Of a DNA stretch of 64,000 nt, positions 1 to 64,000 are shown piece by piece. The DNA comes from Thioalbus denitrificans. GTDB lineage: Bacteria; Pseudomonadota; Gammaproteobacteria; DSM-26407. Position numbers and translations under genes: made by a program. Within the stretch, counting starts at the first letter, position 1. Each line of letters begins with the position of its first letter. Under the pieces are notes generated by a model. That model had not been told where the DNA came from. It saw only the letters and a program-made list of their open reading frames with translations, and searched no databases. The stretch lies in NCBI RefSeq assembly GCF_003337735.1, contig NZ_QPJY01000013.1, positions 1 through 64,000 on the forward strand, read 5' to 3'.

Positions 1-94
1 TCCGTGTTCCGTGTTCCGTGTTCCGTGTTCCGTGTTCCGTGTTCCGTGTTCCGTGTTCCGTGTTCCGTGTTCCGTGTTCCGTGTTCCGTGTTCC
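1..94. repeat. Heptamer tandem array (TCCGTGT)n
   Basis: About 13 uninterrupted copies of TCCGTGT run from the left edge to about position 94, so the array may continue outside the window. A 7-bp unit keeps a frame open, but the peptide it would encode is purely periodic and I do not treat it as coding. The same unit recurs at 40981-41034. Between 95 and 370 there is no gene, only the octamer block at 141-195 and GC-rich sequence before the SseB-like gene. Confidence 0.95.
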
Positions 95-140
95 GCCAAG
101 AGCGTCCCCGGAAATCCAGAATCCGCGCAACCCCTTCGCC

Positions 141-195
141 CTTCACGCACTAACGCATTCACGCATTCACGCACTCCCGCACTCCCACATTCACG
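141..195 (-). repeat. Degenerate octamer array, reverse orientation
   Basis: Units such as ACGCATTC and ACGCACTC follow each other about six times. They are the reverse complement of the TGCGTGAG/TGCGTGAA octamer arrays at 8186, 41037, 43365 and 58279. The block ends in CACGGAACACG, the complement of the neighbouring heptamer, so heptamer and octamer sit together here as they do at 40981-41070. Confidence 0.85.
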
Positions 196-370
196 GAACA
201 CGAAAAACACCCCGTCATCAGCGCATTCTCACCGGCCCTGCCCGCGGGACGGTGGCGGGGCCGGGGATACCCGCGCCCGCGCCGGGCTTGAACTCCCGGT
301 TCGCTTCGCGCAGTCTTCTGCGCATACCCACCCGGTTGCCACCCATACCACCAGCCCGCGACGAGTGACC

Positions 371-790
371 ATGAGCGAACGATTCGAACCCCACAACGAC
401 CTGGAGCGGGCCCTGCTCGACGCCCAGGAGGGCCGCCTGGCCGAGGATGCCTTCATGGCGACCCTGCTCCAGTCCCAGGTGTTCCTGCCCATCTACGACA
501 AGACCCGGATCGGCGGGTTCCAGGACTCCAGGTCGGCCCAGCCGCTGACGCTGAAGGACGCGGACGGCCAGGAGGTGGTGGTGATTTTCACCAGCCCGGA
601 GCGGGCCAAGCCCTTCGTGGCGGATTACCCAGGCTACGGCGGCGGGCTGCTCGCCGAATTCAGCTGGGTGCTGGAGAAGCTCGGCGCGGGCGTGGCCCTG
701 TCGCTCAACCCCGGCAGCGAGGTGGGCATCGACATGGAGGCCGACATGGTGGCCGCCCTGTCCCAGCAGTCCGGCGGCCCGGTCAACTGA
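371..790 (+). CDS. SseB-family protein
   Basis: A 139-residue protein resembling the SseB N-terminal domain family (enhanced serine sensitivity B). The family fold includes a short hydrophobic segment followed by 'F(T/S)SPERA', seen here near residues 73-79 (FTSPERA), and a C-terminal 'LNPGSE.G' stretch near residues 112-119 that is typical of the family. The molecular role of SseB proteins is poorly defined. The ATG at 371 is chosen because the open frame upstream runs through the tandem repeats and has no family similarity; the ribosome-binding site is weak. It is followed after 86 bp by the Nudix gene on the same strand, so the two may be co-transcribed. Confidence 0.8.
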   Translation: MSERFEPHNDLERALLDAQEGRLAEDAFMATLLQSQVFLPIYDKTRIGGFQDSRSAQPLTLKDADGQEVVVIFTSPERAKPFVADYPGYGGGLLAEFSWVLEKLGAGVALSLNPGSEVGIDMEADMVAALSQQSGGPVN

Positions 791-876
791 GAGGCGGCAG
801 CGGGCGCGGTCTGTACAACTCCGCCACCAGATCCGATGATTGCAGGCAGAGAAACGATCAGGAAGGTCTCGTTCCG

Positions 877-1440
877 GTGAACTACTGCAGCCAGTGCGGC
901 GCCACCGTCATCCAGCGCATCCCGCCCGGCGACAACCTGCCGCGCTACGTGTGCGACAGCTGTGGCGCCGTCCATTACCAGAATCCCAAGATCGTCGCCG
1001 GCTGCATCCCGGAATGGGAGGATCGCATCCTGCTCTGCCGCCGCGCCATCGAGCCCCGCCGCGGCTACTGGACCCTGCCCGCCGGGTTCATGGAGAACGG
1101 CGAGACCACCCAGGCGGCCGCCGCGCGCGAGGCGCACGAGGAGGCCGGCGCGGTGATGGAGGAGATGAGCCTGTACGGGATTTTCAACCTCCCCCACATC
1201 AGCCAGGTCTACACCATGTTCCGCGGCCGGCTGGGCGGCGGCCAGGCCCACCCCGGCTCCGAGAGCCTGGAGGTGGAGCTGTTCACGGAAGCGGACATCC
1301 CGTGGCGGGAGCTGGCGTTCCCGGTGGTGCGGGAAACCCTCGAGCTCTATTTCGACGACCGCCGCCAGGGCGTCTTCGAGGTCCATGTGGGTGATATCAT
1401 CCGCCATCCCGACCAGCGCCTCGAAATCCGCCGCTACTGA
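877..1440 (+). CDS. Nudix hydrolase with N-terminal zinc ribbon
   Basis: A 187-residue protein. Two Cys pairs (C4/C7 and C26/C29) form a zinc ribbon like that of NADH pyrophosphatases. A complete Nudix box follows at residues 70-92 (G70, E76, R84-E85, E88-E89, G91), so the enzyme should hydrolyse a nucleoside diphosphate linked to another group, using divalent metal. The exact substrate cannot be read from the sequence. It starts with GTG at 877, preceded by AGGAAGG at good spacing. Three bases separate its stop from the UPF0149 gene, indicating an operon. Confidence 0.9.
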   Translation: MNYCSQCGATVIQRIPPGDNLPRYVCDSCGAVHYQNPKIVAGCIPEWEDRILLCRRAIEPRRGYWTLPAGFMENGETTQAAAAREAHEEAGAVMEEMSLYGIFNLPHISQVYTMFRGRLGGGQAHPGSESLEVELFTEADIPWRELAFPVVRETLELYFDDRRQGVFEVHVGDIIRHPDQRLEIRRY

Positions 1441-1443
1441 CCC

Positions 1444-2037
1444 ATGACCGAAACCGCCGACCGCTTCCCCGCCCCGCTCACCGACGCGGAAACCGAACGG
1501 CTGCGGGCGTTCCTGGACTCCGCGGCGGTGCCGGAGGAGAGCCTGGATTTCCTCGGCGCCCACGGGTTCCTGACCGCGCTGGCCGTCGCGCCCCGGCAGC
1601 CGGAACCGTCGCGCTGGCTGCGGGAGCTGTTCGGCGGCGAACCCCGCTACGCCGACGACGCCGAGGCCGCACGCATCCCCGCCCTGCTGCAGCGACTGTC
1701 CCGCAGCGTGGCGCTGGATCTCTACCACGGACAGCCGCCGCGGCTACCCTGCCCGCTCGAGCTCGGCCCCGACCCCGACCAGGCGCCGCTGGCCGACTGG
1801 TGCTCCGGGTTCATGGAGGGGGTGTTCCTGGACGATACGGCCTGGTTCGCCGCCGACGAGGAGCGGGTGGCGGAGCTGACGCTGCCGATGATGATGGCCT
1901 CCGGGCTCTTCGACGAGGACGGGGATCTGGAGCGGCTGCGCCGGGATCCCCGCCGCAGCCGCTCCATGGTCCGCGACATTCCCGACCTGCTCGTGGATCT
2001 CTACCTGCTGTTCCACGCCCCGACCCCGAATCCCTGA
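1444..2037 (+). CDS. UPF0149 (YecA/YgfB) family protein
   Basis: A 197-residue acidic protein with the UPF0149 hallmarks: a helical N-terminal half with 'LDFLGAHGFLTAL' around residues 34-46, then 'WCSGFMEG' at residues 119-126. It lacks the C-terminal SEC-C zinc motif found in the longer YecA forms, so it is the short form. Function is not established for the family. Its ATG lies 3 bp after the Nudix stop, and translational coupling is likely. Confidence 0.88.
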   Translation: MTETADRFPAPLTDAETERLRAFLDSAAVPEESLDFLGAHGFLTALAVAPRQPEPSRWLRELFGGEPRYADDAEAARIPALLQRLSRSVALDLYHGQPPRLPCPLELGPDPDQAPLADWCSGFMEGVFLDDTAWFAADEERVAELTLPMMMASGLFDEDGDLERLRRDPRRSRSMVRDIPDLLVDLYLLFHAPTPNP

Positions 2038-2090
2038 ACTTCCCCCACTGGATGGTGTCTTTCCCTGCTCGCCGGTGACCACCGTCACAT

Positions 2091-2113
2091 ATACCATGAC
2101 GCAATCATGGTAT
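2091..2113. promoter_or_regulatory. Perfect 9-bp dyad downstream of UPF0149 gene
   Basis: ATACCATGA and TCATGGTAT are exact inverted copies separated by CGCAA. No T-run follows, so it is not a classical rho-independent terminator. It could be an operator or a transcript-end hairpin. A promoter-like TTGACG-N17-AGATAT lies at 2161-2189 downstream. Confidence 0.5.
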
Positions 2114-2187
2114 TGATGGCCGGCCATGACAGCCGGAGCGGCTTTGCCGCCGGCAACCGATTGACGCAAACCAGACAAATACAAGAT

Positions 2188-2289
2188 ATGCCCCTGATCT
2201 ATCTCTATATCCTCATCACCGCCGCAATTGTCGTGGGCCTCAGCAGCCTGTTCCTCTGCCCCCTGAACCCCTGGTGCCGCCGCGACTGA
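2188..2289 (+). CDS. Possible 33-residue single-pass membrane peptide
   Basis: Starting at the ATG at 2188, a 33-residue peptide has a strong hydrophobic segment (residues 2-24) followed by Cys, Pro and an Arg-rich tail, as in small membrane proteins. An in-frame start at 2107 would give 60 residues but adds only non-hydrophobic sequence. Against it: no clear ribosome-binding site, and a promoter-like element (TTGACG at 2161, AGATAT at 2184) would place the transcript start inside or after the start codon. It may instead be the leader region of the RNase D gene. Confidence 0.3.
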   Translation: MPLIYLYILITAAIVVGLSSLFLCPLNPWCRRD

Positions 2290-2329
2290 GCCTATGCCCG
2301 CGCCGGTGCGGCTGCTATGCTCCGCCACC

Positions 2330-3493
2330 ATGAGCGACCCGGATAGCATCCTCTTCATCGACACGCCCGAGGCCCTGGAGCGCTTCTGCGCCCGGATTGC
2401 GGATGCCGGCTGGCTGGCCCTGGATACCGAGTTCCTGCGCGAGAAGACCTACTACCCGCGCCTGTGCCTGCTCCAGGCCGCCACGCCGGAGCTGACCGCC
2501 TGCATCGACCCCCTGGCGCTGGAACACCTGGATCCCCTGCTGGATCGCCTCTATGACCCCGCGGTCACCAAGGTGATGCACGCCTGCCACCAGGACCTTG
2601 AGATACTGTTCCAGCTGCGGGGCTCCGTACCGGCGCCGATCTTCGACACCCAGCTGGCCGCCCCCCTCCTCGGCCACCCCGAGCAGATTGGCTACGGCAA
2701 CCTGGTGGAGGCGGTGCTCGGGGTGAAGCTGGAGAAGGGCCACGCCCGCGCCGACTGGACCCGACGCCCACTGCCCGAGGCGCAGCTCCGCTATGCCGCC
2801 GACGACGTCATCTACCTCGCGCGCCTCTACCCGGTCCTGCGCGAGTCGCTGGTGGAGCGGGGCCGGCTGGCCTGGCTGGAGGAGGATTTCGCCGGACTGT
2901 CGGACCCGGAACGCTACATCGTCCACCCGGAGCAGGCCTGGCAGCGCATCCGCGCCGCGGAGCGGCTGCGCGGCCCGCGGCTGGCGGTGCTCCAGGCCCT
3001 GGCCGCCTGGCGCGAGGAGACGGCCCGGCGCGAGGATCGGCCGCGCGGCTGGCTGATGCGCGACGAGGTGCTGGAGGATATCGCCCGGCAGCTGCCCTCC
3101 AGCCTGGGCGAACTGGCCCGCGTGCGCGGGCTGCACGAGCAGTCCCTGCGCCGCAACGGCGAGGCGCTGCTGGCGGTGGTGCGCGAGGCCCGTGATCGGA
3201 CGCCGGACGAGCGCCCCGTCCACCGCCGCTCCGAACGCTGCAGCCCGGAGCAGGAAGCGCTGGTGGAGCTGCTCGAGGCGGTGGTGCACCGGGTGGGCCT
3301 GGATGAATCCCTCAATCCCGCCGTGCTCGCCCCGCGCAAGGCCCTGGAGCGGCTGGTGCGCGGCGAGCCCACCCCGGAGCTGGCCCGCGGCTGGCGCCGC
3401 GCCCTGGTGGGCGACGACCTCCATGCCGTCCTGCGCGGCGAGCGCGCCGTGACGGTGGAGGACGGCCACCTGCGGCTGATCCCGGTGACCTGA
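2330..3493 (+). CDS. rnd: Ribonuclease D
   Basis: A 387-residue 3'-5' exoribonuclease of the DEDDy family, which trims the 3' ends of tRNA precursors and other small RNAs. Catalytic residues are visible: D32 and E34 (LDTEF), D89 (HQDLE) and Y155/D159 (YAADD). Metal-dependent exonuclease domain occupies roughly residues 8-175 and an HRDC nucleic-acid-binding domain about 210-290. Length fits the family. The ATG at 2330 is preferred over one 36 bp upstream because homology begins at SILFIDT. It is transcribed in the same direction as the preceding genes but separated by a 290-bp gap. Confidence 0.95.
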   Translation: MSDPDSILFIDTPEALERFCARIADAGWLALDTEFLREKTYYPRLCLLQAATPELTACIDPLALEHLDPLLDRLYDPAVTKVMHACHQDLEILFQLRGSVPAPIFDTQLAAPLLGHPEQIGYGNLVEAVLGVKLEKGHARADWTRRPLPEAQLRYAADDVIYLARLYPVLRESLVERGRLAWLEEDFAGLSDPERYIVHPEQAWQRIRAAERLRGPRLAVLQALAAWREETARREDRPRGWLMRDEVLEDIARQLPSSLGELARVRGLHEQSLRRNGEALLAVVREARDRTPDERPVHRRSERCSPEQEALVELLEAVVHRVGLDESLNPAVLAPRKALERLVRGEPTPELARGWRRALVGDDLHAVLRGERAVTVEDGHLRLIPVT

Positions 3494-3504
3494 GGCAGGG
3501 ATCA

Positions 3505-3875
3505 CATAGACAGGATTTACAGGATTGACGGGATTTAAAGACTGTCTATCCGCAGATTACGCAGATTGGTTGAAACAGGACGGCGCGGACTCTCGCAACG
3601 GCCTATCCAGCGCCCGAACCAACTTAATACCTGATACGCTTCAACCTGACCCCAAATACTTCATTAAATATCTCTCGCCAAGACGCGAAGAACGCCAGGA
3701 AAACAAAGGATTGACAGTCTTATACAGTCGCGGCCCTCGTGCAGGACGATGCTCGATGCGCCATTCATAAGGTCTTGATCATTCTGAACCTTTGCGTTCC
3801 CGGCGATCTTGGCGAGAAAAATCCGGACTGATACGACATTTCAATCCTGTAAGTCCTGTTAATCCTGTCTATTCA
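3505..3875. repeat. Nested inverted repeats filling the rnd-sthA gap
   Basis: The gap between the convergent rnd and sthA genes holds no convincing gene. ATAGACAGGATT sits near its left end (about 3508), and its inverted copy AATCCTGTCTAT lies at about 3860-3871, with further ACAGGATT copies inside each arm. Internally, CTCGCCAAGACGCGAAGAAC (about 3674) has an imperfect inverted partner at about 3793-3820 (TTGCGTTCC...CTTGGCGAG). The layout is therefore outer arm, inner arm, spacer, inner arm, outer arm. A related ACAGGATT-type block is at 43608-43650. It resembles a dispersed non-coding repeat rather than an insertion sequence, as there is no transposase. Confidence 0.7.
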
Positions 3876-3889
3876 AGTGTCTTTCACTT

Positions 3890-5278
3890 CTACGCGTTGA
3901 CGCGGTTGTAGCCGTCGAGGGCGGCGATCTGGTAGGCCTCGGCCAGGGTCGGGTAGTTGAACACCGTCTCCAGGAAGTACTCCAGCGTGCCGCCGAGGAT
4001 GAGCACGGTCTGGCCGATGTGGATGAGCTCGGTGGCGCCTTCGCCGAGGATGTGCACGCCGAGGATGCGGTGGTCCTTGAGGTCGAAGAGCAGCTTCAGC
4101 ATGCCGTCCTGCAGCCCCATGATCTGGCCGCGGGCGGTCTCGCGCAGGCGCGCGATGCCCGTCTCGTAGGCGATGCCCTGCTTCGCCAGCTCCTGCTCGG
4201 TCATGCCCACCATGCTCATCTCCGGCACCGAGTAGATGCCGAAGGGGAAGTCCGCCGGTCCCTTGCAGCCCACGCCCTGGAAGATGTGGCAGGCCGCCTG
4301 CCGGCCCTGCTGCATGGAGGTGGAGGCGAGCGCCGGGAAGCCGATGACGTCACCGGCGGCGTAGATATGGGGCACCGCGGTCTGGTAGTTGTCGTTGACG
4401 TGGATGCGGTGGCGCTCGTCGGCCTCCAGGCCCGCGTTTTCCAGCTTCAGCGAGGTGGTGCAGCCGATGCGCCCGGCGGCGAACAGCACCACGTCGGAGC
4501 GCACCTGCTTGCCGCTGCGCAGGTGGGTGATCACCTGGCCGTCGCCGGTCTTATCCAGCCGCTCCACCTGCTCGCCCAGGCGCAGCACCATCCCCCGGTC
4601 ACGGCACTGGTGCATGAACTCCTGCACGATCTCCCGGTCCATGAAGCCGAGCAGCCCCTCCCGCCCGTCCACCAGGGTCACCGGGATGTCCAGGGTGCTG
4701 AACAGGCTGGCGTACTCCACGCCGATCACTCCCGCTCCCACCACGGTCAGCGAACGGGGCAGGTTGCGCAGCTTCAGCACGCTGTCGCTGTCCAGCACAT
4801 GCTCGTCGTCGAAGGGAATCCCGTCCGGGCGCTGCGGACGGGTGCCGGTGGCGATCAGGACATGCTCCGCCTGCAGCTCCTCCACCTCGCCGTCGGGGCC
4901 CTCCACGCACAAGCGGTGGGCATCGATGAAGGAGGCACTGCCACGGAGCACGTGGATACCGTTGCGGGCCAGCTGATTCTCGATCACCTCGATCTCGTGC
5001 CGCACGGTGATCTCCAGCCGCTGCATCAGGTCGCCGATGGTGAGATCGGGCTTGAGCCGGTAACTGCGGCCGTAGAGGCCGCGCTGATCGGTGCCGGAGA
5101 GATAGAGGGCGGCCTCGCGCAGGGTCTTGCTGGGAATCGTTCCGGTGTGCACCGACACCCCGCCCACCCGGTCACTGCGCTCGACCATGGCCACGCGCCG
5201 CCCGTACTTGGCGGTCTGTATCGCCGCCTTCAGCCCCGCCGGTCCACTGCCGATCACCACCAGGTCGTAATGCCGCAT
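3890..5278 (-). CDS. sthA: Soluble pyridine nucleotide transhydrogenase (Si-specific)
   Basis: A 462-residue FAD flavoprotein of the disulfide-reductase fold that moves hydride between NADPH and NAD+ to balance the two pools. FAD-binding GSGPAG is at residues 10-15 and the NAD(P)-binding GAGVIG near residue 180. The positions that carry the redox cysteines in lipoamide dehydrogenase or glutathione reductase are Ser42 and Thr47 here (GGVSVHTGTIPSK), which fits a transhydrogenase that needs no dithiol. SthA proteins commonly keep the first Cys, so its loss is mildly unusual. The ATG follows GGGAGG at good spacing. It is convergent with rnd and divergent from the next gene. Confidence 0.93.
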   Translation of the reverse strand: MRHYDLVVIGSGPAGLKAAIQTAKYGRRVAMVERSDRVGGVSVHTGTIPSKTLREAALYLSGTDQRGLYGRSYRLKPDLTIGDLMQRLEITVRHEIEVIENQLARNGIHVLRGSASFIDAHRLCVEGPDGEVEELQAEHVLIATGTRPQRPDGIPFDDEHVLDSDSVLKLRNLPRSLTVVGAGVIGVEYASLFSTLDIPVTLVDGREGLLGFMDREIVQEFMHQCRDRGMVLRLGEQVERLDKTGDGQVITHLRSGKQVRSDVVLFAAGRIGCTTSLKLENAGLEADERHRIHVNDNYQTAVPHIYAAGDVIGFPALASTSMQQGRQAACHIFQGVGCKGPADFPFGIYSVPEMSMVGMTEQELAKQGIAYETGIARLRETARGQIMGLQDGMLKLLFDLKDHRILGVHILGEGATELIHIGQTVLILGGTLEYFLETVFNYPTLAEAYQIAALDGYNRVNA

Positions 5279-5580
5279 GTCGCCTCCCGTGCGCCGAGAA
5301 CGGTGGAGCGGAACCGTCCGGCGCGTTCCGTCCCGTCACTTTCACCCATCCAGACCCCGGCCAGGCTCCCGGTTGAAGCGCAGCGGGGGCTTTGCCAGTT
5401 CAGTAAATAGCATATCGGGCCCGCCGGCACATGGGTGCCATGGGGCGCGGCCCCACACCCGGGGTGTACAATGACGGGAAACCGAGACGCGGACCCAACC
5501 GCGCCCGAGCGCTGCCGGATGCGGGAACAACGGAATGGAAGCTGCCGCTTCCCGTCAGAGACTCATCAGGGGCCCGCACA
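5279..5580. other. Divergent intergenic region, sthA to membrane protein
   Basis: This 302-bp gap must hold the promoters for sthA (leftward) and the 5581 gene (rightward). Only GC-rich sequence with one AT-rich patch (about 5398-5416) and a TACAAT-like hexamer near 5465 can be seen. No gene or strong hairpin is evident. An in-frame extension of the 5581 gene back to 5431 crosses this region but has no protein-like features. Confidence 0.5.
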
Positions 5581-6111
5581 ATGCTGTACGACATCGAAGA
5601 AACCGTTCGCCGCAAGGCCAAGACACCCCACGAGCTGTTCATGCTCAACCTGGCCGTTTTCCACCTGCTCCTGGCCCCGGCGGCCATCGTGCTGAAAATC
5701 GGCCCCCTCGCCTTCCTCCTGCCGCTGCTGCTCTCCCTGAGCGTCATCACCTACACCTGGGTGCGCGGCCGGCGCGCCGAGCACGGCGATCACTGGTTCG
5801 TCATGGCCCACTGGAAGCTCGCCTTCCGCCGCTACCGCATTCTCCTGATCGCCTACGCCATCAGCGCCACGGTGGTCAGCGCGGGGCTGCTCATCAGCGC
5901 CGGGGTGGACAAGAAGACCACCCAGGAGATCCTGCTCACCGTGTTCGAGCGCATCGCCGTGGTGCCGACCCTGATCACGGTGATGGTGTGCTTCGTACTG
6001 GAATCGAGCGCCATCTACCAGGCCACCCGCGGCGAAGTCCCGGAGGGCCTGGTCCGCCGCTTCCCGCCGCCGGAGTCGCTCCGGGCACGGGAGGAGAAAG
6101 CCGTGGCCTGA
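5581..6111 (+). CDS. Conserved membrane protein of unknown function
   Basis: A 176-residue protein I cannot assign to a named family. It begins with a polar stretch, then hydrophobic segments at about residues 20-37, 39-55, 84-108 and 115-140. The arrangement suggests four membrane spans with a basic loop (VRGRRAEHG) between the second and third. The ATG at 5581 is chosen over an in-frame 5431 start because the extra 50 residues look like intergenic sequence. The DUF1499-type gene follows after 48 bp on the same strand, so the two probably form an operon. Confidence 0.65.
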   Translation: MLYDIEETVRRKAKTPHELFMLNLAVFHLLLAPAAIVLKIGPLAFLLPLLLSLSVITYTWVRGRRAEHGDHWFVMAHWKLAFRRYRILLIAYAISATVVSAGLLISAGVDKKTTQEILLTVFERIAVVPTLITVMVCFVLESSAIYQATRGEVPEGLVRRFPPPESLRAREEKAVA

Positions 6112-6159
6112 CGACCGGCCACGCCGCGCTGCGGTCGCCCGCAGAGGGGGCACAACACC

Positions 6160-6669
6160 ATGAAACTGCTGATCAGCGTGGTTCTCGTACTCCTGGCCCT
6201 GCTGCTGGGGGGACTGCTGCTGGCCGCCGGCGCCCTGCTGCTCAACCGCCTGCCCTGGGATCAGCCGCCGGGTGCCGCCGCGCGGCTGGTGGTCTACCTC
6301 GGCAGCAACAGCGCGGCGACCGACCCGGCATCGGACTTCCCGGAACTGCGCCCGCCCCGCTACGACATCACCCCCGAGGCCCTCCACGCCGCCGCCGTCC
6401 AGGCGGTGGAACGGCTCGGCTGGGAGGTGAGCGCGCGGGAGGAGGGGGAACGGCTCCTCGCGGCGGTAATCATCACGCCCCTGCTGCGATTCCGCGACGA
6501 TGTGGAGATCCGTGCCGAGCGCGGCCCCGCTGGCGGGAGCCTCCTCACCGCCCACTCCGCCTCCCGCGTGGGGCGGGCCGATTTCGGCGCCAACACCCGC
6601 CACCTCCTCGACCTGTTCGCCATGGTCGACACGATCGTTGCCGGAAACCACCGCCGCGGCGCCGATTAG
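6160..6669 (+). CDS. DUF1499-domain exported or membrane-anchored protein
   Basis: A 169-residue protein with an N-terminal hydrophobic segment (residues 4-30), either a signal anchor or an uncleaved signal peptide. The rest matches the DUF1499 pattern: 'ATPLLRFRDD'-like (here TPLLRFRDDVEIR near 106-118), then 'S.SRVGR.DFGANTRH' (about 135-150). The family is common in proteobacteria and has no established biochemical function. It sits 48 bp after another small membrane protein, suggesting a shared envelope role, which is inference. Confidence 0.8.
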   Translation: MKLLISVVLVLLALLLGGLLLAAGALLLNRLPWDQPPGAAARLVVYLGSNSAATDPASDFPELRPPRYDITPEALHAAAVQAVERLGWEVSAREEGERLLAAVIITPLLRFRDDVEIRAERGPAGGSLLTAHSASRVGRADFGANTRHLLDLFAMVDTIVAGNHRRGAD

Positions 6670-6761
6670 CCCGGTCCTGACCATCCTGACACGGCCATTC
6701 CGGGGCACCCCGGCACCGTCCCGCAGCCGGTGAAATTTGCGCCACAGGGAGCAAGAATTTG

Positions 6762-6777
6762 CTATCGTGGGCGATAG
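6762..6777. promoter_or_regulatory. Hairpin/dyad CTATCG-TGGG-CGATAG
   Basis: A perfect 6-bp inverted repeat with a 4-base spacer lies about 100 bp before the flavoprotein gene at 6875, in the AT-richer part of the gap, where its promoter should be. It may be a repressor site; nothing identifies the regulator. Confidence 0.35.
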
Positions 6778-6874
6778 TCCGGTAACCCGTGACAATACCC
6801 ATTATAGAAGCAGGCTTATGCCGACCGTCGCACAGCGCTGCGACCAAAAGCCTGTGTCGCTGCTTGGAGACGCA

Positions 6875-8125
6875 ATGAAACGGCTGGACGATTTCCGTTT
6901 GAAGCTGGGCAACCAGGAACTGGTCCCGCTGATGATTGGAGGCATGGGGGTGGACATCTCCACCTCGGCCCTGGCCCTGGAGGCCGCCCGGCTGGGAGGG
7001 GTGGGTCACATCTCCGACGCCATGGTCCCGACGGTCACGGATCGCCGCTTCAAGACCGGGTACGTCAAGGAAAAGCTCGACAAGTACAAGTTCAACCGCG
7101 ACAACGCCGACAAGTCGGTGGTGCAGTTCGACCTCGGCCAGCTGGCCGAGGCCACCCGCATGCACGTGTCCCACACCATGGAGGCCAAGCGCGGCGACGG
7201 GCTCATCTTCATCAACTGCATGGAGAAGCTCGGCATGAACAACCCCAAGGCGACCCTCAGGGTGCGCCTGACGGCCGCCATGGACGCGGGCATCGACGGC
7301 ATCACCCTGAGCGCCGGCCTGCACCTGGGCTCGCTGGCGCTGGTGGAGGATCACCCGCGCTTCCGCGACGTGAAGTTCGGCATCATCGTCTCCTCCCCGC
7401 GGGCCCTGAACCTGTTCCTGCGCAAATCGGCTTCCCTGCGCCGGCTGCCCGATTTCATCGTGGTGGAGGGTCCCCTGGCGGGCGGCCACCTGGGCTTCGG
7501 CCTGGACTGGGCCAACTACGATCTGCGCCAGATCGTGGCCGAGGTGGCGCATTTCCTGCGCGAAAACGATATCGGCCACATCCCCGTGATTCCCGCCGGC
7601 GGCATCTTCACCGGCACCGATGCGGTGGAGTTCATGGAGGAGGGCGCCGGGGCCATACAGGTGGCCACCCGCTTCACCGTGACCCACGAGTGCGGCCTGC
7701 CGGACGACGTGAAGCAGGAGTACTTCAAGGCCGGCGAGGATGACATCGAGGTCAACACCATCTCGCCCACCGGCTACCCCATGCGCATGCTGAAGAACTC
7801 CCCGGCCATCGGCTCGGGCATCCGCCCCAACTGCGAGGCCTACGGCTACCTGCTCGACAGCAAGGGCCACTGCGACTACGTGGACGCCTACAACCGCGAG
7901 GTGGAGAGCCACCCCGACGCGAAGAAGATCAAGGTGCTGGACAAGACCTGCCTGTGCACCCACATGCGCAAGTTCCAGTGCTGGACCTGCGGCCACTACA
8001 CCTACCGGCTGAAGGAAACCACCCGCCAGCGCCTCGACGGCAGCTATGAGCTGCTCAGCGCCGAGCACGTCTTCAACGACTATCTCTACAGCACCGAGCA
8101 CCGGATCCTGCTGCCGGCGGCTTGA
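6875..8125 (+). CDS. Nitronate monooxygenase-like flavoprotein with Cys-rich tail
   Basis: A 416-residue TIM-barrel protein of the 2-nitropropane dioxygenase / nitronate monooxygenase superfamily (FMN-dependent). N-terminal 'PLMIGGMGVDIST' and the 'VEGPLAGGHLG' and 'IPVIPAGGIFTG' segments carry the FMN- and substrate-site patterns. Unlike the short nitronate monooxygenases it has a C-terminal extension with four clustered cysteines (CLCTH...CWTC) near residues 365-378, which could bind zinc or an Fe-S cluster. Related enoyl-ACP reductases (FabK-type) share the fold, so the substrate is open. The ATG at 6875 follows TTGGAGA; an in-frame ATG at 6818 is possible but lacks similarity. Confidence 0.8.
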   Translation: MKRLDDFRLKLGNQELVPLMIGGMGVDISTSALALEAARLGGVGHISDAMVPTVTDRRFKTGYVKEKLDKYKFNRDNADKSVVQFDLGQLAEATRMHVSHTMEAKRGDGLIFINCMEKLGMNNPKATLRVRLTAAMDAGIDGITLSAGLHLGSLALVEDHPRFRDVKFGIIVSSPRALNLFLRKSASLRRLPDFIVVEGPLAGGHLGFGLDWANYDLRQIVAEVAHFLRENDIGHIPVIPAGGIFTGTDAVEFMEEGAGAIQVATRFTVTHECGLPDDVKQEYFKAGEDDIEVNTISPTGYPMRMLKNSPAIGSGIRPNCEAYGYLLDSKGHCDYVDAYNREVESHPDAKKIKVLDKTCLCTHMRKFQCWTCGHYTYRLKETTRQRLDGSYELLSAEHVFNDYLYSTEHRILLPAA

Positions 8126-8132
8126 GGGGAAG

Positions 8133-8167
8133 GGTTAATGGTTAATGGTTAATGGTTAATGGTTAAT
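8133..8167. repeat. Heptamer array (GGTTAAT)n
   Basis: Five tandem GGTTAAT units lie directly after the flavoprotein stop codon. They resemble the AACCATTAACCC-type text found near other repeat blocks in the window (for example near 43590 and 58400). Confidence 0.9.
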
Positions 8168-8185
8168 AACCAAGTCGTACTGTGT

Positions 8186-8265
8186 TGCGTGAGTGCGTGA
8201 GTGCGTGAGTGCGTGAATGCGTGAGTGCGTGAGTGCGTGAGTGCGTGAGTGCGTGAATGCGTGAA
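8186..8265 (+). repeat. Octamer array (TGCGTGAG/A)n, 10 units
   Basis: Ten octamers in a row, seven ending in G and three in A, are followed by TCCATTCACC-type sequence. They sit between convergent genes. The unit length excludes simple codon multiples, and the array is not inside any credible gene. Confidence 0.95.
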
Positions 8266-8284
8266 TCCATTCACCTTTATCCAT

Positions 8285-9040
8285 TCACCCTTCACCCTTG
8301 TCCCCCCCATCCAGCAACAGATCCTTGGCGCGGTTGATCTGGGAGGCGAGCCAGTCGGAGCCGCCGCGGTCGGGGTGGAGCTTCTGCATCAGGCGGCGGT
8401 GGGCGTCGATGACGGCGTCGCGGTCGGCGCCGGGCTCCAGCCCCAGGATGCGCAGTGCCTCCTCGCGGCCCATGGGCCCTTCCGCCACGGGTCTGTGGGC
8501 CTGGCCGCTGTGCCGGGCGTCGCGCCAGGCGTCGCCGTGGACGCGATCCAGGTAGGTCTCCAGCACCATCACCGACTGGTGATCATCCCGGCACCGCTCC
8601 AGCAGGTCCAGCAGCTCCGGCAGCTGCATGCCGTCGAGGCGCCGGCCGGCGTAGACCCCGGCCACCACCTCCCCGGCCAGGGCACCGGAGTCGTGATCCA
8701 GGGTCATGTGCAGGTAGCGGGTCTGCACCGTCGAGCTCTGGCCGCCGGAGGGTCCGGCGGTGGCGGCGCGGCGCTGCTGGAGCGAGGCCCATGCCCGCCG
8801 CGCCATGCCCATCACCGGGAGCAGCCGCAGCAGGCGCTGCGCCAGGGGGATGAGGGCGGCGAACAGGGCGAACAGCCAGTTGAGACGCCCGGTCAGGGCC
8901 AGGATCAGCAGCAGCGCCAGGCCGCCGCCCACCAGCGCCCAGCGGCCCAGGTCGCGCCAGTTGGCGCCGCGGATGCGGGGCCCGAGCAGCAGCCAGCCGA
9001 TGGCGGCCACCAGCAGCACCAGGAAAACATAGCGGATCAC
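8285..9040 (-). CDS. Membrane-anchored J-domain (DnaJ-like) protein
   Basis: A 251-residue protein with two N-terminal hydrophobic segments (about residues 4-20 and 36-75) and a C-terminal J-domain. The J-domain signature HPD is at about residues 222-224 within LMQKLHPDRGG. This resembles TIM14/DjlA-like proteins that recruit Hsp70 (DnaK) to the membrane. The GTG at 9040 is chosen because it lies 4 bp after the stop of the VWA gene and begins right at the first hydrophobic segment. The middle region (about 105-190) is conserved-looking but unassigned. It forms an operon with the VWA-domain gene. Confidence 0.83.
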   Translation of the reverse strand: MIRYVFLVLLVAAIGWLLLGPRIRGANWRDLGRWALVGGGLALLLILALTGRLNWLFALFAALIPLAQRLLRLLPVMGMARRAWASLQQRRAATAGPSGGQSSTVQTRYLHMTLDHDSGALAGEVVAGVYAGRRLDGMQLPELLDLLERCRDDHQSVMVLETYLDRVHGDAWRDARHSGQAHRPVAEGPMGREEALRILGLEPGADRDAVIDAHRRLMQKLHPDRGGSDWLASQINRAKDLLLDGGDKGEG

Positions 9041-9044
9041 CGCC

Positions 9045-9758
9045 TCAGCGCCTCCCCAGCTGGTGGGTAAGGGCCGGCACCGTGCCGCCCCGGCGGCGGC
9101 TGAAATCCTCCAGCGCCGTGCGTCCGCCCGCGGCGAACACCGCCACCGCGCCCAGGAGATCCCGCAGCTGACCGGCGCTGCCCGCATCGAAGGGGCAGCA
9201 GGCGCCGCCGGTCAGCTCGGCGAGGCGCCGGAACACCCGCTCCGCCACGGGGTCTCCGCCCTCGTGGAACAGGAACATGGGCAGCCCCAGCAGGCTCAGC
9301 TCGCCCGCCGCGCGGTAGAGCCGTTCGGGCATCTCTTCCATGCTGTCGCCGACGAACACCAGCGCCTGTACCCGCGCGCGCCGTGTCTCGGCGGCCCCGT
9401 GGCGAATCACCCGCTCAATCTGGGTATGGCCGGCCCGGCAGCGCACGGCGGTCATGCGCCGGGCCAGGGCGTCGGTGTCCCGGTACCAGGGACTCGCGTC
9501 GAACTCCTCGAAGCCGCCATAGTGGCAGAGCTGCACCTGCAGTCCGCCCAGCGCGGCGGTCTCGCGGAACATCTCCGCCTGGATGTGGGCGGCCCGATCC
9601 CAGGTGGGTTCGCGGCTGGCCGTGGCATCCAGCGCGAAGATGAGGCGCCCGCCCTCGCCGCCGGCCCGGACCGCCGGCGTGGACGCCACCTTGCGCAGAA
9701 AGGCGTTCACCTCGGTGTCGGTGGAGGCGCGGGTCAGCTTGCGGTCGGAATCACCCAT
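9045..9758 (-). CDS. VWA-domain protein
   Basis: A 237-residue protein with a von Willebrand factor A fold. The metal-ion (MIDAS) motif appears as D44-A-T46-A-S48, a DxTxS variant of the usual DxSxS; a later Thr (GHTQIE) and Asp (VFVGDS) complete the expected site. There is no signal peptide, so it is cytoplasmic. Its partner downstream is a membrane J-domain protein with a 4-bp gap, so the two probably act together, perhaps presenting a client to DnaK; that is inference. The ATG at 9758 is chosen over an in-frame 9836 start. Confidence 0.8.
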   Translation of the reverse strand: MGDSDRKLTRASTDTEVNAFLRKVASTPAVRAGGEGGRLIFALDATASREPTWDRAAHIQAEMFRETAALGGLQVQLCHYGGFEEFDASPWYRDTDALARRMTAVRCRAGHTQIERVIRHGAAETRRARVQALVFVGDSMEEMPERLYRAAGELSLLGLPMFLFHEGGDPVAERVFRRLAELTGGACCPFDAGSAGQLRDLLGAVAVFAAGGRTALEDFSRRRGGTVPALTHQLGRR

Positions 9759-9853
9759 CTTTGTCGTGGATTGAATCGTGACTGGTTCGGTTAGGATATA
9801 TCTTACCCGGACCCGGGGCGATCCCGGGGTTCGCACAGGGTCTCCCTCCGCCC

Positions 9854-10696
9854 ATGGCCGATACGCTGCTGAACCAGTTCATCACCACCCTGGCGCAAGC
9901 CGATCCGGACATCGATCTCGCCGCCACCGCCCTGCTGATCGCGCGCCAGGCCTATCCCGACCTGGATGCGGACTCCTACCTGGAGCGGCTGGACCGGATG
10001 GCCGAGGCGCTGCGCGAGCGCCTCGATCCCGACTACACCCCCGTCGACACCATGCTCGAACTGAACCAGTACCTGTTCTCGGAGCTGGGCTTCGCGGGCA
10101 ATCGCCAGGACTACTACGACCCGCGCAACAGCTTCCTCAACGACGTGCTCGACCGTCGGCTCGGCATACCCATCACCCTCTCCATCGTCTACCTGGAGGT
10201 GGGACGCCGGGTGGGGCTGGATCTGGAGGGCGTCCCCTTTCCCGGTCACTTCCTGGTCAAGCTCCACGTGAACGAGGGCGAGGTGATCCTGGATCCCTAC
10301 GGCGGCGGCGCCTCCCTCGGCCTGGACGACCTGGAGGAGCGCATGGAGCAGGCCATGGGCAACGGCCGCCCCCTGCGCCCCCTCCTCCCCGGCCTGCTCT
10401 CCGGAACCACCAAGCGCAACATCCTGGTGCGGATGCTGCGCAATCTCCGCAGTGTCTACCTCCGCCGCGAGGATCACCTCCGGGTTCTCCAGACCCTGGA
10501 CTGGATACTCGCCTGCCAGCCGGACGATGCCGAGGCCCTGCGCGACCGCGGGCTGGCCTACGAGACCCTGGAGTGCGCCAAACCGGCCCTCGAGGATCTG
10601 CGCCGCTACCTGGATCTGGCGCCCCGCGCACCCGACGCGGAGTCCATCCGCGCCCGGGTCATCGACCTGCAGCGGGCGGCCCGGCGGCTCAACTGA
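9854..10696 (+). CDS. SirB1/transglutaminase-like protein with TPR tail
   Basis: A 280-residue protein of the SirB1 family. The N-terminal half has the transglutaminase-like core pattern 'LNQYLF.ELGF.GN..DYYDPRNS.LN.VL..R.GIPITLS..Y' near residues 68-115 and 'GV.FPGHFLV' near 137-146. The C-terminal third (about 200-275) resembles tetratricopeptide helices (AEALRDRGLAYE). In E. coli the homologue is encoded near prmC, but that neighbour is absent here. Precise function is unknown. It is divergent from the VWA operon, with an AT-rich stretch at 9771-9800 that probably carries the promoters. Confidence 0.85.
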   Translation: MADTLLNQFITTLAQADPDIDLAATALLIARQAYPDLDADSYLERLDRMAEALRERLDPDYTPVDTMLELNQYLFSELGFAGNRQDYYDPRNSFLNDVLDRRLGIPITLSIVYLEVGRRVGLDLEGVPFPGHFLVKLHVNEGEVILDPYGGGASLGLDDLEERMEQAMGNGRPLRPLLPGLLSGTTKRNILVRMLRNLRSVYLRREDHLRVLQTLDWILACQPDDAEALRDRGLAYETLECAKPALEDLRRYLDLAPRAPDAESIRARVIDLQRAARRLN

Positions 10697-10865
10697 TCGC
10701 CGGTCAGGAGTGAGGCGTGAGGAGTGAGGAGTAAAGGCGTAGACAGCAAGACTCATTCCTACGCCTCCCTCATCACCCGGACACGGGCGCAGATTCATCC
10801 TCACGGAGCGCAGGGATTGGGGAGCGTGTCCGGCCGGATGAATCCGGCCCTACGACCATCCCCCC
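10697..10865. repeat. Convergent-gene gap with GGCCGGAT palindrome
   Basis: The gap opens with GAGTGAGGCGTGAGGAGTGAG-like repeats. At 10832-10849 it holds a near-perfect palindrome (GGCCGGAT, GA, ATCCGGCC) followed by CTACG. The hairpin lies between two convergent genes and could limit read-through, though there is no T-run. Confidence 0.5.
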
Positions 10866-12074
10866 TCACTCCGCCCGCCGCAGGCGGAACAGGGCGTTGG
10901 CGCCACTGTCGCTGGTGAAGTAGAGGGCGCCGTCGGGGCCGTAGGCCACGCCCACGGGGCGGGCCCAGCGGGCGCCGCTCTCCGCCTGGAAGCCGCTCAC
11001 CAGGTCGTCCACCCGGACCGCCCCGCCCTCGGCGAACCGCACCAGCACCAGGGCGGGCGGCCGCCGCGTGGCGGGATCGCCCACGTAGCCGCCGAACGGC
11101 CGGGTGCCCCAGGAGCCGTGCAGGGCCACCACCGCGTCCCCTTCCAGGTCGGCGCCGAGGCGGTCGTCGGCCACGAAGGCGACCCCCATGGGGGCGTTGC
11201 GGGCGGGGAAGGTGGCAACGGGCGGGGCCACCTCCGCGCGCGGCCGGGGGGGATCACGACGGATGCAGTCATCCCTGCGCACCCGCTCGCCGTCGTACTG
11301 GAACCAGGGCATGCCGTGGAAGGAGCCGGGGTCGAGGCGGCTGAAGACCTCCGGCGGCAGGTCGTAGCCCCAGTGATCGGGGCCGTTGTTGGAGGCGTAT
11401 AGGACACCGGTGCCCGGCTGCCAGTCGAAGCCGACCGGGTTGCGCAGGCCGGAAGCGAAGGGCGCCCAGCGCGCCTCGTCCCCGCTCTCATCAAGGACCA
11501 GCACGCCGCCCCGGCGCGCATCGAAGTCGTAGCCCTGCCCGAGGTACTGGTCGCTGCAATTGCCGCTGATGCCCAGGCTCACGTAGACCCGGCCGTCGGG
11601 CCCCACGGCCACCGTCCGGCTGCTGTGCCCGCCGCCGCCCGGCAGCGCCGCCAGCAGGCGCACCCGGTCGGGTTCCAGGCGCGCCTGTCCCGGTTCGTAG
11701 GGGGCACGGTAGAGACCGTCGGTGCGGGCGATGAGGATCTCGCCCTCGCGGAAGGCGACGCTGTGGGGATAGCCCGGCAGCCGCGCCAGCAGCACGGGTG
11801 CGGTATAGGGCGGCGGCAGCCGGTAGACGGCCCCGGAGCCGGAACCGATGAAGAGATCGCCGTTCGGGGCGAAGGCCGGCAGCCGGGGGCGGTCGAGATC
11901 CGTCGTGAGCACCTCCAGCACGTAACCGCGGGGCAGGCGCGCCTTTTGAACGGAACCGTCCACCGTCACACTCTGCTGCACGTAGTCGAGGGGAGCGGTG
12001 CCGGCCGCGGCCCAGGGCATGAACAGTCCCGCGGCGGCGCCCAGCAGCCACGGTGCGAGTCTGGATGGATTCAC
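10866..12074 (-). CDS. Periplasmic PQQ-type sugar (sorbosone-like) dehydrogenase
   Basis: A 402-residue protein with a signal peptide (residues 1-26, ending near AAAG) followed by a six-bladed beta-propeller like soluble glucose / L-sorbosone dehydrogenases. Typical blade motifs include 'GGHSSRTVAVGPDGRVYVS' near 175-193, 'GLRNPVGFDW' near 240 and 'VGVAYGPDGALYFTSD' near the end. The family oxidises aldoses with PQQ in the periplasm, but many members have no proven activity. The GTG at 12074 is well supported by GGAGGG at 7-bp spacing and by the signal peptide. The gene stands alone, with no PQQ synthesis genes in the window. Confidence 0.85.
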   Translation of the reverse strand: MNPSRLAPWLLGAAAGLFMPWAAAGTAPLDYVQQSVTVDGSVQKARLPRGYVLEVLTTDLDRPRLPAFAPNGDLFIGSGSGAVYRLPPPYTAPVLLARLPGYPHSVAFREGEILIARTDGLYRAPYEPGQARLEPDRVRLLAALPGGGGHSSRTVAVGPDGRVYVSLGISGNCSDQYLGQGYDFDARRGGVLVLDESGDEARWAPFASGLRNPVGFDWQPGTGVLYASNNGPDHWGYDLPPEVFSRLDPGSFHGMPWFQYDGERVRRDDCIRRDPPRPRAEVAPPVATFPARNAPMGVAFVADDRLGADLEGDAVVALHGSWGTRPFGGYVGDPATRRPPALVLVRFAEGGAVRVDDLVSGFQAESGARWARPVGVAYGPDGALYFTSDSGANALFRLRRAE

Positions 12075-12245
12075 GGCGTACCCTCCATGATGGGTGATGG
12101 GTGTCGGCAGCGGAACGCCCGCGCCTCTCCTCTCTGACCTCGGCAGCACGCCGAGGTGCCCACCCCCTGCAAGCGCTGCGTCCATCTGCGATAATCACCG
12201 CCCATACACCGCCGGTCGCGGCGGCTTCCATGGAGCGAGACGTTG

Positions 12246-12764
12246 ATGATGGACGACCCGGAACGCGATGAGGGGGTGGAACAGCCCGAAGCGCCGAGCA
12301 AATCCCAGGTCAAGCGGGAGCTGCAGGCCCTCCGGGAACTGGGCGAACGCCTGGTGGAGATGCCCGCCTCCCAGCTGGCGAGGATCCCCATGAGCGACAC
12401 GCTCGCCGCCGCGGTGGCCGAAGGCCGGCGCATCACCAGCTTCGCCGCCCGCAAGCGCCAGATCGGCTACATCGGCAAGCTGCTGCGCAGCGAGGAGGTG
12501 GAGGCGATGCGGCAGATCCTGGCGGACATGGATGCCGGCCACCGCGCCGAGGCGCGCCGGTTCCAGCGCCTGGAGACCTGGCGCGACCGGATGCTGGCGG
12601 AGGGTGACGAGGCGGTGGCGGCGTTCCTGGTGGAATACCCGGGTGCCGAGGCCCAGCCCCTGCGCCAGCTGATCCGCAACGCCCGCCGCGAGGCCGACGC
12701 CGGCAAGCCGCCGGCCTCGGCCCGGAAGCTGTTCCGCTACCTGCGGGAGGTGACCGGGGGATGA
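12246..12764 (+). CDS. darP: Ribosome biogenesis factor DarP (YjgA, DUF615)
   Basis: A 172-residue helical, charged protein of the DUF615 family that associates with late 50S subunit intermediates. The family signature 'SKSQVKRE..AL..LGE.LV..P' is at residues 19-40, and 'RKRQIGYIGKLLR' is near 75-87. The stretch ATGATG at 12246-12251 follows GGAG; a TTG just upstream is also in frame. An extended -10-like TGCGATAAT is at 12187-12195. Divergent from the sorbosone-dehydrogenase-like gene. Confidence 0.93.
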   Translation: MMDDPERDEGVEQPEAPSKSQVKRELQALRELGERLVEMPASQLARIPMSDTLAAAVAEGRRITSFAARKRQIGYIGKLLRSEEVEAMRQILADMDAGHRAEARRFQRLETWRDRMLAEGDEAVAAFLVEYPGAEAQPLRQLIRNARREADAGKPPASARKLFRYLREVTGG

Positions 12765-12789
12765 GGGACCTCGGGCGACGCCGCGGGCC

Positions 12790-12975
12790 TCAGCGGGCCT
12801 CGTTCTTCTCCGCACCGCAGCGGGCGCAGCGATAGACCGTCACCAGGCAGCCCCGTTTCACGTCGAAGCGCTGCTCCTGGACGATCTCCCACTTGTGGAA
12901 GCCGCGCCGGCACAGGGTATCTCCCTTGTGCTTCTCCGACGCCCGGGGGCGGCGGAAGGGAACCACCTCGCCCAC
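12790..12975 (-). CDS. Small zinc-ribbon-like protein
   Basis: A 61-residue basic protein with C22 and a C-terminal Cys pair (CARCG), plus His27 in CRRGFHKWE. These could make a zinc site. The pattern 'RFDVKRG.LVT.YRC.RCG' looks conserved rather than random. No function is known to me. It is co-oriented with the dodecin gene, 4 bp after its stop, so the two form one transcription unit. Confidence 0.7.
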   Translation of the reverse strand: MGEVVPFRRPRASEKHKGDTLCRRGFHKWEIVQEQRFDVKRGCLVTVYRCARCGAEKNEAR

Positions 12976-12979
12976 CGCG

Positions 12980-13189
12980 TCACTCCTCGAGGCGGAAACC
13001 CACCCGTACGGTCACCTGGTAATGGGCCACCCTGCCGTCCTCGATGTGACCGCGGGTCTCGACGACCTCGAACCAGCCCATGTGGCGGATGGTATTCGAG
13101 GCCCGCGCGATGGCCTGGTTGATGGCATCCTCGATGCTTTCGCGGGAGGAGCCCACCAGCTCCACCATCTTGTAGACGTGATCACCCAT
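12980..13189 (-). CDS. Dodecin
   Basis: A 69-residue flavin-binding protein of the dodecin family, which assembles as a hollow dodecamer that stores or buffers flavins. The family pattern is clear: '[21 protein letters not shown]...' with W39 (GWFEV), the aromatic that stacks on the flavin, and a C-terminal 'Y.VT..VGF.LE'. Length matches. The ATG at 13189 is chosen because upstream in-frame sequence is not dodecin-like. It heads a two-gene unit with the small zinc-ribbon protein. Confidence 0.93.
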
Positions 13190-13481
13190 GCCGCGCTTCT
13201 CCTTGTTGGCTTGTCCGGAAGGTTCACCGCAACGGACCGTGGAGGGGCTCCACGGGAGCCCCCGGGGTCCGGGTGCCGGTGGTGTGATAGAGCATAGTCC
13301 CGCTTGCCGTGGGCGGCCAGACGACGGATCGCCGGGGCCGGTATCCGCCGGATCGATGCCGGCGCGGCGGCGGTTGCCCGACGGGTTTTCCGACACAAGA
13401 TCCGTGCACCCGCATTTCCAGCGGCGCTATACTTTCGAAAACACCGTCATCGCCCCAGACCAGACCCGAGCGGATGCGACT

Positions 13482-13862
13482 ATGAGTGCTCCCCCAGCCG
13501 ATGCGGTTGTCCATGCGTTTCTGGACGCCCTGGAGCAGAGGGATTTCGAGCGGGCGGCCAGCTACCTGAGCCGGGAACGTTTCAGCTATATCGGGCCGAC
13601 CTCCCGCTTCGACAACGCCGCCGATTTTCTCTCCGACATCTCCCGCATCGGGCCCATCCTCAAATCCATCCAGCGCCGGCGGACCTTCGTCGAAGGCAAC
13701 GAGGTGATGGTGGTGTTCGACTTCATCGCCACCATACCCGAACTCTCCAACAGCCGGGTCGCGGAACTGGTGCGGGTCGAGGAGGGTCTGATCACCTACA
13801 TGGAGCTGTTCTTCGACGCCCACGCCTATGTGAGCATGTTCGAGCACGGCACCCCGCTCTGA
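13482..13862 (+). CDS. NTF2-like / SnoaL-fold protein
   Basis: A 126-residue protein with the NTF2/SnoaL-like pattern: an opening helix 'VHAFLDALEQRDFERAASYLS', then strands 'VMVVFDFIATIP' and a closing 'AELVRVEEGLITYMELFFDA'. Such proteins form small alpha+beta barrels used as enzymes or ligand-binding modules, and the substrate cannot be predicted. The ATG at 13482 is chosen on homology; a TATACT hexamer at 13428-13433 could be its -10 box. No neighbour suggests its task. Confidence 0.75.
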   Translation: MSAPPADAVVHAFLDALEQRDFERAASYLSRERFSYIGPTSRFDNAADFLSDISRIGPILKSIQRRRTFVEGNEVMVVFDFIATIPELSNSRVAELVRVEEGLITYMELFFDAHAYVSMFEHGTPL

Positions 13863-14041
13863 ACCCGGACCCACGGATACGGAGCCTCTCGCCACAGGGG
13901 ACACGGGGATCGCGGGGGATGACCCGGCGTTACCGAACGTTCCGAATGCGCCCGCCCGGGGCGGCGCCCCTTGCCCCCGGCAAGCATGCCCTCCGCGGTC
14001 TCCGTGCCCTCCGTGGCAGAATCGGACATGAAGCTCCGGCT

Positions 14042-14569
14042 TCACCGTAGCGGGGCGAAGCGGAGCACCTCCACCCGCCAGGCCTCCTCGCCGGCATGGA
14101 GGATGAGGCACGAAGGCCCGCCGAAAGTCCGGGAACGCCCGGCGGCGCCGGGATTGAGCACCCAGGGGGAGGCATCGGTATCCACCACCAGGCGATGGCT
14201 GTGCCCGTAGACCACGGTGCGTGCCTCCGGGTGACGCCGCCGCAGGCGCTCATGCCGCACCCGTACCCCGCCGGCCCGGTGGCCGTGCTCCACCACCAGC
14301 GCCCCGCCGGGGAGCGCCAGGGTTGCCGTGAAGGGCAGGCACGCCAGGAGATCGCCGTCCTCGCCCCACTTGGCGGGCACATCGTTGTTGCCGCGCACCG
14401 CGATGACCGACCGGCGCGGGCCCAGGGATTCGATCACCGCCGCCGCCCCCACGTCCCCGGCGTGCGCGACGTAATCGCACTGGGCGGCGAGCGCGACGAC
14501 ACGGGGGTCTATCCAGCCGTGGGTATCGGACAGAACGAGGACGGAGAGGGTGGCGCGGGTGGCGGTCAT
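14042..14569 (-). CDS. YfcE/MJ0936-type metallophosphodiesterase
   Basis: A 175-residue calcineurin-like phosphoesterase. Metal ligands are all visible: D15 and H17 (SDTHG), D39 (AGDVG), N61 (GNND), H95 (EHGHR), H123 and H125 (YGHSHR). It should hydrolyse phosphodiesters with two metal ions; the physiological substrate is unknown. The chosen ATG begins just before the first strand, while an upstream in-frame start adds unrelated sequence. It is divergent from another metallophosphoesterase gene 90 bp away. Confidence 0.88.
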   Translation of the reverse strand: MTATRATLSVLVLSDTHGWIDPRVVALAAQCDYVAHAGDVGAAAVIESLGPRRSVIAVRGNNDVPAKWGEDGDLLACLPFTATLALPGGALVVEHGHRAGGVRVRHERLRRRHPEARTVVYGHSHRLVVDTDASPWVLNPGAAGRSRTFGGPSCLILHAGEEAWRVEVLRFAPLR

Positions 14570-14658
14570 GCAGCCATCTTGTATCAGACCCGGACCCTTC
14601 GTACAGCCGACTCGCGCCCAGCCTCCGCCGCGGATGACCCGACCTGCCGCCACAGCCC

Positions 14659-15351
14659 ATGACAACGACCCGGACAACCGCCCCGGTCCGACGCTTCGCC
14701 GCCAACACGTCGGGCCGCGATTTCGTGGCGGGTGACATCCACGGCGAGTTCAGCCGCCTCGAAGCGTGCCTGGAGGGCGTCGCCTTCGCACCGGAGCGGG
14801 ATCGCCTCTTCTCGGTGGGCGACCTCATCGACCGCGGTCCCGACTCGCCGGCCGCCCTCGAGTGGCTGGCGCGCCCCTGGTTCCATGCCGTGCGCGGGAA
14901 CCACGAGGAGATGGCCCTGCAGGCGGAGCACGATCCGGACATGGCGGAGGCCTGGCTGTGGAACGGGGGCGAGTGGTGGCTGGCGGCCGGACCGGCGCTG
15001 CGCCGGGCCCTGCGCCCGGCCCTGCGGCGGCTGCCGCTCGCCATCGAGGTGGCCGGCGCCCGGGAGCGCCGCTACGGCATCGTGCATGCCGACCTCCCGC
15101 CCGGGCGCGACTGGGACGGCTTTCTCCGCGACCTGGAGCGGGGTGACCCGGTGGCCCTCGAATACGCCCTGTGGAGCCGCTCGCGGGCGCTGCGGGGCAG
15201 CGCCGGACCGGTTGCCGGGGTGTGCGCCGTCTACTGCGGCCACACCCCGCTGCCGGCGCCGCGGCGGGTGGGCAACGTGCACTTCATCGATACCGGCGCC
15301 TGCTACCGCGGTACGCTGACCCTGCTGCGCCTGGGCGCGGAGCCTGGCTGA
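14659..15351 (+). CDS. PphA/PrpA-type serine/threonine phosphatase-like protein
   Basis: A 230-residue member of the bacteriophage-lambda / PphA protein phosphatase group. The PPP motifs are intact: GDIHG (D26, H28), GDLIDRG (D55, R59), GNHE (N81, H82) and a late CGHTP. The enzyme would use two metal ions to dephosphorylate phosphoproteins or related esters. It pairs head-to-head with the YfcE-like gene; whether they share regulation is unknown. Confidence 0.88.
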   Translation: MTTTRTTAPVRRFAANTSGRDFVAGDIHGEFSRLEACLEGVAFAPERDRLFSVGDLIDRGPDSPAALEWLARPWFHAVRGNHEEMALQAEHDPDMAEAWLWNGGEWWLAAGPALRRALRPALRRLPLAIEVAGARERRYGIVHADLPPGRDWDGFLRDLERGDPVALEYALWSRSRALRGSAGPVAGVCAVYCGHTPLPAPRRVGNVHFIDTGACYRGTLTLLRLGAEPG

Positions 15352-15385
15352 GGCCCGGCGCCGAGCCCGCCGGTGAGCGGAGGGC

Positions 15386-16075
15386 TCACTCCTTCACGAA
15401 GCGCAGGAAGTAGTTCTCCCGCAGGAACGACTCCCGCCCCGCCAGGCGGAACCCGGCCGCCTCCACCTCGGCGACGACCGTCTCCTCGCCGGCCCGCACA
15501 TGCCCCATCACCCAGGCGGAGCTGTGGCCCGCCTGGTGGCGGAAATCGATGATGACGAGCTCGCCCCCGGGGCGCAGGGCGCGGTGGATCGAGGCGAGGG
15601 TCGGCTGCGGATACTCGAAGTGGTGGTAGGTGTCGCAGACGAAGGCGACATCGATGCTGCCCGGGGACAGGGAGACGTCGGCGGGCGTGTTGACCACCCC
15701 GGTCACGTTGTCGTGGCCCGCCGCAGCGGCCCGCGCCAGGACGCCCTCCACGAAGGGCGCGGAGATGTCCACGGCGTAGACCCTGCCCGCCGGCCCCACC
15801 GCGGGGGCGAACAGCAGGGTGAACAGGCCGGTGCCGGCGCCGATGTCCGCCACCGCCATCCCCGGGCGCAGCGCCAGCGCCGCCACGATGGCCCCGCGCC
15901 GGTCGAAGACCTCGCGGCCGGGATGCTCGAAGGCGCCGCGCCAGCGTTCGAACTCGGGGTTCTCGAAGGCCCGGTTGATGCCCGGCGCCGCACTCTCCGC
16001 CTGGGCGCGGGCGGGAACCGGCCCGGTCAGGCAGAGCAGCGGAAGCAAAAGGGAGAGGGCGGCGAATGGACGCAC
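15386..16075 (-). CDS. Exported class I SAM methyltransferase-like protein
   Basis: A 229-residue protein with an apparent signal peptide (residues 1-24, cleavage after PARAQ-like sequence) followed by a class I methyltransferase domain. SAM-binding motif I is 'VADIGAGTGLFTLLFA' near residues 75-90, followed by an acidic strand end (VYAVDIS) and 'LRPGGELVIIDF'. Periplasmic location is odd because SAM is cytoplasmic, so it may be a signal-anchored or moonlighting protein. The GTG at 16075 fits both the ribosome-binding site (GGAG) and the signal peptide start. It is convergent with the phosphatase gene. Confidence 0.8.
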   Translation of the reverse strand: MRPFAALSLLLPLLCLTGPVPARAQAESAAPGINRAFENPEFERWRGAFEHPGREVFDRRGAIVAALALRPGMAVADIGAGTGLFTLLFAPAVGPAGRVYAVDISAPFVEGVLARAAAAGHDNVTGVVNTPADVSLSPGSIDVAFVCDTYHHFEYPQPTLASIHRALRPGGELVIIDFRHQAGHSSAWVMGHVRAGEETVVAEVEAAGFRLAGRESFLRENYFLRFVKE

Positions 16076-16139
16076 GGGGGGCTCCGGCGGGCGGTCACCG
16101 GCACAGTATGGAACAGCGCGCCGGGCGCTGTCGCGGCCC

Positions 16140-16343
16140 TCAGCGCTCCACCTTCTCCAGCACCTGGGTGATGCGGTCGTGACGGCGGTAGATGGGCAGC
16201 TGGCGCTGCATCTCCGCGAAGGCCCCGTCACGCTGCGCCGCGGATTCGAACCAGCGGAAGCTCTCCCAGCCCGGCCCGAGCAGGTGCGCCGCGCTCATGG
16301 TGTCGCCCTCGGGCAGGGTGATGCGGATACCGAAACGTTTCAT
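16140..16343 (-). CDS. Small conserved protein of unknown function
   Basis: A 67-residue protein starting at an ATG preceded by GGGAG. It has alternating polar/hydrophobic segments (KRFGIRITLPEGD) and a helix (AAQRDGAFAEMQRQ), a pattern often seen in short conserved proteobacterial proteins, but I cannot name a family. It lies 64 bp upstream of the exported methyltransferase in the same direction and may be co-transcribed. Confidence 0.6.
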   Translation of the reverse strand: MKRFGIRITLPEGDTMSAAHLLGPGWESFRWFESAAQRDGAFAEMQRQLPIYRRHDRITQVLEKVER

Positions 16344-16455
16344 GCACTTCTCCCTCACGGTCAATGCTCTTGCCCTCGACAGTCCCGCCGCGCGGAAGCT
16401 TACCCGCTGCGGGACGGAGGCTCAATCGGTGCGGGCAGCCGTCCCGGCGGCCCGT

Positions 16456-17088
16456 TCAGCGTTGCGGGACGACAAGCCTGGCGGTATCGAACCCGAGGGC
16501 GCCGGCCCGTTGCACCAGCCGCCCATAGGTTTCCGGGGGAACGGACTTCTCCCGGGCTAGAATCCACAGGTAGTCACGGCCGGGCTCCCCCACCAGCACG
16601 GTCCGGTAGGCGGGGTCCAGGTCCAGGATCCAGTACCGGCCCCGGGTCAGTCCCGGGATAAGGCGCGAGATCCAGTTGTCGAACTCCACCTCGAGGCGGG
16701 CGTTGGTGACCGGGTCGGCCACCGTCGCGAGGCCCTGGGCGACCCGGCGGTTTCCCTCGGCGCTGATGCAGGTATTGGTAATCGCCAGCGTGCCGGGGCC
16801 GGTGAGCCGGTACTCCGCATAGGAGTGCAGGCAGCCGCGCTCGAACCAGTTGGGCAGGCGCGCGATCTCGTACCAGGTGCCCTGGTAGCGCTCCAGGTCC
16901 ACGTGCCCCACCACCGGCAGCGGCGGCGGACCGCCGCCGCGGGTGCAGGCCGACAGCGCCAGAACAACGAGCAGGAGCACCCCGCGGAGCCCGCCGCCAC
17001 ACGCCGCCACACGCCTGCCCACGGTCCGTCCCCGCTCCGTCAGCGGGCTGGCGCCCGGCGCCGATCCGACTGTCCGCGGCGACCCCAT
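16456..17088 (-). CDS. Outer-membrane lipocalin (Blc-like lipoprotein)
   Basis: A lipocalin with a lipoprotein signal: hydrophobic segment then a lipobox L-S-A-C at residue 48. The lipocalin core follows, with 'YQGTWYEIARLPNWFERG' near 69-86, the structurally conserved G-x-W. 'RGRYWILDLD' and 'YLWILAREK' complete the barrel pattern. Blc binds lysophospholipids or fatty acids at the outer membrane. The ATG at 17088 is 6 bp after the preceding gene's stop; an internal GTG at 17022 would give a more typical short signal peptide, so the start is uncertain. Confidence 0.9.
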   Translation of the reverse strand: MGSPRTVGSAPGASPLTERGRTVGRRVAACGGGLRGVLLLVVLALSACTRGGGPPPLPVVGHVDLERYQGTWYEIARLPNWFERGCLHSYAEYRLTGPGTLAITNTCISAEGNRRVAQGLATVADPVTNARLEVEFDNWISRLIPGLTRGRYWILDLDPAYRTVLVGEPGRDYLWILAREKSVPPETYGRLVQRAGALGFDTARLVVPQR

Positions 17089-17094
17089 GCGGCC

Positions 17095-17421
17095 TCAGGC
17101 CCTGCCCACGTTGGCATCCGACGGGGTGTGGAAATATTCACTCTCCTCGGCCGACTGGCGCGTCTCGTCCATCAGCATTCGCAGCCGTTTCTCCGCCGTA
17201 TCGATATCGGTGCAGCTCTCGCAGAGGGGATCGCCACAGGGCTGGCGCGAGTAGAGCCAGAAGTGGACGGCACCGGCCAGCAGGCCCGAGGCGACGTCCC
17301 AGGAGTCCGCCTCCGGATCCTCTTCCAGCAGGCGGTTGCCCAGTTCGACCACCTCCTGCAGGGCACGGTTCAGTTCGGTCATCTCATCGCTCGGGTCGGA
17401 TACGCTCACGGTTCGGCTCAT
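17095..17421 (-). CDS. Small acidic Cys-containing protein, unknown
   Basis: A 108-residue acidic protein. The middle has 'CGDPLCESC' (three cysteines in nine residues) between two helical stretches, suggesting a metal or redox site. I do not recognise a family. It ends 6 bp before the lipocalin start and follows a DUF3775-type gene, so these three minus-strand genes probably form one operon. Confidence 0.6.
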   Translation of the reverse strand: MSRTVSVSDPSDEMTELNRALQEVVELGNRLLEEDPEADSWDVASGLLAGAVHFWLYSRQPCGDPLCESCTDIDTAEKRLRMLMDETRQSAEESEYFHTPSDANVGRA

Positions 17422-17486
17422 CGTTGCGGTCTGGGCCGGATATACTATCCCAAACCCCCGCCCGGGGCTCCATCCGGGGCCCCGAA

Positions 17487-17870
17487 TCAGTCACAGCCGT
17501 AGCCGAGCAGGTCCAGCCCCTCCCGGAGGTAGTCGGCCACCAGCGGCGTGGCCAGCAGGTAATCGGCCGTGCGCGGGGTCCAGGCCGCCTTCGCCTCCTC
17601 GAGGACGATCTCCCACTCGCTCTCCTCGTAGTCGCCGCGCCCCAGCCACATCAGCGCCACCACCTCCACCTGCTGCCCCTCCTCGAGATCCTCGATGACG
17701 GCGCGGGCCTCCTGGTAGGAGAGATCGTCCTGGTGGTCGGCGAGCACCTGCAGGGCCCAGTCGTCGCTGGGGCTGAAGGGCTCCTCGGGTATGACCACCG
17801 CCTCCTTGGCCTGGAATTCCCGGGCCTTCTCGATGAGAAAGCAGACGCTGTCGGGATTCACGTCGAGCAT
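17487..17870 (-). CDS. DUF3775-family protein
   Basis: A 127-residue acidic protein matching the DUF3775 pattern: 'V.FLI.KAREF.AKE' near residues 8-21, 'LSYQEARAVIEDLEEGQQVEVVALMWLGRGDY' spread over 48-79 and 'TADYLL.TPLVADYLREGL' at the end. The family is widespread in proteobacteria without known function. The ATG at 17870 is firmly supported by AAGGAGG at 7-bp spacing. Confidence 0.82.
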   Translation of the reverse strand: MLDVNPDSVCFLIEKAREFQAKEAVVIPEEPFSPSDDWALQVLADHQDDLSYQEARAVIEDLEEGQQVEVVALMWLGRGDYEESEWEIVLEEAKAAWTPRTADYLLATPLVADYLREGLDLLGYGCD

Positions 17871-18000
17871 GGCATCCTCCTTATCGCAGAGTGGTGGCGG
17901 CGGGCCGGTTCCACCCGGCATCCCGGGCGGGGAAAGTGTACAGCGCCGCCCTGACGCGGGTGCATTCCCTCCCGCGCGGTTCCCGCCGCCCGGCGACGCG

Positions 18001-18939
18001 TCAGCGCAGCAGCCCCGTGACGATGAGATCCACGGCCGCCTCGGGGGAGAGTCCGTGCGCCATCAGGGTATCGAGCTGCTTCTGGTCCACGGTTCCCACC
18101 GCCGCTTCGTGGGTCACCTTGGCCTGGGGGTGGGAGACATCGACGATGGGTTCGGCCCGCGCCACGGCGTGGTCCCGCACCAGCTCCATGCAGTCCATGT
18201 GGCCGCGCGCCCCCGCGGCCTGGCCGCGGGTGATGCCCAGCACCTCGGCGCGGGCCTCGCCGGAGAGGGCCACCCGGGTCTTGATCAGGCCCCGGGCCTC
18301 GCGCCCGGCGAGCACCAGCTCGTCGCGCAGGCTGATGCGGTCGCTCCCGCTGCCGGCGACCCGCGCGGTAATCTCCGCCACGCCGCCCTCGGCCACTTCC
18401 ACCCGCACGTCCAGCTCCACCGCTCCCGCCCGCCCCTGGATGAGGTGGAAGTCGGAGCGGAAGCGGGCCCCCGGCCCCACCCGCACGATACTCCGGGGAA
18501 TCACCGTCACCCCGCCGTAGGGACCGTGCACGTGGCCCTCGGAGTAGTCGAGCTCGGCGCCCGCGGCGAGATCCACCCGCGCCTCCATCTCGTGGCGCAC
18601 CTGCCGGGCGTAGGGAAACAGGCAGTGGGAAACCAGCCGCGCACGGGCCCCCTCGCCCAGCGCCACCACCACCCGCAGGCGCTGGTCCCCCTCCGGCTGC
18701 ATGATGCCCACGCAGGTGTGGATGGGGTTGCGCACCTCGACCCCGGGCGCCACGGTAATCTCCGCCACGATCACGCCGTCCTCGCGGCGGCCGGTCACGC
18801 TTACCCCGGGGATGGCGTTCGCGCTCACCAGCTCCTGGCCGTCCACCACCACGTGGGCGGTCTCGGGACTGTTCAGGATGGCGGCGTCGGCATAGGTGCG
18901 GAACAGCAGCGCCAGCAGGTCGCCCGATGACTCAGTCAC
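18001..18939 (-). CDS. SufB/SufD-like scaffold protein
   Basis: A 312-residue protein of the SufB/SufD superfamily (right-handed beta-helix), which assembles or transfers Fe-S clusters together with a SufC ATPase. The C-terminal signature 'DVSHPQAKVTHEAAVG' and 'LMAHGLSPEAAVDLI' match the SufB/D core, with E replacing the usual G after the conserved His. It is shorter than canonical SufB and lacks its N-terminal extension. Its start overlaps the ATPase stop by 8 bp, so expression is coupled. No sufS, sufE or sufU is present here. It may be a minimal two-gene SUF-like system rather than part of sufBCDS. Confidence 0.83.
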   Translation of the reverse strand: MTESSGDLLALLFRTYADAAILNSPETAHVVVDGQELVSANAIPGVSVTGRREDGVIVAEITVAPGVEVRNPIHTCVGIMQPEGDQRLRVVVALGEGARARLVSHCLFPYARQVRHEMEARVDLAAGAELDYSEGHVHGPYGGVTVIPRSIVRVGPGARFRSDFHLIQGRAGAVELDVRVEVAEGGVAEITARVAGSGSDRISLRDELVLAGREARGLIKTRVALSGEARAEVLGITRGQAAGARGHMDCMELVRDHAVARAEPIVDVSHPQAKVTHEAAVGTVDQKQLDTLMAHGLSPEAAVDLIVTGLLR

Positions 18940-19648
18940 GGCACACCTCCCCGTCGCAGACGCCGCAGGGCCGGCGCCGGTAGGACTCCGCGATGGACTC
19001 CGGTGCGCCGGTGGCGATGATCCGTCCGGCGCAGAGGTAGGAGGCCCGATCGGCCACCTGGGCCAGCTCCTGCTGGTGGGTGATGAGCAGCACCGCCGCG
19101 CCGGGTCCGCGCAACTCGCGGATGAGCTTCGCGATTTCGTCGATGGAGAGCAGGTCGATGCCCGCTCCGGGCTCGTCGAGGATGGCCAGCCGCGGCCGCA
19201 GGGCGAGCGCCGAGGCCAGCTCGATGCGCTTGCGCTCGCCGCCGGAGAGGGTCTTGTCCACCGCCCGCTCCAGGTAGGCGCCGGGTTCCAGCCCCACCCG
19301 CTCCAGCCACAGCGCGGGGTCGCCCGGGTCCTCCCCCAGGGTGAGGTAGTCGCGCACCTTCAGCCCCTCGAAGCGCGCCGGCTCCTGCCAGGTGAGGGTG
19401 ATGCCGAGGCGGGCCCGCTCGTGGATGGGGAGCCCGTCGATGGGCCGCCCGCGGAAGCGGATGGTGCCGGCGCTCGGCCGGTAGCCGCTGCAGCCCATCA
19501 CCAGGTTGGCCAGGGTGGTCTTGCCCGTGCCGTTGGCGCCGAGCAGGACATGGATCTCGCCCGCCTCCAGGGTCAGGTCCACCGCCTCCAGGATGGCCCG
19601 GCCCGCCGCCGAGAAGGAGAGTCCGTCGATCTGCAGCAGCTCGGTCAT
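18932..19648 (-). CDS. SufC-like ABC ATPase with C-terminal Cys motif
   Basis: A 238-residue soluble ABC-type ATPase. Walker A is at residues 37-45 (GANGTGKTT), the signature LSGGE near 140 and Walker B 'LAILDEPGAGID' near 165. It matches SufC in length and in the 'T.Q.P.R..GL.V..YL' Q-loop region. Unusual is the C-terminal tail with C228, C231 and C236 (CGVC...C), three cysteines not found in ordinary SufC that could bind a cluster or metal. The ATG at 19648 is chosen over an in-frame 19804 start. It is the first gene of the pair with the SufB-like protein. Confidence 0.85.
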   Translation of the reverse strand: MTELLQIDGLSFSAAGRAILEAVDLTLEAGEIHVLLGANGTGKTTLANLVMGCSGYRPSAGTIRFRGRPIDGLPIHERARLGITLTWQEPARFEGLKVRDYLTLGEDPGDPALWLERVGLEPGAYLERAVDKTLSGGERKRIELASALALRPRLAILDEPGAGIDLLSIDEIAKLIRELRGPGAAVLLITHQQELAQVADRASYLCAGRIIATGAPESIAESYRRRPCGVCDGEVCRD

Positions 19649-19871
19649 GAAGCGGAGCCTCGTCGGGGAGAACCTGCGGGTGTCGGGGGAATCCAACCTG
19701 AAACTCCCTCTGCTGATTTTAGTGTACCGCTTCACTCCTGGAGGCACATTCGGCGCGCGTCCCACCGGGAGTCCCCGGCCCTTGGCGCATAATGGGCCTG
19801 GCAACTCGGCGGACGGAACGACCGATGGGCGACGGCGACGACTGGACGGATGAGATCACGCGGCTGGCCCG

Positions 19872-19901
19872 GTGACGAATCGCACCCGGCTCTGCTATAA
19901 G
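19872..19901 (+). promoter_or_regulatory. Predicted sigma-70 promoter for greB
   Basis: GTGACG at 19872-19877 resembles a -35 box. After 18 bp comes TATAAG at 19896-19901, with TG one base ahead (extended -10). The likely start point would leave a leader of about 40 bases before greB. Confidence 0.5.
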
Positions 19902-19945
19902 CCCGGAGAACCGGTGTACGCACCTTCCATCCCCTCAGGCAGACC

Positions 19946-20467
19946 ATGGGACGCTGGCGACCCCCTCCACCCAAGTCATCCCCCTACATCACCGCCGAAG
20001 GCTTCGATCGGCTGCAGGCGGAGCTCGCCGCGCTGTGGCCCCACCGCCGGGAGGTGACGAAGCACCTGGCGGCGGCCGCCGCGGAGGGGGACCGTTCGGA
20101 AAACGCCGAATACATCTACCGCAAGAAGGAGCTGCGCGGGATCGACCGGCGCATCCGCTACCTGCAGAAGCGCCTGCCGCTGCTCCAGGTGGTGCGCGAC
20201 GCCCCCGGGGATCGCGAGCGGGTGTTCTTCGGCGCCCACGTGGTGCTGGAGGACGAGGACGGTGCCGAGCTGCGCCTGCGCATCGTGGGCGCCGACGAGA
20301 TCGAACCGGGGCGCAACCACATCAGCGTGGACTCCCCCATGGCCCGGGCCCTGCTCAACCGGGGACTGGACGACGAGGTGCGGGTGCTCACGCCGGAGGG
20401 GGAACGGCGCTACTACGTCATCGCCGTCCACTACGGGAACCTGCCGGAGCCGGACGATGCGCCCTGA
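19946..20467 (+). CDS. greB: Transcription elongation factor GreB
   Basis: A 173-residue Gre factor that rescues backtracked RNA polymerase by stimulating transcript cleavage. The coiled-coil tip carries the acidic residues in '[18 protein letters not shown]' (residues 47-64), and the C-terminal domain has '[14 protein letters not shown]'. The [12 protein letters not shown] segment favours GreB over GreA. Starts at the ATG at 19946. It stands alone behind its own promoter. Confidence 0.95.
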
Positions 20468-20506
20468 AACCGCGTCGGCGCAGGCCTTGCCACCCTCCCC
20501 CGCGCC

Positions 20507-20905
20507 TCACTCCTTCCCGAACAGCCGCTCCAGGGCCACGCGGGCGGCGGCCTCCTCCTCCGACTCCGGCTTCCGCTCCGTGGCGGCGACCGCCGCCGCG
20601 GGCGGCTCCTCGCCGAACAGCGCGGCCAGTTCCACCAGCGCCTCCGCCTCCTCACCCGGATCGGCCGGCTGCCAGGCGCCGACCCGGGGCTGGAACCAGT
20701 CGCAGAAGTTGGCCCGCTCCTTGTCGGTCACATCCTCGGCGCGGTCCTCCCGGCACTGCCCCGCGACCGCGGGGTCCCAGGCCCGGCACAGCCGGCACAC
20801 ATGCAGCTCGGCGTCACAGGCGCGGCACACGGCCCGTCGCGACAGCGGCAGCGGCCACTCCTCGATGGACCCACCGCACTTCCAGCACACCAGCGGCTCG
20901 GTCAT
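20507..20905 (-). CDS. Small multi-zinc-ribbon protein
   Basis: A 132-residue protein. The N-terminal half has several Cys pairs: C7/C10 (CWKC), a CRAC pair near 27-30 and CRLC near 36-39, with two further Cys later (GQCRE and NFCDWF), as in zinc-binding modules. The C-terminal half is an acidic, Ala/Glu-rich helix. The ATG at 20905 is supported by GGGAGAAGG. The family is seen in gammaproteobacteria, with unknown function. Convergent with greB. Confidence 0.72.
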   Translation of the reverse strand: MTEPLVCWKCGGSIEEWPLPLSRRAVCRACDAELHVCRLCRAWDPAVAGQCREDRAEDVTDKERANFCDWFQPRVGAWQPADPGEEAEALVELAALFGEEPPAAAVAATERKPESEEEAAARVALERLFGKE

Positions 20906-21111
20906 GATCCTTCTCCCTGGCGGGAAATCTGCCCCCATCATGACCCTGTGGGGGGCGCGGTTCAAACACCCGCCGCCCAGGCCCTGTACCCGTGCCCGCG
21001 CCGCGCTACACTCAGGGCCGGTGACGGAATTCCCGCGACGCCGGAGGGGCGGCCGCCCGGGCGGGATGTTTCCGCGGGATGCCGGCCGGAGGATGGATCG
21101 GAAATGAACCC

Positions 21112-22043
<932 letters not shown>

Positions 22044-22044
<1 letters not shown>

Positions 22045-22823
22045 TGGCGCCCTGGAGCCCCCCCCGGCTGCGGCGCGGCGCCTTCGCCGTCTGGCGCCGC
22101 AATCTGCTGGTGTGGCGCAAGCTCATCGGCCCCGCCATCGTGATGAACTTCGGCGAGCCCGCCCTCTACCTGCTCGGGCTCGGCTACGGCCTCGGCTTCT
22201 TCGTCGGCCAGGTGAACGAACTGCCCTACCTGGCCTTCCTGGCCTCGGGCATCGTGGCCTCCTCGGCCATGACCACCGCCGCCTTCGAGGGCATGTATTC
22301 GGTCTACACCCGGATGGTGCCCCAGCGCACCTACGAGGCCCTGCTGGCCACGCCGCTGGAGGTGGACGACATCCTCGCCGGGGAGATGCTCTGGTGCGCC
22401 ACCAAGAGCGTGTTCAGCAGCGCCGCCATCCTGGTGGTGGCGGCCCTGCTCGGGGTGGTGGCGGGCTGGCAGGCCCTGTGGGTCCTGCCGGTGGTGTTCC
22501 TGGCCGGGATGTGCTTCGCCGGGCCGGCGATGATGATGAGCGCCGTGTCCACCAGCTACGACTTCTTCAACTACTTCTTCGTGCTGGTGATCACGCCCAT
22601 GTACCTGCTGTGCGGGGTGTTCTACCCGGTGGAGACGCTGCCCCGGGCGCTGCAGGGCTTCATCCAGTTCCTGCCGCTGACCCACGCGGTGGCCCTCGCC
22701 CGGCCGCTGGTCACCGGCCTGCCGCTGGATGGGGTGCCGTTGCACCTGGCGGTGCTGGCCGCCTACGCCGCGGTGAGCTACTACCTGGCCGTGGTGCTGG
22801 TGCGCAGGCGGCTGCTGGTCTGA
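22044..22823 (+). CDS. ABC-2 type permease (NodJ-like)
   Basis: A 259-residue inner-membrane protein with six predicted spans, matching the ABC-2 membrane family. 'FGEPALYLLGLGYGLGFFVG' near 32-51 and 'FYPVETLPRALQ' near 193-204 fit NodJ-like permeases. It pairs with the ATPase just upstream (overlapping TGATG). Substrates of this subgroup include lipids, oligosaccharides and drugs, and context does not decide among them. Confidence 0.9.
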
Positions 22824-22830
22824 GCGGGGC

Positions 22831-22854
22831 GCTGGCCGGCGGCCGCCGGTCAGC
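22831..22854. terminator. Hairpin between convergent genes
   Basis: A 24-bp near-palindrome (GCTGGCCGGCGG / CCGCCGGTCAGC, one G-U pair in RNA) spans the junction of the ABC-2 permease and ptsP and includes the ptsP stop. It could end transcripts from both sides, though no T-run follows. Confidence 0.4.
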
Positions 22855-25120
22855 TCTTCAGGCCGAGCGGGTTGAGCAGCCCCTCGGCTTCGAGGAGGGC
22901 GCCGACATGGGCGCGCACGGCCTTGCCGTTGTCGAACTCGAGCACCTCGAGGGCCAGCTCGCGGGCCCGGTCGAGGGTGATGTTGCGGATTGCCCACTTC
23001 ACCAGCGGCACGCTCGGCACGCCCATGCTCAGGGTGTCGAAACCGAGCCCCATGAGAATCACCGCGGCCACCGGATCACCGGCCATCTCGCCGCAGATGC
23101 TCACCGGCTTACCCTCCGCGTGGGCGCCGTCCACCACCTGTTTCAGCGCGTGCAGCACGCCGGGATGAAGGGTGTTGAACAGCCCGGCGACCCGGGCGTT
23201 GTTGCGATCCACGGCCAGCAGGTACTGGGTCAGGTCGTTGGAGCCCACGGAGAGGAAATCCACCCGCCGCGCCAGGGCCCGGATTTGGTACACCGCCGAA
23301 GGCACCTCCACCATCACGCCCACCCGGGGCATGGCGATGGAGGGACCCTCCTCCTCCAGGACCTCGGCATAGGCCCGGTGGATGAGCTGCAGCGACTCAT
23401 CCACCTCGTCCACGCCGCTGATCATCGGCAGCAGGATCTGCAGGTTGCCGAGGCCGCTGCTGGCCCGCAGCATGGCGCGCACCTGGACCAGGAATATCTC
23501 GGGGTGATCGAGGGTGATGCGGATGCCGCGCCAGCCGAGGAAGGGGTTGTCCTCCACCACCGGGAAGTAGGGCAGCGCCTTGTCCCCGCCCACGTCGAGG
23601 GTGCGCATGACCACGGGGCGCGGGGCGAAGCGCTCCAGCACCTCCCGGTAGAGCACCCGCTGCTCGTCCTCGTCCGGGAACCGTTCCCGGATCATGAACG
23701 GGATCTCGGTGCGGTAGAGGCCGATGCCCTCCGCACCGCTGTTCAGCGACGGGGTGATGTCGGCCAGCAGGCCCGTGTTCACGAACAGCGGCAGATGGTG
23801 CCCGTCGGGGGTCTGGGCGAGCAGGTGGCGCAGGCCGGTGAGCCCCACCTGCAGCTCCTTCTCCTCCCGGGCCAGGCGCTGGTACTCCTCCAGCAGGGTG
23901 GCGGAGGGGGCGAGGATGGCGCGCCCCTGGTTGCCGTCCACCACCACCTGCAGCCCCTCGCTGCGGGCCACCTTGAGCTCCTGCAGCCCCATCACCGCCG
24001 GCACGCCGAGCGCCCGGGCCAGGATGGCCACGTGGGAGGAGCTCGAACCGTGCACCGAGACGATGCCGGCGAGGCGCTCGGGCGGCACCTCGGCAAGCTC
24101 CGAGGCGCTGATCTCCTCGCCCACCAGGATGGTGTCCTGCGGCCAGCTGTCGCGCCTCGGCTCCGACTCCTGCAGGTGCGCCAGGATGCGTCGGCCGATG
24201 TCCTTGAGATCCGCGGCCCGCTCGCGCAGGTACTCGTCCTCCAGCCCCTCGAACACCCGCACGTGATCGCGGATGGCGTCGCGCAGGGCCGCCGGCGCCC
24301 AGGAACCCGCGCGGATGTAGGCCTCGGTCTTCCCCACCAGGGTATCGCTGCCGAGGATCTGGATGAAGGCGTCGAACAGCACCTGGTCCTCGGGCGGCAG
24401 GGAGGGCGAGAGCTGCTTGGAGAGCTGGCGGATCTCCGCCTTGGCCCCCTCCAGCGCCTGGTGGAAGGCCTGGATCTCCATCTCCACGTCCTCGGCGGCC
24501 CGATCGGGCACCGCCTCCAGGTCCGCCGGCGGGTAGACCACCACCGCGGTGCCGATGCCGACCCCGGGCGCGCCCGCCACGCCGGTATACCAGTTGCCGG
24601 TCAGGCTCGAGCCGGTGCGCCCCAGCTCCTGGATGTCACCGGTGGCCAGGGCGTGGGCTATCACCCCGGCCAGCTGGGCGGACATGGTGATCAGGAACGC
24701 CACCTCGCCGCCGTCGAAGCGCCGCCGCTCCTGCTGCTGGACCACCAGCACGCCCAGCACCCGGCGCTGGTGGATGATGGGCACGCCGAGGAAGCTGTTG
24801 TAGCGCTCCTCGCCCGTTTCGGGGAAATAGAGATAGCGGGGGTGGGTGGGCGCGTCCTCGAGGTTGACCGGCTCCTCGCGCTGGGCCACGTAGCCCACGA
24901 GGCCCTGGTCGAAGGTGAGGCGGACCACGCCCACCGCCTCCTGGCGCAGGCCGTCGGTGGCCATCAGCCGGAGGTCCTTGTGCTCCGGATCCACCAGGTA
25001 GACCGAGCAGACATGGGTGTCCATCGCCGCCTTGACGCTGGCGACGATGATGGAGAGCGCTTCGCCGAGATTGCGGGCGGCGTTGACGTCCTGGACGATT
25101 CGGCGAAGTGTCTTGAGCAT
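22850..25120 (-). CDS. ptsP: PEP-protein phosphotransferase PtsP (EI-Ntr)
   Basis: A 756-residue enzyme I of the nitrogen-related phosphotransferase system. It has an N-terminal GAF domain (residues 1-155) and a PEP-utiliser core with the phosphorylated His at about residue 363 (SSSSHVAILA). A C-terminal TIM barrel follows, with 'GIGLYRTEIPFM' and 'SVGSNDLTQYLLAVDRNN'. It would pass phosphate from PEP to NPr (PtsO), whose gene is not in this window. The rppH gene ends 49 bp upstream, the same order as rppH-ptsP in other gammaproteobacteria. Confidence 0.95.
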   Translation of the reverse strand: MLKTLRRIVQDVNAARNLGEALSIIVASVKAAMDTHVCSVYLVDPEHKDLRLMATDGLRQEAVGVVRLTFDQGLVGYVAQREEPVNLEDAPTHPRYLYFPETGEERYNSFLGVPIIHQRRVLGVLVVQQQERRRFDGGEVAFLITMSAQLAGVIAHALATGDIQELGRTGSSLTGNWYTGVAGAPGVGIGTAVVVYPPADLEAVPDRAAEDVEMEIQAFHQALEGAKAEIRQLSKQLSPSLPPEDQVLFDAFIQILGSDTLVGKTEAYIRAGSWAPAALRDAIRDHVRVFEGLEDEYLRERAADLKDIGRRILAHLQESEPRRDSWPQDTILVGEEISASELAEVPPERLAGIVSVHGSSSSHVAILARALGVPAVMGLQELKVARSEGLQVVVDGNQGRAILAPSATLLEEYQRLAREEKELQVGLTGLRHLLAQTPDGHHLPLFVNTGLLADITPSLNSGAEGIGLYRTEIPFMIRERFPDEDEQRVLYREVLERFAPRPVVMRTLDVGGDKALPYFPVVEDNPFLGWRGIRITLDHPEIFLVQVRAMLRASSGLGNLQILLPMISGVDEVDESLQLIHRAYAEVLEEEGPSIAMPRVGVMVEVPSAVYQIRALARRVDFLSVGSNDLTQYLLAVDRNNARVAGLFNTLHPGVLHALKQVVDGAHAEGKPVSICGEMAGDPVAAVILMGLGFDTLSMGVPSVPLVKWAIRNITLDRARELALEVLEFDNGKAVRAHVGALLEAEGLLNPLGLKS

Positions 25121-25169
25121 CGGGTGTCCTGTTCAGCGGGCCGCGTAGGGTCGGTCCGTTACCGGTCCT

Positions 25170-25694
25170 TCAGGCCCGGCGCACCTGGTCGCGTTCCGCC
25201 GTGCGTTCGCGCAGCCGCAGCTCGGCGAACAGCGACGGCGCCAGCTCCTGCAGCGCGGCACGGTAGACTTCCCGCTTGAAGGCCACCACCTGGCGCAGGG
25301 GATACCAGTAGCTGACCCAGCGCCAGTGATCGAACTCGGGTTTCGCGGTGCAGTCGAAGCGGACCTTGTCCTCGCTCGCCAGCAGCCGCAGCAGGAACCA
25401 CTTCTGCTTCTGCCCGATGCAGACGGGATCGGCGTTGCGCCGCACGTAGCGGCGTGGCAGGCGGTAGCGCAGCCAGCCGCTGGTGCGGGCGATGATCTGC
25501 ACGTCCGCCGCGCCCAGGCCGACCTCCTCCTCCAGCTCGCGGAACAGGGTCTCCTCGGGCGACTCCTCCCGCAGCATGCCGCCCTGGGGAAACTGCCAGG
25601 CGTTCTGGCCGACGCGGCGAGCCCAGAAGAGCTGCCCCCTGTCGTTGGTCAGGATAATCCCGACGTTTGCCCTGAACCCCTGAGAATCAATCAC
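25170..25694 (-). CDS. rppH: RNA pyrophosphohydrolase RppH
   Basis: A 174-residue Nudix enzyme that removes pyrophosphate from 5'-triphosphate RNA ends and thereby triggers decay by RNase E. The Nudix box reads '[23 protein letters not shown]' split over residues 38-60. The 'WQFPQGG' and '[13 protein letters not shown]' motifs are diagnostic of RppH. It starts with GTG at 25694, with no Shine-Dalgarno visible and a TTATAA sequence directly upstream, so the start region deserves a check. Followed by ptsP. Confidence 0.94.
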
Positions 25695-25746
25695 TTATAA
25701 AACACCCGAGCCTTTTCGACCAACCACAATTCTTCCACAACACAGG

Positions 25747-25772
25747 CCGGGGCGGCAAGCCGCCCCGGTTTT
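25747..25772 (+). terminator. Strong rho-independent terminator, plus orientation
   Basis: A GC-rich stem (CCGGGGCGGC paired with GCCGCCCCGG, 9-10 bp, minimal loop) is followed by TTTT. On the minus strand no T-run follows. No annotated plus-strand gene ends before it, since rppH runs leftward and the next plus gene begins at 25832. It therefore terminates an unannotated plus transcript or acts in the leader of the phosphatase gene. Confidence 0.75.
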
Positions 25773-25831
25773 ACCTGCAACCCGCGCAACGGTATCCTTA
25801 CGGATTGGATCGTCCAGGGAGCGAATCCGCC

Positions 25832-26527
25832 TTGACCCTCGCCATCTTCGACCTCGACAACACCCTCATCGCCGGGGACAGCGACTACCTGTGGGGCCAG
25901 TACCTGGTGGAGCGGGGCATCGTCGACGGCGATGCCTATGCGCGCGAGAACCAGCGCTTCTACGACGAGTACGTGCGCGGGGTGCTCGACATCCACGAAT
26001 TCCTGCGCTTCTCCCTGCGGCCGCTGGCGGAAAACCCGCGCCCACGCCTGCTGGAGTGGCGCGAGGAGTTCATGGCGGAGAAGATCCGTCCCATCCTGCT
26101 GCCCAGGGCCCGGGCGCTGCTCGAAAGCCACCGGCAGCGGGGCCACTACCTCCTGATCATCACCGCCACCAACCACTTCGTCACCGAACCCATCGCCGCC
26201 GAGTTCGGGGTGGATCACCTGATCGCCACCGATCCGGAGCTGGTGGACGGCCGCTACACCGGCGAGGTGGCGGGGATTCCCAGCTTCCGCGAGGGCAAGG
26301 TCCAGCGCCTGACCCGCTGGCTGGAGCAGACCGGCCGCAACCTGGCCGGCAGCCACTTCTACAGCGACTCCCACAACGACCTGCCGCTGCTGGAGCTGGT
26401 CTCCAGCCCGGTGGCGGTGGACCCGGACGAGACCCTGCGCCAGCACGCGGAGTTCCGCGGCTGGCCCGTCATCAGCCTGCGCGACCGCCCGGCGCCGGTG
26501 GACGAGGAGGCGGAGGCCTACGCTTGA
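25832..26527 (+). CDS. HAD-superfamily IB phosphatase
   Basis: A 231-residue haloacid-dehalogenase hydrolase of subfamily IB. The nucleophile motif 'FDLDNTL' is at residues 5-11, a Thr in 'LIITATN' is motif II, and 'HFYSDSHNDLPLL' with two Asp is motif IV. Relatives include SerB and phospholipid phosphatases, and the substrate is not evident. The TTG at 25832 is chosen because AGGGAG lies upstream and the alternative TTG at 25805 adds only polar residues. It is followed by the BtuCD-like importer genes after 16 bp, so they may form an operon. Confidence 0.85.
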   Translation: MTLAIFDLDNTLIAGDSDYLWGQYLVERGIVDGDAYARENQRFYDEYVRGVLDIHEFLRFSLRPLAENPRPRLLEWREEFMAEKIRPILLPRARALLESHRQRGHYLLIITATNHFVTEPIAAEFGVDHLIATDPELVDGRYTGEVAGIPSFREGKVQRLTRWLEQTGRNLAGSHFYSDSHNDLPLLELVSSPVAVDPDETLRQHAEFRGWPVISLRDRPAPVDEEAEAYA

Positions 26528-26543
26528 AGCGCGGCCCCCGGCG

Positions 26544-27545
26544 ATGCTGACCCGCCCCCCCTCCTCGCCGCGCCGCGCGGGACGCCTCCTGATCCTGTTG
26601 CTGCTGCCCGCCGTTCCCGCCAGCCTCGCCCTGGCATTGGTCTCCGGCAGCCTGGATGCCGGCTGGCCGACCCTGCTCACCCTCGCCACGGGCGGCGATG
26701 GGGGCCTGCCGGGACAGGTCGTCCTGGAGCTGCGCCTGCCCCGCGCCCTGGCCGCCTTCGCCACCGGCGGCCTGCTGGCGCTGGCCGGCACCCTGATGCA
26801 GGTGCTGCTGCGCAACCCCCTCGCCGATCCCTATGTCCTCGGGGTCTCCGGCGGCGCCGCGGTGGCCGCCCTGGGCGCCATGATCGCGGGGGCGGCCGCG
26901 GTCTGGCTGCCCCTGGCCGGCTTCGCCGGCGCCCTGCTCTCCACCTTCCTGGTGTTCGGTCTGGCCCGGGGCGAGGGCAGCTGGACCGGCACCCGGCTGC
27001 TGCTCACCGGCGTGGTGGTGGCCGCGGGCTGGGGCGCCCTCATCAGCCTCCTGCTGAGCCTCGGTCCGACCGCGCAGCTGCGGGGCATGCTGTTCTGGCT
27101 CATGGGCGACCTGGCCCACGCCGGCCATGCGGGGCTCGGCTTCACGGTGCTCGGCCTGGGCCTCGCCCTCACCCTGCCCCTGGCCCGCCAGCTCAATCTC
27201 CTCGCCCGCGGCGACCTCCAGGCCGGGGCCCTGGGCGTGGCGGTCCAGCCCCTGCGCCTGCGCCTCTATGTCCTCGCCTCCCTGCTCACCGCCGGCGCCG
27301 TGGCGCTGGCCGGGAGCGTGGGTTTCGTCGGCCTGGTGGTCCCCCACCTGCTGCGGCTGCTGGGGGCCACCGACCACCGCGTCCTCATGCCCGCCGCGGT
27401 GCTGCTGGGCGGCGTCCTGCTGACCCTGGCCGACACCCTGGCCCGCACCGTGATCGCGCCCCAGCAGCTGCCGGTGGGCGTGGTGACGGCCCTGGTGGGC
27501 GTGCCCGTGTTCCTCTACCTGCTGCGCCGGGAGTCCCGCCGGTGA
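26544..27545 (+). CDS. FecCD/BtuC-type ABC importer permease
   Basis: A 333-residue inner-membrane protein with about ten spans, of the FecCD family that imports iron-siderophore, heme or cobalamin. Family motifs include 'LRLPRALAAFATGGLLALAG' near 53-72, 'NPLADPYVLGVSGGA' near 82-96 and 'VGFVGLVVPHLLR'. No periplasmic binding protein is adjacent and no cobalamin riboswitch is visible, so the substrate is open. Its stop overlaps the ATPase start by 4 bp. Confidence 0.9.
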   Translation: MLTRPPSSPRRAGRLLILLLLPAVPASLALALVSGSLDAGWPTLLTLATGGDGGLPGQVVLELRLPRALAAFATGGLLALAGTLMQVLLRNPLADPYVLGVSGGAAVAALGAMIAGAAAVWLPLAGFAGALLSTFLVFGLARGEGSWTGTRLLLTGVVVAAGWGALISLLLSLGPTAQLRGMLFWLMGDLAHAGHAGLGFTVLGLGLALTLPLARQLNLLARGDLQAGALGVAVQPLRLRLYVLASLLTAGAVALAGSVGFVGLVVPHLLRLLGATDHRVLMPAAVLLGGVLLTLADTLARTVIAPQQLPVGVVTALVGVPVFLYLLRRESRR

Positions 27546-28312
27546 GCGCCCTGCTGGAGACCGCCGGGCTCACGGTGGAGGTGGGCGGGGTGCGGGTCTG
27601 CGCCGGGCTGGAACTGGCCGTTGCACCGGGCCAGTGCTGGGGCATCCTGGGGCGCAACGGCACCGGCAAGACCACCCTGCTCCACACCCTGGCGGGCCTG
27701 CGGCCGCCGGCGGCCGGCCGGATCCGCCTGGACGGCCGCGCGCTCCCCGGTCTCGAACGCCGGACCGTGGCCCGGCGGCTGGGGATCCTGCTGCAGGATT
27801 ACGTCGACGCCTTTCCCTCCACCGTCCTCGAAACGGCCCTCACCGGCCGCCACCCCCATCTCGGGCCGTGGGAATGGGAAGGGCCGGCGGATCTCGCCGC
27901 CGCCCGCGCCGCCCTGGGCCGGGTGGGGCTCGGGGCGTTCGAATCGCGCCCGGTGCAGACCCTCTCGGGCGGCGAGCGCCGCAGGCTCGCCATCGCCACC
28001 CTGCTGACCCAGGACCCGGCGCTCTATCTCCTCGACGAGCCCACCAACCACCTGGATCTCAACCACCAGGTCTCGGTGCTGGAGGAGCTTTCACGCACCC
28101 TGCGCCGCGGCGGGCGGGCGGCACTGATGGTGCTGCACGATCCGAACCTGGCGGCGCGCTTCTGCGATCGTCTGCTGCTGCTCCACGGGGAGGGGGTGAC
28201 CCAGGCCGGCCCCGCCACGGACCTGCTCACCGCCGCCAACCTCGAGCGCCTCTACCGCCACCCCATGCGCGCCATCCCGACGCCCTCCGGCACGGCATGG
28301 CTGCCGGGCTGA
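27542..28312 (+). CDS. FecE/BtuD-type ABC importer ATPase
   Basis: A 256-residue ATPase: Walker A GRNGTGKTT, signature LSGGERRR, Walker B 'LYLLDEPTNHLD' and H-loop 'LHDPNLAARFCDR'. The closing 'YRHPMRAI' resembles heme/cobalamin importer ATPases. It starts with GTG at 27542, overlapping the permease stop. Together they form the inner-membrane part of an uptake system whose binding protein must lie elsewhere. Confidence 0.9.
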   Translation: MSALLETAGLTVEVGGVRVCAGLELAVAPGQCWGILGRNGTGKTTLLHTLAGLRPPAAGRIRLDGRALPGLERRTVARRLGILLQDYVDAFPSTVLETALTGRHPHLGPWEWEGPADLAAARAALGRVGLGAFESRPVQTLSGGERRRLAIATLLTQDPALYLLDEPTNHLDLNHQVSVLEELSRTLRRGGRAALMVLHDPNLAARFCDRLLLLHGEGVTQAGPATDLLTAANLERLYRHPMRAIPTPSGTAWLPG

Positions 28313-28467
28313 ATTCGGCGACCAAGGCTCGACACGGCCTGTGGGCCGCTCCGCTCGGAAACTCTCCAGCGGGAACACTCCGCCCTTCCGTGAGCAAGCT
28401 CCGCAACGGCTCTTCAGCCATCACCCGGCCGTGGGAACCTGGTGCGGATTTCGCGATTCCCCGGCAA

Positions 28468-28496
28468 TTGACAGCCCCGGGGCGGCAAACCATAGT
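28468..28496 (+). promoter_or_regulatory. Predicted sigma-70 promoter for the GGDEF-EAL gene
   Basis: A perfect -35 TTGACA (28468-28473), a 17-bp spacer and CATAGT (28491-28496). The leader would be about 100 bases and includes AT-rich sequence. The rest of the gap 28313-28603 holds only GC-rich filler. Confidence 0.6.
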
Positions 28497-28603
28497 AACT
28501 TCATAAGATTTTTAGGCGACCATGGTCGGCGGGCCGCGTTGCCAGCCCTGCGCCGATAGGGCACGACACAATTACAACAACGGCCATATGGGGTAGGCAA
28601 AGG

Positions 28604-31411
28604 ATGGGGCAAGGGGACGAACCCGGGAGACACGGCGGCCGGAACGAGCTGAAGATCGTCCAGGGCGTGACCCTGTTGCTGGCCCTGGTGGTCACGGTCT
28701 ACGCCACACTGGGAACCTGGGAAACCTACCGCCTGAACGCCGCGCTGCATCGTGCGGAAATCGGCACCAACATCCTCTACGCGGTACTGCAGACGGGGCC
28801 CTCCTTCGCCCTGGAGCGGGGCTGGACCTCGGTCTACATGGGTCGTCCGCTGGAGAAACGGACAACCGCCCTGGAGCACCTGGAGCGGCTGCGGCAGGCG
28901 GCCGACCTCCGCTGGCAGTGCCTGCTGACCGGACTCGACCGAACCGCCGGGCCCCTGCTGCGGTCCGCGCCGGTCCGCACCGCCTACACCCGCCTGGTCG
29001 AGGCCCGCATGGGCCTCGACCTGATGCGCAAGCGGGCCGACAAGGCCCTCGCAAGCGACGGTCCCACCCTTGGGCTCGACGAAGTATTCCTTCCCATCTC
29101 GAACTTCAACGCCGCCCTCTGGGAACTGGCCCAGGCCATCTACACCAGCACCGACGGGGGGCGCCTGCTGGAGCTTCGCGACTACCGGCTGAGCTCGCTC
29201 GCCTGGCGGCTCGCCGAGTTCACCGGCCAGAGCCGGGCCATCGTCGGCTATTTCCTCAGTGCGGAGATGCCCCTCGACAACCACGCCCATGACCGGCTCC
29301 AGGGCACCTTTGCACTGGCTGAAGAGGCGCTGGATGAACTCACCGGACTCGAACACGCCGGCCTCACCGAGACCGCCATCAGCAGAAACATGCAGCAGAT
29401 CGGCCTGATGATGGGGCGCGGATTCTCGTCACGGCTGGAGGCGATCCTCGGCACCCCGCCCGATACCGTTCCCGACGGTGACGCGGAGACGTGGATGAGC
29501 ACCGCCACCACCGCCGTCAATGCCGTGGTCGGGCTGTCCGATACGCTGATCGCAGCCACCCGGGAGCGCAGTGTCCACACCCTGGGCGGCAGTGACCGGA
29601 TTTTCATCTTCAACGGCCTGCTGCTGCTGGCCGTGGGCCTCCTGACCCCTCTCAGCCTGGTCCGGTCGCGACGCTCGGCGACGCTGCTGTTCGAGAGGAA
29701 GGAACTGGCGGAGGTGACCCTGCGCTCCATCGGCGACGGGGTCATCACCACCGACGCGGAGATGCGCATCGAGCACCTCAATCCCATCGCCGAGCAGCTC
29801 ACGGGCTGGAGCGCCCGGGAGGCCCGCGGCCAGCCCCTGGACCAGGTGTTCCGCATCCTCAACCGCTACACCCGCGAGGCACTGCCCACGCCGGTGCAGC
29901 GCTGCCTCGCCTCCCGCAAGATCGTCGGGCTGAGCAGCGACACCCTGCTCCTGCGCCGGGACGGCACCGAGGTCATCATCCAGGACTCCGCCGCCCCCAT
30001 CCGCGACAACCGGGGCCGCATCGTGGGCGCGGTCATGGTCTTCTACGACGTGCTCCACCCCTGGACCGGCGAGCACCTGCTCTCCTACCACGCCACCCAC
30101 GACCCGGTCACCGCGCTCGCCAACCGCTGGGAGTTCGAGCGCCACCTGCTCCAGGCGGTGGGCGAGACACAGGACGGGGACGCCCAGCACGCCCTCTGCT
30201 ACCTGGACGTGGACCAGTTCAAGGTCGTCAACGACACCTGCGGCCACGCCGAGGGCGACGACCTGCTGCGCCGCCTCAGCAGCCACCTCAAGGGGGGCCT
30301 GCCGCCCGGCGCATTCCTCGCCCGGCTCGGCGGCGACGAGTTCGGCCTGCTGCTGCGCGACTGCCCCCTGGAGGAGGCGGTGAAAACCGCCGATGGCCTG
30401 CGGGAGGCCGCGATCCTGTTCCGCTTTCCCTGCGCCCACGGCCAGGGCGTGCACCGGGTCAGCCTCAGCATCGGCGTGGTGCCCGTCACCCGCGACAGCC
30501 CCAGCCCGGCGGAACTGCTCTCCCAGGCCGACGCCGCCTGCTATGCCGCCAAGGACAAGGGCCGCAACCGGGTCCAGGTCTTCGTGCCCGGGGACCGGGA
30601 GATGTCGGTCCTGCACGGCGAAATGCGCTGGGTGACCCTCCTGCAGGAGGCCCTCGAGCACGACCGGCTCGAACTCCACTGCCAGGAGATCCGCCCGCTG
30701 GCCGCCGGCCGCCCGGGCTATTGCGAAGTCCTGGTCCGCATGCAGGGCGAGGCGCCCGGGCAGCAGCCCATTCCGCCCGGCCACTTCATCCCCGCCGCGG
30801 AGCGCTACAACCTGATGCCCGGCCTCGACCGCTGGGTCATCGAGCACACCTTCCGGGTACTTGCGGATCCCCGCCTGCGGGCACTGGCTCCGAATCAGCC
30901 GCTCTGCAGCATCAACCTCTCCGGTGACTCCCTGCGCCGCCACGAGATGATCGATTTCATCATCGACCGGCTGCGCCACCACGCCATCCCGGGCGATCGC
31001 GTCTGCTTCGAAATCACTGAGACCTCGGCCATCGGCAGCCTGGAACAGGCGGTGACCTTCATCGAGAGCCTCCGCGCCCAGGGCTGCCACTTCGCCCTGG
31101 ACGACTTCGGCACCGGGCTGTCCTCCTTCACCTACCTCAAGCGCCTGCCGGTGGACTGCGTGAAGATCGACGGCAGCTTCATCCGCGACCTGCAGCGGGA
31201 CCCCACCGACCAGGCCATGGTGCGGGCGATCCACGTGGTGGCGCAGGCCATGGGCAAGTACACGGTGGCCGAGTGGGTGGAAGATGCCGGGACCCTGGAG
31301 ATGCTGCGCGGGATCGGCATCGACTTCGTCCAGGGCTTCCACGTCGACAAGCCCAAGCCCATCGCCGGCTACCTGGATAGCCTGGAACACGGCGCACCCG
31401 AGGGCGGCTGA
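28604..31411 (+). CDS. Membrane PAS-GGDEF-EAL cyclic-di-GMP enzyme
   Basis: A 935-residue sensor that makes and/or degrades cyclic di-GMP. Order: membrane span (about 20-42), periplasmic sensory region (about 45-325), second span (about 330-350), a PAS domain (about 365-485), a GGDEF domain with intact GGDEF near 576-580 and an EAL domain. In the EAL domain the signature is EVL (about 708-710), a common active variant, with 'DDFGTGLSSF' and 'KIDGSFI' present. The inhibitory RxxD site five residues before GGDEF is missing (AFLARLGGDEF), so the cyclase may not be product-inhibited. It stands alone behind a good promoter. Confidence 0.93.
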   Translation: MGQGDEPGRHGGRNELKIVQGVTLLLALVVTVYATLGTWETYRLNAALHRAEIGTNILYAVLQTGPSFALERGWTSVYMGRPLEKRTTALEHLERLRQAADLRWQCLLTGLDRTAGPLLRSAPVRTAYTRLVEARMGLDLMRKRADKALASDGPTLGLDEVFLPISNFNAALWELAQAIYTSTDGGRLLELRDYRLSSLAWRLAEFTGQSRAIVGYFLSAEMPLDNHAHDRLQGTFALAEEALDELTGLEHAGLTETAISRNMQQIGLMMGRGFSSRLEAILGTPPDTVPDGDAETWMSTATTAVNAVVGLSDTLIAATRERSVHTLGGSDRIFIFNGLLLLAVGLLTPLSLVRSRRSATLLFERKELAEVTLRSIGDGVITTDAEMRIEHLNPIAEQLTGWSAREARGQPLDQVFRILNRYTREALPTPVQRCLASRKIVGLSSDTLLLRRDGTEVIIQDSAAPIRDNRGRIVGAVMVFYDVLHPWTGEHLLSYHATHDPVTALANRWEFERHLLQAVGETQDGDAQHALCYLDVDQFKVVNDTCGHAEGDDLLRRLSSHLKGGLPPGAFLARLGGDEFGLLLRDCPLEEAVKTADGLREAAILFRFPCAHGQGVHRVSLSIGVVPVTRDSPSPAELLSQADAACYAAKDKGRNRVQVFVPGDREMSVLHGEMRWVTLLQEALEHDRLELHCQEIRPLAAGRPGYCEVLVRMQGEAPGQQPIPPGHFIPAAERYNLMPGLDRWVIEHTFRVLADPRLRALAPNQPLCSINLSGDSLRRHEMIDFIIDRLRHHAIPGDRVCFEITETSAIGSLEQAVTFIESLRAQGCHFALDDFGTGLSSFTYLKRLPVDCVKIDGSFIRDLQRDPTDQAMVRAIHVVAQAMGKYTVAEWVEDAGTLEMLRGIGIDFVQGFHVDKPKPIAGYLDSLEHGAPEGG

Positions 31412-31535
31412 ATCATGCCCCAGCCATCGGGACCGGCCCGCGGCGGGAATGCCGGCGGCGCCAGTCCCGCTGAGACGCCGCGACACCCGTTCCGGCCGCT
31501 GCGGCGCACCGAAATCAATCCCGCGGCCGACATCC

Positions 31536-31620
31536 ACAATAGATGTATATGATATACATCAAATATATAAGCTGATGTATTTATTGTGTATTTAATTAAT
31601 CTTCGGTTAAGGTTCCAGCA
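31536..31620. promoter_or_regulatory. AT-rich island with GATGTATAT palindrome
   Basis: This stretch is far more AT-rich than its surroundings. GATGTATAT-G-ATATACATC at 31542-31560 is a perfect 9-bp dyad around one base, followed by GATGTATTTATTGTGTATTTAATTAATC. It precedes the His-rich periplasmic protein gene and is probably its promoter and operator region. The regulator cannot be named. Confidence 0.55.
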
Positions 31621-31692
31621 GCTAGGGTGCAACTTCCAATGTCTTGACCGGCGCGTACCCCATGCGCCGAATCACTGCCCGGAGGACACCCA

Positions 31693-32172
31693 ATGCACAA
31701 CCGACTCACCCCGCTCCTGCTCGCAGGACTCCTGATTGCACCGGCCGCCTGGGCCGCCCAGGGCCACGAACACGAACACGGCGGCGCGCCGGCGCCGGCC
31801 CTCAGCCTGCACCAGGGCGAGCGCTGGCCCACCGACGCGCCCCTGCGCCAGGGAATGGGCGCCATCCTGGCGCTGATCAACGAGCGCCTGCCGCGCATTC
31901 ACAGCGACGTGGCGACGGAACAGGACTACGGCGAGCTCGCCGACGGGGTGGAGGCGCAGCTGGGCTACATGTTCCAGAACTGCCACCTCGATCCGGCGAC
32001 CGACGCCACCCTGCACACGGTGCTCACCGACGCCATCGAGGGTGTGCCCGTCATGCGCGGCGAGCGGCCGGACATCTCCCGCCGCGACGGCGCCCTGGGG
32101 GTGATACGGACGCTGGAGAACTACGGGAGCTACTTCGACCACCCCGGCTGGAGCGGCCTGGACAGGCACTGA
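31693..32172 (+). CDS. Periplasmic His-rich protein of unknown function
   Basis: A 159-residue protein with a clear signal peptide (residues 1-21, AWA cleavage) followed by GHEHEHGG, a likely metal-binding patch. The mature part is helical and includes 'MGAILALINERLP', a single Cys in 'FQNCHLDPATDATLH' and no known domain I can name. The ATG follows GGAGGACACCC. Its AT-rich upstream palindrome suggests specific regulation. Copper or heme handling is a guess from the His cluster only. Confidence 0.65.
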   Translation: MHNRLTPLLLAGLLIAPAAWAAQGHEHEHGGAPAPALSLHQGERWPTDAPLRQGMGAILALINERLPRIHSDVATEQDYGELADGVEAQLGYMFQNCHLDPATDATLHTVLTDAIEGVPVMRGERPDISRRDGALGVIRTLENYGSYFDHPGWSGLDRH

Positions 32173-32188
32173 CCCGTCGTCAACAGCC

Positions 32189-32217
32189 CTCTCCGCGACG
32201 GGAGCCGTCGCGGAGAG
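32189..32217. terminator. 13-bp perfect hairpin between convergent genes
   Basis: CTCTCCGCGACGG and CCGTCGCGGAGAG are exact inverted copies with a GAG loop. It lies between the convergent periplasmic-protein and ferritin-like genes and can act on both strands. No long T-run follows on either side. Confidence 0.65.
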
Positions 32218-32221
32218 GCGC

Positions 32222-32860
32222 TCAGGCGGCGTCGGAGTGGAGGCTCTCGCGCAGACGCGCGACCCGCGGGGGAACGGTGGTCTGGTGGCTGCCGGCGAGG
32301 CTGAGCAGGTGCGCGAAGAAGCGGGTCTTCGGATCCTCCACCTGTTTCAGCAGGCGGCCGAAGATGGTGTTGACCTCCCCCTCCTCCAGCTTGAGGGTCA
32401 GGTCGAGCGCCTGCTCCAGGGACAGCCCCTCGACGTTGCGCTCGATGCGCCGCAGCTTCTGCAGGATCTCGCGCATTTCCGGGTCGCGGACACTGGGAAT
32501 GAAGGTCAGGGCCGAGTCCTGGCGGACCGTGTACAGGCACAGCATCATCACCTGCCCATGCTGGATCTCCTCGCGCTCGAGCTCCCGGAACAGATCCCGG
32601 GCCTCGGCATTGAGGCTGAAGCGTTCCGCGAGCCGGCCGTAGATGCGGGCCACGCGGTACTCGAGCAGGGCGGAGAGCCGGTAGGCGTTGCCCACCCGTC
32701 CGGGCATGGGAATGCCGTGGCGCAGGTGCCAGTCGGCCACCGCCTCGAACAGATCGGTCCGGCGCATGAGGATGAGATTGAGGTAGACGCCCACGCCGAA
32801 CAGGCCGATGATGTCGGCGGCGTTGCGTACGATGAAGTCGCGATCCACCAGGGCTTGCAT
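32222..32860 (-). CDS. Ferritin-like (rubrerythrin-type) protein
   Basis: A 212-residue helical protein with candidate di-metal ligands: E67 in 'LEYRVARIY', E98 and H101 in 'EREEIQHGQ' (ExxH), E160/E162 in 'LKLEEGEV' and H184/H192 near the end. This is the ferritin-like four-helix layout, in which a di-iron centre would handle oxygen, peroxide or iron. A hydrophobic stretch at 15-32 could be a membrane anchor. The ATG at 32860 follows GGGAGG at 7-bp spacing. An FNR-type site lies about 110 bp upstream, suggesting anaerobic or nitric-oxide control. Confidence 0.65.
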   Translation of the reverse strand: MQALVDRDFIVRNAADIIGLFGVGVYLNLILMRRTDLFEAVADWHLRHGIPMPGRVGNAYRLSALLEYRVARIYGRLAERFSLNAEARDLFRELEREEIQHGQVMMLCLYTVRQDSALTFIPSVRDPEMREILQKLRRIERNVEGLSLEQALDLTLKLEEGEVNTIFGRLLKQVEDPKTRFFAHLLSLAGSHQTTVPPRVARLRESLHSDAA

Positions 32861-32970
32861 GATTGACCTCCCGAACCGGGGAATTTCTGTTATATTTAGA
32901 ACCTGCGCGGCGGAGAGGTCAAAGTAAAGCCGCCGGCCCCCGAAATAAATGACCAATGTCAGTAATATTA

Positions 32971-32984
32971 TTGATTTTGGTCAA
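32971..32984 (-). promoter_or_regulatory. FNR/DNR-type binding site
   Basis: On the minus strand the site reads TTGAC-CAAA-ATCAA, matching the FNR/CRP-family consensus TTGAT-N4-ATCAA at nine of ten positions. Its centre is about 41 bp before a plausible start point near 32936, which is the class II activator position. The surrounding 32885-32999 region is AT-rich. Confidence 0.6.
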
Positions 32985-33103
32985 TTTTTTATTTTTATCC
33001 CTCCCTCGATCGCACCTCCCCATCGCCTCCCGTGGCGAGTCCGTTGCCGCCACCGGGAAACGCCGCTGTCCGCGCCGGCGCCGCCCGCCCGTGACCGCCG
33101 GTC

Positions 33104-34309
33104 TCAGGCCGGCAGCACGCGGGTGAAGAAGGCCTTCAGGTACTCGGTCTCGGGAATGGCGGGATGGATGGGGTGGTCGGGCCCCTGGTGCCCCTGCTCC
33201 AGGATCTGGAGGTTGCGGTCGAGGTGGCGCGCGGCGCCGAGCAGGGTGTCGCGGAGGGTGTCGCGCTGCAGGTGGAAGGAGCAGGAGCAGGAGACCAGGA
33301 TGCCGTCCCGGCCCAGCACCTGCATGGCGGCCTGGTTGACGCGGCGGTAGGCCGCGACGCCCTCCTTCACATCCTTGCGGCGCTTGATGAAGGCGGGCGG
33401 ATCCAGCACCACCACGTCGAACCGCTCGCGCTCCTCGCGCAGGGCCTTCAGCGCCTCGAAGGCGTCGCCCTGCAGGGTCGCCACCCGCTCCGCCACCCCG
33501 TTCAGGGCGGCGTTGCCGTGGACCCGCTCGAGGGCGGGCGCCGAGGCGTCCACGCACAGCACCCCGGCCGCGCCCGCCGCGGCGGCCTGCACGCCCCAGC
33601 CGCCCAGGTAGCTGAACAGGTCCAGCACCCGCCGGCCGGCGACGTAGCGGGCCAGCCGGGCGCGGTTGTCGCGGTGGTCGTAGAACCAGCCGGTCTTCTG
33701 GCCGCCGAGCAGCGGCGCGCGGAAGCGGACGCCGTTCTCCTCCAGCTCCACCTCCTCCGGCACCGGGCCCAGCGCCGGCTCCACGTAGAGATCCAACCCC
33801 TCCAGGGTGCGGATGGAAGTGTCGTTGCGGAACAGGATGGCCGCGGGTTTCAGCACCTTCTCCAGCGCTGCCGTCACCGCCTCCCGCTGCCGTTCCATGC
33901 CGGCGGTGGTGATCTGCGCCACCAGCACCTCACCGAACCGGTCCACCACCAGCCCCGGCAGTCCGTCGCTCTCGCCGTGGACCAGGCGGTAGAAGGGCCG
34001 CCCGAACAGCGCCTCGCGCAGGGCCAGCGCCACCTTCAGCCGGTGCACCAGCAGCGAGGGGCCGAAGGGGTGCTTCGGGTCGCGGCTCACCAGCCGCGCG
34101 CCGATGAGCGAGTGGGGATTGGCGTAGCCGGTGCCGAGCGCATGGCCGCGGTAATCCTCGATCACCACCGGTACGCCGGGCTCCAGCGTCTTCAGCGGCG
34201 TCGCCTCCACGTCCACCTCGTTGCTGAACACCCACAGGTGGCCGGCCCGCAGGCGCCGCTCCTCGCCGCGCTTCAGGCGCAGGGGATGGAACTCCGTCAC
34301 GGTCTCCAC
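33104..34309 (-). CDS. rlmI: 23S rRNA (cytosine1962-C5)-methyltransferase RlmI
   Basis: A 401-residue SAM-dependent rRNA methyltransferase. An N-terminal PUA domain (about 1-75) binds RNA, followed by the central EEHEE-type domain and a Rossmann fold with 'VLDLFSYLGGWGVQAA' as motif I, DPPAF as motif IV and the catalytic Cys in 'SCSCSFHL'. Length and motif order fit RlmI. The start is GTG at 34309, preceded by GAGG. It begins 1 bp after the glycosyltransferase stop and so may be the last gene of the envelope operon. Confidence 0.93.
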   Translation of the reverse strand: METVTEFHPLRLKRGEERRLRAGHLWVFSNEVDVEATPLKTLEPGVPVVIEDYRGHALGTGYANPHSLIGARLVSRDPKHPFGPSLLVHRLKVALALREALFGRPFYRLVHGESDGLPGLVVDRFGEVLVAQITTAGMERQREAVTAALEKVLKPAAILFRNDTSIRTLEGLDLYVEPALGPVPEEVELEENGVRFRAPLLGGQKTGWFYDHRDNRARLARYVAGRRVLDLFSYLGGWGVQAAAAGAAGVLCVDASAPALERVHGNAALNGVAERVATLQGDAFEALKALREERERFDVVVLDPPAFIKRRKDVKEGVAAYRRVNQAAMQVLGRDGILVSCSCSFHLQRDTLRDTLLGAARHLDRNLQILEQGHQGPDHPIHPAIPETEYLKAFFTRVLPA

Positions 34310-34310
34310 C

Positions 34311-35363
34311 TCAGGCCCGCGCCGCGCGGCCGGCGGGCTGCTTCCAGCCCGGCTCCGGCTGCTCGCCCCGCGGCGGGCGCACGGTGTAGGAGCGGGTGGT
34401 GCCCGACTCGAAGTAGGTGCGGGTGAGCAGCTCGCTCAGCACGCCGGTGGTGAGGAACTGCACCGCCATCACCACGAACAGGATGCCCACCAGCAGCAGC
34501 GGGCGGGTGCCGATATCCTCGCCCAGGAACAGCTTCACCCCCAGCAGCCAGGTGAGCGCGACGCCGCCGATGGCGCCGAACACCAGGCCGATGCGGCCGA
34601 AGAAGTGCCCCGGCCGGGCGCGGAAGCGCATGAAGAAGTAGACCGACAGCAGGTCCAGCAGCACCCGGTAGACCCGCGACAGGCCGTACTTCGACTCGCC
34701 AAACTTGCGCGCGTGGTGGTTCACCACCATCTCCTTGATGCGCGCCGGCGAGGTCAGGGAGGCCACCCAGGCGGGGATGAAGCGGTGCATCTCGCCGTAC
34801 AGGCGCACGTCGCGGATGACGTCGCCCCGGAACACCTTCAGGCTGCAGCCGTAGTCGTGCAGGTGCACGCCGGTGATGCGGGCGATGAGGCGGTTGGCGA
34901 TGCGCGAGGGGACCTTGCGCAGCCACAGGTTGTCCTGGCGGTTCTTGCGCCAGCCGGCCACCATGTCCAGGTCTTCGGCCACCAGCCGCGCCACCATGCG
35001 CGGAATGTCCACGGGATCGTTCTGCAGGTCGCCGTCGAGCATGGCCACCACCGTGCCGCGAGCATGATCGATGCCCGCCTGCATGGCCGCCGTCTGGCCG
35101 AAGTTGCGCTGCAGGGTCACGACGCGCACGTGGCTGCCGTAGCGCCGCGCCTCGTCCTGGAGGCGCGCGACCGTGGCGTCGGTGCTGCCGTCGTCCACGA
35201 GGATCAGCTCCCAGGGTCCGGCGTAGCCGGCCAGCCCCTCGTGCACGCGGGCCAGCAGGGGCACCACGTTGTCCTCCTCGTTGTACATGGGAATGACGAT
35301 GGACAGGCTCTCGGAGACGGGCGTGTCGGAAGTGGGAGTGTCGGTGGTCACGTCTGCTTGCAA
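34311..35363 (-). CDS. Polyprenyl-phosphate GT2 glycosyltransferase
   Basis: A 350-residue family 2 glycosyltransferase of the dolichol-phosphate-mannose synthase / ArnC / GtrB type. A catalytic domain comes first: 'SIVIPMYNEEDNV' near 21-33, 'VDDGSTD' near 56-62, 'MLDGDLQNDP' with the DxD. Two C-terminal membrane spans (about 245-300) follow. It should load a sugar from a nucleotide donor onto undecaprenyl phosphate at the inner face of the membrane. Start codon is uncertain: TTG at 35363 next to AGAGG, or GTG 12 bp inside. It sits 42 bp after the PAP2 gene in the same run. Confidence 0.9.
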   Translation of the reverse strand: MQADVTTDTPTSDTPVSESLSIVIPMYNEEDNVVPLLARVHEGLAGYAGPWELILVDDGSTDATVARLQDEARRYGSHVRVVTLQRNFGQTAAMQAGIDHARGTVVAMLDGDLQNDPVDIPRMVARLVAEDLDMVAGWRKNRQDNLWLRKVPSRIANRLIARITGVHLHDYGCSLKVFRGDVIRDVRLYGEMHRFIPAWVASLTSPARIKEMVVNHHARKFGESKYGLSRVYRVLLDLLSVYFFMRFRARPGHFFGRIGLVFGAIGGVALTWLLGVKLFLGEDIGTRPLLLVGILFVVMAVQFLTTGVLSELLTRTYFESGTTRSYTVRPPRGEQPEPGWKQPAGRAARA

Positions 35364-35405
35364 GCCTCTGCTCGATGAATGGAAAACGGTCGCCGGGCGG
35401 CCGGA

Positions 35406-36209
35406 TTACTGGAAGTGCCCTGGAGTCGCCGCTCCCCGGCGGGCGAACAGGCGCAGAAGCGGGGGCAGCAGGCAGACGACGGCAATCAGCCGCTGCCAGT
35501 TCTCCACGCCGTAGCCGGTCTTCTGTCCCACCAGGAGCGTCGCCGCGCAACCGAGCAGGAGCACCGCGAACAGCGCCTGCGCCCGGCCCGAGAGCCCCCA
35601 GGCCCAGCGCCGCGCGATCCAGGTGCCGGCCACGGCGGCCAGCCACCCGCCGCCGGCGCCGGCCAGCACATCCACCGGCCAGTGTACACCAACCACCGAC
35701 CGCGACAGACCCACCAGCAGGGCCAGCACCGCCAGGGAGCGGGTGTGCCAGCGGCCCGGGAAGTGCAGCGCCACCACGCCGGCCAGGGTGAAGATGGTGG
35801 TGGTGTGGCCGGAGGGGAAGGAGCCGGCCTTGAAGGCCGGCCCGATGATGTGCAGCGTCGCCGCGTCCAGCAGCGCCGGCGGGCGCGGCAGGGCCAGCAG
35901 GTCCTTCAGCCCGTGCACGTAGAGGGTCGCCAGCACGGCGGCCACCACCGCGGCCCGGATGATGTCGGGGCGCCGGCCGATGAAGGGCGCCAGCAGCGTG
36001 AGCGCCACCACCGTGTCGCCGAGCACGGTCAGGGCCGCCCAGACGCTGTCGCCGGTCACGGCGCCCCAGCCGTTGAGGAAGCGGAACAGGGCCAGGTTGT
36101 TGTCGCCCATGGCCACGATCAGCAGCGCGGCGGCCGCCAGCAGCGGCACCGCCCAGACCCGGGGATCGCCGAGACGCCCCACCGCCGGAATGTCGTAGTC
36201 GAGCCTCAT
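35406..36209 (-). CDS. PAP2-family lipid phosphatase
   Basis: A 267-residue multi-span membrane protein with all three PAP2 motifs: KDLLALPRP, PSGH and 'SRSVVGVHWPVD' (SRx5HxxxD). These place it among lipid phosphate phosphatases such as undecaprenyl-diphosphate phosphatases and the lipid A phosphatases. Its ATG overlaps the GT39 stop by 4 bp, so the two are translationally coupled. It could recycle the polyprenyl carrier or dephosphorylate the acceptor; which is inference. Confidence 0.9.
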   Translation of the reverse strand: MRLDYDIPAVGRLGDPRVWAVPLLAAAALLIVAMGDNNLALFRFLNGWGAVTGDSVWAALTVLGDTVVALTLLAPFIGRRPDIIRAAVVAAVLATLYVHGLKDLLALPRPPALLDAATLHIIGPAFKAGSFPSGHTTTIFTLAGVVALHFPGRWHTRSLAVLALLVGLSRSVVGVHWPVDVLAGAGGGWLAAVAGTWIARRWAWGLSGRAQALFAVLLLGCAATLLVGQKTGYGVENWQRLIAVVCLLPPLLRLFARRGAATPGHFQ

Positions 36210-37771
36210 GGCCGCACCCGCGCCAGCGCCACGCCCTGCCGGTCGTAGAGCAGGGTGTAGTCCCCGAGGCGCTCCAGGCGGTGGCTCTTGGTGAGCACCA
36301 CCTCGCCCGGCCGCGGCTCCCGGCGCGGCACCACCCGCTGCACGTAGACGCTGAAGCTCGGCGTGTTGATGCCCCACATCACCAGGGGGGCGTCGAGCTG
36401 GCGGGCCACCGCGGCGGCCTCCCGCACCGGGCGCTGCTGCAGGTCGCCGGCCAGCGGGAACAGCAGCGTCGAATTGGCGAGCGCCAGCACCGCGCCCAGC
36501 ACCAGCAGCTTCTGCCCCGGCGGCCGCCGCCGCTCGACGGCGAGATAGAGCCCCACCGCGAGCGCCGCGGCGAAGCCGCCGTACCAGGCCGCCCCGGCAT
36601 ACTCGTCCACCGCGCCCAGCGCCGCCCGGTAGTAAGGGTCCTCCACCAGCGGCAGCGCCGCGAGGATGAGCCGCGGCAGGGCCATGAGGAAGCCGAGGTA
36701 GAGCAGCCCCGGCAGCAGGGTGAGCCAGCGCGAGCGGAGCCCGTCCAGGTGCAGCGCCATGAGCACCATCAGCCCGGTGTAGCCGTAGTTGAGGTAGTGG
36801 GGCAGCTTGGTCCCGGAGAGGGAGAAGAAGACGAACACGAAGGCGAACCAGAGCAGCATGAAGCGCTGCAGGTCGTCGGCCCACACCGCGCGCCAGCGGG
36901 CGAACACCCTGAACAGCAGGGCCGTGTGGGGCAGCACCCCCAGCAGCAGGACCGGCAGGTAGTAGAGGAACCCCCCGCCGTGCCCCTCCATGGGCGAGGA
37001 GAAGCGGCCCACGTTGTGCTTCATGAAGAAGCCCTGGATGAAGGCGTCGCCCTCCTTCAGGTACTGCGCCAGGTACCAGGGCAGCGCGATGGCCGCGAAC
37101 AGCAGCAGCCCGCCGGGATGGAACATGGCCCGCAGCCAGCGCCCGGGCTCGCGGCGGCTGAGGCAGTAGAGGAAGGTCACCGCCGCCGGGACCAGCACCG
37201 CCACCGGTCCCTTGGCCAGGAAGCCCAGCCCGGCGCAGGCGAAGGCGGCAAGGATCCAGCGCCGCCCCCCCTCGCGCAGGTGCAGGTAGGCGGCCAGCAC
37301 CGCGGCGGCGAGCAGGACGTTGAGCAGCGCGTCGGCCGTGGCCGCCTTGGCCATGACCGTGATCATCAGCGCCGTGGCGGTCAGTCCGGCGCCGTAGAGG
37401 GACTCGCGCGGACCCGCCACCCGGCCCATGAAGGCGCCCACCAGCAGTACCCAGAGGCTCGCCGAGAGCGCCGAGGGCAGGCGGAAGGCGAACTCGTTCA
37501 CCCCGAAGGCGAGCACCGCCGCGGCCTGCAGCCAGTAGACCAGGATCGGCTTGTCGTAGCGGGGCTCGCCGTTGAGGTAGGTGGAGATGAAATCCCCGCG
37601 CTCGAACATCTCGCGTGTGGCCTCGCTGAAGGCCCCCTCGTCGAGGTCGAACAGGGGCACCGAGCCGATGCCCACCCAGAACCCCGCCACCACGGCCAGC
37701 AGCACCAGCGCCAGCAGCGCCCGGTGCTCGGCGGCTGCGAGCGGCGGGCTGTGGTTCGATTGCGGGCTCAT
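36206..37771 (-). CDS. GT39 (ArnT/PMT-like) membrane glycosyltransferase
   Basis: A 521-residue integral membrane glycosyltransferase of family 39. The N-terminal periplasmic-loop acidic motif is 'LFDLDEGAFSEATREM' near 41-56, as in ArnT (DE). Then come many hydrophobic spans and a C-terminal periplasmic domain. Such enzymes transfer a sugar from a polyprenyl-phosphate donor to lipid A, protein or another acceptor on the outer face. It lies 13 bp downstream of the PAP2-GT39 fusion gene and is coupled to the PAP2 gene. Confidence 0.9.
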   Translation of the reverse strand: MSPQSNHSPPLAAAEHRALLALVLLAVVAGFWVGIGSVPLFDLDEGAFSEATREMFERGDFISTYLNGEPRYDKPILVYWLQAAAVLAFGVNEFAFRLPSALSASLWVLLVGAFMGRVAGPRESLYGAGLTATALMITVMAKAATADALLNVLLAAAVLAAYLHLREGGRRWILAAFACAGLGFLAKGPVAVLVPAAVTFLYCLSRREPGRWLRAMFHPGGLLLFAAIALPWYLAQYLKEGDAFIQGFFMKHNVGRFSSPMEGHGGGFLYYLPVLLLGVLPHTALLFRVFARWRAVWADDLQRFMLLWFAFVFVFFSLSGTKLPHYLNYGYTGLMVLMALHLDGLRSRWLTLLPGLLYLGFLMALPRLILAALPLVEDPYYRAALGAVDEYAGAAWYGGFAAALAVGLYLAVERRRPPGQKLLVLGAVLALANSTLLFPLAGDLQQRPVREAAAVARQLDAPLVMWGINTPSFSVYVQRVVPRREPRPGEVVLTKSHRLERLGDYTLLYDRQGVALARVRP

Positions 37772-37784
37772 GGGGGGACCGGGC

Positions 37785-39908
37785 TCAGTACTTGCCCGGC
37801 TCGGGCCAGTCGACGGGCCGGAAATCCTCGCACAGGTAGCCGCGCAGCAGGCGGATCACCCGTCCGTCGGCATCCACCGCGGGCACCACCGGCAGCGCGC
37901 TGCAGCGGGCGAAGGCGGCCTCCACCACCGCCGGCAGCTCCGGGTCGTCGCTCACGTAGAGCCCGGTCCGGCCCGCCTCCCGCTGCGGTCCCGGCCACAG
38001 GTCGCGCTGGTTGTAGCGCCGATCCCTGTCGCCGGTCTGGTAGACGGGGATCTCCCGCGGCCAGTAGTAGGCGATCCAGGCCCCCATCTTGTAGTCGTCC
38101 ACCAGCGCGAACCGGGCCGCGGGCGCCTGGGCGGCGAGCCGGGCCACCGGATCGGACCATTCGCGCAGGCGGTGCAGCGGCGCGCGGTCCGCGGGCAGCC
38201 CCAGCACCATGGGGAACAGGGCCAGGCCCACGATCGCCACCGACAGCGCCATGCCGCCGGCCAGCACCCGCCGCGCGCCGCGGCCGAGCCCCGGAATGGC
38301 GCCCGCGAACAGGGCCAGGAAACCGATATAGACCGGCGCGGCCCAGTTCAGCTGCACCTTCCCGGTGGCCGCCTTGAACAGGAAGAAGGCCAGCCCCGCC
38401 AGGGAGACGATCCAGACCAGGCGCCGCGCCGCACCGGCGGGACGCCGCCACAGCACCGTCACCGCCAGCGCCGCCACCAGCGGTGACAGCGCGAGCCACT
38501 GCCCGCCGACGAACTCGCCCAGCCTTCCCAGCGACCAGGTGTCCGGCCCCACGTGGCCCAACTCGTGGCGCAGCATCACCCAGTCGTTGGCGGCGTTCCA
38601 GACCAGCACCGGGCTCATGAGCACCACCATCAGCGCCAGCCCGTCCCACAGCCGCGGGTCGCGCAGGTGGCGCCAGCGGGCGGGCGAGAGCAGCACCAGC
38701 AGCCCGACGATGGCCGGCAGCAGCCCGATGGAGAGCTTGGTCAGCGCCCCCAGGCCCACCGCCGCGCCCAGCTCCAGCCAGGCCCGGGAGCGGCCACCCT
38801 CCAGCGCCCGCACCGCCGCCCACAGCCCCCAGGTCCAGAACAGGAACAGAAACACGTCGGTGGTCATCACCAGGCCGAGGGTGAAGTAGAGCGGCGTGGT
38901 GAGCCCCAGCAGCACCGCCCACCAGCCCGCGGCGCGGCCGCCGCCCAGGTCGCGGGCCAGGGCGAAGAGCAGCGCCAGCCAGCCGCTGGCGGCGATCCAG
39001 GCCGGCAGCCTGGTCTGCCACTCGCCATGGCCGAACAGGCTCTCGCTGGCGAAGATGAGCCACGCCACCAGCGGCCCCTTGGAGTAGTAGCTCCAGTCCA
39101 GGTGGCGTGACCACTCCCAGTACTGGGCCTCGTCGAAGTGCATCTCCAGTCCCGCGGCGGCGGCCAGCAGCGCCCGCAGCGCCACCAGCGCCAGCCCCAG
39201 CCCCAGCAGCAGCTGCCAGTCGGGACGGGCGGCCAGGCGCGCGGCCCAGGCGGGAGTCCCCCCGCCTGCCGGGGCGGCCATGGGCGGCAGGTCGACGGGT
39301 TCGAAGCGGGTCGCCGTCCCGTTGCCCGCCGGGGGTGCCTGCGGCCGCAGGCGCCGGGCGAAGGGCAGGAAGCGCAGCGCCAGCCCGGCCGCCAGCGCCC
39401 CCCAGGCCAGGCCGATGCCGGCGCCCGCCAGCACCTGGCTCGGGTAGTGCTTGCCCAGGTAGACCCGGGAGACGGCCACCAGCACGGCGATCACGGCCAT
39501 GGCCACGGTGAGCCAGCGCGCACGCACGGTCAGGGCAAGGAAGACCGCGGCGGCGAAGAAGTTCAGGGCATGGTTCGAGGGCATGCCCGTCACCGGGGCG
39601 TTGCACTGGCGCGGCGCGCCGCCCCCGGGCGGGCGCAGCAGCTCCCAGACCTCGAAGCAGGGCCGGGGCTGCTCGATGAGGTGCTTGAGCAGGTTGCCGA
39701 TGCCGTCGCCCAGGAGGACGGCGAGAATCAGCAGCCCCCAGAGCTTGACCCCGTCCCGTCCGCGCCAGGCGGCAAGCCCCGCCAGGATGGCCAGCAGCAG
39801 CGGGATGGAGAAGGCGCCGCGCTCGGAGACCCAGGCGAACAGGGTGTCCAGCCATGGCTGGGCCCAGTCCTGGTTGATCCAGAGCAGGATCTGCCGGTCA
39901 ACGCCCAT
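37785..39908 (-). CDS. Fusion: PAP2 phosphatase + GT39 glycosyltransferase
   Basis: A 707-residue protein joining two membrane enzymes. Residues 1-190 are a PAP2 phosphatase: K75-x6-R82-P83, P110-S111-N112-H113 (the usual Gly replaced by Asn) and S147-R148-x5-H154. The final motif Asp is replaced by Gln158. A linker of about 40 residues follows. Residues about 230-707 are a GT39 with 'MHFDEAQYWEW' near 255 and 'YYSKGPLVAW'. Both halves are in one uninterrupted frame. Fusion suggests that dephosphorylation and sugar addition occur at the same acceptor. The flanking genes encode flippase-like, PAP2, GT39 and GT2 proteins. Confidence 0.9.
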   Translation of the reverse strand: MGVDRQILLWINQDWAQPWLDTLFAWVSERGAFSIPLLLAILAGLAAWRGRDGVKLWGLLILAVLLGDGIGNLLKHLIEQPRPCFEVWELLRPPGGGAPRQCNAPVTGMPSNHALNFFAAAVFLALTVRARWLTVAMAVIAVLVAVSRVYLGKHYPSQVLAGAGIGLAWGALAAGLALRFLPFARRLRPQAPPAGNGTATRFEPVDLPPMAAPAGGGTPAWAARLAARPDWQLLLGLGLALVALRALLAAAAGLEMHFDEAQYWEWSRHLDWSYYSKGPLVAWLIFASESLFGHGEWQTRLPAWIAASGWLALLFALARDLGGGRAAGWWAVLLGLTTPLYFTLGLVMTTDVFLFLFWTWGLWAAVRALEGGRSRAWLELGAAVGLGALTKLSIGLLPAIVGLLVLLSPARWRHLRDPRLWDGLALMVVLMSPVLVWNAANDWVMLRHELGHVGPDTWSLGRLGEFVGGQWLALSPLVAALAVTVLWRRPAGAARRLVWIVSLAGLAFFLFKAATGKVQLNWAAPVYIGFLALFAGAIPGLGRGARRVLAGGMALSVAIVGLALFPMVLGLPADRAPLHRLREWSDPVARLAAQAPAARFALVDDYKMGAWIAYYWPREIPVYQTGDRDRRYNQRDLWPGPQREAGRTGLYVSDDPELPAVVEAAFARCSALPVVPAVDADGRVIRLLRGYLCEDFRPVDWPEPGKY

Positions 39909-40815
39909 GGCTGCGGCCCATGACCAGGCTGAAGGCGCCCCCGATCAGGGTAACGCCGAGCAGGAACAGGTGCAGGTTCACCGCCGCGCCCAGCGCCGAC
40001 TCGCCGTCCAGCCCCTGGGGCAGGAGGGCGGCGACGATGCCCGCCTCGTAGGTGCCCGCACCCGCCACGCCGTGGATGGGCAGCACGCTGGTGAGTTCGC
40101 CGCCGAACACCCCCAGCACCGCGCCGGGCAGGCTCACGTCCACGAACAGCGCCAGCACCCAGGCGAACACGCCCAGCTTCACCGTCCAGTTCACCATCGT
40201 CCAGGACCAGGCCCGGAACAGCATCCCCGAGGATCGGGGCGAGCCCTCCAGCGCCTTGCGCAGCAGCCCCTGCAGCCCGCCCTTGTGCGGGGAGATGCGC
40301 CGCAGCAGCCAGTTGTTCAGCAGCCAGGCCCAGCCGGGCACGCTCAGCCACACCAGCGACAGGCCGAGGATGGCCCACGGCGGCAGCCACAGGGCGCCGA
40401 GCGCCCACAGCCCCACCAGGGCGATGGTGTGCAGGTCCAGCAGGCGGAACCAGATCAGCGCCGGCACCGAGCGCGCCAGGGGCACGTCGAAGTAGCGCTG
40501 CATGAGCACCGGGAAGGCCACCTCGCCGCTGCGGGCCGGCAGCAGGTTGTTGAAGAAGTTGTGCTGCAGCATCAGCTTGAAGGCGAGCGGGAAACGGCCG
40601 CGCACCTCCTCGGCGAAAAAGTCGTAGAGGCGCACCGCGCGCAGCCCGTAGGTGCAGATCACCAGCAGCACCGCGGCGGCCATGGGCGGCAAGGGCACGG
40701 CGAGCCACGGCTGCAGCAGCCGGCCCCAGCCCACGTACGCCTGCACGGCCACGACGAGGCCGATGAGCAGCAGGAAGGCAGCCAGCCGCTTCAGCTTGAG
40801 AGAGGAAATAGCCAA
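39898..40815 (-). CDS. YbhN/AglD-type (LPG synthase TM-like) membrane protein
   Basis: A 305-residue protein with about eight hydrophobic spans, of the UPF0104 / lysylphosphatidylglycerol-synthase membrane family. Family cues include 'FFNNLLPARSGEVAFPVL' near 86-103 and 'VLPIHGVAGAGTYEAGI' near 243-259. Relatives have been proposed to move lipids across the membrane or to take part in lipid-linked glycosylation (AglD). It begins with TTG at 40815 next to AGGG and is the first gene of the envelope run. Its stop overlaps the fusion gene start by 11 bp. Confidence 0.85.
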   Translation of the reverse strand: MAISSLKLKRLAAFLLLIGLVVAVQAYVGWGRLLQPWLAVPLPPMAAAVLLVICTYGLRAVRLYDFFAEEVRGRFPLAFKLMLQHNFFNNLLPARSGEVAFPVLMQRYFDVPLARSVPALIWFRLLDLHTIALVGLWALGALWLPPWAILGLSLVWLSVPGWAWLLNNWLLRRISPHKGGLQGLLRKALEGSPRSSGMLFRAWSWTMVNWTVKLGVFAWVLALFVDVSLPGAVLGVFGGELTSVLPIHGVAGAGTYEAGIVAALLPQGLDGESALGAAVNLHLFLLGVTLIGGAFSLVMGRSHGR

Positions 40816-40980
40816 CCCTGGAAGGTCCCTGCCGGCCCGGAAGAGAAAGCGTGGAAATCTAGCATCAACGGGGGTTCAACTCAATAAGTCTGGATGAATA
40901 CTGGGGTTTTTGGGGACAAGGGATGAGGGTTTATGGATACGAGGATAAAGGTGAATGGATAAAGGTAAGAGGGCCGCTCA

Positions 40981-41070
40981 TCCGTGTTCCGTGTTCCGTG
41001 TTCCGTGTTCCGTGTTCCGTGTTCCGTGTTCCGTGGGTGCGTGGGTGCGTGAGTGCGTGAGTGCGTGAAG
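40981..41070 (+). repeat. Heptamer array passing into octamer array
   Basis: Seven TCCGTGT units (40981-41029) run into a partial TCCGTGG, then GGGTGCGT/GAGTGCGT octamers to about 41070. The block lies in the 433-bp gap 40816-41248 upstream of both the envelope run and yyaL. The gap also holds AT-rich ATAAAGGTGAATGG text (40940-40980) and the degenerate block at 41080-41138. No gene lies in the gap. Confidence 0.92.
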
Positions 41071-41079
41071 GGTCAATTG

Positions 41080-41138
41080 AGTGCGTGAAGGGTCAATGGA
41101 TAATGGACAAAGGATAAAGGTGGCTGGAGCCGAACGGG
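41080..41138 (+). repeat. Degenerate dispersed block, copy 1
   Basis: Begins GTGCGTGAAGGGTCAATGG and ends GGTGGCTGGAGCCGAACGGG. A similar block, with a few internal differences, is at 43507-43567. In both places it directly follows an octamer array, so array and block form one composite element. Confidence 0.75.
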
Positions 41139-41248
41139 GACGCTCTGAATACGGAACACGGAAAACCGTTCTTCCCCGCGCTCTCGGTGTATCCACTCCT
41201 GGCCGGCCAATGTAGACTGTTTCGGTCGGATATTCACCGGAGCCCGCC

Positions 41249-43327
41249 ATGAGCCACGCCCCCGCCCACTCCAACCGCCTTGCCGCGGAAACCAGCCCCT
41301 ACCTGCTCCAGCACGCCCACAACCCCGTGGCATGGCAGCCCTGGGGGGAGGAGGCGCTGGCGCTGGCGCGGGCGGAAAACCGCCCCATCCTGCTCTCCAT
41401 CGGCTACTCGGCCTGCCACTGGTGCCACGTGATGGCCCACGAATCCTTCGAGGACCCGGAGACCGCGGCGGTGCTGAACCGCCTGTTCGTGAACATCAAG
41501 GTGGATCGCGAGGAGCGCCCGGATCTGGACAAGATCTACCAGACCGCCCACCAGCTGCTCACCGGCCGGGGCGGCGGCTGGCCCCTGACGGTGTTCCTGG
41601 ACCCCCGCGATCACACCCCCTTCTTCGCCGGCACCTACTTCCCCCGCGAGCCGCGCCACGGCCTGCCCGCCTTCACCGACCTCTGCCGACGGGTGGCGGA
41701 GTGGTACGGGGAGCACGCCGATGACCTGGCCGGCCACGCCTGGGCCCTCGGCGAGGCCATGACCCGCCTCAACCCGGCCCCGGCCGGCGGTGAGATTCTC
41801 GACGGCGCCCCCCTGGAGGATGCCCGGGCCCAGCTGGAGTCGGCCTTCGAGTCCCGCCACGGCGGCTTCGGCCAGGCGCCCAAGTTCCCCCACCCCGACA
41901 ACCTCAACCGGCTGCTGCGCCACTGGCACGCCAGCCGCGTGCGCGGCAACGAGGACGAGACGGCGCTGAAGATGGCCGCCATGACCCTGACGCGCATGGC
42001 CATGGGCGGGCTGTTCGACCAGCTGGGCGGGGGCTTCTGCCGCTACTCGGTGGACAACGAGTGGATGATCCCCCACTTCGAGAAGATGCTCTACGACAAC
42101 GCCCTCCTGCTGCCCGTCTACGCCGACGCGGCCCAGGCCACCGGCAACGGCTTCTATGCCCGCATCGCCGCCGAGACCGGCGAGTGGGCGCTGCGGGAGA
42201 TGCGCGCCCCGGGGGGCGGCTTCACCTCGGCGCTGGATGCCGACAGCGAGGGCGAGGAGGGCCGCTTCTACACCTGGACCCGCGAGGAGGTGGAGGCGCT
42301 GCTCAGCCCCGGGGAGTTCGCCGTGGCGGCCCACCGCTTCCGCCTCGACGGCGAGCCGAACTTCGAGGGCCGCTGGTATCCCCATGTCTTCCACTCCCTG
42401 GCGGAGACGGCGCGGCGGCTGGGAATCGACGAGACCGAGGCGGCGCGGCGCTTCGAGGCGGCCCGGGAACGGCTGTTCCAGGCCCGCGGGAAGCGGGTGC
42501 GGCCGGGCCGCGACGACAAGGTGCTGAGCGCCTGGAACGGGCTGATGATCCGCGGCCTGGCGCGGGCCGGGCGCCTCCTCGGGCGGGAGGATTTCCTGCA
42601 GGCGGCGGAGCAGGCGCTGGACTTCCTGCGCACCGGGCTGTGGCGGGAGGGCCGCCTGCTGGCGAGCTGGAAGGATGGCCGCGCCCGGCACGCCGCCTAC
42701 CTGGACGACTACGTCTTTCTCGCCGACGGCATCCTGGAGCTGCTGCAGGCCCGCTGGCGGGAGGGCGACCTGGAATTCGCCCTGGAGCTGGTGGAGGCGG
42801 TGCTCGCCCACTTCGAGGATCGCGAGGCCGGCGGCTTCTTCTTCACCGCCGACGATCACGAGCGGCTCATCCACCGTCCCAAGCCGATGCTGGACGAGGC
42901 GCTGCCCTCCGGCAACGGCATCGCCGCCCAGGTGCTGCTGCGCCTCGGCCACCTGCTGGGCGAGACCCGCTACCTGGACGCCGCCGAGGGCACGCTGCGC
43001 GCCGCCTGGAACGGCATCCGCGAGGCGCCCTACGCCCATACCAGCCTGCTGACCGCCCTGGAGGAGTACCTCGACCCGCCCCGCAGCGTGGTGCTGCGCG
43101 GCCACGGTGAGGCGCTGGCCCGGTGGCAGGCGCTGGCGCAGAAGGCCTACGACCCCGGCCGGATGGTGCTGGCCATCCCCGCGGAAGCCGGAGCGCTCCC
43201 GGGCCTCCTCGCCGAGCGCAGACCCCGGGGCGAGGCGATCGCCTACCTCTGCACCGGCACCGCCTGCGCGGCGCCCGTCACCACCCTGGCCGGGTTCGAG
43301 CGGGCGCTGGAGGGGAAGTGGGACTGA
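41249..43327 (+). CDS. Thioredoxin-domain protein (YyaL/SSP411, DUF255)
   Basis: A 692-residue protein of the YyaL family. The N-terminal DUF255 thioredoxin-like domain has the redox pair C56-x-x-C59 in '[11 protein letters not shown]' and spans about residues 7-165. The rest is an (alpha/alpha)6-like barrel resembling N-acylglucosamine epimerases and glycosidases. Its biochemical activity is not established. Family length is about 690, so it is complete. It has no close partners and is flanked on both sides by tandem repeats. Confidence 0.92.
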
Positions 43328-43364
43328 ATCGGTTCACCGCCAAGGGCGCCAAGACACGAAATGA

Positions 43365-43516
43365 TGCGTGAGTGCGTGAGTGCGTGAATGCGTGAATGCG
43401 TGAGTGCGTGAATGCGTGAGTGCGTGAGTGCGTGAGTGCGTGAGTGCGTGAATGCGTGAGTGCGTGAGTGCGTGAGTGCGTGAGTGCGTGAGTGCGTGAG
43501 TGCGTGAGTGCGTGAA
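43365..43516 (+). repeat. Octamer array (TGCGTGAG/A)n, 19 units
   Basis: The longest octamer array in the window, beginning 38 bp after the yyaL stop. Units end in G or A, and A-ending units are scattered among them. Open frames through it on the minus strand encode only a repeating Thr/His/Ser/Arg peptide and are not genes. Confidence 0.97.
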
Positions 43517-43567
43517 GGGTCAATGGCCAATGGATAATGGATAAAGGTGGCTGGAGCCAGAACGGGC
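43507..43567 (+). repeat. Degenerate dispersed block, copy 2
   Basis: Second copy of the composite block found at 41080-41138 (CGTGAAGGGTCAATGG ... GGTGGCTGGAGCCAGAACGGG). It follows the 19-unit octamer array. Confidence 0.75.
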
Positions 43568-43607
43568 AATCCCTTCACCTTTAACCCTTCACCATTACCC
43601 CAACCAA

Positions 43608-43650
43608 CATCCTGTAAATCTTGAAAATTCCTGTCAATCCTGTCTATTGC
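43608..43650. repeat. ACAGGATT-type block
   Basis: CATCCTGTAAATC...TTCCTGTCAATCCTGTCTATTGC closely resembles the right arm at 3842-3871 in the rnd-sthA gap. It fills the end of the gap before the SrkA-like gene. Together with the octamer array and degenerate block it accounts for nearly the whole 332-bp gap 43328-43659. Confidence 0.7.
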
Positions 43651-43659
43651 AAACCAACC

Positions 43660-44655
43660 TCAATCCCACACCAGCGGCGGCGCCGCCACCGCCTCGATCT
43701 GCTCGCGCAGGCTCTGGACGTGCTCCTCCCAGTAGCGGTGGGTGTTGAACCAGGGGAAGGCGCGGGGGAAGGCGGGGTCGTCCCAGCGCCGGGCGAGCCA
43801 GGCGGCGTAGTGGAGCATGCGCAGGCTGCGCAGCGCCTCCACCAGGTGCAGCTCGCGGGGGTCGAAGTCGTGGAACTGGGTGTAGCCCTCGAGCAGGTCG
43901 CACAGGCCCAGGCTCATGGCGGCGCGGTCGCCGGAGAGGAACATCCACAGGTCCTGGATCGCCGGGCCCATGCGGGCATCGTCGAAGTCCACGATGTGGG
44001 GCCCGTGGTCGGTCCAGAGGATGTTGCCGGGATGGGCGTCGCCGTGGAGGCGGATGAGGCGCACCGGGGCGGCCCGCCCGTAGGCGGCGCGCACCGCCTC
44101 CAGGAGGGCGGAGGTGACCTCGGCGTAGGAGGGGCGCACCTCGGCCGGCAGGTGGCCGCTGTCCAGCAGGTAGCCGGCGGAGGCCGTGCCGAAGCTCTCC
44201 AGGTCGAGGGTGGGCCGGTGGGTGAAGGGCTCCACCTCGCCCAGGGCGTGGATGCGGCCCATGAAGCGGCCGAGCTGCTCCAGCACCTCCGGGTCGTCCA
44301 GCTCCGGATTGCGCCCGCCCCGGCGCGGGTAGAGGGCGAAGCGGAACACGCCGTGGCGGTGGAGTGACCGGCCGTCGAAGACCAGCGGCGCCACCACCGG
44401 TATCTCCCGTTCGGCCAGCTCCAGGGTGAAGGCGTGCTCCTCCAGGATCGCCGCGTCGCTCCAGCGCCCGGGCCGGTAGAACTTGGCCACCAGCGGGCTG
44501 CCCGGATCCAGGCCCACCTGGTAGACCCGGTTCTCGTAGCTGTTGAGCGCCAGGAGGCGGCCATCGGTGGGGAAACCGAGACTCTCCACCGCATCGAGCA
44601 CCTGATCGGGTCCGAGTTCGCGGTAGGCCGCGTTCTCGTCTAACTTAACTGTCAT
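43660..44655 (-). CDS. srkA: Stress response kinase A (YihE/SrkA)
   Basis: A 331-residue protein kinase of the choline-kinase-like (APH) fold. The catalytic loop is 'IRLHGDAHPGNILW' and the metal-binding Asp is in 'HIVDFDDARMGP'. N-terminal 'LNSYENRVYQVGLD' and the Lys in 'VAKFYRPGRW' fit SrkA. In E. coli it counters stress-induced cell death. The ATG at 44655 is chosen over the in-frame 44751 start because homology begins with it. Confidence 0.93.
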   Translation of the reverse strand: MTVKLDENAAYRELGPDQVLDAVESLGFPTDGRLLALNSYENRVYQVGLDPGSPLVAKFYRPGRWSDAAILEEHAFTLELAEREIPVVAPLVFDGRSLHRHGVFRFALYPRRGGRNPELDDPEVLEQLGRFMGRIHALGEVEPFTHRPTLDLESFGTASAGYLLDSGHLPAEVRPSYAEVTSALLEAVRAAYGRAAPVRLIRLHGDAHPGNILWTDHGPHIVDFDDARMGPAIQDLWMFLSGDRAAMSLGLCDLLEGYTQFHDFDPRELHLVEALRSLRMLHYAAWLARRWDDPAFPRAFPWFNTHRYWEEHVQSLREQIEAVAAPPLVWD

Positions 44656-44753
44656 ATTGCCTTCGGCTCCCGGGGGAGGCTGGAAGGGAAGCCTCCGAAT
44701 CCGGTCAAGCCTACAGTCCGGCCAACCCAGCGTCGACCCTGGAGGGTGCACGA

Positions 44754-45380
44754 TTGAACAAGCGGACCAAGCCCTACTCCGAGGCCAGCGAGCAGAATCG
44801 GGAACCGATTCTCGGCGTGCTGCGCTTCGAGTTCGATTCCCCGGGCACGGTGCTGGAGATCGGCAGCGGCACCGGCCAGCACGCCATCTACTTCGCCTCC
44901 GCCCTGCCCCATCTCACCTGGCAGCCCACCGACATGGAGGAGAACCTGCCGGGCATCCGGACCTGGCTGGAGGAGACGCAGCTCCCCAACGTGCGCGAGC
45001 CGCTGGCGCTCGACGTGAACGCCGCGCAGTGGCCGGTTTCCCAGGCGGACTTCATCTTCTCCGCCAACACCACCCACATCATCTCCTGGGACGCGGTGGA
45101 ACGCCTCTTCGCCGGCGTGGGCCGGGTGCTGCGCCCCGGCGGCCGCTTCTGCCTCTACGGTCCGTTCAACTACGGCGGCCGCTACACCTCGCCCAGCAAC
45201 GCCCGCTTCGACGCCTGGCTCAAGGCCCGCGATCCCGCCAGCGGCATCCGCGACTTCGAGGCCCTCGACCGGCTCGCCCGCCGGCACGGCCTGTGTCTCA
45301 CCGCGGACCACGAAATGCCGGTGAACAACCGCACCCTGGTCTGGATCCACACCCGGGGGGAATGCGCGGACGATTGCTGA
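44754..45380 (+). CDS. DUF938 methyltransferase-like protein
   Basis: A 208-residue class I methyltransferase-like protein of the DUF938 family. SAM motif I is 'VLEIGSGTGQHAIYFA' near residues 32-47. Family signatures include 'KPYSEASEQNREPIL' near 6-20, 'ANTTHIISW' and 'YGPFNYGGRYTS'. Substrate unknown. It begins with TTG at 44754, preceded by GGAGGG at good spacing. Divergent from srkA. Confidence 0.9.
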   Translation: MNKRTKPYSEASEQNREPILGVLRFEFDSPGTVLEIGSGTGQHAIYFASALPHLTWQPTDMEENLPGIRTWLEETQLPNVREPLALDVNAAQWPVSQADFIFSANTTHIISWDAVERLFAGVGRVLRPGGRFCLYGPFNYGGRYTSPSNARFDAWLKARDPASGIRDFEALDRLARRHGLCLTADHEMPVNNRTLVWIHTRGECADDC

Positions 45381-46010
45381 GGGTGGACAAGGGTTGCAGG
45401 TGCAGATTCATCTGCACTCGATCGGCTGAAGTCGTTGCCTGCCCGGGCGGACAATCTGGGTACTGCCACATCCGCTGCGCGTATCTGGCGATCGCCCCGT
45501 GGTCCATGCGGGCCTCAAGCCACTGTGCGCCATGAGGGTTTTGTCCCCCTGAAAACCCGCACTGCAACAAAGACTCCACCGGGTCCCTACTCGAAATAGG
45601 ATACCCTTTCGTTTAACCTATGAGTCGTGTTGCCTTCGCCGCCTGGTGGAGGCCAGGGAAGGAATCCCCCCGGACATGATCGGGCCATCGCCTGATGTCC
45701 GGATCGACGACCACGGAATGTCACCCCATGGACACCCCCTGCCAATTCCCCTTCCGGTACCAGGATGCCGAGTCTCACCAGACTGCGGCACGTACCCGGA
45801 CAATGTACCGACTACCTGCAACGGCTCCTGCCAGCACACAGGGTGCTTCACTTTCACCCTGCGCCAGACCACCGGTGAACGTCAGGTCCGTCGCCGCACG
45901 ACATTGCGCCAAGACCATCTCGAGCGCATGAGACACAGGAAACGCCATATCCCTGCACGCTAGCTTGGACAAGCGGGCTCCACCGCAACGACACACATGA
46001 AAGGGAATTC
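45381..46010. other. 630-bp gap without a recognisable gene
   Basis: No reading frame here has a start, ribosome-binding site and protein-like composition together. Short frames up to about 105 residues exist but look random. Base composition falls toward that of the AT-richer sulfotransferase gene at its right end. I see no transposase remnant, hairpin terminator or tandem repeat. Confidence 0.5.
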
Positions 46011-46748
46011 ATGATCATTTCGCACAAATACAAATTCATTTTTATAAAAACCAAGAAAACGGCTGGGACCAGCATCGAATCCTACCTGTCGAGGCATTGC
46101 GGCCTGGATGATGTACTGACAGAAATATCACCACCGGTGGTCCACCATACAGCGAGGAATCACCGAGGCCTGTTCAGCCCCATAAAGGAAATGGCGCTCG
46201 GCCCCAAAGATGCGATCAAGGCGCTTGGCCATTTCTTCAACAGAAAAAATTATTACAGCCATATGCCGGCCATGGTGCTCAGGGCAAGAATTCCGGAGAA
46301 GATATGGAACAGCTATTTCAAATTCTGCGTGGAAAGAAACCCCTGGGACAAAACCGCTTCTCACTTCTACCACCAGAAAAACAAGCACCCGGATCTGACG
46401 GTGGAAAAATATTTTTCCGATGGCAATTTTTGCCTCAACTACCCCCTGTACTGCGACAGAAACCAGAATATCCTTGTCGACCACATCATCAAGTACGAGA
46501 ATCTCGACGAAGAACTGACATGCATTTTCAAAATGCTTGGAATACCATTCAGCGGCAGACTGAATGAACGAGAAAAGTCAAACTACCGTGACAGCAACGT
46601 GCCCTATCAACGCCTTTTCAACAAGGAACAGATCAAGTTTATCGGTGAGATCTTTGAACAAGAACTGAAACTACGTGATCGTGCCCCCTCTGCCCTGCAA
46701 GTCGGCCGGGAGGAATCACCGCGATGGTCCCCATCCACGAACTGCTGA
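46011..46748 (+). CDS. Sulfotransferase family 2-like protein, probably acquired
   Basis: A 245-residue PAPS-dependent sulfotransferase-like protein. The 5'-phosphosulfate-binding loop is 'FIKTKKTAGTSIESYL' at residues 10-25, and the 3'-phosphate site is near 'CVERNPWDKTASHFY'. Such enzymes sulfate carbohydrates or glycolipids. Codon use is clearly AT-richer than in the neighbours, suggesting horizontal transfer. The last ~24 residues (from about R222) switch to GC-rich composition and overlap the next gene by 25 bp, so the native C-terminus may have been lost at an insertion junction near 46680. The ATG at 46011 follows AAGGGAATTC. Confidence 0.8.
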   Translation: MIISHKYKFIFIKTKKTAGTSIESYLSRHCGLDDVLTEISPPVVHHTARNHRGLFSPIKEMALGPKDAIKALGHFFNRKNYYSHMPAMVLRARIPEKIWNSYFKFCVERNPWDKTASHFYHQKNKHPDLTVEKYFSDGNFCLNYPLYCDRNQNILVDHIIKYENLDEELTCIFKMLGIPFSGRLNEREKSNYRDSNVPYQRLFNKEQIKFIGEIFEQELKLRDRAPSALQVGREESPRWSPSTNC

Positions 46749-46978
46749 GCCGCATCCGCTGGGACCCGGAGTTCGGGCGGGGGGAGTTCGTGATCGGCTA
46801 CTACGACCGGGTGGAGGGGGCGATCGTGCGGGTGCCCCTGGGCGAGCTCCGCTTCGAGCCGGGCGACCGGTTCGACTTCGAGCTCATCGACGCGGAGGGG
46901 GTGCCGCGCACCATTCCGCTTCACCGCATCAAGGCGGTCTACCGGAACGGGGAGCTCATCTGGCACCGGGAGCACTGA
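46724..46978 (+). CDS. UPF0248 / DUF504-family protein
   Basis: An 84-residue protein matching DUF504 from end to end: 'IHELLSRIRWDPEFG' at 4-18, 'YYDRVEGAIVRVPL' and the closing 'IPLHRIKAVYRNGELIWHR'. Members are small RNA-linked or nucleotidyltransferase-associated proteins with no settled function. The ATG lies within the last codons of the sulfotransferase, in another frame, with GGAGG 12 bp ahead. Confidence 0.88.
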   Translation: MVPIHELLSRIRWDPEFGRGEFVIGYYDRVEGAIVRVPLGELRFEPGDRFDFELIDAEGVPRTIPLHRIKAVYRNGELIWHREH

Positions 46979-46996
46979 GCCCGCGCGGGACCCGGC

Positions 46997-48511
46997 TCAC
47001 TCCTCCCGCAGCGCCGCCAGCATGGCCTTATCGAGCAGCACCGCCCGGATCTCGTACTCCTGGTCGCTGTGGAGATAGGGCGCCCTGAGGGTGATCGGCG
47101 GCGGCAGGCGGTCCCCGGGCACGCCCGTGTCCCGGGCGACGATCCCGACGAGATCCGCCGGCGGCTCCTCCGCCGGGCCCTGCCAGACCATGACCACGCG
47201 CCCGTCCGGCCCCGCCGGTGCGAACTCCGCCCCCGGCACCTGGGTGGCGGGGCTGTCGAGGTGGACCAGCAGGGCGCCGCCCACGAAGCGGCGATCGGCA
47301 TAGACCCGGGCGCCTTCATATCCTGCCGCGCGTAACTGTTCAGCGATGGCGGTCAGGGGATGGCCGAGGCGGGTGAACTTGCCGCGGAATGAACCACCCA
47401 GCACGCTGGCAGCCAGCAGCGCCGGCACCAGCACCGCAAACACCAGTGTCACGCCCAAATACACCCGCCGGCGCCTCTCCCCACATGCCTCCCAATCCCC
47501 GCGCAGAAACAGAAACAGGGGCACCAGGAACAGGAACGGCTCCAGCCAGCGCGCCTTGAATTGGGAGAAGCCGAATACCAGCATCATCACCACCAGCAGC
47601 ACGAACACCACCACGAAGAAGCGCCCCAGCAGCGCCCGCACCTCGACGGCGAATGGGTCCACAGCGGTACTGGTCCGCCAGCGGAACATCCCCGGAAACG
47701 CCAGCAGCGCCACCAGCCAGAAGGGGGTCAGGAACAGCCACGTCTCATAGGTGAGCGAGCCCAGCCCACGCAGGAACGCCTCCAGCCCGGGCCCGGAGAC
47801 CTTGAGCGCCTGGAGCGTATCGCCGGTGGCCGCCTGGACATGCTCCTGGACCCAGAGGCCGTGGGGCAGGAACAGCGCCACCGCTATGGCGATGGCGAGC
47901 AGGATCCGCGGATCCCGGGCCGCCGCCCGCCAGGCGGGGGCCAGCAGCGCGGCCAGGAACAGCGCCAGGGCGAACAGCGCGAAGTTGTACTTGGACAGCA
48001 GCCCGAGCCCCAGCACCAGCCCCAGCAGCAGGTAATCCAGCGTCTGCCGCCGGGCGCGGAAGCGCAGCACCAGGTAGGAGGAGAGGTTACACAGGGCCAG
48101 CATCAACACCGAGTGGCTGCGATCCTTCTGCGACTCCCAGGCGATTTCCGGCAGCAGCAGCAGCGACAGCGTCACCAGCACGGCGGGCAGCAAGCGTCCG
48201 CCGAAGGCCAGCCGGGCGGAGAGGAAACAGAACGCGAAGGCCGTGAACAGCAGCAGCTGCTTGAGCAGCGACAGCGCCAGCACGCCCTTGCCGAACAGGG
48301 CGAAGAAGCCCCACTGCAACCAGGTGTAGAGAGGCGGCTGGGAGGCATAGCCCCAGGCCAGCTGCTGGGTCATCAGCAGCTGCTCGGCCTCGTCCAGCTC
48401 GAAGCTGTCCGACAGGAACAGCCGCAAGACCAGATGCAGCAGGAAATACCCCCCCAGCAGGGCGACAAACGCGCCACTGCCGGCAGCCACCCTCGTGCCG
48501 CCTTCACTCAT
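46997..48511 (-). CDS. GT39 / ArnT-like membrane glycosyltransferase
   Basis: A 504-residue membrane protein of the PMT_2/GT39 superfamily. The periplasmic acidic motif 'FELDEAEQLLMTQ' is near residues 37-49 and is followed by numerous hydrophobic spans. It ends with a soluble C-terminal domain rich in acidic residues. It should use a polyprenyl-phosphate sugar and is separate from the envelope locus at 34-41 kb. The ATG at 48511 follows a G-rich Shine-Dalgarno and removes an unlikely 25-residue extension. Confidence 0.87.
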   Translation of the reverse strand: MSEGGTRVAAGSGAFVALLGGYFLLHLVLRLFLSDSFELDEAEQLLMTQQLAWGYASQPPLYTWLQWGFFALFGKGVLALSLLKQLLLFTAFAFCFLSARLAFGGRLLPAVLVTLSLLLLPEIAWESQKDRSHSVLMLALCNLSSYLVLRFRARRQTLDYLLLGLVLGLGLLSKYNFALFALALFLAALLAPAWRAAARDPRILLAIAIAVALFLPHGLWVQEHVQAATGDTLQALKVSGPGLEAFLRGLGSLTYETWLFLTPFWLVALLAFPGMFRWRTSTAVDPFAVEVRALLGRFFVVVFVLLVVMMLVFGFSQFKARWLEPFLFLVPLFLFLRGDWEACGERRRRVYLGVTLVFAVLVPALLAASVLGGSFRGKFTRLGHPLTAIAEQLRAAGYEGARVYADRRFVGGALLVHLDSPATQVPGAEFAPAGPDGRVVMVWQGPAEEPPADLVGIVARDTGVPGDRLPPPITLRAPYLHSDQEYEIRAVLLDKAMLAALREE

Positions 48512-48663
48512 TGCATCGTCCCCCCGGGAGCACGCCCTCCCTGGCGAACGAACCGCAATCTTAAAAGCCGTTTTTTGAACAGGCAATTCTCGCTATTCTG
48601 GCCCCGTAATCAACCCAAACAATCGCCGATCGTGGTGAAGATCTTGTGACAGGAGCCGATCCG

Positions 48664-49125
48664 ATGTCCGAAGAAGGCCGTTTCACCATCCGCATGGAGC
48701 ACCTGCAGGACTACGAGTTCAAGGTGAAATTCGACTGGGAGCAGGCCGCCGAGGTGCTCATGGACGAACCCCCGCCGCTGGGCGGCAAGGCCGGCCCCAA
48801 CGCCGCGCGGATGCTGGCCGCGGCGGCCGCCAACTGCCTCAGCGCCAGCCTGCTCTACTGCGTGAGCAAGGAGGATGTCCCCGCCGGGAGCGTGCGGACC
48901 GAGGCCACGGTCAGCCTGGTGCGCAACGAACAGAAGCGGCTGCGCATCGGCGCCATGGAGGTGCGCCTGCAGGTGGGCGGGGAGCTCACCGAATCGGCGC
49001 GCATGAAGCGCTGCCTGGACCTGTTCGAGGACTTCTGCGTGGTGAGCGCCAGCATCCGCGCGGGCATCCCCATCGCCGTGGAGGTGGTGGACCCGGCGGG
49101 CGCGGTGCTGCACCGCTCGGAGTGA
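48664..49125 (+). CDS. OsmC-family protein
   Basis: A 153-residue OsmC/Ohr-fold protein with the two expected cysteines, C58 in 'AAAANCLSASL' and C125 in 'FEDFCVVSAS'. These form the peroxidatic and resolving pair that reduces organic hydroperoxides in the family. The ATG at 48664 follows AGGAG; a GTG at 48646 is also in frame. Divergent from the GT39 gene. Confidence 0.88.
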   Translation: MSEEGRFTIRMEHLQDYEFKVKFDWEQAAEVLMDEPPPLGGKAGPNAARMLAAAAANCLSASLLYCVSKEDVPAGSVRTEATVSLVRNEQKRLRIGAMEVRLQVGGELTESARMKRCLDLFEDFCVVSASIRAGIPIAVEVVDPAGAVLHRSE

Positions 49126-49204
49126 CGGCCGGTCCTCGGGGTACTGCTGAGCTGCCAGCCCAGTCGTGCAAGAAACGGCCAGGTTTCTATGCATGTCATG
49201 CCTG

Positions 49205-49255
49205 TCATGTATAAAAAATACGATTTTCTTGACATGATTTGATTTCATGTATACA
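49205..49255 (+). promoter_or_regulatory. Promoter and operator-like repeats upstream of fic
   Basis: TTGACA at 49229-49234 is a perfect -35 box; TATACA at 49250-49255 lies 15 bp downstream, slightly close. ACATGA and TCATGT form an inverted pair around N7 at 49232-49250, inside the promoter. TCATGTATA is also repeated directly at 49205 and 49245. The block looks like a repressor-controlled promoter, perhaps regulated by the winged-helix tail of Fic itself. Confidence 0.55.
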
Positions 49256-49292
49256 AAACCCGAAAGCCTTATACAGGTACCTCCCCTACGTG

Positions 49293-50408
49293 ATGGCTCC
49301 CACCCTACCCCTTCTGCCGCCCAGGACCGAGCTGGAGACCCGGGCGGTACTCAAACGGCTTGCGCCGGCGCACCGGTTCCTGGCGGAACTGAAGGGTCTG
49401 GCGTCGACGATCCCGAACGAGCACATTCTGATCAACACGCTCGCACTGCAGGAAGCGAAGGACAGCTCCGAAATCGAAAACATCATCACCACGCAGGACG
49501 AGTTGTACAAGGCGGACCTCTTCTCCGACTACATCCGCGATCCCGCGGCGAAGGAGGTGAGCCGCTATGCCACGGCACTCAAGAAAGGCTTCGAGCTGGT
49601 TTCCCGCGACCACCTGCTGACCACTAATCGCATCCTGGATATACACCACGAGTTGGTGCTTAACGACGCGGGTATTCGCAAGGTGCCCGGCACGGCACTG
49701 AAGAACGAGCGAACCGGTGCGACCGTCTACACGCCGCCGCAGGATCACGCCGAACTTGTGCGACTGATGACGAACCTTGAGCAGTTCATCAATGACGATG
49801 CCCTGAGTGATGCCGACCCGCTGGTGAAGATGGCCGTGATCCATCACCAGTTCGAGAGCATTCACCCGTTCTACGACGGCAACGGGCGTACGGGCCGGAT
49901 CATCAACATCCTCTACCTGGTCGCCAAAGGCCTGCTCAACATCCCGGTGCTGTATCTCAGCCGCTACGTCATCCACACCAAGACCGAGTACTACCGGCTG
50001 CTGCAGGAGACCCGGGACACGGGCGACTGGGAGCCTTGGATCCTCTACATACTGCAGGGTGTGGAGCTGACCGCGCGGCAGACCATCTGGATCATCGGCC
50101 GCATCAAGGCATTGATGATGGATTACAAGCATCGCATCCGGACGGATCTGCCGAAGATCTACAGCCAAGACCTGCTCAACAACCTGTTCAAGCACCCCTA
50201 CACCAAGATCGAGGCACTGCAGAATGACCTGCGCGTATCCCGATTGACCGCTACCAAGTACCTCGACCTGCTGGCCGCGGATGGGTTTGTCGAGAAACAC
50301 AAGATCGGACGCTACAACTACTACATCAACCTGCCGTTGATGCGGGTCTTCACGGAAGTCCCGGACAAGCCAGAAGCATTGGAAACCCACCCACAGGTGG
50401 GCGAGTGA
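49293..50408 (+). CDS. Fic-domain protein with auto-inhibitory motif and winged helix
   Basis: A 371-residue Fic enzyme expected to attach AMP or another nucleotide to a target protein. The active-site motif HPFYDGNGRTGR is intact at residues 191-202. An N-terminal inhibitory S58-x3-E62-N63 marks a class II (self-inhibited) Fic. The C-terminal 80 residues look like a winged helix (TKIEALQNDLRVSRLTATKY). Start is uncertain: the reading frame can extend to TTG 49239, and another frame beginning at ATG 49247 (MYTKPE...) looks like the usual family N-terminus, so a frameshift near 49290 is possible. Neighbouring genes suggest a defence island. Confidence 0.88.
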   Translation: MAPTLPLLPPRTELETRAVLKRLAPAHRFLAELKGLASTIPNEHILINTLALQEAKDSSEIENIITTQDELYKADLFSDYIRDPAAKEVSRYATALKKGFELVSRDHLLTTNRILDIHHELVLNDAGIRKVPGTALKNERTGATVYTPPQDHAELVRLMTNLEQFINDDALSDADPLVKMAVIHHQFESIHPFYDGNGRTGRIINILYLVAKGLLNIPVLYLSRYVIHTKTEYYRLLQETRDTGDWEPWILYILQGVELTARQTIWIIGRIKALMMDYKHRIRTDLPKIYSQDLLNNLFKHPYTKIEALQNDLRVSRLTATKYLDLLAADGFVEKHKIGRYNYYINLPLMRVFTEVPDKPEALETHPQVGE

Positions 50409-50430
50409 CGAGAGACAATGAAGCCTGCCC

Positions 50431-50634
50431 GTGACCCCGCCAACCGGACAAAAAGAGGCATTCACCCGCGTCGTCATCGACACCCAGTTGAAGGATGTAG
50501 GCTGGGACATGACCGATGGCCACAGCGTGCGCTACGCGGGTTTCCAATACCATTGCCACCGTTGCTTCCGCAAGACCGATTTGTACAACGATGCAAAGAT
50601 GTGCTCGCCCTTGAGGCTCAGGGGGGGCGGCTGA
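50431..50634 (+). pseudogene. Truncated HsdR-type restriction helicase N-terminus
   Basis: A GTG-started frame of 67 residues opens with 'KEAFTRVVIDTQLKDVGWD', which strongly resembles the N-terminus of type I restriction HsdR / DEAD-helicase proteins. Similarity stops after about 35 residues, and no endonuclease or helicase domain follows. It is best read as a decayed remnant left when a larger gene was deleted. The remaining gap up to 50760 shows no other gene; CTATAAACAAT near 50690 may be part of the next promoter. Confidence 0.5.
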
Positions 50635-50760
50635 TTCAGCCAGCGAATTGGCCTTTCAGGCACTACTGCACCAAGCATTCTCAGGTAACCTATAAACAAT
50701 GCCCGAATGACTTCGTAATCCTTCGTGGATGAATCCTGATACAGATCGAGCCACAGCCAC

Positions 50761-52470
50761 ATGCTGACCCACATCACGATCCGCAACTTCAAGGGCTTCG
50801 ACGAGGTCTCCTTCGAACTCGGCGACCGCGTCATTTTCATCGGTCCGAACAACTCGGGCAAGACATCGGCCCTTCAGGCCCTGGCGCTGTGGGATATCGG
50901 CCTGAAGCGCTGGATCGAAAAACGCGGCACCGGCACCGTGCCTAACAAGCGCCCCGGGGTGACGGTGAACCGTCGCGACCTGATTACCGTGCCGGTACCC
51001 GATGCCAACCTCCTGTGGCGCAACTTGCACGTCCGGGAGTCGACGAAGAGCAAGGGAACCCAAAACATCCGTATCGATATCATCGTGAGCGGCGTCTCCG
51101 GCGGCGAGGAATGGCAGTGCGGGCTCGAGTTCGACTATGCGAACGAGGAGTCCTTCTATTGTCGTCCGCTGCGCCTGAGCGAGGACAAGCACCCCGAGCG
51201 CATGCAGGTACCGGAACAGGCACAGGACGTCCGGGTGGCCTACCTGCCGCCGATGTCTGGATTGACGGCAACCGAAACCCGGTTGGATGTGGGCGCCATC
51301 AATGTCCGCCTGGGTGAAGGACGCACCGCCGAGGTTTTGCGAAACCTCTGTCATCAGATTCTCGAAGGCGATAACGGCGTAGAGCGCTGGAACACGCTTG
51401 CGGAGCGTATCCATCACTTCTTTGGCATCGAGCTCGAAGAACCGCGTTACATCGCCGAGCGAGGCGAAATCACATTGGCCTATCGGGAGAGGAACATCCG
51501 GCTCGATGTCTCGTCATCCGGCCGAGGACTTCAACAGACACTGCTGTTGCTGGCCCACATGATGGTCAACCGGAAGTCCGTATTGTTGATGGACGAGCCG
51601 GATGCGCATCTGGAAATCCTCCGTCAACGCCAGATCTACCAGTTGCTCACCGAAACCGCCAGCGAGCACGGCAATCAGATCATTGCCGCCAGTCATTCGG
51701 AAGTCATCCTGAACGAGGCGGCCGACCGCGACATGGTGGTCGCGTTCGTCGGGAAGCCGCACCGCATCGATGATCGCGGTTCACAGGTCCTCAAGTCGCT
51801 GAAGGAGATCGGTTACGACCAGTACTACCAGGCCGAGGAGATGGGGTGGGTGTTGTACCTCGAGGGCTCCACGGATCTGGCCATCCTGCGAGCCTTCTCC
51901 CGGTCCCTGGGCCATCCGGTGATGGATCGCCTTGAACGGCCCTTTGCGCACTATGTGCTGAATCAGCCGCAGAAGGCACGAGATCATTTCTATGGACTGC
52001 GTGAGGCTAAAGCCGAACTCGCGGGCATCGCCATTTACGATCGACTGGACCGCGACCTGCCTGCCGATCCGAATCTTCAACAACACATGTGGAAAAGGCG
52101 GGAGATCGAAAACTATCTCTGCTCCAGGGATGTGCTGAGAAAATGGGCGAGAAACACCGCGGAAGCCGAGTCGGCCGGACCGCTTTTTGCGGGGCAATGG
52201 GAAAGCGTGATGGATGAAACGCTCACAGAGCTGGAGAGCGCGCTGGAAACCCTGGGGAAGCCATCGCCCTGGAGCGCAGACATCAAGGTCACCGACGATT
52301 TTCTCGACCCGCTGTTCGAAAAGTTTTTCAGGAAACTGGGCTTGCCGAACCTGATTCGAAAGACGGACTATCATGTCCTCGCGAAGCATGTCGACCCAGC
52401 AGACATCGATCCCGAGGTGATTGACGTTCTCGATGCGATTCAGCGGGTGGCAGGCACGGTAATCGTTTGA
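50761..52470 (+). CDS. OLD-like ATPase with TOPRIM nuclease domain
   Basis: A 569-residue protein with an SMC/ABC-type ATPase: Walker A GPNNSGKTS at residues 28-36, signature 'SSSGRG' near 250, Walker B 'LLMDEPDAH' near 277-285 and an H-loop 'ASHSE' near 310. A TOPRIM domain follows, with Glu in 'LEGSTD' near 367 and 'IYDRLDRD' near 425. This is the architecture of OLD-family nucleases used against phage. It appears complete and stands alone, with no UvrD-like helicase partner, so it fits class 1 OLD. The upstream Fic gene and HsdR remnant support a defence setting. Confidence 0.88.
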   Translation: MLTHITIRNFKGFDEVSFELGDRVIFIGPNNSGKTSALQALALWDIGLKRWIEKRGTGTVPNKRPGVTVNRRDLITVPVPDANLLWRNLHVRESTKSKGTQNIRIDIIVSGVSGGEEWQCGLEFDYANEESFYCRPLRLSEDKHPERMQVPEQAQDVRVAYLPPMSGLTATETRLDVGAINVRLGEGRTAEVLRNLCHQILEGDNGVERWNTLAERIHHFFGIELEEPRYIAERGEITLAYRERNIRLDVSSSGRGLQQTLLLLAHMMVNRKSVLLMDEPDAHLEILRQRQIYQLLTETASEHGNQIIAASHSEVILNEAADRDMVVAFVGKPHRIDDRGSQVLKSLKEIGYDQYYQAEEMGWVLYLEGSTDLAILRAFSRSLGHPVMDRLERPFAHYVLNQPQKARDHFYGLREAKAELAGIAIYDRLDRDLPADPNLQQHMWKRREIENYLCSRDVLRKWARNTAEAESAGPLFAGQWESVMDETLTELESALETLGKPSPWSADIKVTDDFLDPLFEKFFRKLGLPNLIRKTDYHVLAKHVDPADIDPEVIDVLDAIQRVAGTVIV

Positions 52471-52616
52471 AGGCAGCAACCGGGGATTGCACACCTCGCT
52501 GAAGGAGGTGAACAAGGGCCCTGCTCCGCCTATCTAAAGGCACATGCGGTCAATCTGCGGTCCCGCCGCTTTTTTCTCTTCGCCTTCTGCCCTGTACCCT
52601 CTGTTGGACAAATCCT

Positions 52617-53522
52617 TCAGCTCCGCGAGCGGCTGCCGTCCACCTCGCGGGGGTCCTGGTGGATGGTCACGTCCGCCTCCGGGTAGGCGGCCAGGATCTC
52701 CCGCTCCACCTGCTTCGCCATGGCGTGGGCCTCGCGCAGGGGCAGCCACGCGTCCAGTTCCAGGTGCAGCTGGATGATCTTCACCAGCCCCGACTGGCGG
52801 GTGCGCAGATCGTGCACCCCGCGCACCTCCGGATGGCCGAGGGCCAGGGCCGTCACCCGCTCGCGCACCGCCTCGGGCAGCTCCCGGTCCATGAGCACGT
52901 GGAACGCCTCCCGGCCGATGCCCCAGGCGCTCCAGAAGATGTAGACGGCGATGACGATGGCGATGACGGGGTCGATCCCCTGCCAGCCGAGGCCCGCCAG
53001 CACCAGGGCGGCGATGATGCCGACGTTGGTGAGCAGGTCGGTGAGGTAGTGCAGCGAGTCGGCGCGGATGGCGGTGGAGCCGGTGTGGCGGATGGCGTGG
53101 CGCTGGATGGCCACCAGCACGGCCGTGGCGACGATGGCGAACACCATCACCACGATGCCCACCTCCAGATCGGCCAGCGGCACCGGGTGCAGCAGCCGGT
53201 CCACGGCGTGGAACACCAGGAACACCGCCGAACCGGCGATGAAGGTCGCCTGGGCCAGCCCCGCCAGCGCCTCCGACTTCCCGTGGCCGAAGCGGTGCTG
53301 GGCATCGGGCGGCTCCAGCGCGTAGCGCACGGCCATCAGGTTGATGATGGAGGCGGCCACGTCCATCAGCGAGTCCACCAGGGAGGCCAGCAGGCTGACC
53401 GAGCCGGTCAGCAGCCACGCCACCAGCTTGGCCGCGATGAGCACGCTCGCGGTCACCACCGAGGCCAGTGTGGCCCGGCGCAGCAGGCGGGCCTGCCGAT
53501 CCAGGCCGGCGGGGGCGTTCAT
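52617..53522 (-). CDS. Cation diffusion facilitator (FieF-like)
   Basis: A 301-residue inner-membrane metal/proton antiporter. Six spans, with the transport-site residues D50 and D54 (DSLMD) and H158 and D162 (HYLTD), are followed by a cytoplasmic metal-binding domain. The Asp-Asp-His-Asp set matches FieF (YiiP), which exports Zn and Fe. Its start overlaps the pseudouridine synthase stop by 4 bp. Confidence 0.93.
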   Translation of the reverse strand: MNAPAGLDRQARLLRRATLASVVTASVLIAAKLVAWLLTGSVSLLASLVDSLMDVAASIINLMAVRYALEPPDAQHRFGHGKSEALAGLAQATFIAGSAVFLVFHAVDRLLHPVPLADLEVGIVVMVFAIVATAVLVAIQRHAIRHTGSTAIRADSLHYLTDLLTNVGIIAALVLAGLGWQGIDPVIAIVIAVYIFWSAWGIGREAFHVLMDRELPEAVRERVTALALGHPEVRGVHDLRTRQSGLVKIIQLHLELDAWLPLREAHAMAKQVEREILAAYPEADVTIHQDPREVDGSRSRS

Positions 53523-54388
53523 GCCGGCTGTTCCGGGCCGGGAGCGGCTTCCCCGACCGCCTCCGGGGCGTCGAGGCTGAACTCGCGCCGGGCGCCGGTG
53601 AACGGGCAGCGGAAGGCCAGCCGGCAGGCGCTGAGCCGCAACCCTTCAGTGTTCCGGTTGCCCGTGCCGTAGCGGGGATCGCCCAGCACCGGGTGGCCGA
53701 TGGCGTCCAGGTGGCGGCGGATCTGGTGCAGCCGCCCGGTCTCGATGGCGACCTCCAGCCGGGCCGTTCCCCGCCCGGCATCCACCTCAGTCACCCGGTA
53801 GGCGGTCAGCGCCGGCTTGCCGTCGAGCGGCGTGTCGATGCGCCCGGTGGCGCCCACCGGACCCGGCACGCCCCGCACCTCCACCCGGTAGTGCTTCTCC
53901 ACCCGGCGGTTGGCGAACAGCGCCGAGAGCTTCGCCGCCGCCTCCCCGTCGTGGGCCACCAGCATCAGGCCCTCCGCCTCCCGGTCCAGCCGATGCACCA
54001 GGTGGACCTCGCGCGCCAGCATCTGCTCCGCCTGGCGCAGGAGGCTGCAGTGATCGCCGCAGCGGTTGCCCTGGGCCATCAGCCCGGGCGGCTTGTACCA
54101 GACGCTGTAGCGGCCCAGGCGGTGCAGCAGGCGGGCCCGGGGCGGCTGGCGCGCGAGCAGCTCGGCGTCATAGCACAGGGAGAGCCGATCGCCGGCGTAG
54201 AGCGCGGCGGTGGCGCGACGCAGGCGCCGCGTGGGGGCGCAGCCGCGCCGGAGCCCGACCGCGCCCTTGTTCATCGCGTCCTTGATGCGTCCCTTGGGCA
54301 GGCCGGAGAGGGCGGCCAGCAGCGTGCAGGCGTCCCGCTTCTCGCCGGCGGGGACGACGTGCTCCAGATCGATGCGCGTGGCGGTCAT
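53519..54388 (-). CDS. RluA-family pseudouridine synthase
   Basis: A 289-residue RNA pseudouridine synthase with the catalytic Asp in 'HRLDREAEGLMLV' and 'YKPPGLMAQG' ahead of it. 'TGRLHQIRRHLDAIGHPVLGDPRYG' (split) is the closing RluA signature. The N-terminal 'LPKGRIKDAMNKGAV' region resembles an S4-like RNA-binding segment. The RNA target is uncertain. The ATG at 54388 is chosen over the ATG 6 bp upstream. Translationally coupled to the FieF-like gene. Confidence 0.9.
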   Translation of the reverse strand: MTATRIDLEHVVPAGEKRDACTLLAALSGLPKGRIKDAMNKGAVGLRRGCAPTRRLRRATAALYAGDRLSLCYDAELLARQPPRARLLHRLGRYSVWYKPPGLMAQGNRCGDHCSLLRQAEQMLAREVHLVHRLDREAEGLMLVAHDGEAAAKLSALFANRRVEKHYRVEVRGVPGPVGATGRIDTPLDGKPALTAYRVTEVDAGRGTARLEVAIETGRLHQIRRHLDAIGHPVLGDPRYGTGNRNTEGLRLSACRLAFRCPFTGARREFSLDAPEAVGEAAPGPEQPA

Positions 54389-54421
54389 GAACAAAAACGG
54401 TGCGGTCGGTAGAGGGTCAAT

Positions 54422-55573
54422 TTATACCACGTCGGGGGCCGCCGGGGGCGCCGCCCCGCCGGCCCGCGCGCTCCAGGCGGAGAGCCCCAGCGCGCCGAGC
54501 CCGGTCACCGCGATCGCCAACACCAGCAGGCCGCCCAGCAGCGGAATCCAGGCCAGCAGCGCCAGCGCCACGATGCCGGTCAGCAGCGCCACGAAACGGA
54601 TTCCGCCGCCGGCGTCGCCGCGCCGGAGGCGCGCCAGCACCAGGCCGCCGAGGGACAGGGCGCCGTTGAGCCCGCCCACCAGCACCATGACCGGGTAGAG
54701 GGCGAACAGCACCAGGCCGGCGAGGGCACCCACCACGGTCGCCATCAGCAGCACCGCCACCAGCGGCGGCGTGGCCAGCAGCGCCAGTCCCAGCGCCAGG
54801 CTCAGACCCGTCTGCGTGCGGGCGGTGCGGGCGGCGGCGGCGGCGAATCCCGGCGCCAGCAGCAGCCACAGGCCGCCCGCAACCGCCAGCGCGGGGGCGA
54901 ACAGCCACGGCAGCGCCGCCAGCGAGGGCGAGGCGGAAACCTCCGCCGGCGACTCTCCCGGCAGGTGCTCCACCCGTCCGCCGATGCGGGCGCCCGGCTC
55001 CACCCGGGGCGGCTCGGGGCCGCGCACCACGAGGTTGCCGGTGATCTCCGCCCCGGCGCGCACCTCCACCCGCCCGGCCGCGAACTCGGCGTCGCCCGTC
55101 ACCCGCCCGGAGACGATCACCGTCTCCCCGGCCGCCCGCACGCCCCGGGCCAGGTCGCCGGAGAGCTCGATGCGCCGGCCGGCAAGCCAGGCCCTTCCGC
55201 CCACTTCGGCGCCGGCACTCAGGATGACCGTCTCCCCCGCCGCCAGCAGGCCGTCGCCCACCGACCCGGCCACCCGCACGTCGCGCCCGGCCAGGCGGGC
55301 GTCGTCGGCCACCGCCGCGGCAATCTCCACCCGCTCACCGGCGGCCATCACGTCCCCCGCCACCGTGCCGGCCACGCGCACGTCGCGCCCGGCGGCCAGC
55401 ACGTCCCCCGCCGCCCGGCCGTCGAAGGTGACGCTGCGCCCGGCCACGTAGAGGTCCTCGGCGATCTCGCCGCGCAGGTCCACCACCTCGCCCGCCACCG
55501 GCCCGGCCGCCGCCACCGCGGGCAGCAGCGCCAGGGCCAGCACCAGCAACCGTCCGCCGTTTCCACTGTGCAT
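54422..55573 (-). CDS. Exported bactofilin-like polymer protein with membrane tail
   Basis: A 383-residue protein: signal peptide (residues 1-22), a repeating beta-solenoid-like region (about 25-205) and a C-terminal half with about four membrane spans (from about 220). The repeats contain many 'AGRDVRVAG', 'AAGETVILS' and 'GDVLAAGR' type turns, as in polymer-forming cytoskeletal (bactofilin-like) folds. The domain probably faces the periplasm. GAGGAGG precedes the ATG at 55573. Its neighbours are a Ca-type ATPase and a pseudouridine synthase, and its function is not established. Confidence 0.75.
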   Translation of the reverse strand: MHSGNGGRLLVLALALLPAVAAAGPVAGEVVDLRGEIAEDLYVAGRSVTFDGRAAGDVLAAGRDVRVAGTVAGDVMAAGERVEIAAAVADDARLAGRDVRVAGSVGDGLLAAGETVILSAGAEVGGRAWLAGRRIELSGDLARGVRAAGETVIVSGRVTGDAEFAAGRVEVRAGAEITGNLVVRGPEPPRVEPGARIGGRVEHLPGESPAEVSASPSLAALPWLFAPALAVAGGLWLLLAPGFAAAAARTARTQTGLSLALGLALLATPPLVAVLLMATVVGALAGLVLFALYPVMVLVGGLNGALSLGGLVLARLRRGDAGGGIRFVALLTGIVALALLAWIPLLGGLLVLAIAVTGLGALGLSAWSARAGGAAPPAAPDVV

Positions 55574-55613
55574 GATTCGCCTCCTCTGCTCTCTCCAGTT
55601 GCGGTATATCGTC

Positions 55614-58268
55614 CTACTCACGGTACAGCCGCCCGGCCCGCACCAGCGCCTTCTCCGCCTCCACCGCCACCAGCACCACGGCGGCCAGGGCGAAGCAGGT
55701 ACCCAGCTCCGCCAGGCTCAGGGGCTGGGTGCGGAAAATGCCGTTCAGCACCGGCAGGTAGATGACCGCCAGCTGCAGCCCCACCGTCAGCAGCACCGCG
55801 CCCAGCAGCGCGGGGTTGCCGAGCAGACCCTGGCGGAACAGCGACTCGCGCTCGGAACGCACCGCCAGCACGTGGAACAGCTGGGCCAGAGTGAGAACCG
55901 TGAAGACCACCGTCTGCCAGTGGGCGCTGCCCGTGCCCACCGCCCAGGCCTGGCCCAGGATGGACAGCCCGCCGATGAGCAGCCCCACCCAGATCATGTG
56001 CTGCCACATGCCGTGGGCGAAGATGCTCTCCCGGGGCGGGCGCGGCGGCCGGTCCATGATCCCCCGCTCGGCCGGCTCCGCGGCCAGCGCCAGCCCCGGC
56101 AGGCCGTCGGTGACCAGGTTGATCCAGAGGATGTGGATGGGCAGCAGGGGAATGGGCAGCCCCAGCAGCGGGGCCAGGAACAGGGTCCAGATCTCCCCGG
56201 CATTGCTGGTCATGGTGTACTTGATGAACTTGCGGATGTTGTCGAAGATGCGCCGGCCCTCGCGCACCGCCGCCACGATGGTGGCGAAGTTGTCGTCCAG
56301 CAGCACCATGTCGGCCGCCTCGCGGGCCACGTCGGTGCCCTTGCGGCCCATGGCCACGCCGATGCCGGCGCGCTTGAGGGCGGGGGCATCGTTGACCCCG
56401 TCGCCGGTCATGGCCACGAATTCGCCGTGGGTCTGCAGCGCCTTGACGATGCGCAGCTTCTGCTCCGGGCTCACCCGGGCGTAGACCCGGATCGACTCCA
56501 CCCGCTCGGCGAAGGCGGCGTCGGAGAGCGCCCCCAGCTCCGCGCCGGTGAGGGTCTCACCGGCATCCCCGGCAATACCCAGCCGCCGGGCGATGGCCAG
56601 CGCCGTGCCGGGGTGATCGCCGGTGATCATCACCGGCACGATGCCCGCGGCGCGGCACTCCGCCACCGCCTCCTCCGCCCCCGCCCGGGGCGGATCCGCC
56701 AGCGCCGCCAGGCCGAGCAGGCACAGCTCCGACTCCAGCGCCGCCTCCGGCTCCCCCTCCCCGGCCTCGCGCCAGGCCAGCGCCAGCACCCGGTAGCCCG
56801 CCTCGGCCAGGGCCCGGGCCTGTTCGAGGAGTGCTTCCGGATCCAGCGGTTGCGGCCCCCCGGCGGCCAGCTCGCGGGTGCACAGGGGCAGCACCTGCTC
56901 CGGCGCGCCCTTGGTGAAGAGGATGCGGCGCCCGCCCTCGTCATGGACCGTGGTCATGCGCTTGCGCTCGCTGTCGAAGGGCAGCTCCGCGATGCGCGGC
57001 AGCGCTCCGGCAAGCTCCGCGCGGTCGTGGCCGGCGGCCGCGGCCGCCTCCCACAGGGCCAGCTCGGTGGGGTCGCCGCGCGCCGCCCCCTCCACGCCGG
57101 GCTCAACGTCGTTGCTCAGCGCCAGGGCCTGCCCGAGGCGCCGCCAAGGCTCGGCCGCCGTGTCCGCGGCGGGCAGCGTGTCGCGCTCCTCGCCCGCCGC
57201 CACCAGGCGTTCCACGCGCATGCGGTTCTCGGTGAGGGTACCGGTCTTGTCGCTGCAGATGACGGTGACCGAACCCAGGGTCTCCACCGCCGGCAGCCGC
57301 CGCACCAGGGCGTTGCTGCGGCTCATCAGCCGCGCGCCCAGCGCCAGGGCCACGGTCACCACCGCCGGCAGGGCCTCGGGGACGGCGGCCACCGCCAGGC
57401 TGATGGCGGTGAGCAGCATCAGCAGCGGCTCCACCCCCTGCAGCAGGCCGGCGGCGAAGATGAGGGTGCAGATGGCCAGCACCGCCAGCGCCAGGGTCCG
57501 GCCGAAGCGGGCCAGCCGCTTCTGCAGCGGGGTGCGCACCGACTCGGCCCCGCCCAGCAGCCCGGCAATGCGCCCGATCTCCGTGTCCATGCCGGTGGCG
57601 GTGACCACGCCCCGCCCCCGCCCCCGGGTCACCAGGGTGCCCTTCCAGAGCCGGTTGCGGCGCTCGGCCAGGGCCAGCGCCGGGTCCGGCAGCGCCTCCG
57701 GCGCCTTCTCCACCGCCACCGACTCCCCGGTCAGCGCCGACTCGTCCGCCTGCAGCCCCTCGCCGGCGAGCAGCCGCAGGTCCGCCGGCACGCCGTCGCC
57801 GGCCTCCAGCAGCACCGTGTCCCCGGGCACGAGCTCGCCGCCGGGCACGGTCACCGCCTCGCCGTCGCGGATCACCCGCGCCATGGGCACGGCCAGCCGG
57901 CGCAGGGCCGCCACCGCCCGCTCGGCCCGATACTCCTGCACCGTCCCGATGATCGCGTTGAGCAGCACGATGACCAGGATGGCCGCCGTGTCCTGGGGCT
58001 CGCCCACCGCCCCCGAAACCACCGCCGCGGCCAGCAGCACCAGGATCATGAAATCGGCGAACTGGCCCAGGAACATGCCCAGCAGCGTGCGCCGGCGGCC
58101 TTCGGCGAGCCGGTTGGGGCCGTGACGGGCCAGGCGCGCGCCGGCCTCGGCGGCGGACAGGCCACGCTCCCCGTCCCCGCCCAGGCGCTCCAGCGCCGCC
58201 GCCGGCTCCAGGCAGTGCCAATGGACCCCCTCGTTCAGCTGTTCACCCCGCTCGTGGGTTCCCATCAT
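55614..58268 (-). CDS. P-type ATPase, Ca2+-transporting type
   Basis: An 884-residue P2-type ATPase. The phosphorylated Asp is in DKTGTLT, with TGES in the actuator domain and 'MTGDGVNDAPALK' at the hinge. Ca-pump residues in the membrane are retained: the Glu of 'AAVPEALP' in span 4, Asn and Glu of 'NAGEI' in span 5, and the Asn and Asp of 'LWINLVTDGLP' in span 6. It most likely exports calcium, although Mn or other cations are possible. Codons 1-2 are ATG ATG, with no Shine-Dalgarno. An 11-unit octamer array sits 11 bp upstream of the start. Confidence 0.92.
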   Translation of the reverse strand: MMGTHERGEQLNEGVHWHCLEPAAALERLGGDGERGLSAAEAGARLARHGPNRLAEGRRRTLLGMFLGQFADFMILVLLAAAVVSGAVGEPQDTAAILVIVLLNAIIGTVQEYRAERAVAALRRLAVPMARVIRDGEAVTVPGGELVPGDTVLLEAGDGVPADLRLLAGEGLQADESALTGESVAVEKAPEALPDPALALAERRNRLWKGTLVTRGRGRGVVTATGMDTEIGRIAGLLGGAESVRTPLQKRLARFGRTLALAVLAICTLIFAAGLLQGVEPLLMLLTAISLAVAAVPEALPAVVTVALALGARLMSRSNALVRRLPAVETLGSVTVICSDKTGTLTENRMRVERLVAAGEERDTLPAADTAAEPWRRLGQALALSNDVEPGVEGAARGDPTELALWEAAAAAGHDRAELAGALPRIAELPFDSERKRMTTVHDEGGRRILFTKGAPEQVLPLCTRELAAGGPQPLDPEALLEQARALAEAGYRVLALAWREAGEGEPEAALESELCLLGLAALADPPRAGAEEAVAECRAAGIVPVMITGDHPGTALAIARRLGIAGDAGETLTGAELGALSDAAFAERVESIRVYARVSPEQKLRIVKALQTHGEFVAMTGDGVNDAPALKRAGIGVAMGRKGTDVAREAADMVLLDDNFATIVAAVREGRRIFDNIRKFIKYTMTSNAGEIWTLFLAPLLGLPIPLLPIHILWINLVTDGLPGLALAAEPAERGIMDRPPRPPRESIFAHGMWQHMIWVGLLIGGLSILGQAWAVGTGSAHWQTVVFTVLTLAQLFHVLAVRSERESLFRQGLLGNPALLGAVLLTVGLQLAVIYLPVLNGIFRTQPLSLAELGTCFALAAVVLVAVEAEKALVRAGRLYRE

Positions 58269-58278
58269 TCAATAACCG

Positions 58279-58370
58279 TGCGTGAGTGCGTGAGTGCGTG
58301 AGTGCGTGAGTGCGTGAGTGCGTGGGTGCGTGAGTGCGTGAGTGCGTGAGTGCGTGAGTGCGTGAGTGCG
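58279..58370 (+). repeat. Octamer array (TGCGTGAG)n upstream of P-ATPase
   Basis: About 11.5 octamers, one of them TGCGTGGG. On the minus strand they lie immediately before the P-type ATPase start, so copy-number changes could alter its leader. Between the array and the VIT-like stop at 58408 there is only ATCCTTATCACTTATCCC-type text. Confidence 0.95.
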
Positions 58371-58407
58371 ATGGTGCCCTTCATCCTTATCACTTATCCC
58401 TTAACCA

Positions 58408-58989
58408 TCACTGGACGAACAACAGGATGATGAGCGCCGTCACGACACCCACCAGCAGGGTGCGCATACCGCTCCAGAGCCAGGACCCTCCGCTGACATG
58501 GCCCAGGAACAGGCCCAGCCCGAACAGGGTGAGAAAGGCCATGGCCACGGCCGCGGGCAACGGCGGCAGGGGCAGCGGCACGCCCGCGCCCGCCAGCCAC
58601 AGGGGCGCCATCACCAGCAGCGCCACCAGCAGGGGCGCGAGGCCGTTGACCGCAGCCACCAGCAGGGGCACCCAGCGCGCCGCGTCGGCGTGGGCGGAGT
58701 CCTGCAGGTCCGCCACCATCGCCCCCTCCAGCTCGTCCAGGGCCCGGCGGCGCTCGGCCGCTTCGCTGACATAGGCGCTGGTGATCCCGCTCATGAACAG
58801 GGCCACGGCGGCCCCCAGGCAGGCGCGGATGACCACGCCCAGCTCCACTCCGCCGCTCACCAGGAAACCCATCATGAGCCCGAGCATGGCCAGGGCGCCG
58901 TCGAAGCCGTTGACCACGAAATAGCGCCGCAGGATGCCGTGGGAGCGGCTGATGCGCAGGAGAAAACCGGCGTTGCGCAGCAGGTTCAT
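58408..58989 (-). CDS. VIT1/CCC1-like membrane protein
   Basis: A 193-residue membrane protein with a conserved opening 'SHGILRRYFVVNGFDGALAMLGLMMGF' (split) followed by about five spans and an acidic cytosolic segment 'ERRRALDELEGAMVADLQDS'. This matches small VIT1/CCC1-type transporters for iron or manganese. The gene lies between DUF211 and the Ca-type ATPase on the same strand. Confidence 0.8.
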   Translation of the reverse strand: MNLLRNAGFLLRISRSHGILRRYFVVNGFDGALAMLGLMMGFLVSGGVELGVVIRACLGAAVALFMSGITSAYVSEAAERRRALDELEGAMVADLQDSAHADAARWVPLLVAAVNGLAPLLVALLVMAPLWLAGAGVPLPLPPLPAAVAMAFLTLFGLGLFLGHVSGGSWLWSGMRTLLVGVVTALIILLFVQ

Positions 58990-59096
58990 GCCGGCCCGCC
59001 CCGATCCGGCCGCCTGTCACCCGGCCACCGGGCGGCGGCGCCGGAGTGATTCGCGGCGCACGTGCAGAAGTGTTCCCTGGGCGTTGTCACCGGCTC

Positions 59097-59369
59097 TCAA
59101 CCCTCCGTATCGGCGCCGCCCACCACCTCCACCTCGTCGATGCTGTGCAGCGAGGCCCCCATCTCGCCGATGGCGGCCCGCAGCCGCTCGAAGTCGAGCG
59201 ATTCGCCCTCCACCACCAGCTGCAGGGTCTCGGTATTCTCGTCCACCTCCATCACCGTGAGCCGCAGCCGGCACTCGCCGCAGATGGCGGCGAGGTGGCG
59301 GCTGAACTCCAGCCCGTCGGGGTGGTGGGGCTTGAGCACGTCGAGCACCAGGCGTTTGACCTCAACCAT
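59097..59369 (-). CDS. DUF211-family protein
   Basis: A 90-residue protein matching DUF211: 'VKRLVLDVLKPHHPDGLEFSRHLA' (split), then a CGEC Cys pair near 30-33, 'VMEVDENTETLQLVVEGESLDFERLRAAIGEMGASLHSIDEVEV' (split). Family members form oligomers, bind cations and often sit near transporters. The ATG at 59369 matches the usual start, although GGAGGA is unusually close. Upstream of the VIT-like gene and perhaps co-regulated. Confidence 0.82.
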   Translation of the reverse strand: MVEVKRLVLDVLKPHHPDGLEFSRHLAAICGECRLRLTVMEVDENTETLQLVVEGESLDFERLRAAIGEMGASLHSIDEVEVVGGADTEG

Positions 59370-59463
59370 TCCTCCCCCTCTTCGTCGCCGTTTCCCTGCA
59401 TTCAGTGTGGCCTGCGGGGGTGGGACCGGCAAGGCGGCCGGGGCGGCGGCAGCCCGCGCCCGG

Positions 59464-60015
59464 CTACTCCTCCGGCCCGAGTATCCCGGTGGGCCGGCCG
59501 TCGAGGCTGGTGCGGTTCTTCGTCTCCCAGTACTCACGGATGCCCGCCTCGCCCTTGCGCTCGCTCCAGCGGGTCAGCTCGTCGCGCTGCCCCACGTAGT
59601 CGAACAGGGGCACGCCGAAGCCGCAGGAAGTCTGCACCAGCTCCACCCGCAGGTCGATGATCTGCCGCGCGCCGGGCTGCTCCGGGAACAGGGGCAGCAG
59701 CAGCGCCCACTCTTCGTCGCGGGGATGAACCGCCCGGGCCTGGCCGTAGAGGCGCAGGATCAGGGGGTCCCCCTCGAAGGCGCAGAACATCAGGGTCATG
59801 CGGGGGTTCTCCCGCAGGTGGGCGGCGGTCTCGTTGCCGCTGCCGGTGAGGTTCAGCCACGCCACCCGGTCCGGACCGGGCACGCGCAGGCTGTCCATGC
59901 CCTTGGGCGAGAGATTCACCCGGCCGTCGGCGGCCGCCGTGGCCACGAAGTAGAGCCGCTGGCGCTCGATGAACTCGCGGTGCCTGTCGCTGATGGCGCT
60001 GTATTGCCGGCCCAT
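59464..60015 (-). CDS. Pyridoxamine-phosphate-oxidase-like flavoprotein
   Basis: A 183-residue protein of the PNPOx-like split-barrel family that binds FMN or F420. 'FVATAAADGRVNLSPKGMDSL' (split) and 'LTGSGNETAAHLRENPRMTLMFCAF' (split) are typical of this subgroup. The substrate is unknown. It has no close partners. Confidence 0.87.
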   Translation of the reverse strand: MGRQYSAISDRHREFIERQRLYFVATAAADGRVNLSPKGMDSLRVPGPDRVAWLNLTGSGNETAAHLRENPRMTLMFCAFEGDPLILRLYGQARAVHPRDEEWALLLPLFPEQPGARQIIDLRVELVQTSCGFGVPLFDYVGQRDELTRWSERKGEAGIREYWETKNRTSLDGRPTGILGPEE

Positions 60016-60081
60016 GGTGGAAGCTCCTCTGGCTGATTCGGGTCGTGGAACGGCTATCCCCCCGCTCGACCCATATGGAAG

Positions 60082-60411
60082 TCAGTGGGCGACGGTGCGG
60101 GAGAAGAGGTGGATCACCAGCACCCCGGCGATGATCAGCCCCATGCCCAGGACGGCGGGGAGATCGGGCGCCTGGCGGAAGGCCACCATGCCCACCAGGG
60201 TGATGAGCACAATGCCGAGCCCCGCCCAGATGGCGTAGGCGACACCCACCGGGATGGTCCGCAGCACCAGGCCGAGGAAGTAGAAGGCGGCCCCGTAGCC
60301 CGCCACCACGACCAGGCTGGGGACGGGCCGGGTGAAGCCCTCGGCGGCCTTCAGGGCGCTGGTGCCGATGACCTCGGCGACGATGGCGATGAGAAGGTAG
60401 ACGTAGCCCAT
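60082..60411 (-). CDS. SMR-family small multidrug efflux protein
   Basis: A 109-residue, four-span membrane protein of the small multidrug resistance family. The essential Glu is E13 in 'IVAEVIGTSALK', and 'YAIWAGLG' is in span 3. The Trp-Ala-Gly-Leu-Gly motif is shared by EmrE-like proteins. It probably exports lipophilic cations using the proton gradient, although guanidinium exporters look similar. Confidence 0.93.
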   Translation of the reverse strand: MGYVYLLIAIVAEVIGTSALKAAEGFTRPVPSLVVVAGYGAAFYFLGLVLRTIPVGVAYAIWAGLGIVLITLVGMVAFRQAPDLPAVLGMGLIIAGVLVIHLFSRTVAH

Positions 60412-60487
60412 GGGGTGGCCTCGGGTTCGGATTGCCGTGCCGCGCGGCGGACCGCCATCATAACCCTCCCGGCCGCCGGAGTGGCAG

Positions 60488-61798
60488 TCAGGCGCCCGGC
60501 CAGCGCATGGCCGCGCCGCGCAGGTGCCCGTGGCGGAAGCGCGAATAGAGCAGCTCGAACAGCAGCGCCCCGGCCAGGAAGCCCGCGAAGATCCACAGCG
60601 CGTGGGGGCTGTCCGCGCCGGTCCGCGCCAGCAGCACGCCGAGCGCCCCGAGACAGGCCACGGCGCCGACCAGCGGGATGACCGGGCTGCCGCCGGTGCG
60701 CGGCGCCAGCCGCGCCGCGGCGGCGTTGGTGACAGCGAAGACCAGCAGGAAGCCGGCGCTGGCGACGATGGCGATGGCGGTGAGGTCCACGAGGTTGGCC
60801 ACCAGCCCCGCCAGCACGCCCACGCTGATCACCCCCGAGACCGGCTCGTTCCAGGCCCGGTGGGCGAGGATGTCCGGAAGCTCGCGGTCCCGGGCCAGGA
60901 TGTAGCCCAGCCGCGCGTTGCCGTAGACCGTGGCGTTGATGGCGGAGAAGGTGGCCAGCAGCGCCGAGACGGAGACCAGCGAGAAGCCCAGGGCGCCGAG
61001 GGCGGGCCGGGCGGCCTCGGCCAGGGCGAAGTCCTTCACCGCGGCGATGCGGCTGTCGGGCACCGTGCCCACCGTCACCAGCGCCACCAGCACGTAGAGC
61101 AGGATCACCAGCACCACCGAGCCGTAGAAGGCGACGGGCAGGTTGCGTTCCGGATCGCGCACGTCCTCGGCGGAGTTGGCGATGAGCTCGAATCCCTCGT
61201 AGGCGACGAAGATGACCATGCCCGCGGCGAGGATGGTCAGGCTGTCGCCCCAGTGCGCCGGCGCCAGCCGCGCCGGCTCCACGTAGGGCAGCCCGGAGGC
61301 GATCACCAGCGCCAGCAGCGCCAGCTTGAGCACCACCACCAGGCTCTCGGAGCGGGCCACGGCGGCGGCGTTCAGCAAGTTAATGCCGATGGGCACCAGG
61401 ATGGAGAGGGAGATGAGGAGATGGCGCAGCCAGGGGCCGTGGCCGGGCCCGAAGAAGGTGAGCGCGTAGGAGGCGAAGGCCACCGCGTAGAGGGCGATGG
61501 TCACCAGGTAGCAGAGCCACAGGAACAGGTTGAGGGTGCCCGTGGCCAGGTCGACGCCGAAGGCCCGGTCCACGAACAGGACCGTGCCGCCCTGGCTGGG
61601 GAAGCGCACCGAGAGCCGGACGTAGGAGTGGGCCGTGAGCAGGGCCACCACGCCCGCCAGCGCGAAGGCCACCGCCGTGGCGCCGTGGGCCAGGGAGACC
61701 GCCTCGCCCAGCACGGCGAAGATGCCACCGCCCACCATGCCGCCGATGCCGATGGCCATGGCGCCGGGCCAGCCGATGTTCCGTGCGGTCGTGGTCAT
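60488..61798 (-). CDS. APC-family amino-acid permease
   Basis: A 436-residue transporter with about twelve spans. Motif 'GIGGMVGGGIFAVLG' near residues 16-30 is the unwound span 1 of amino acid-polyamine-organocation permeases, and 'FVAYEGFELIANSAEDVRDPERNLP' (split) is span 6 and the following loop. The substrate is not evident. The ATG at 61798 overlaps the deoC stop by 4 bp, so the two are coupled. Confidence 0.92.
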   Translation of the reverse strand: MTTTARNIGWPGAMAIGIGGMVGGGIFAVLGEAVSLAHGATAVAFALAGVVALLTAHSYVRLSVRFPSQGGTVLFVDRAFGVDLATGTLNLFLWLCYLVTIALYAVAFASYALTFFGPGHGPWLRHLLISLSILVPIGINLLNAAAVARSESLVVVLKLALLALVIASGLPYVEPARLAPAHWGDSLTILAAGMVIFVAYEGFELIANSAEDVRDPERNLPVAFYGSVVLVILLYVLVALVTVGTVPDSRIAAVKDFALAEAARPALGALGFSLVSVSALLATFSAINATVYGNARLGYILARDRELPDILAHRAWNEPVSGVISVGVLAGLVANLVDLTAIAIVASAGFLLVFAVTNAAAARLAPRTGGSPVIPLVGAVACLGALGVLLARTGADSPHALWIFAGFLAGALLFELLYSRFRHGHLRGAAMRWPGA

Positions 61799-62489
61799 GT
61801 CCCGCCGGCGCCCGCATCGGCGGGCCGGCTCCGGAGCGCCTCCAGGATGGCTGGGGAGGCCGAGCAGCCGAGCCGGTCCGCGCCCGCCTCCAGCAGCGCC
61901 AGCGCCGCCGCCGCGGTGCGGATGCCGCCGGCCGCCTTCACCCCGAGCCGTGTCCCCACCGCATCGCGCAGCAGGCGCACGTCCTCCACCGTGGCGCCGC
62001 CGGGGCCGAAGCCGGTGCCGGTCTTGACGAAACCGGCGCCCGCCGCCTCCGCCAGCGCGCAGGCGCGGCGCTTCTCCGCGTCGGTGAGCCGCCCGCACTC
62101 CAGGATGACCTTCACTCCCTTCCCGCCCGCGGCGCGCACGGCCTCCACCACGCCGCGGATGTCGGCCGCCACCGCCGCCGCCTCCCCGGAGCGCAGCATC
62201 CCGGCGTGCAGCACCATGTCCACCTCCGCGGCGCCCGCCGCCACCGCCAGGGCCGCCTCCCGGGCCTTGGCCTGCGGCAGGGTGTCGCCGTGGGGAAAGC
62301 CGGCCACCGTCACCAGCCGGATGTCCGCGCCGCGCAGCAGCGCGGACATCCGCGGCACCCAGGCGGGCGCCACGCACACCCCGCCGCAGCGCCACTGCCG
62401 CGCCTCGCGGCACAGGCGCTCGATGTCCGCGGCGGTGGCCCCGGGACGGAGCTCCGTGTGTTCGATGCGGCTGGCGAGCGCGGCGGGCG

Positions 62490-62493
<4 letters not shown>
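61795..62493 (-). CDS. deoC: Deoxyribose-phosphate aldolase
   Basis: A 232-residue aldolase that cleaves 2-deoxyribose 5-phosphate to glyceraldehyde 3-phosphate and acetaldehyde. The Schiff-base Lys is K157 in 'FVKTGTGF'; D92 (AEVDMV) and K186 (GVKAAGG) complete the proton relay. Length matches short bacterial DeoC. The gene is tightly coupled at both ends, with glgX upstream (4-bp overlap) and the APC permease downstream. Confidence 0.94.

Positions 62494-64000
<1,507 letters not shown>

Follow-up and report, generated by a model that had tools for sequence, protein, structure and literature searches.

Gene content and genomic setting of the operon

The window analysed here, a 64,000-nucleotide stretch of the Thioalbus denitrificans genome, contains five linked minus-strand genes for membrane enzymes at positions 34311-40815, recognised from open reading frames and their Pfam domains (Table 1). 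They encode a putative membrane flippase (FLP), a fusion of a PAP2 domain with a GT39 glycosyltransferase (PAPn-GTb), a second GT39 protein (GTc), a stand-alone PAP2 protein (PAPd) and a polyprenyl-phosphate sugar synthase-like protein (GT2). The original prediction had named these five gene classes and described four of the genes as overlapping or lying within 13 bp. Both statements agree with our analysis: in the order from FLP to GT2, the junctions measure -11, +13, -4 and +42 bp. An RlmI-like rRNA methyltransferase gene begins 1 bp past GT2, so the transcription unit may extend further. Such a gene also lies downstream of the cassette in two other loci (L053 and L056) and is probably a passenger of the operon.

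Table 1. Operon genes and other annotated features of the window
Feature	Position	Strand	Description
FLP	39898-40815	-	305 aa, TTG start; PF03706 (LPG_synthase_TM / UPF0104, AglD-like), 84.5 bits (cut-off 33.4)
PAPn-GTb	37785-39908	-	707 aa; PAP2 PF01569, residues 59-173; PMT_2 PF13231, residues 277-437
GTc	36206-37771	-	521 aa; PMT_2; second GT39, ArnT-like
PAPd	35406-36209	-	267 aa, ATG start; PAP2 PF01569, 72.6 bits; stand-alone, LpxE-like
GT2	34311-35363	-	350 aa, TTG start; PF00535, 117 bits; ArnC/DPM-synthase-like
RlmI-like rRNA methyltransferase	33104-34309	-	NCBIfam RSP_2647/RlmI models
Third PMT_2 protein	46997-48586		in lower-GC stretch
Sulfotransferase-like ORF	46011-46748		in lower-GC stretch
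AAA_15/AAA_21 ATPase	50761-52470		in lower-GC stretch

In the source genome, which spans 4.14 Mb in 21 contigs and is 99.7% complete, the operon accounts for two of the only four PAP2 domains and two of the only four PMT_2 domains. Since, in addition, the linkage recurs across species, the grouping of these genes goes beyond chance. Elsewhere in the window, the stretch 46000-52500 has a lower GC content (0.59-0.62) and looks like acquired DNA. The intergenic regions also carry perfect or near-perfect tandem repeats of a heptamer, (TCCGTGT)n, at 40981-41035 (just upstream of the operon) and 1-95, and of an octamer, (TGCGTGAG)n, at 8186-8264, 43365-43515 and 58278-58370. In a dehydrogenase ORF of another locus (L090:9060-10376), a similar repeat seems to code for an in-frame 'RNTEHGARNT' stretch.

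Folds and conserved residues of the encoded proteins

The AlphaFold model of FLP has a pLDDT of 89, and its only credible fold matches in the PDB are MprF structures (7f47, 9goe and 9j8q; TM 0.52-0.58, E 0.007-0.06). These matches come from the fold search; a sequence search of FLP against the PDB found nothing, and no Pfam family besides PF03706 was matched. FLP thus resembles MprF and AglD in its PF03706 domain and fold, but it lacks a lysyltransferase or GT domain and its predicted cargo is a polyprenyl-phosphate-linked sugar. FLP is a candidate flippase for such a compound.

GT2 belongs to the ArnC/DPMS class, scoring 201 bits with the NCBIfam ArnC model (cut-off 529), and its DxD motif (D110-G-D112) is conserved. 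GTc scores 150 bits with the ArnT model (cut-off 567), its family profile matches ArnT (5ezm) in the PDB with an E-value of 2e-45, and residues D42/D44/E45, D73-K74-P75 and T145-A-D147 are invariant. In the fusion, the PAP2 phosphatase occupies residues ~1-190 and the GT39/PMT_2 glycosyltransferase of the GT-C type residues ~220-707. The fusion model (pLDDT 91) matches ArnT (5ezm/5f15) over its glycosyltransferase part in the fold search (E 1e-10), and the GTb profile also finds ArnT (E 8.5e-9). A tblastn search with GTb matched 24 of 72,556 plasmid records, 22 of them from Rhizobium and one each from Martelella and Streptomyces. By their PMT_2 domains and, for GTb, these rhizobial plasmid matches, GTc and GTb are GT39 transferases of the Rgt kind at the family level only.

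The two phosphatase domains differ in their nearest relatives. With a profile of nine PAPd members, Aquifex LpxE (6ebu) is the first PDB match (E 2.2e-21, 79.5 bits), followed by Bacillus subtilis PgpB at 36 bits, while among NCBIfam models PAPd has weak matches to those of Und-PP phosphatases only. The PAPn profile ranks B. subtilis PgpB (56 bits) above LpxE (47 bits); compared by fold, the PAP2 part of the fusion model fits LpxE 6ebu (TM 0.81 by target length) better than PgpB (0.65). Neither PAP2 protein of the operon matches the LpxF model NF045633. The K-R, S-H and R-H motifs of the PAP2 superfamily are all present in PAPd, where K102, R109, S133, G134, H135, R170, H176 and D180 are invariant. 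PAPn conserves K75, R82, S111, H113, R148 and H154, that is, everything except the third-motif Asp: this motif reads SRVYLGKHYPSQV in the window, and Gln158 at the usual Asp place is Gln throughout the family. The missing Asp counts against the interpretation favoured below, as does the resemblance of both PAPn and PAPd to undecaprenyl-PP and PGP phosphatases (SepP, BcrC/YbjG and PgpB models). However, human G6PC1 ('HFPHQV') has Gln at the place aligned with Gln158; since glucose-6-phosphatase shares this residue, the change from Asp to Gln need not abolish PAPn activity.

Recurrence of the gene set and apparent exchange of phosphatases

Relatives were gathered by a class-wide search of 369 genomes and a scan of a genome collection of 84,980 species. 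Loci were sampled mostly by similarity to GTb or to the fusion, so the presence of GTb is largely by construction, which leaves partner frequencies unaffected. The original prediction had proposed searching for the same gene order in other genomes; the set does recur, with an order conserved across species. It comprises a single GT2, one or two PAP2 plus GT39 pairs and, in most cases, one FLP. Profile mapping of all loci revealed FLP-PAPn-GT2-GTb in many Gammaproteobacteria; GTc-PAPd-FLP-PAPn-GT2-GTb in seven Competibacteraceae, four of which have PAPn fused to GT2; UDP-Glc dehydrogenase and epimerase-like genes divergent from FLP, a PAPn-GT2 fusion and GTb in two Accumulibacter; and an epimerase-like gene divergent from PAPd-FLP-GT2-GTc-GTb-LpxF in Burkholderiales/Comamonadaceae and similar MAGs. 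The window, which reads FLP-PAPn=GTb-GTc-PAPd-GT2, has these six parts in another order. In a second genome of the genus (G001), a contig ends just after FLP and the first part of PAPn. A complete gammaproteobacterial genome (L136) has GT2-GTc-PAPd-GTb-PAPx, where PAPx is LpxF-like; from its sequence, this locus would supply a single donor synthase along with two pairs of phosphatase and transferase. FLP, which adjoins GT2 or PAPn in most relatives, is not found in L136, in L071 or in the alphaproteobacterial loci, which counts against the interpretation favoured below. PAPd accompanies GTc in 14 of 18 loci, and three of the four exceptions are cut by a contig end; in most loci, cassettes with two PAP2 domains are also those with two GT39 domains.

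Relatives of the fusion occur in gamma- and betaproteobacteria, nearly all with PAPn and GTb as separate genes. The PAPn-GTb fusion itself occurs, besides the window, in L071 and L058 (a Hydrogenedentota MAG); the GTb tree does not place the three as sisters. Other loci feature fusions of PAPn with GT2, GT2 with GTb and LpxF with GT2. Repeated fusion of the same parts in different lineages supports their participation in a single process. On the other hand, PAPn stands alone in several genomes and GTb in others. The original prediction had regarded unlinked homologues as evidence against itself. The conserved order mostly speaks for linkage, yet these solitary genes reveal that it is not strict, and this counts against our preferred reading.

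Several loci display additional features. A solo PAPn, or a PAPd-PAPn pair, adjoins a DUF3108 (PF11306)-like gene in L076 (8986-11029), L078, L079, L038 (4534-5292), L041 and L044; in L076 and L078, the phosphatase genes lie between purM-purN and DUF3108. In Competibacteraceae, a DUF3108 gene is located directly upstream of GTc. DUF3108 may be part of the same envelope process. L081 (9235-10907; G206), with an intact PAPn and fragments of FLP and GTb, is apparently a decayed cassette. In L150 (6647-8356), from another proteobacterial class, an LpxF-like PAP2 fused to GT2 is divergent from the GTb gene. L062, from a record labelled Rickettsia typhi, has a Burkholderiales-type cassette and a GTb placed among Burkholderiales in the tree; it is probably a mislabelled MAG.

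No locus combines PAPn (present in 32) with PAPx/LpxF (present in 13). Of the 67 non-duplicate GTb loci, PAPn lies close by in 26 and an LpxF-like gene in 13; the remaining 28 have neither. In Burkholderiales cassettes, the gene after GTb matches the LpxF model NF045633 over nearly its full length at 105 bits. An LpxF-like gene adjoins GTb in L136 (159 bits, near full length), L060, L137, L139, L147, L150 and L154 (101-159 bits for those scanned); these scores are below the curated cut-off of 400, making the enzymes members of the LpxF family rather than certified LpxF. The two remaining PAP2 proteins of the source genome do not match the PAPx profile. In the GTb tree, most LpxF-partnered sequences and most PAPn-partnered ones group apart (SH-aLRT 99 and 88), which suggests that one 4'-phosphatase took the place of another. 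Together with the two pairs in L136, this exchange predicts that PAPn is a 4'-phosphatase, GTb a 4'-transferase, PAPd a 1-phosphatase and GTc a C1 transferase.

A predicted exchange of lipid A phosphates for sugar

The operon probably encodes a periplasmic system that exchanges lipid A phosphates for uronic acid, a reading in which we infer the activities, the sugar, the acceptor and the positions of attachment. GT2 would charge polyprenyl phosphate in the cytosol, the sugar most likely being galacturonic acid (GalA) from UDP-GalA, and FLP, with its MprF/AglD-type fold, would carry polyprenyl-P-GalA across the membrane. On the periplasmic side, lipid A would be processed before its export by two pairs of phosphatase and transferase. 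The LpxE-like PAPd would take off the 1-phosphate and GTc would attach the sugar at C1; the PAPn domain, in place of LpxF, would take off the 4'-phosphate and the fused GTb would attach the sugar at C4'. The fusion would thereby couple removal and replacement within one polypeptide. The original prediction of phosphate replacement by a sugar, as in the Rgt/LpxF pathways, is the reading that comparative evidence favours most: LpxF-like phosphatases occupy the PAPn slot in related cassettes, PAPd is LpxE-like, GTc is ArnT-like, and some cassettes have genes for a UDP-GlcA epimerase-like protein and a dehydrogenase at their side. LpxF itself is absent here. The absence of EptA, a phosphate-dependent modifier, was considered as support and rejected. 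EptA is missing from 31 of 34 cassette genomes but also from 236 of 274 genomes of the class; being present in just 38, it is uninformative when absent.

The case for galacturonic acid comes from neighbouring genes. A UDP-GlcA 4-epimerase-like gene adjoins the cassette in three separate lineages, represented by Accumulibacter, where it sits beside a UDP-Glc dehydrogenase gene, by L075 and by Burkholderiales-type loci (L064, L066, L067 and, with a truncated gene, L065). The best PDB relatives of this gene product are 5u4q (labelled dTDP-glucose dehydratase), 6zl6 and MoeE5 (6kv9), of which we take the latter two to be UDP-GlcA 4-epimerases. GalE-like genes about 5 kb downstream in L033, L034 and L050 are distant and look like UDP-galactose epimerases, and we therefore left them out of the count. 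The source genome has homologues of UDP-Glc dehydrogenase and UDP-GlcA 4-epimerase away from the operon, at C6:226k and C1:386k; genes predicted to supply UDP-GalA are present, but their distance from the operon counts against our reading, and they may serve another polysaccharide. That the same phosphate replacement uses mannose, glucose or glucuronic acid instead is rather unlikely. GT2 and GT39 families have a wide sugar range, the window operon has no adjoining epimerase gene, and PMC7663294 cites (as its reference 12) a neutral mannose-containing lipid A for Bradyrhizobium elkanii. It is the recurrence of the epimerase-like gene beside the cassette in three lineages that argues against another sugar.

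Other interpretations assign the phosphatases a different role or none. We regard as unlikely a classical three-component glycosylation of LPS core, O-antigen, another polymer or a protein, in which the PAP2 enzymes would only recycle undecaprenyl (pyro)phosphate. A GT2, a candidate membrane flippase and a GT-C transferase do make up the general layout of such systems (PMC11127046), PAPn and PAPd are weakly similar to undecaprenyl-PP phosphatases, and PAP2 genes are found without glycosyltransferases. Yet the use of a polyprenyl-monophosphate donor releases Und-P, so no phosphatase is needed, and other PAP2 proteins of the genome could do the recycling. Neither would recycling fit with the LpxF family taking the place of PAPn in sister cassettes or with the coincidence of paired PAP2 and paired GT39 domains. 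Within the same general frame, the Gtr systems for O-antigen glycosylation (GtrA/GtrB/Gtr) are similar in clustering a synthase, a flippase candidate and a GT-C transferase; here, however, FLP is PF03706/MprF-like instead of GtrA, two PAP2 domains are present and the predicted acceptor is lipid A.

Phosphatases acting on another phospholipid (PGP, phosphatidic acid or ceramide phosphate), with the GT39 enzymes glycosylating the exposed hydroxyl to give phosphate-free glycolipids, are a decidedly improbable solution. The logic of a phosphatase and a transferase suits any phospholipid, and PgpB-type PAP2 is among the closest solved relatives of PAPn, but the nearest named relatives of PAPd, of the enzyme in the PAPn slot and of GTc (LpxE, LpxF and ArnT) are all lipid A enzymes. 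Least probable by far is an Ara4N-like system, in which the ArnC-like GT2 and the ArnT-like GTc would put an amino sugar on lipid A phosphates and the PAP2 genes would be unrelated. The matches of GT2 to the ArnC model and of GTc to the ArnT model suit it, but both scores are far under the curated cut-offs. Moreover, the cassette has no arnB or arnD, and a sugar placed on phosphate leaves two phosphatases without use. No bifunctional ArnA scores above the cut-off in the source genome, and on this ground the Ara4N reading was rejected.

Returning to phosphate-to-uronic-acid exchange, the closest comparison is the rhizobial RgtD/RgtE/RgtF and LpxE/LpxF system, which places GalA on lipid A in Rhizobium leguminosarum, Mesorhizobium loti and Oligotropha carboxidovorans. 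In both, GT39 transferases are accompanied by a synthase for the polyprenyl-P sugar and by lipid A phosphatases of the PAP2 type (as predictions in our case), and the plasmid relatives of GTb are almost all rhizobial. Unlike the rhizobial system, the one described here forms a single operon that includes the PF03706 flippase candidate, has PAPn instead of LpxF and a PAP2 domain fused to GT39, and occurs in gamma- and betaproteobacteria. In Oligotropha, rgtE-lpxE-rgtF are on consecutive locus tags, and the lpxF and rgtD queries share one tag (PMC7663294); the shared tag may denote a PAP2-GT39 fusion or stem from an error in the table. Oligotropha (at C1 and C4'), Caulobacter crescentus and Aquifex pyrophilus all bear GalA at the two ends of their lipid A (PMC7663294), and in A. 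pyrophilus it replaces both phosphates (PMC6581854, PMC7663294). The Aquifex pathway (A. aeolicus/A. pyrophilus) provides the closest solved relative of PAPd, LpxE (aq_1706); in contrast to our operon, its rgtD, rgtE and rgtF homologues are on distant locus tags, and its 4'-phosphatase is not identified in the same paper (PMC7663294). LpxE enzymes also hydrolyse C55-PP (PMC6581854).

The original label of a possible undescribed pathway goes too far: rhizobia, Oligotropha, Caulobacter and Aquifex have already revealed the chemistry and the roles of most enzymes (PMC7663294, PMC6581854). What looks new from the gene content is that a single operon brings the parts together and includes a fusion protein, a flippase candidate and another phosphatase in place of LpxF. 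A literature search of partial coverage found no paper describing the operon, including in Accumulibacter or Competibacter or under PAP2, GT39 and lipid A together, and nothing informative on Bdellovibrio mannose-lipid A genes. A broader joint proposal has the fusion as a one-chain lipid A 4'-phosphate-to-sugar exchanger, its PAP2 domain, with Gln for the third-motif Asp, as founder of a non-LpxF 4'-phosphatase family, FLP as a polyprenyl-P-uronic acid flippase, and the lipid A of gamma- and betaproteobacteria, Competibacter and Accumulibacter among them, as phosphate-poor and capped with uronic acid; that all of it holds at once is possible, though we would sooner expect some part to fail.

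Lipid A phosphates form bridges through divalent cations, and polymyxins as well as the innate immune receptor target these phosphates. To our knowledge, GalA in their place is documented in only a few lineages, and we know of no protein assigned to the flippase step of the rhizobial pathway. If our interpretation is true, aquatic and wastewater gamma- and betaproteobacteria would join the lineages with phosphate-swap chemistry, FLP would be a candidate for the step that flips the polyprenyl-P-sugar, and the fused phosphatase-transferase would offer a convenient experimental object. Finally, the exchange of partners between PAPn and LpxF leads to a testable prediction, namely that PAPn represents an unrecognised family of lipid A 4'-phosphatases.
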